DNA of 8,384 nucleotides from Pseudomonadota bacterium (GTDB taxonomy: Bacteria > Pseudomonadota > Alphaproteobacteria > Rhizobiales > Rhizobiaceae). Below the pieces are notes generated by a model. That model made no database searches and was not told where the DNA came from. It saw only the letters and a program-made list of their open reading frames with translations. Location of the stretch: the NCBI GenBank assembly GCA_023419995.1, contig JAEZXF010000541.1, forward strand, positions 1-8,384. The letters are read 5' to 3'. Shown piece by piece: positions 1 through 8,384 of this stretch (the stretch's first letter is position 1; each line of letters opens with the position of its first letter). A program made the position numbers and the translations under genes.

Positions 1-79
1 GCGCCGCACCGCAAAGCTTTGTTAACCCTAACATTGTGTAATCGCATCCGATCTTCCTTACGGTCGGTTGGGTGTATCC
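1..79 (+). promoter_or_regulatory. Leader and possible promoter region upstream of the M23 peptidase gene
   Basis: This short stretch precedes the M23 peptidase and is more AT-rich than its surroundings. It contains a perfect 10-base palindrome, CAAAGCTTTG, at 12-21. Next to it, TTAACCCTAAC starts at 22 and resembles a CtrA-type half site (TTAACC), but the second TTAA expected seven bases later reads ATTG, so a full CtrA box is not supported. No convincing -35/-10 pair or strong Shine-Dalgarno sequence is visible. Whatever gene precedes it lies outside the window. Confidence 0.3.
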
Positions 80-1336
80 GTGTCAGGAAACAGGCAGGCT
101 TCGGTATTCGGCAGGCGCAGGGAGCCGCATACCCTCATCATCGCCCGGGGCGACGAGATCCGGCATTTCACGATCAGGCCGTGGCTTGCCGCGCTCGCCG
201 TCTCGGTGCTGGCGGCGCTGGCGATCGGCTATCTCCTCGCCACCTCCTATCTGGTGCTGCGCGACGATCTCCTCGGCGCGGCCGTCGCCCGGCAGGCGCG
301 CATGCAGCAGGCCTACGAGGACCGCATCTCCGCGCTTCGAGCGCAGGTCGACCGCATCACCAGCCGCCAGCTCCTCGACCAGCAGATCGTCGAGGGCAAG
401 GTGACGGAGCTGCTCGAGCGCCAGAGCCAGCTCACCCAGCGCCACGGCCGCATCGGCCCGATCCTCGACCGCATGACCGGCAGCGGCGACACCCCCGCCC
501 TGCCCGCGTCGGGCGCCGCCCCCGTCCCCGAGGCCAAGCCCGAGCTGCGCGCCCTGTTCGAGGCGCCGACCAGAGGCGACGCCGTGGCGGCGTTCTGGCC
601 CTTCCGCCAGACCGACGCCGGCGAGGAAAGCTCGGCCGACCGCGCCGACCGCATGTTCGTCGCCATCAACCAGTCGCTGCGCGCGATCGAGGAAGAGCAG
701 ATCGAGGGGATCGACACCCTGGCCGACAACGCCTTCCAGACCGCCGACACCATCGCCGACGCCCTTGCGGCAGCCGGCCTCGAGGTCGCGCTCGACGAGG
801 ACGGCGACGCCGTCGGCGGCCCGCTGCTGCCCGTCGATGCCGGGCGCGCGTTCGAGGCGCGCGTGCGCGAGCTCGACGACGCGCTGGCCAAGCTCGAGAC
901 GGTCAAGGCCGCCGCGCGCGCCATGCCGATCCACAACCCCGCGCCGGGACAGGCGGTGTCGAGCAGCTTCGGCGTCCGCCGCGACCCGATCCTGCGCACC
1001 CCCGCCATGCATGCCGGCATCGACTTCCGCGCCGTGCCCGGCACCGCGGTCCGCGCCGCCGGCGCCGGCACGGTGGTCAAGGCCGGCTGGAACGGCGGCT
1101 ACGGCCGCATGGTCGAGATCGACCACGGCGACGGCCTGACCACGCGCTACGCCCATATGAGCAAGATCCGCGCCCGGCAGGGCCAGAAGGTCGAGACCGG
1201 CGACGTCGTCGGCGAGGTCGGCTCCAGCGGCCGCTCGACCGGGCCGCACCTCCACTACGAGGTGCGCCGCAACGGCGACGCGGTGGACCCGCTGCGCTTT
1301 CTCAAGGCGGGCAAGAAGATCGCCGGGCTCCTGTAG
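80..1336 (+). CDS. M23 family (LytM-type) membrane-anchored peptidoglycan endopeptidase
   Basis: Predicted zinc metallopeptidase of the M23 family, which cleaves peptide cross-links in peptidoglycan. With the GTG start at 80 the protein has 418 residues: a basic cytoplasmic tail (1-33), one membrane segment (about 34-59), a periplasmic alpha-helical region likely to form coiled coil (about 70-120 and 260-280), a Pro/Ala-rich linker, and a C-terminal LytM domain (about 290-408). The metal and catalytic residues are present: HAGID gives H311 and D315, YAHM gives H359, and HLHYE gives H390 and H392, so it should be active. A TTG at 68 in the same frame would add four residues. I prefer GTG 80 because the conserved-looking tail begins just after it, but the ribosome binding site is weak for both. 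The gene ends convergently with the galM-like gene across a RIME-like repeat. The family call is secure; the exact cell-wall role is not. Confidence 0.88.
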   Translation: MSGNRQASVFGRRREPHTLIIARGDEIRHFTIRPWLAALAVSVLAALAIGYLLATSYLVLRDDLLGAAVARQARMQQAYEDRISALRAQVDRITSRQLLDQQIVEGKVTELLERQSQLTQRHGRIGPILDRMTGSGDTPALPASGAAPVPEAKPELRALFEAPTRGDAVAAFWPFRQTDAGEESSADRADRMFVAINQSLRAIEEEQIEGIDTLADNAFQTADTIADALAAAGLEVALDEDGDAVGGPLLPVDAGRAFEARVRELDDALAKLETVKAAARAMPIHNPAPGQAVSSSFGVRRDPILRTPAMHAGIDFRAVPGTAVRAAGAGTVVKAGWNGGYGRMVEIDHGDGLTTRYAHMSKIRARQGQKVETGDVVGEVGSSGRSTGPHLHYEVRRNGDAVDPLRFLKAGKKIAGLL

Positions 1337-1390
1337 CCAACATCGCAAGGACGGCGCACTCCACGACCGTTTCGTTTCGCGCCGCCGCCG

Positions 1391-1470
1391 CTTCCCTTCT
1401 CCCCGTCGACGGGGAGAAGGTGGCCCGAAGGGCCGGATGAGGGGCGGCGCCAAGCCTCCGAAGGCGAGTC
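1391..1470. repeat. RIME-like palindromic intergenic repeat
   Basis: The gap between two convergent genes holds a compact set of palindromes. The first is a perfect 26-base palindrome at 1395-1420, centred on GTCGAC, able to form an 11-bp stem with a TCGA loop. It is followed by a GGCCC-GAA-GGGCC hairpin at 1422-1434, then GGATGAGGGGC, and a smaller GCCT-CCGA-AGGC hairpin at 1454-1465. This order matches, from memory, the rhizobial intergenic mosaic element (RIME) family, which occurs in many copies in Rhizobium, Sinorhizobium and Mesorhizobium genomes. Lying between two 3' ends, it could also help end transcription from either side, although no T-run follows the stems. The outer edges are approximate. 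Confidence 0.75.
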
Positions 1471-1471
1471 G

Positions 1472-1483
1472 CTCCGCCCGGAG
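1472..1483 (-). terminator. Small hairpin just past the galM-like stop codon (weak terminator candidate)
   Basis: Five bases downstream of the galM-like stop, the bases CTCC-GCCC-GGAG form a four-pair stem with a four-base loop. No T-run follows on the minus strand, so it is a poor intrinsic terminator. The larger RIME-like stems beyond it may do more to stop transcription. Confidence 0.2.
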
Positions 1484-1488
1484 AATCC

Positions 1489-2544
1489 TTACAGGTCGCC
1501 CGGCAGGCGGAACCGGTACTCCGTCGCCTGGCGGTATTCCTCGCCCGGACGCAGCACCGCCTGCGGAAAATACGGGCGGTTCGGCGAATCCGGCCACACC
1601 TGCGGCTCGAGGCAGAACCCGGCAAACGCGCGATAGACGATGCCGTCGAGCCCCGGCACGCTCCGGTCGGCAAAGCGGCCGGAGAAGAACTGCAGCCCCG
1701 GCTCGGTCGTCCAGACCTCCATCTCGATCCCCGACATCACCCCTTGCGCCCAAGCTGCCTGCCTGAGCGGCCCGCGCGCCGCCGCCAGGCAGAAATTGTG
1801 GTCGTAGTCCACCTCCCCGCCCGCCTTCCCGAGGCCGATCGGCCGGGCGAGCTGGAAATCGAAGTCGGTCCCCTCGACCGGCAGCACCGCGCCCGTCGGC
1901 AGCAGGTCCTCGTCCACGGGCAGGTAGGCCGACGCCGCGATCGACAGCCGGTGCCCGAGGATGTCGCCACGCCCGCCGTCGTCGAGGTTGAAGTAGGAAT
2001 GGTGGGCGAGGTTGCACAGCGTCGGCCGGTCGCAGGTCGCGGCGAGCTCGACGGAAAGCGTCGCCGGCGCCTTCAGGCGATAGGTGCAGGCGATGTCGAG
2101 CGCGCCGGGAAAGCCCATCGCCCCGTCGGGATCGTGGATCGCCAGCGTGACGAAGTCCTCGCCGGCGGCCGCGACCCGCCACACGCGGCGGAAAAGCCCC
2201 TCCGACCCGCCGTGGAGCGTGTTGCCGCCGTCGTTGGCGTCGGTCGAGTGGCGCTCGCCGTCGAGGATGAACGACGCGCGGGCGATGCGGTTGGCGCAAC
2301 GCCCGACGATCGCGCCGAAGAACGGCGACTGGTCGAGATAGTGTTCGAGGCGTTCGAAGCCGAGCACCAGCGGCGCGGCGTGGCCGTCGATCCGCAGGTC
2401 CTGGACGACGGCGCCGAAAGTGAGGATGCGGGCGGAAAGCCCGCCTCCCGTGATGGCGAAGGCATGGACGGCCTCGCCCTCCGGCATGGTACCGAAGGGC
2501 GCGCCGCCGGGTGGATCAGAGGCCGAGGCCGCCGATGCAGACAT
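1489..2544 (-). CDS. galM: Aldose 1-epimerase (GalM-like mutarotase)
   Basis: Predicted cytoplasmic mutarotase that interconverts alpha and beta anomers of aldoses such as glucose or galactose. From the ATG at 2544 it has 351 residues, the usual family length, and covers the whole beta-sandwich domain. Signature elements are in order: GRCANRIA (81-88), GGNTLHGG with H111, LAHHSYFNL with catalytic-type H182, YDHNF with D247, and the general-base region CLEPQVWPDSPN with E313. An ATG at 2487 (residue 20) would remove the overlap with the upstream gene but would cut the conserved FGT strand before MPEG, so I prefer 2544. Neither start has a clear Shine-Dalgarno sequence, which fits translation coupled to the upstream dehydrogenase, whose stop codon lies 29 bases inside this gene. 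A general aldose 1-epimerase of another sugar specificity is possible; the sequence does not fix the substrate. Confidence 0.9.
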   Translation of the reverse strand: MSASAASASDPPGGAPFGTMPEGEAVHAFAITGGGLSARILTFGAVVQDLRIDGHAAPLVLGFERLEHYLDQSPFFGAIVGRCANRIARASFILDGERHSTDANDGGNTLHGGSEGLFRRVWRVAAAGEDFVTLAIHDPDGAMGFPGALDIACTYRLKAPATLSVELAATCDRPTLCNLAHHSYFNLDDGGRGDILGHRLSIAASAYLPVDEDLLPTGAVLPVEGTDFDFQLARPIGLGKAGGEVDYDHNFCLAAARGPLRQAAWAQGVMSGIEMEVWTTEPGLQFFSGRFADRSVPGLDGIVYRAFAGFCLEPQVWPDSPNRPYFPQAVLRPGEEYRQATEYRFRLPGDL

Positions 2545-3973
2545 ATTTGGTGTCGAGGTAGTCCTCGATCCCCTGATGTCCGCCCTCGCGGCCGAGGCCG
2601 GATTCCTTGACGCCGCCGAACGGCGCTTCCGGCGTCGTGATGATGCCCTCGTTGACGCCGACCATGCCGTATTTCAGACCTTCCATGACGCGGAAGGCGC
2701 GGCCGAGATCGCCGGTGTAGAAGTAGCAGGCGAGGCCGTACTCGGTGTCGTTGGCCAGCGCCACGCCCTCTTCCTCGGTCTCGAACTTGAACACCGGCGC
2801 GACCGGGCCGAAGATCTCCTCCTTCATGAAGCGCATGTCGGGGGTGGCCTGGGCGATGACCGTCGGCTGGAAGAACGAGCCGCCGAGTTCATGGCGCTTG
2901 CCGCCGGCGACGACCTTGCCGCCCTTGTCGGCGGCATCGGCGATCAGCTCCTCGACCTTCTCCACCGCCTTCTCGTCGATCAGCGGGCCCTGCTGCACGC
3001 CGTCCTCGAGGCCGGGGCCGACCTTGAGCCTGTTCGACGCGGCGGCCAGCTTCTCGACGAAGGCGTCGTAGATGCCGGCCTGCACGAAGAAGCGGTTGGT
3101 GCAGACGCAGGTCTGGCCGGAATTGCGGTACTTGGCCGCCACCGCGCCCTCGACCGCGCGGTCGATGTCGGCGTCGTCGAAGACGAGGAACGGCGCGTTG
3201 CCGCCCAGTTCCATCGACACCTTCTTGACCGTCGAAGCCGCCTTCTGGATCAGAACCTTGCCGACCTCGGTCGAGCCGGTGAAGGTGATCTTCTTGACGA
3301 TGGGATTGGTGCACAGCTCGTCGCCGATCTCCGCGGCCGCGCCGGTGACGACGTTGACGACGCCCTTCGGAATGCCGACCTCCTCGGCCAGCGCGCCCCA
3401 GGCGAGGCCCGAATAGGGCGTCTGCGAGGCGGGCTTGACCACGGCGGTGCAGCCGGCGGCGATGGCCGGGCCGATCTTGCGCGCCAGCATCGACGACGGG
3501 AAGTTCCACGGCGTGATCGCGGCGATGACGCCGACCGGCTCCTTGGTGACGAGGATGCGGCGGTCCGCCCACGGGCTCGGCACCACGTCGCCATAGGTGC
3601 GGCGCGCCTCCTCGGCGAACCACAGCACGTAGGCGGCCGAGGAGCCGACCTCGCCCCTGGCTTCCGTCAGCGACTTGCCCTGCTCCATGGTCAGCAGCTC
3701 GGCGAGCGCGTCCTGGTTGTCCATGATGGCGTCGTGCAGCTTGCGCAGCAGCTTCGAGCGCTCGAGCGCCGAGGTCTTGCGGAACGTCGCGAACGCGCGC
3801 TCGGCGGCCTCGATGGCCCGGCGCGTCTCGGCCCTGCCCGCCTTCGGCACGGTGCCGATCTTCAGGCCGGTCGCGGGGTTGATGACGTCGATGGTGGCGC
3901 CGGAATCGGCCTGGACCCATTCGCCGTCGATGAGGTTCGCCTGACGCAGGAAATGACTCGTCTTCTGCAGCAT
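2516..3973 (-). CDS. gabD: Aldehyde dehydrogenase, succinate-semialdehyde dehydrogenase (GabD) type
   Basis: Predicted cytoplasmic NAD(P)-dependent semialdehyde dehydrogenase, most like GabD, which oxidises succinate semialdehyde to succinate in GABA breakdown. From the ATG at 3973 it has 485 residues, close to the usual 482-485. That start has a purine-rich GGAAGAGAG upstream; an ATG at 4006 would add 11 residues unlike the family. The fold is complete: PWNFP with N157, VVKPAS with K180, the FTGSTEVG nucleotide loop (231-238), ELGG with general base E255, GQTCVC with nucleophile C289, and EEIFGP near 385-390. The KPAS segment lacks an acidic residue after the lysine, as in NADP-accepting family members, so NADP use is plausible. 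A second cysteine at 291 matches the CxC redox pair of GabD proteins. 2-Oxoglutarate semialdehyde dehydrogenase is a close relative and an alternative, made more attractive by the coupled sugar epimerase gene. Confidence 0.9.
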   Translation of the reverse strand: MLQKTSHFLRQANLIDGEWVQADSGATIDVINPATGLKIGTVPKAGRAETRRAIEAAERAFATFRKTSALERSKLLRKLHDAIMDNQDALAELLTMEQGKSLTEARGEVGSSAAYVLWFAEEARRTYGDVVPSPWADRRILVTKEPVGVIAAITPWNFPSSMLARKIGPAIAAGCTAVVKPASQTPYSGLAWGALAEEVGIPKGVVNVVTGAAAEIGDELCTNPIVKKITFTGSTEVGKVLIQKAASTVKKVSMELGGNAPFLVFDDADIDRAVEGAVAAKYRNSGQTCVCTNRFFVQAGIYDAFVEKLAAASNRLKVGPGLEDGVQQGPLIDEKAVEKVEELIADAADKGGKVVAGGKRHELGGSFFQPTVIAQATPDMRFMKEEIFGPVAPVFKFETEEEGVALANDTEYGLACYFYTGDLGRAFRVMEGLKYGMVGVNEGIITTPEAPFGGVKESGLGREGGHQGIEDYLDTKYVCIGGLGL

Positions 3974-4030
3974 CTTTCTTCTCTCTTCCGAGGCTTCAGG
4001 CCCCATTCCCGTTTTTCACCTACACAATGG

Positions 4031-4044
4031 GGCGCAATCGCGCC
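4031..4044 (-). other. Hairpin between the permease and the dehydrogenase genes
   Basis: In the 83-base gap between the permease stop and the gabD-like start, GGCGC-AATC-GCGCC forms a five-pair stem. No T-run follows it on the minus strand, so it is a weak attenuator or processing site at best. The short gap and shared strand are compatible with cotranscription of the permease, dehydrogenase and epimerase genes. A separate promoter for the last two cannot be excluded; I see no convincing one. Confidence 0.25.
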
Positions 4045-4056
4045 GATGCCAAGCGG

Positions 4057-5007
4057 TCAGCCGAAAACTCGTTGGGCCACAGCCAGCCAGAATCCTGTCG
4101 TCAGCACCGCGAGCGCGGTGGAAATGGTGGTGGTGTTGGAGGCCAGGACCTGCCCGGTGCCGAAGCGCGTGGCGATCAGGTAGGGGTTGACGCCGGTGGG
4201 CATCGCCGCCGCCACGACCATGACCTGCGCGACCAGCGGCGGAAGCCCGGCGAGGAGCACGGTGCCGAGGACGAGCGCCGGCAGCAGCAGCAGCTTCAGC
4301 GCGGCGAGAGCCAGCGCCGGCTTGACGTTGCCCGAGATGCCGAAGTTGCGCAGGCCGAGCCCCATCGAGAACAGCGCCACCGTTCCGGCGATGCCGGCGA
4401 AGGAATCGATGAAGCGCGCGCCGAGCGACGGCATGGCCAGGCCGGCCGCCCGCCACAGCACGCCGGCGAGGATGCCGACGATCAGCGGGTTGGAGAAGAT
4501 GTTCCTCAGGAAGTCGCGCAGCACCTTGACCGGCGAGCTCGCCCTGCCCTCCCGCCGCTGCACCCATTCGAACATGACGATGGACGCCGCCATCATGATC
4601 GGCAGATGGACGGCGAGGAGGAGCGACAGCACCTCGACGCCGGGCCGGCCGTAGACGCTCTGGATGAACGGCAGGCCGAGCAGGAGGAGGTTGGAGAACG
4701 AGGCCGCGACCCCCGCCACCACGCCGGCCGCGACCTCGCGCCCGAAGAGGCGGGTGACGGCGAGGTGCGCGCAGATCCATACCACGGGAATTGCCGAGAA
4801 ATAGGCAAGCCACATCGTCCAGGGCGCGCTGCCCTCCAGCTCGATGCCGATCATGGTGCGGAACAGAAGCGCCGGCAGCGCGACGACGATGGCGAAGTCG
4901 GCGAGCGCATCGCCGACCTGCGGGCGCAGCAGCCCCGCCCAGCCGACGGCATAGCCGAGGCCCACCAGTCCGAAAACGAATGCTATGGTCTCGAGCATCG
5001 GCGACAT
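4057..5007 (-). CDS. AEC (auxin efflux carrier) family transporter
   Basis: Predicted inner-membrane permease of the AEC family (bile/arsenite/riboflavin transporter superfamily), whose bacterial members move small organic acids such as malonate or malate. From the ATG at 5007 it has 316 residues, normal for the family, with about ten hydrophobic segments in two halves separated by a basic loop (151-168, RREGR...VKVLRDF). Typical features are the early helix SPMLETIAFVFGLVGLGY, the NPLIVGILAGV element (173-183) opening the second half, and MPTGVNPYLIA (269-279) near the C-terminus. An ATG at 4998 would shorten it by three residues; a farther ATG at 5085 adds a hydrophilic stretch unlike a membrane-protein start. 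No good Shine-Dalgarno decides between 5007 and 4998. The gene is transcribed away from the phosphatase-like gene and towards the gabD-like gene. Its substrate cannot be read from the sequence; organic-acid transport fits the neighbouring dehydrogenase. Confidence 0.85.
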   Translation of the reverse strand: MSPMLETIAFVFGLVGLGYAVGWAGLLRPQVGDALADFAIVVALPALLFRTMIGIELEGSAPWTMWLAYFSAIPVVWICAHLAVTRLFGREVAAGVVAGVAASFSNLLLLGLPFIQSVYGRPGVEVLSLLLAVHLPIMMAASIVMFEWVQRREGRASSPVKVLRDFLRNIFSNPLIVGILAGVLWRAAGLAMPSLGARFIDSFAGIAGTVALFSMGLGLRNFGISGNVKPALALAALKLLLLPALVLGTVLLAGLPPLVAQVMVVAAAMPTGVNPYLIATRFGTGQVLASNTTTISTALAVLTTGFWLAVAQRVFG

Positions 5008-5041
5008 GCGCCATGCCGGTATCGCAACGCCTTGCGCTCGG

Positions 5042-5060
5042 CAAGGCCGGCCGGGCCTTG
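5042..5060. repeat. Inverted repeat in the divergent permease/phosphatase-like intergenic region
   Basis: CAAGGCC at 5042-5048 and GGCCTTG at 5054-5060 form a perfect seven-base inverted repeat with a five-base spacer (GGCCG). It sits between two divergently transcribed genes, about 35 bases upstream of the permease start. This is a normal place for an operator bound by a dimeric regulator, but no regulator gene is in the window and GC-rich DNA makes such repeats by chance. Confidence 0.3.
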
Positions 5061-5078
5061 GCAAAAAGCGGCTCTTGC

Positions 5079-5106
5079 CTTTCACGGCCCGATCCAGTCC
5101 CTATAT
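5079..5106 (+). promoter_or_regulatory. Candidate promoter of the histidine-phosphatase-like gene
   Basis: CTATAT at 5101-5106 matches the rhizobial -10 consensus exactly. CTTTCA at 5079-5084, 16 bases upstream, is a partial match to the CTTGAC -35 element. Transcription would begin near 5113, giving a very short leader with the Shine-Dalgarno at 5118-5123. Seen by eye only. Confidence 0.35.
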
Positions 5107-5127
5107 GCGTCACGCACAGGGGGTTCG

Positions 5128-5688
5128 ATGCTTCGTTTCCTTACCGTTCTCGCCGCTCTTCTTCTCCTCGCCGTGCCGCAGGCGGGCGCGACCGAAGCAG
5201 GCTGGGCGCTCCTGCGCGAGGGCGGCCAGGTGATCCTGCTGGCGAACGCCAACGCGCCCGGCACCGGCGACCCGGCGCATTTCGACATCCAGAACTGCCG
5301 CACCCAGCGCAACCTCTCCGACCGCGGCCGCCAGCAGGCGCGGCGTATCGGCGCATTGTTCGCCGCCCGCGCCGAGCCGGTGGAGAAGGTCTATTCCAGC
5401 CGCTACTGCCGCGCCCTGGACACGGCGCGGCTGGCCTTCGGCGACCGGCTGGTGGAACCGCTCGAAGCGCTCGACTCGCCGGTGCGCAACGCCGACGGCG
5501 CCGACGCGGCCAATGCCGAGGTCGTCGCGCTGGTCCGCGACTACACCGACTCGGGCAATCTCGTCCTCGTCACCCACCCCGAGAACATCGAGGCGCTGGT
5601 CGGCGTCCGGGCGCGCGAGGGCGAGGCAGTGATCGTCGCGCCGCACGACGGCGGGCTTGCCATCATCGGCCGCATCGTCTTCAACTGA
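5128..5688 (+). CDS. Exported histidine-phosphatase-fold protein lacking the catalytic histidine
   Basis: Predicted secreted member of the histidine phosphatase (phosphoglycerate mutase-like) superfamily, 186 residues. The ATG at 5128 is preceded by AGGGGG five bases upstream. A signal peptide covers about residues 1-21 (hydrophobic core [12 protein letters not shown], likely cut after AGA), so the product should act in the periplasm. Family features are conserved: [15 protein letters not shown] (61-75), [16 protein letters not shown] (90-105) with the phosphate-binding arginines R92 and R95, and LVTHPENI with second-histidine H150. C57 and C94 are candidates for a disulfide. The striking change is in the first motif. 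Where active relatives have an RH pair (as in LMRHA), this protein has A39-N40 ([11 protein letters not shown]), so the residue that carries the phosphate is missing. The rest of the pocket is kept, so phosphate or ligand binding without catalysis is the likeliest reading. The fold is clear; any function is inference. Confidence 0.82.
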
Positions 5689-5703
5689 GGCACGCACCGG
5701 CCG

Positions 5704-5729
5704 GCCGCCTTTTTGGCGGCGGCCCTTTT
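5704..5729 (+). terminator. Rho-independent terminator candidate after the phosphatase-like gene
   Basis: Fifteen bases after the stop codon, GCCGCC-TTTTT-GGCGGC forms a six-pair all-GC stem with a five-base loop. Five bases beyond it lies a short TTTT run (5726-5729). The distance to the T-run is slightly long, but position and form suit termination of the upstream gene before the acpXL operon. Confidence 0.5.
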
Positions 5730-5753
5730 CCTGCCGGCAAAAACGGACTAGAC
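5725..5753 (+). promoter_or_regulatory. Candidate promoter of the acpXL operon
   Basis: CTTTTC at 5725-5730 and CTAGAC at 5748-5753 are separated by exactly 17 bases and resemble the rhizobial housekeeping pattern CTTGAC-N17-CTATAT, with mismatches in both boxes. Transcription would start near 5760, giving a leader of about 38 bases. The -35 box overlaps the T-run of the preceding hairpin. Confidence 0.35.
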
Positions 5754-5797
5754 AGCCGCCATATCCGAAAGCCGCCCCGATTACTGAGGGAATCACA

Positions 5798-6082
5798 GTG
5801 ACATCGACATTCGACAAGGTCGCCGACATCATCGCCGAGACGAGCGAGATCGACCGCGACACGATCACGCCGAAGAGCCACACCATCGACGATCTGGGCA
5901 TCGACAGCCTCGATTTCCTCGACATCGTCTTCGCGATCGACAAGGAATTCGGCATCAAGGTCCCGCTCGAGAAGTGGACGCAGGAAGTCAACGACGGCAA
6001 GGCCGCCGCCGAGGAATACTTCGTCATGGAGAACCTCTGCGCCAAGATCGACGGGCTCGTCGCGGCCAAGAACGCCGTCTGA
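5798..6082 (+). CDS. acpXL: Acyl carrier protein AcpXL for very-long-chain fatty acid of lipid A
   Basis: Cytoplasmic acyl carrier protein that, in Rhizobium, Sinorhizobium and Brucella, carries the very-long-chain (about C26-C30) omega-1 hydroxy fatty acid later transferred to lipid A by LpxXL. It has 94 residues against about 92 for known AcpXL, which is longer than the housekeeping AcpP. The phosphopantetheine site [10 protein letters not shown] is present with attachment serine S37. The sequence [19 protein letters not shown] and the tail [14 protein letters not shown] are strongly AcpXL-like by memory. Translation starts at GTG 5798, with GAGGG eight bases upstream; no ATG fits. It is first in a same-strand run with the two ketoacyl synthase genes (48 bases to the next). 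Confidence is high because both the protein and its neighbours match the known lipid A acyl-chain cluster. Confidence 0.96.
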
Positions 6083-6130
6083 CACGACCAGCCGACAGGA
6101 CCGGGCAAAGCACCGCCGGACAAGGACTGA

Positions 6131-7318
6131 ATGAGCGCCAACGACGTCGTCATCACCGGTATCGGGCTCGTCTCCTCGCTTGGCGAGGGGGCCGACCGGC
6201 ACTGGCAGGTTCTCTCCGCGCCGGGCGCGAAGCCGGTCATCGAGGCCGAGCGCTTCGCGCCCTACACGGTCCACCCGCTGCCCGAGATCGACTGGAGCCT
6301 CCAGATCCCCAAGCGCGGCGACCAGCGCCAGATGGAGACCTGGCAGCGGCTCGGCACCTATGTTGCCGGCCTCGCGCTGCAGGACGCCGGGATGCGCGAG
6401 GACGAGGCGCTTCTCTCCGCCATGGACATGATCGTGGCGGCCGGCGGCGGCGAGCGCGATTTCGCCGTCGACCAGGCGATCCTCGATGCCGGCCTCGCCC
6501 GCAACGACCGCGACCTTCTGATCAACGAGAAGCTCACGACCGAGCTGCGCCCCACCCTGTTCCTGGCCCAGCTCTCCAACCTCCTCGCCGGCAACATCTC
6601 CATCGTCCACAAGGTCACCGGCTCGTCCCGCACCTTCATGGGCGAGGAGGGCGCCGGCATCGCCGCGGTCGAGACGGCCGCCGCGCGCATCCGCGCCGGC
6701 CAGTCGACCCATGCCCTCGTCGGCGCCGCGTTCCAGACCGAGCACGCCGACATGCTGCTCAGCTACGAGCTCGGCGGCCTGCTGCACCGCAAGCGCTGGA
6801 AGTCGGTGTGGAAGCGCGCCGCGAACGACGGCGGCGGCATCGTCACCGGCTCTGGCGCGGCCTTCCTCGTCCTCGAATCCCGCGAGCATGCGCAGAAGCG
6901 CGGCCGCGCCGCCTACGCAACGGTGGGCAGGATCGAATCCGGCCGGGCGCGCCGCGCCGAGGGCAACCTGACCGAGGCGATCTCCGGCATCGTCCGCGCG
7001 CTCGGCGCGCCGAAGGAGCGGTTGCTGGCGGTTTCCGGCGCATCGGGCGCCCACGCCGCCACCGGCGCCGAGCGCTCCGCCCTGTCGAGCGCCGGCGACT
7101 TCGCGGTGCGCGGCTTCACCTCGCTCACCGGGCACATGAAGGAAGCGCAGTTCCCCTTCGCGCTGGCGCTCGCCGCGCTCGCCATCCACAACGGCGCGTC
7201 CTATCCGCCCTTCGACCCCGAGAACGAGGGCGCGCTCGACGGCGCGCCGCGCGCGGCGGTCGCCACCGCGGTCGGCTACCGCCGGTTCGAGGGCGCCGCC
7301 CTCGTCACCGCACCCTGA
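6131..7318 (+). CDS. fabF2XL: Beta-ketoacyl-ACP synthase homologue without the active-site cysteine (chain-length-factor-like), FabF2XL type
   Basis: Thiolase-fold protein of 395 residues related to FabF, matching by position and sequence the second ketoacyl synthase of the rhizobial acpXL cluster. The N-terminal VVITGIGLVSSLG is typical of the family. The catalytic centre is not: where FabF has the nucleophile in TACATG, this protein has FMGEEGAGIAA (169-179), with E173 at the cysteine position by spacing to the following helix. The first histidine motif (NAHGTSTP) reads VSGASGAHA (301-309), so that histidine is also gone. Only the second histidine remains, in SLTGHMKEA (H335). The C-terminal GFGGTN gate is replaced by VGYRRFEG. 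Polyketide chain-length factors show the same pattern, with Gln for Cys (EQAGG). I infer a non-condensing partner of the next gene's product. The start ATG at 6131 has AAGGA seven to eight bases upstream. The older annotation as an active synthase is the alternative. Confidence 0.85.
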   Translation: MSANDVVITGIGLVSSLGEGADRHWQVLSAPGAKPVIEAERFAPYTVHPLPEIDWSLQIPKRGDQRQMETWQRLGTYVAGLALQDAGMREDEALLSAMDMIVAAGGGERDFAVDQAILDAGLARNDRDLLINEKLTTELRPTLFLAQLSNLLAGNISIVHKVTGSSRTFMGEEGAGIAAVETAAARIRAGQSTHALVGAAFQTEHADMLLSYELGGLLHRKRWKSVWKRAANDGGGIVTGSGAAFLVLESREHAQKRGRAAYATVGRIESGRARRAEGNLTEAISGIVRALGAPKERLLAVSGASGAHAATGAERSALSSAGDFAVRGFTSLTGHMKEAQFPFALALAALAIHNGASYPPFDPENEGALDGAPRAAVATAVGYRRFEGAALVTAP

Positions 7319-7321
7319 GAC

Positions 7322-7328
7322 GGAGGAG
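7322..7328 (+). promoter_or_regulatory. Strong Shine-Dalgarno sequence setting the GTG start of the second synthase
   Basis: GGAGGAG lies six bases upstream of GTG 7335. It fits the start well and supports efficient translation of the catalytic synthase relative to the upstream, presumed non-catalytic one. Confidence 0.7.
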
Positions 7329-7334
7329 CAAGCC

Positions 7335-8384
7335 GTGGCACGCACCACCGATCATCTGGGCCGCCCCGTCGTCGCCGTCACCGGCGTCGGCGTCGTCACC
7401 TCGCTCGGCCAGGGCGTGGCCGACAACTGGGCCGCGCTGACCTCCGGCCGCTCGGGCATCCGCCCGATCACGCGCTTCCCCGTCGAGCACCTCGCCACCA
7501 CCATCTCGGGGATGGTCGACTTCCTGCCGTCGAGCGGCAAGGGCTCGAGCGCCCTGACCTACGAGCTGGCCGAGCTCGCCGCGCTCGAGGCGGTGGCCCG
7601 CGCGGGCTTCAAGGTCGGCGATTTCGCCGGCCCGCTGTTCCTCGCCTCGCCGCCGGTCGAGGTCGACTGGCACGACCGCTTCCGCCTCTACGCCGCCGCC
7701 GACCTGGCCCTGCCCGAATATGAGCGGCTTCTGGCCGCCGCCCGCGAGGACCTGAGCGAGGCGACGCTGGAATCCTCCCAGTTCGGCGCGATCGCCGACC
7801 GGCTCGCCGACCGCTTCGGCACGCGCGGCCTGCCCATCACGCTGTCGACGGCCTGCGCTTCCGGCGCGACCGCGATCCAGCTCGGCGTCGAGGCCATCCG
7901 CCGCGGCGAGGCCGACCGTGCGCTCTCGATCGGCTCCGACGGCTCGGCGACCGCCGAGGCGCTGATCCGCTTCTCGCTGCTTTCCGCGCTTTCGACCCAC
8001 AACGAGGACCCCGAGAAGGCCTCCAAGCCGTTCTCGCGCGACCGCGACGGCTTCGTGCTGGCCGAGGGTTCGGCCGCACTGGTGCTGGAATCGCTCGACA
8101 GCGCGCTGGCGCGCGGCGCGAAGGTGCTCGGCATCGTCCGCGGCTGCGGCGAGAAGGCCGACGACTTCCACCGCACCCGCTCGAAGCCGGACGGCTCGCC
8201 GGCGATCGCCGCCGTGCGCGCCGCCCTCGCCGACGCCGGGCTCGGCGAGGACGGCGTCGACTACGTCAACGCCCACGGCACATCGACGCCCGAGAACGAC
8301 AAAATGGAGCACCTGTCGCTGTCGACCGTGTTCGGCGAGCGCATGAAGAGCGTGCCCGTCTCGTCCAACAAGTCGATGATCGGC
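7335..8384 (+). CDS. fabF1XL: Beta-ketoacyl-ACP synthase II, FabF1XL type (3' end beyond the window)
   Basis: Condensing enzyme of the FabF class that would extend the AcpXL-bound acyl chain with malonyl-ACP. The visible part is 350 residues from GTG 7335; the window ends just before the expected second histidine (last residues SSNKSMIG, normally followed by H), so about 70-80 residues are missing. The nucleophile is intact in LSTACASGATAIQ (C174), the first histidine is present in YVNAHGTSTPEND (H314), and FSRDRDGFVLAEGSAALVLE (233-252) is the usual family segment. An insert of about 20-30 residues around 105-150 (PPVEVDWHDRF to ESSQFG) gives a bulkier region before the active site than in E. 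coli FabF. The gene begins 16 bases after the degenerate synthase ends, so the two are almost certainly cotranscribed and made together. FabF1XL is assigned from gene order and resemblance; the class is certain. Confidence 0.92.
   Translation, partial: MARTTDHLGRPVVAVTGVGVVTSLGQGVADNWAALTSGRSGIRPITRFPVEHLATTISGMVDFLPSSGKGSSALTYELAELAALEAVARAGFKVGDFAGPLFLASPPVEVDWHDRFRLYAAADLALPEYERLLAAAREDLSEATLESSQFGAIADRLADRFGTRGLPITLSTACASGATAIQLGVEAIRRGEADRALSIGSDGSATAEALIRFSLLSALSTHNEDPEKASKPFSRDRDGFVLAEGSAALVLESLDSALARGAKVLGIVRGCGEKADDFHRTRSKPDGSPAIAAVRAALADAGLGEDGVDYVNAHGTSTPENDKMEHLSLSTVFGERMKSVPVSSNKSMIG

What the first reader, a model, noticed from the sequence alone, without database searches (positions are those of the whole stretch)
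6131..8384. Adjacent degenerate and intact ketoacyl synthases look like a KS/chain-length-factor pair for AcpXL lipid A acyl chains
Seen: the first synthase homologue has Glu at the nucleophile position (FMGEEGAG, E173), lacks the first catalytic His (VSGASGAHA for NAHGTSTP) and lacks the GFGGTN gate, but keeps H335. The next gene, 16 bases away, has C174 and H314 intact. Known: in type II polyketide and aryl polyene systems an active KS pairs with a Cys-less chain-length factor (typically Cys to Gln) that helps set product length. Inference: the two proteins form a heterodimer that fixes the C26-C30 chain made on AcpXL. Both are usually annotated as ordinary synthases; I do not recall this pair being described as KS/CLF. 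An acidic Glu at that site could alternatively favour malonyl decarboxylation as a priming activity. From memory, the GEEGAG segment recurs in rhizobial homologues, so this looks like a family trait and not a local mutation.
Basis: partly seen in the sequence, partly recalled or inferred. Interest (0 to 1): 0.72.

Follow-up and report, generated by a model that had tools for sequence, protein, structure and literature searches.

The report
Half-dead synthase pair for lipid A
Rhizobium-type bacteria carry, next to the carrier protein for the extra-long fatty acid of their outer coat, one intact chain-building enzyme and one relative that has lost its catalytic residue; the two likely work as a single pair in which the dead partner is predicted to hold the carrier protein and shape the channel, which would help explain how such long chains are made.

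Summary
FabF2XL (6131-7318) has Glu at FabF's catalytic Cys position and has lost the first catalytic His, the conserved Lys and the GFGGTN loop; FabF1XL, 16 bases on, has C174 and H314. This is a family trait: Glu or Asp there in 240 of 240 listed homologues and 157 of 157 distinct locus proteins, with FabF1XL directly downstream in 157 of 159 loci. The two proteins share out the conservation of one FabF: FabF2XL keeps residues 67-90 and 126-160 (carrier docking, dimer contact), where FabF1XL has drifted; FabF1XL keeps the catalytic loops at FabF level. Fifteen known KS/chain-length-factor pairs show a weakly but significantly correlated profile. In Agrobacterium, disrupting fabF2XL abolishes the very-long chain and fabF2XL alone in trans partly restores it (PMC11901934). 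Best reading: a KS/CLF-like heterodimer dedicated to AcpXL. Dimerisation and length control are inferred; the tethered AlphaFold model was inconclusive (pTM 0.67). It is not filed as a CLF: the tree is unresolved, and it has Glu for Gln and mostly keeps a His that CLFs lack. Own chemistry, such as decarboxylation, is unlikely but not excluded.

The parts
5798..6082 (+). acpXL, acyl carrier protein for the very-long-chain fatty acid of lipid A (GTG start read from the sequence)
   Evidence: NCBIfam NF005079, 180.9 bits against cut-off 83; no fabZXL-sized gap between it and FabF2XL
6131..7318 (+). fabF2XL: ketosynthase homologue without catalytic Cys; proposed non-catalytic partner
   Evidence: NCBIfam NF005084, 595.4 bits against cut-off 320; TIGR03150 fabF only 75.9 against 493.75
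6326..6328 (+). R66, counterpart of FabF Arg68 (carrier docking)
   Evidence: R in 157 of 157 FabF2XL, 4 of 155 FabF1XL
6452..6460 (+). E108-R109-D110, almost invariant charged loop
   Evidence: 240 of 240 each
6548..6556 (+). R140-P141-T142, counterpart of FabF Ser130-Pro131-Phe132 (carrier docking, hydrophobic patch)
   Evidence: each invariant in 157 of 157 FabF2XL, variable in FabF1XL
6644..6649 (+). E172-E173 at the Ala-Cys nucleophile elbow
   Evidence: E172 240 of 240; E173 232 E and 8 D of 240
7133..7135 (+). H335, counterpart of FabF His340
   Evidence: 240 of 240 listed homologues; 143 of 157 in the locus set
7289..7291 (+). E387 in the degenerate gate loop (GYRRFEG for GFGGTN)
   Evidence: 238 of 240
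7335..8384 (+). fabF1XL (cut by the window end): ketosynthase with intact C174 and H314; proposed catalytic partner
   Evidence: NCBIfam NF005076, 593 bits over the 350 residues present, cut-off 629 for the whole protein; a full-length Sinorhizobium relative scores 770

Best explanation
The gene at 6131-7318 encodes a ketosynthase relative that has lost the catalytic Cys, and it likely works as the non-catalytic half of an obligate heterodimer with the intact ketosynthase encoded 16 bases downstream, where it is predicted to dock AcpXL and to form part of the channel that would take the very long chain. Shown: loss of Cys, first His, Lys and Asn as a family trait; near-invariable pairing with FabF1XL and AcpXL; complementary conservation of the two proteins. 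Shown by others: fabF2XL is needed for the very-long chain in Agrobacterium. Inferred: the dimer itself; that AcpXL delivering a chain to C174 of FabF1XL sits mainly on FabF2XL, as AcpP sits mainly on the partner monomer in E. coli FabF; that the lost second active site lets the channel run on into FabF2XL. Untested: that FabF2XL sets the C26-C30 length.
For: (1) 157 of 159 loci have FabF1XL directly downstream. In a class sample, 15 of 289 genomes have FabF2XL; AcpXL occurs in 14, all among those 15; FabF1XL at E 1e-147 or better in 14 of the 15 and in none of 20 FabF2XL-free genomes checked. (2) Conservation is divided: mean column identity in FabF 67-90 / 98-125 / 126-160 is 0.82 / 0.48 / 0.86 for FabF2XL and 0.40 / 0.26 / 0.45 for FabF1XL, against 0.66 / 0.60 / 0.82 for 27 housekeeping FabF; in the His1, Lys-His2 and gate loops FabF1XL is at or near FabF level (0.87, 0.86, 0.85 against 0.86, 0.88, 0.96) and FabF2XL is not (0.42, 0.48, 0.59) (same trend). 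(3) Twelve docking positions named in PMC7138838, where most carrier contacts come from the monomer not acylated: FabF2XL-over-FabF1XL rank contrast 0.39, reached by 15 of 403 circular shifts. (4) 15 Streptomyces KS/CLF pairs: profile correlation 0.236, reached by 4 of 403 shifts, the unshifted one included. (5) CLFs also carry an acidic residue before the nucleophile site (13 E, 2 D of 15) and no Cys (14 Q, 1 G); FabF2XL has E there in 60 of 60, the active KS sets Ala or Gly. (6) A. fabrum fabF2XL mutant lipid A has no very-long chain; fabF2XL alone in trans partly restores it (PMC11901934, sections read).
Against: No complex was observed or modelled with confidence: the tethered chain gave pTM 0.67 with a poor FabF1XL half. 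Three of the twelve docking positions (205, 206, 270) are conserved in FabF1XL and not in FabF2XL, and of FabF's basic docking residues FabF2XL keeps only Arg68 (plus a new Arg at 130), so the docking chemistry is changed. The catalytic-site contrast is alignment-dependent: 15 of 403 shifts but 48 of 403; and known CLF/KS pairs show no catalytic contrast (0.007) and only a weak docking contrast over all 12 positions (55 of 403 shifts). One FabF2XL copy (L168) has no FabF1XL beside it. The almost invariant acidic set E108-R109-D110, E172-E173, H335, E387 is more conserved than a dead site needs. The Agrobacterium allele is an insertion, possibly polar on fabF1XL; complementation was partial.
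Confidence: 0.76

Rival explanations
1. Repurposed active site: FabF2XL does chemistry of its own, for example malonyl-AcpXL decarboxylation to prime or feed the cycle, using E173 with H335 and the neighbouring acidic residues, while FabF1XL condenses.
For: E172, H335 and E108-R109-D110 are invariant in 240 of 240 listed homologues, E/D173 in 240, E387 in 238. A Cys-to-Gln change gives decarboxylation in other ketosynthases (recalled; PDB titles of C163Q FabF).
Against: His303, Lys335 and Asn404 are lost; H335's counterpart is not His in 13 of 156 of the wider set; conservation is highest in docking and dimer segments, not in the former active site. Elongation of a preformed long chain needs no malonyl-derived primer (inference).
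Confidence: 0.11
2. FabF2XL is a separate carrier-binding or scaffold protein (homodimer or monomer) in the AcpXL operon and does not share an active site with FabF1XL, which works as an ordinary homodimer.
Against: An ordinary homodimeric FabF1XL should keep its own docking and dimer segments, yet these are its least conserved parts (0.26-0.45 against 0.60-0.82 in FabF); pairing with FabF1XL is near-invariable.
Confidence: 0.09
3. Two ordinary, independently active synthases, as annotated; FabF2XL uses Glu or another residue as nucleophile.
For: Annotated as beta-ketoacyl-ACP synthase in NCBIfam and as 3-oxoacyl-ACP synthase II in PMC11901934.
Against: No conserved Cys/His/His anywhere: Cys, His303, Lys335 and Asn404 columns all lost; no other Cys column is conserved family-wide among the 81 close relatives beyond column 95 (72 of 81, not Cys in the window).
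Confidence: 0.03

Closest known systems
Actinorhodin-type KS-alpha/chain length factor (1TQY; type II polyketide synthases)
   Same: Active KS beside a Cys-less KS homologue; acidic residue before the nucleophile site; first His lost; N-terminal docking and dimer segments better conserved in the dead partner
   Different: Glu/Asp instead of Gln; His340 mostly kept (CLFs have Arg, 15 of 15) and Lys335 lost (CLFs keep it, 15 of 15); gene order reversed (dead partner first); fatty acid, not polyketide; common ancestry with CLF neither shown nor excluded
ApeO-ApeC of aryl polyene synthesis (KS/CLF)
   Same: Gram-negative KS/CLF heterodimer; the CLF has kept mainly the first thiolase-fold half (PMC8358021, passages and one section read), the half FabF2XL keeps best
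   Different: ApeC is half-size (240 aa in E. coli CFT073); FabF2XL is full length with a degenerate second half (Pfam C-terminal domain PF02801 not called in the window protein)
Ishigamide KS/CLF Iga11-Iga12 (6KXD-6KXF)
   Same: Makes a reduced-type chain with a dehydratase; carrier contacts the CLF mainly (PMC8358021, passages); the KS chain is among the closest folds to the FabF2XL model
   Different: Polyene amide product, actinobacterial; not tested as a relative by name
E. coli FabF homodimer
   Same: Fold, docking segment positions, carrier contacts mainly from the partner monomer (PMC7138838, section 7 read)
   Different: One protein does both jobs; FabF1XL and FabF2XL appear to split them

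Membership tests
NCBIfam NF005084 (PRK06519, FabF2XL orthologues) | Score over curated cut-off | tested here: met
   595.4 bits against 320
Active FabF/KAS II | Cys-His-His triad | tested here: not met
   Cys and first His lost in the window and in 157 of 157 / 156 of 156 with a letter
Type II PKS chain length factor | KS homologue with the catalytic Cys replaced | tested here: met
   E 153, D 4 of 157
Type II PKS chain length factor | The replacement is usually Gln | tested here: not met
   Glu/Asp; reference CLFs Q 14, G 1 of 15
Type II PKS chain length factor | Both catalytic His lost | tested here: not met
   His303 lost; His340 kept in 143 of 157; reference CLFs D and R in 15 of 15
Type II PKS chain length factor | Encoded next to its active KS | tested here: met
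   157 of 159 loci, order reversed
Type II PKS chain length factor | Common descent with CLFs | tested here: inconclusive
   FabF2XL one clade, 100/100, stem 2.03; with CLF 66/42; joining FabF1XL not rejected, p-AU 0.456
Type II PKS chain length factor | Obligate heterodimer with the KS | tested here: inconclusive
   Tethered model pTM 0.67; indirect support from conservation
Type II PKS chain length factor | Sets product chain length | not testable with these tools
   Needs biochemistry or allele swaps
ApeC-type short CLF | Second thiolase-fold half absent | tested here: not met
   395 aa, whole fold aligned 1..395
KSQ-type malonyl decarboxylase | Gln at the Cys site with both His kept (recalled) | tested here: not met
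   Glu/Asp and first His lost

The most novel reading that the evidence does not exclude
FabF1XL-FabF2XL is a third, separately evolved class of half-dead ketosynthase and the first for lipid A: catalysis sits in one subunit, while the dead subunit is the private landing site for AcpXL and the ruler for C26-C30 chains, and its almost invariant acidic pocket (E108-R109-D110, E172-E173, H335, E387) is a new working part, not a relic.
Probability: 0.25. Interest if true: 0.85.

Novelty: new variant of a known kind. Interest (0 to 1): 0.66.

Why it matters
The very-long-chain fatty acid of lipid A matters for outer-membrane strength in rhizobia, agrobacteria and relatives, and how its length is set is open. 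Both genes are annotated as ordinary synthases. If the pair is a KS/CLF-like heterodimer, one protein gains a defined role (carrier docking and channel), AcpXL's exclusivity gets a physical reason, and the chain-length question becomes testable with residue changes and partner swaps in a laboratory symbiont. It would also bring the polyketide KS/CLF principle into bacterial lipid A fatty-acid synthesis.

Full report
What is there. The window holds acpXL (5798-6082), fabF2XL (6131-7318) and the first 350 codons of fabF1XL (7335-8384, cut by the window end). NCBIfam assigns them to NF005079, NF005084 and NF005076 (fabF1XL is below its whole-protein cut-off only because it is cut; a full-length Sinorhizobium relative scores 770 against 629). 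The closest database protein to FabF2XL is 98% identical; named relatives are Phyllobacteriaceae such as Aquamicrobium and Mesorhizobium. No whole genome is held for the window.

The observation. E173 stands where E. coli FabF has Cys163. In 157 distinct FabF2XL, aligned with E. coli FabF, the Cys column is E 153, D 4; the residue before it is E in 157; His303, Lys335 and Asn404 are never kept; His340 is kept in 143. In the 240 homologues listed by two database searches (the best 120 of 7999 and of 8000 scored), E/D173, E172, H335 and E108-R109-D110 are kept in 240 and E387 in 238; 120 of 120 listed FabF1XL have Cys, His, His. The two sets differ on His340 because the database sets are the nearest relatives of two queries.

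Pairing. The 80 named loci all show acpXL-fabF2XL-fabF1XL in order. AcpXL lies upstream in 151; of the eight misses two are contig ends (L139, L208), one is a plasmid copy (L135), four are one related group (L155, L156, L158, L159), one is L168. In a sample of 289 genomes of the class, FabF2XL occurs in 15, AcpXL in 14, all among the 15; in the fifteenth (G237) the contig ends. FabF1XL was sought in those 15 and in 20 of the 274 others: found at 1e-147 or better in 14 of 15 (the miss, G233, is the contig-end case) and in 0 of 20, whose best hit is 8.7e-64. The family was over its cut-off in 63 of 249 genomes of the order and 28 of 299 of the phylum.

How the two proteins divide one FabF. I compared column conservation in 60 FabF2XL and 60 FabF1XL from the same loci of the order sample with 27 housekeeping FabF of the order (30 loci fetched, 3 plasmid-type paralogues dropped). 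FabF2XL is far more conserved than FabF1XL in FabF positions 67-90 (0.82 against 0.40), 98-125 (0.48 against 0.26) and 126-160 (0.86 against 0.45), and less in all 13 other segments; FabF is high in both kinds. Published structures say what the first kind is: in E. coli AcpP-FabF the docking residues are Lys65, Arg68, Lys69, Arg127, Lys128, Arg206, Thr270 and a patch at 129-132, 205-206, and most contacts come from the monomer that is not acylated (PMC7138838, section 7 read); in FabF helices 4-7 and strand 5, residues about 140-180, make the dimer contact (PMC5206705, passages); in KasA the acyl channel includes helix 5 of the partner (PMC9519891, passages). FabF2XL holds Arg68's counterpart in 157 of 157 (FabF1XL 4 of 155), and R140-P141-T142 at FabF 130-132 in 157 of 157. 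For all twelve published docking positions the FabF2XL-over-FabF1XL contrast is 0.39, reached by 15 of 403 circular shifts. Against: 205, 206 and 270 go the other way, and most of FabF's basic docking residues are not basic in FabF2XL.

Positive control. In 15 KS-alpha/CLF pairs from Streptomyces plasmids the CLF is the better conserved partner in 67-90, 98-125 and 126-160 (and slightly in 36-66 and the elbow), and the whole CLF-minus-KS profile correlates with the FabF2XL-minus-FabF1XL profile, r 0.236, reached by 4 of 403 shifts, the unshifted one included. The effect in CLFs is weaker: the 12-position docking contrast is 0.13 (55 of 403 shifts) and the catalytic contrast is nil. CLFs share with FabF2XL the acidic residue before the nucleophile site and the loss of Cys and first His, but have Gln for Glu, Arg for His340, and keep Lys335.

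Genetics by others. In Agrobacterium fabrum C58 a fabF2XL insertion mutant has no very-long-chain fatty acid in lipid A, and a plasmid with fabF2XL alone partly restores it (PMC11901934, sections 8 and 14 read, other passages; of Table 1 only the first rows were seen). FabF1XL is still encoded there, so the Cys-less protein is itself needed, with the caveat of possible polarity and partial complementation. In Bradyrhizobium ORS278 neither fabF gene could be disrupted (PMC5613085, passages). Both papers treat both proteins as ordinary elongation enzymes.

Mechanism proposed. AcpXL carrying the growing chain docks mainly on FabF2XL; its arm enters the neighbouring site of FabF1XL; the chain is loaded on C174 and condensed with malonyl-AcpXL by C174-His-His; the chain tail runs along the dimer interface toward FabF2XL, whose own active site is closed for business. 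Shown: residues, pairing, divided conservation, genetic need. Inferred: dimer, docking, channel. Untested: length control. Odds 0.76 for the KS/CLF-like pair as such; clearly lower, about even, for FabF2XL as the length ruler.

Unexplained. The acidic set E108-R109-D110, E172-E173, H335, E387 is kept almost without exception, more than a spent site needs. It may brace the interface, or it may do something. That is the basis of the novel case.

Bottom line. Known principle, new place: a ketosynthase with a catalytically dead partner, here in lipid A fatty-acid synthesis, in genes that databases and papers still call two ordinary synthases.

Noticed in passing
window 6083-6130 and related loci: No fabZXL between acpXL and fabF2XL: gap under 200 bases in 89 of 151 loci with acpXL (window included), 450 or more in 62, where S. 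meliloti has the dehydratase gene. Where the 89 get their dehydratase was not looked for.
   Followed up: partly
Could be a mixed assembly.
   Followed up: partly
L135:4231-7486 (Bradyrhizobium sp. Ash2021 plasmid): A methyltransferase gene runs directly into a fabF2XL-fabF1XL pair with no acpXL nearby: a mobile extra copy of the pair.
   Followed up: no
   Followed up: no
FabF2XL residues 108-110, 172-173, 335, 387: Almost invariant charged set in and near the former active site, unexplained.
   Followed up: partly
window 68-1336, 1489-2544, 2516-4006, 4057-5085: Neighbours: M23 peptidase, aldose 1-epimerase, aldehyde dehydrogenase, membrane transport protein; ordinary.
   Followed up: yes
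P0247 (576 aa): A FabF1XL homologue with an internal repeat of its middle part, possibly an assembly artefact.
   Followed up: no
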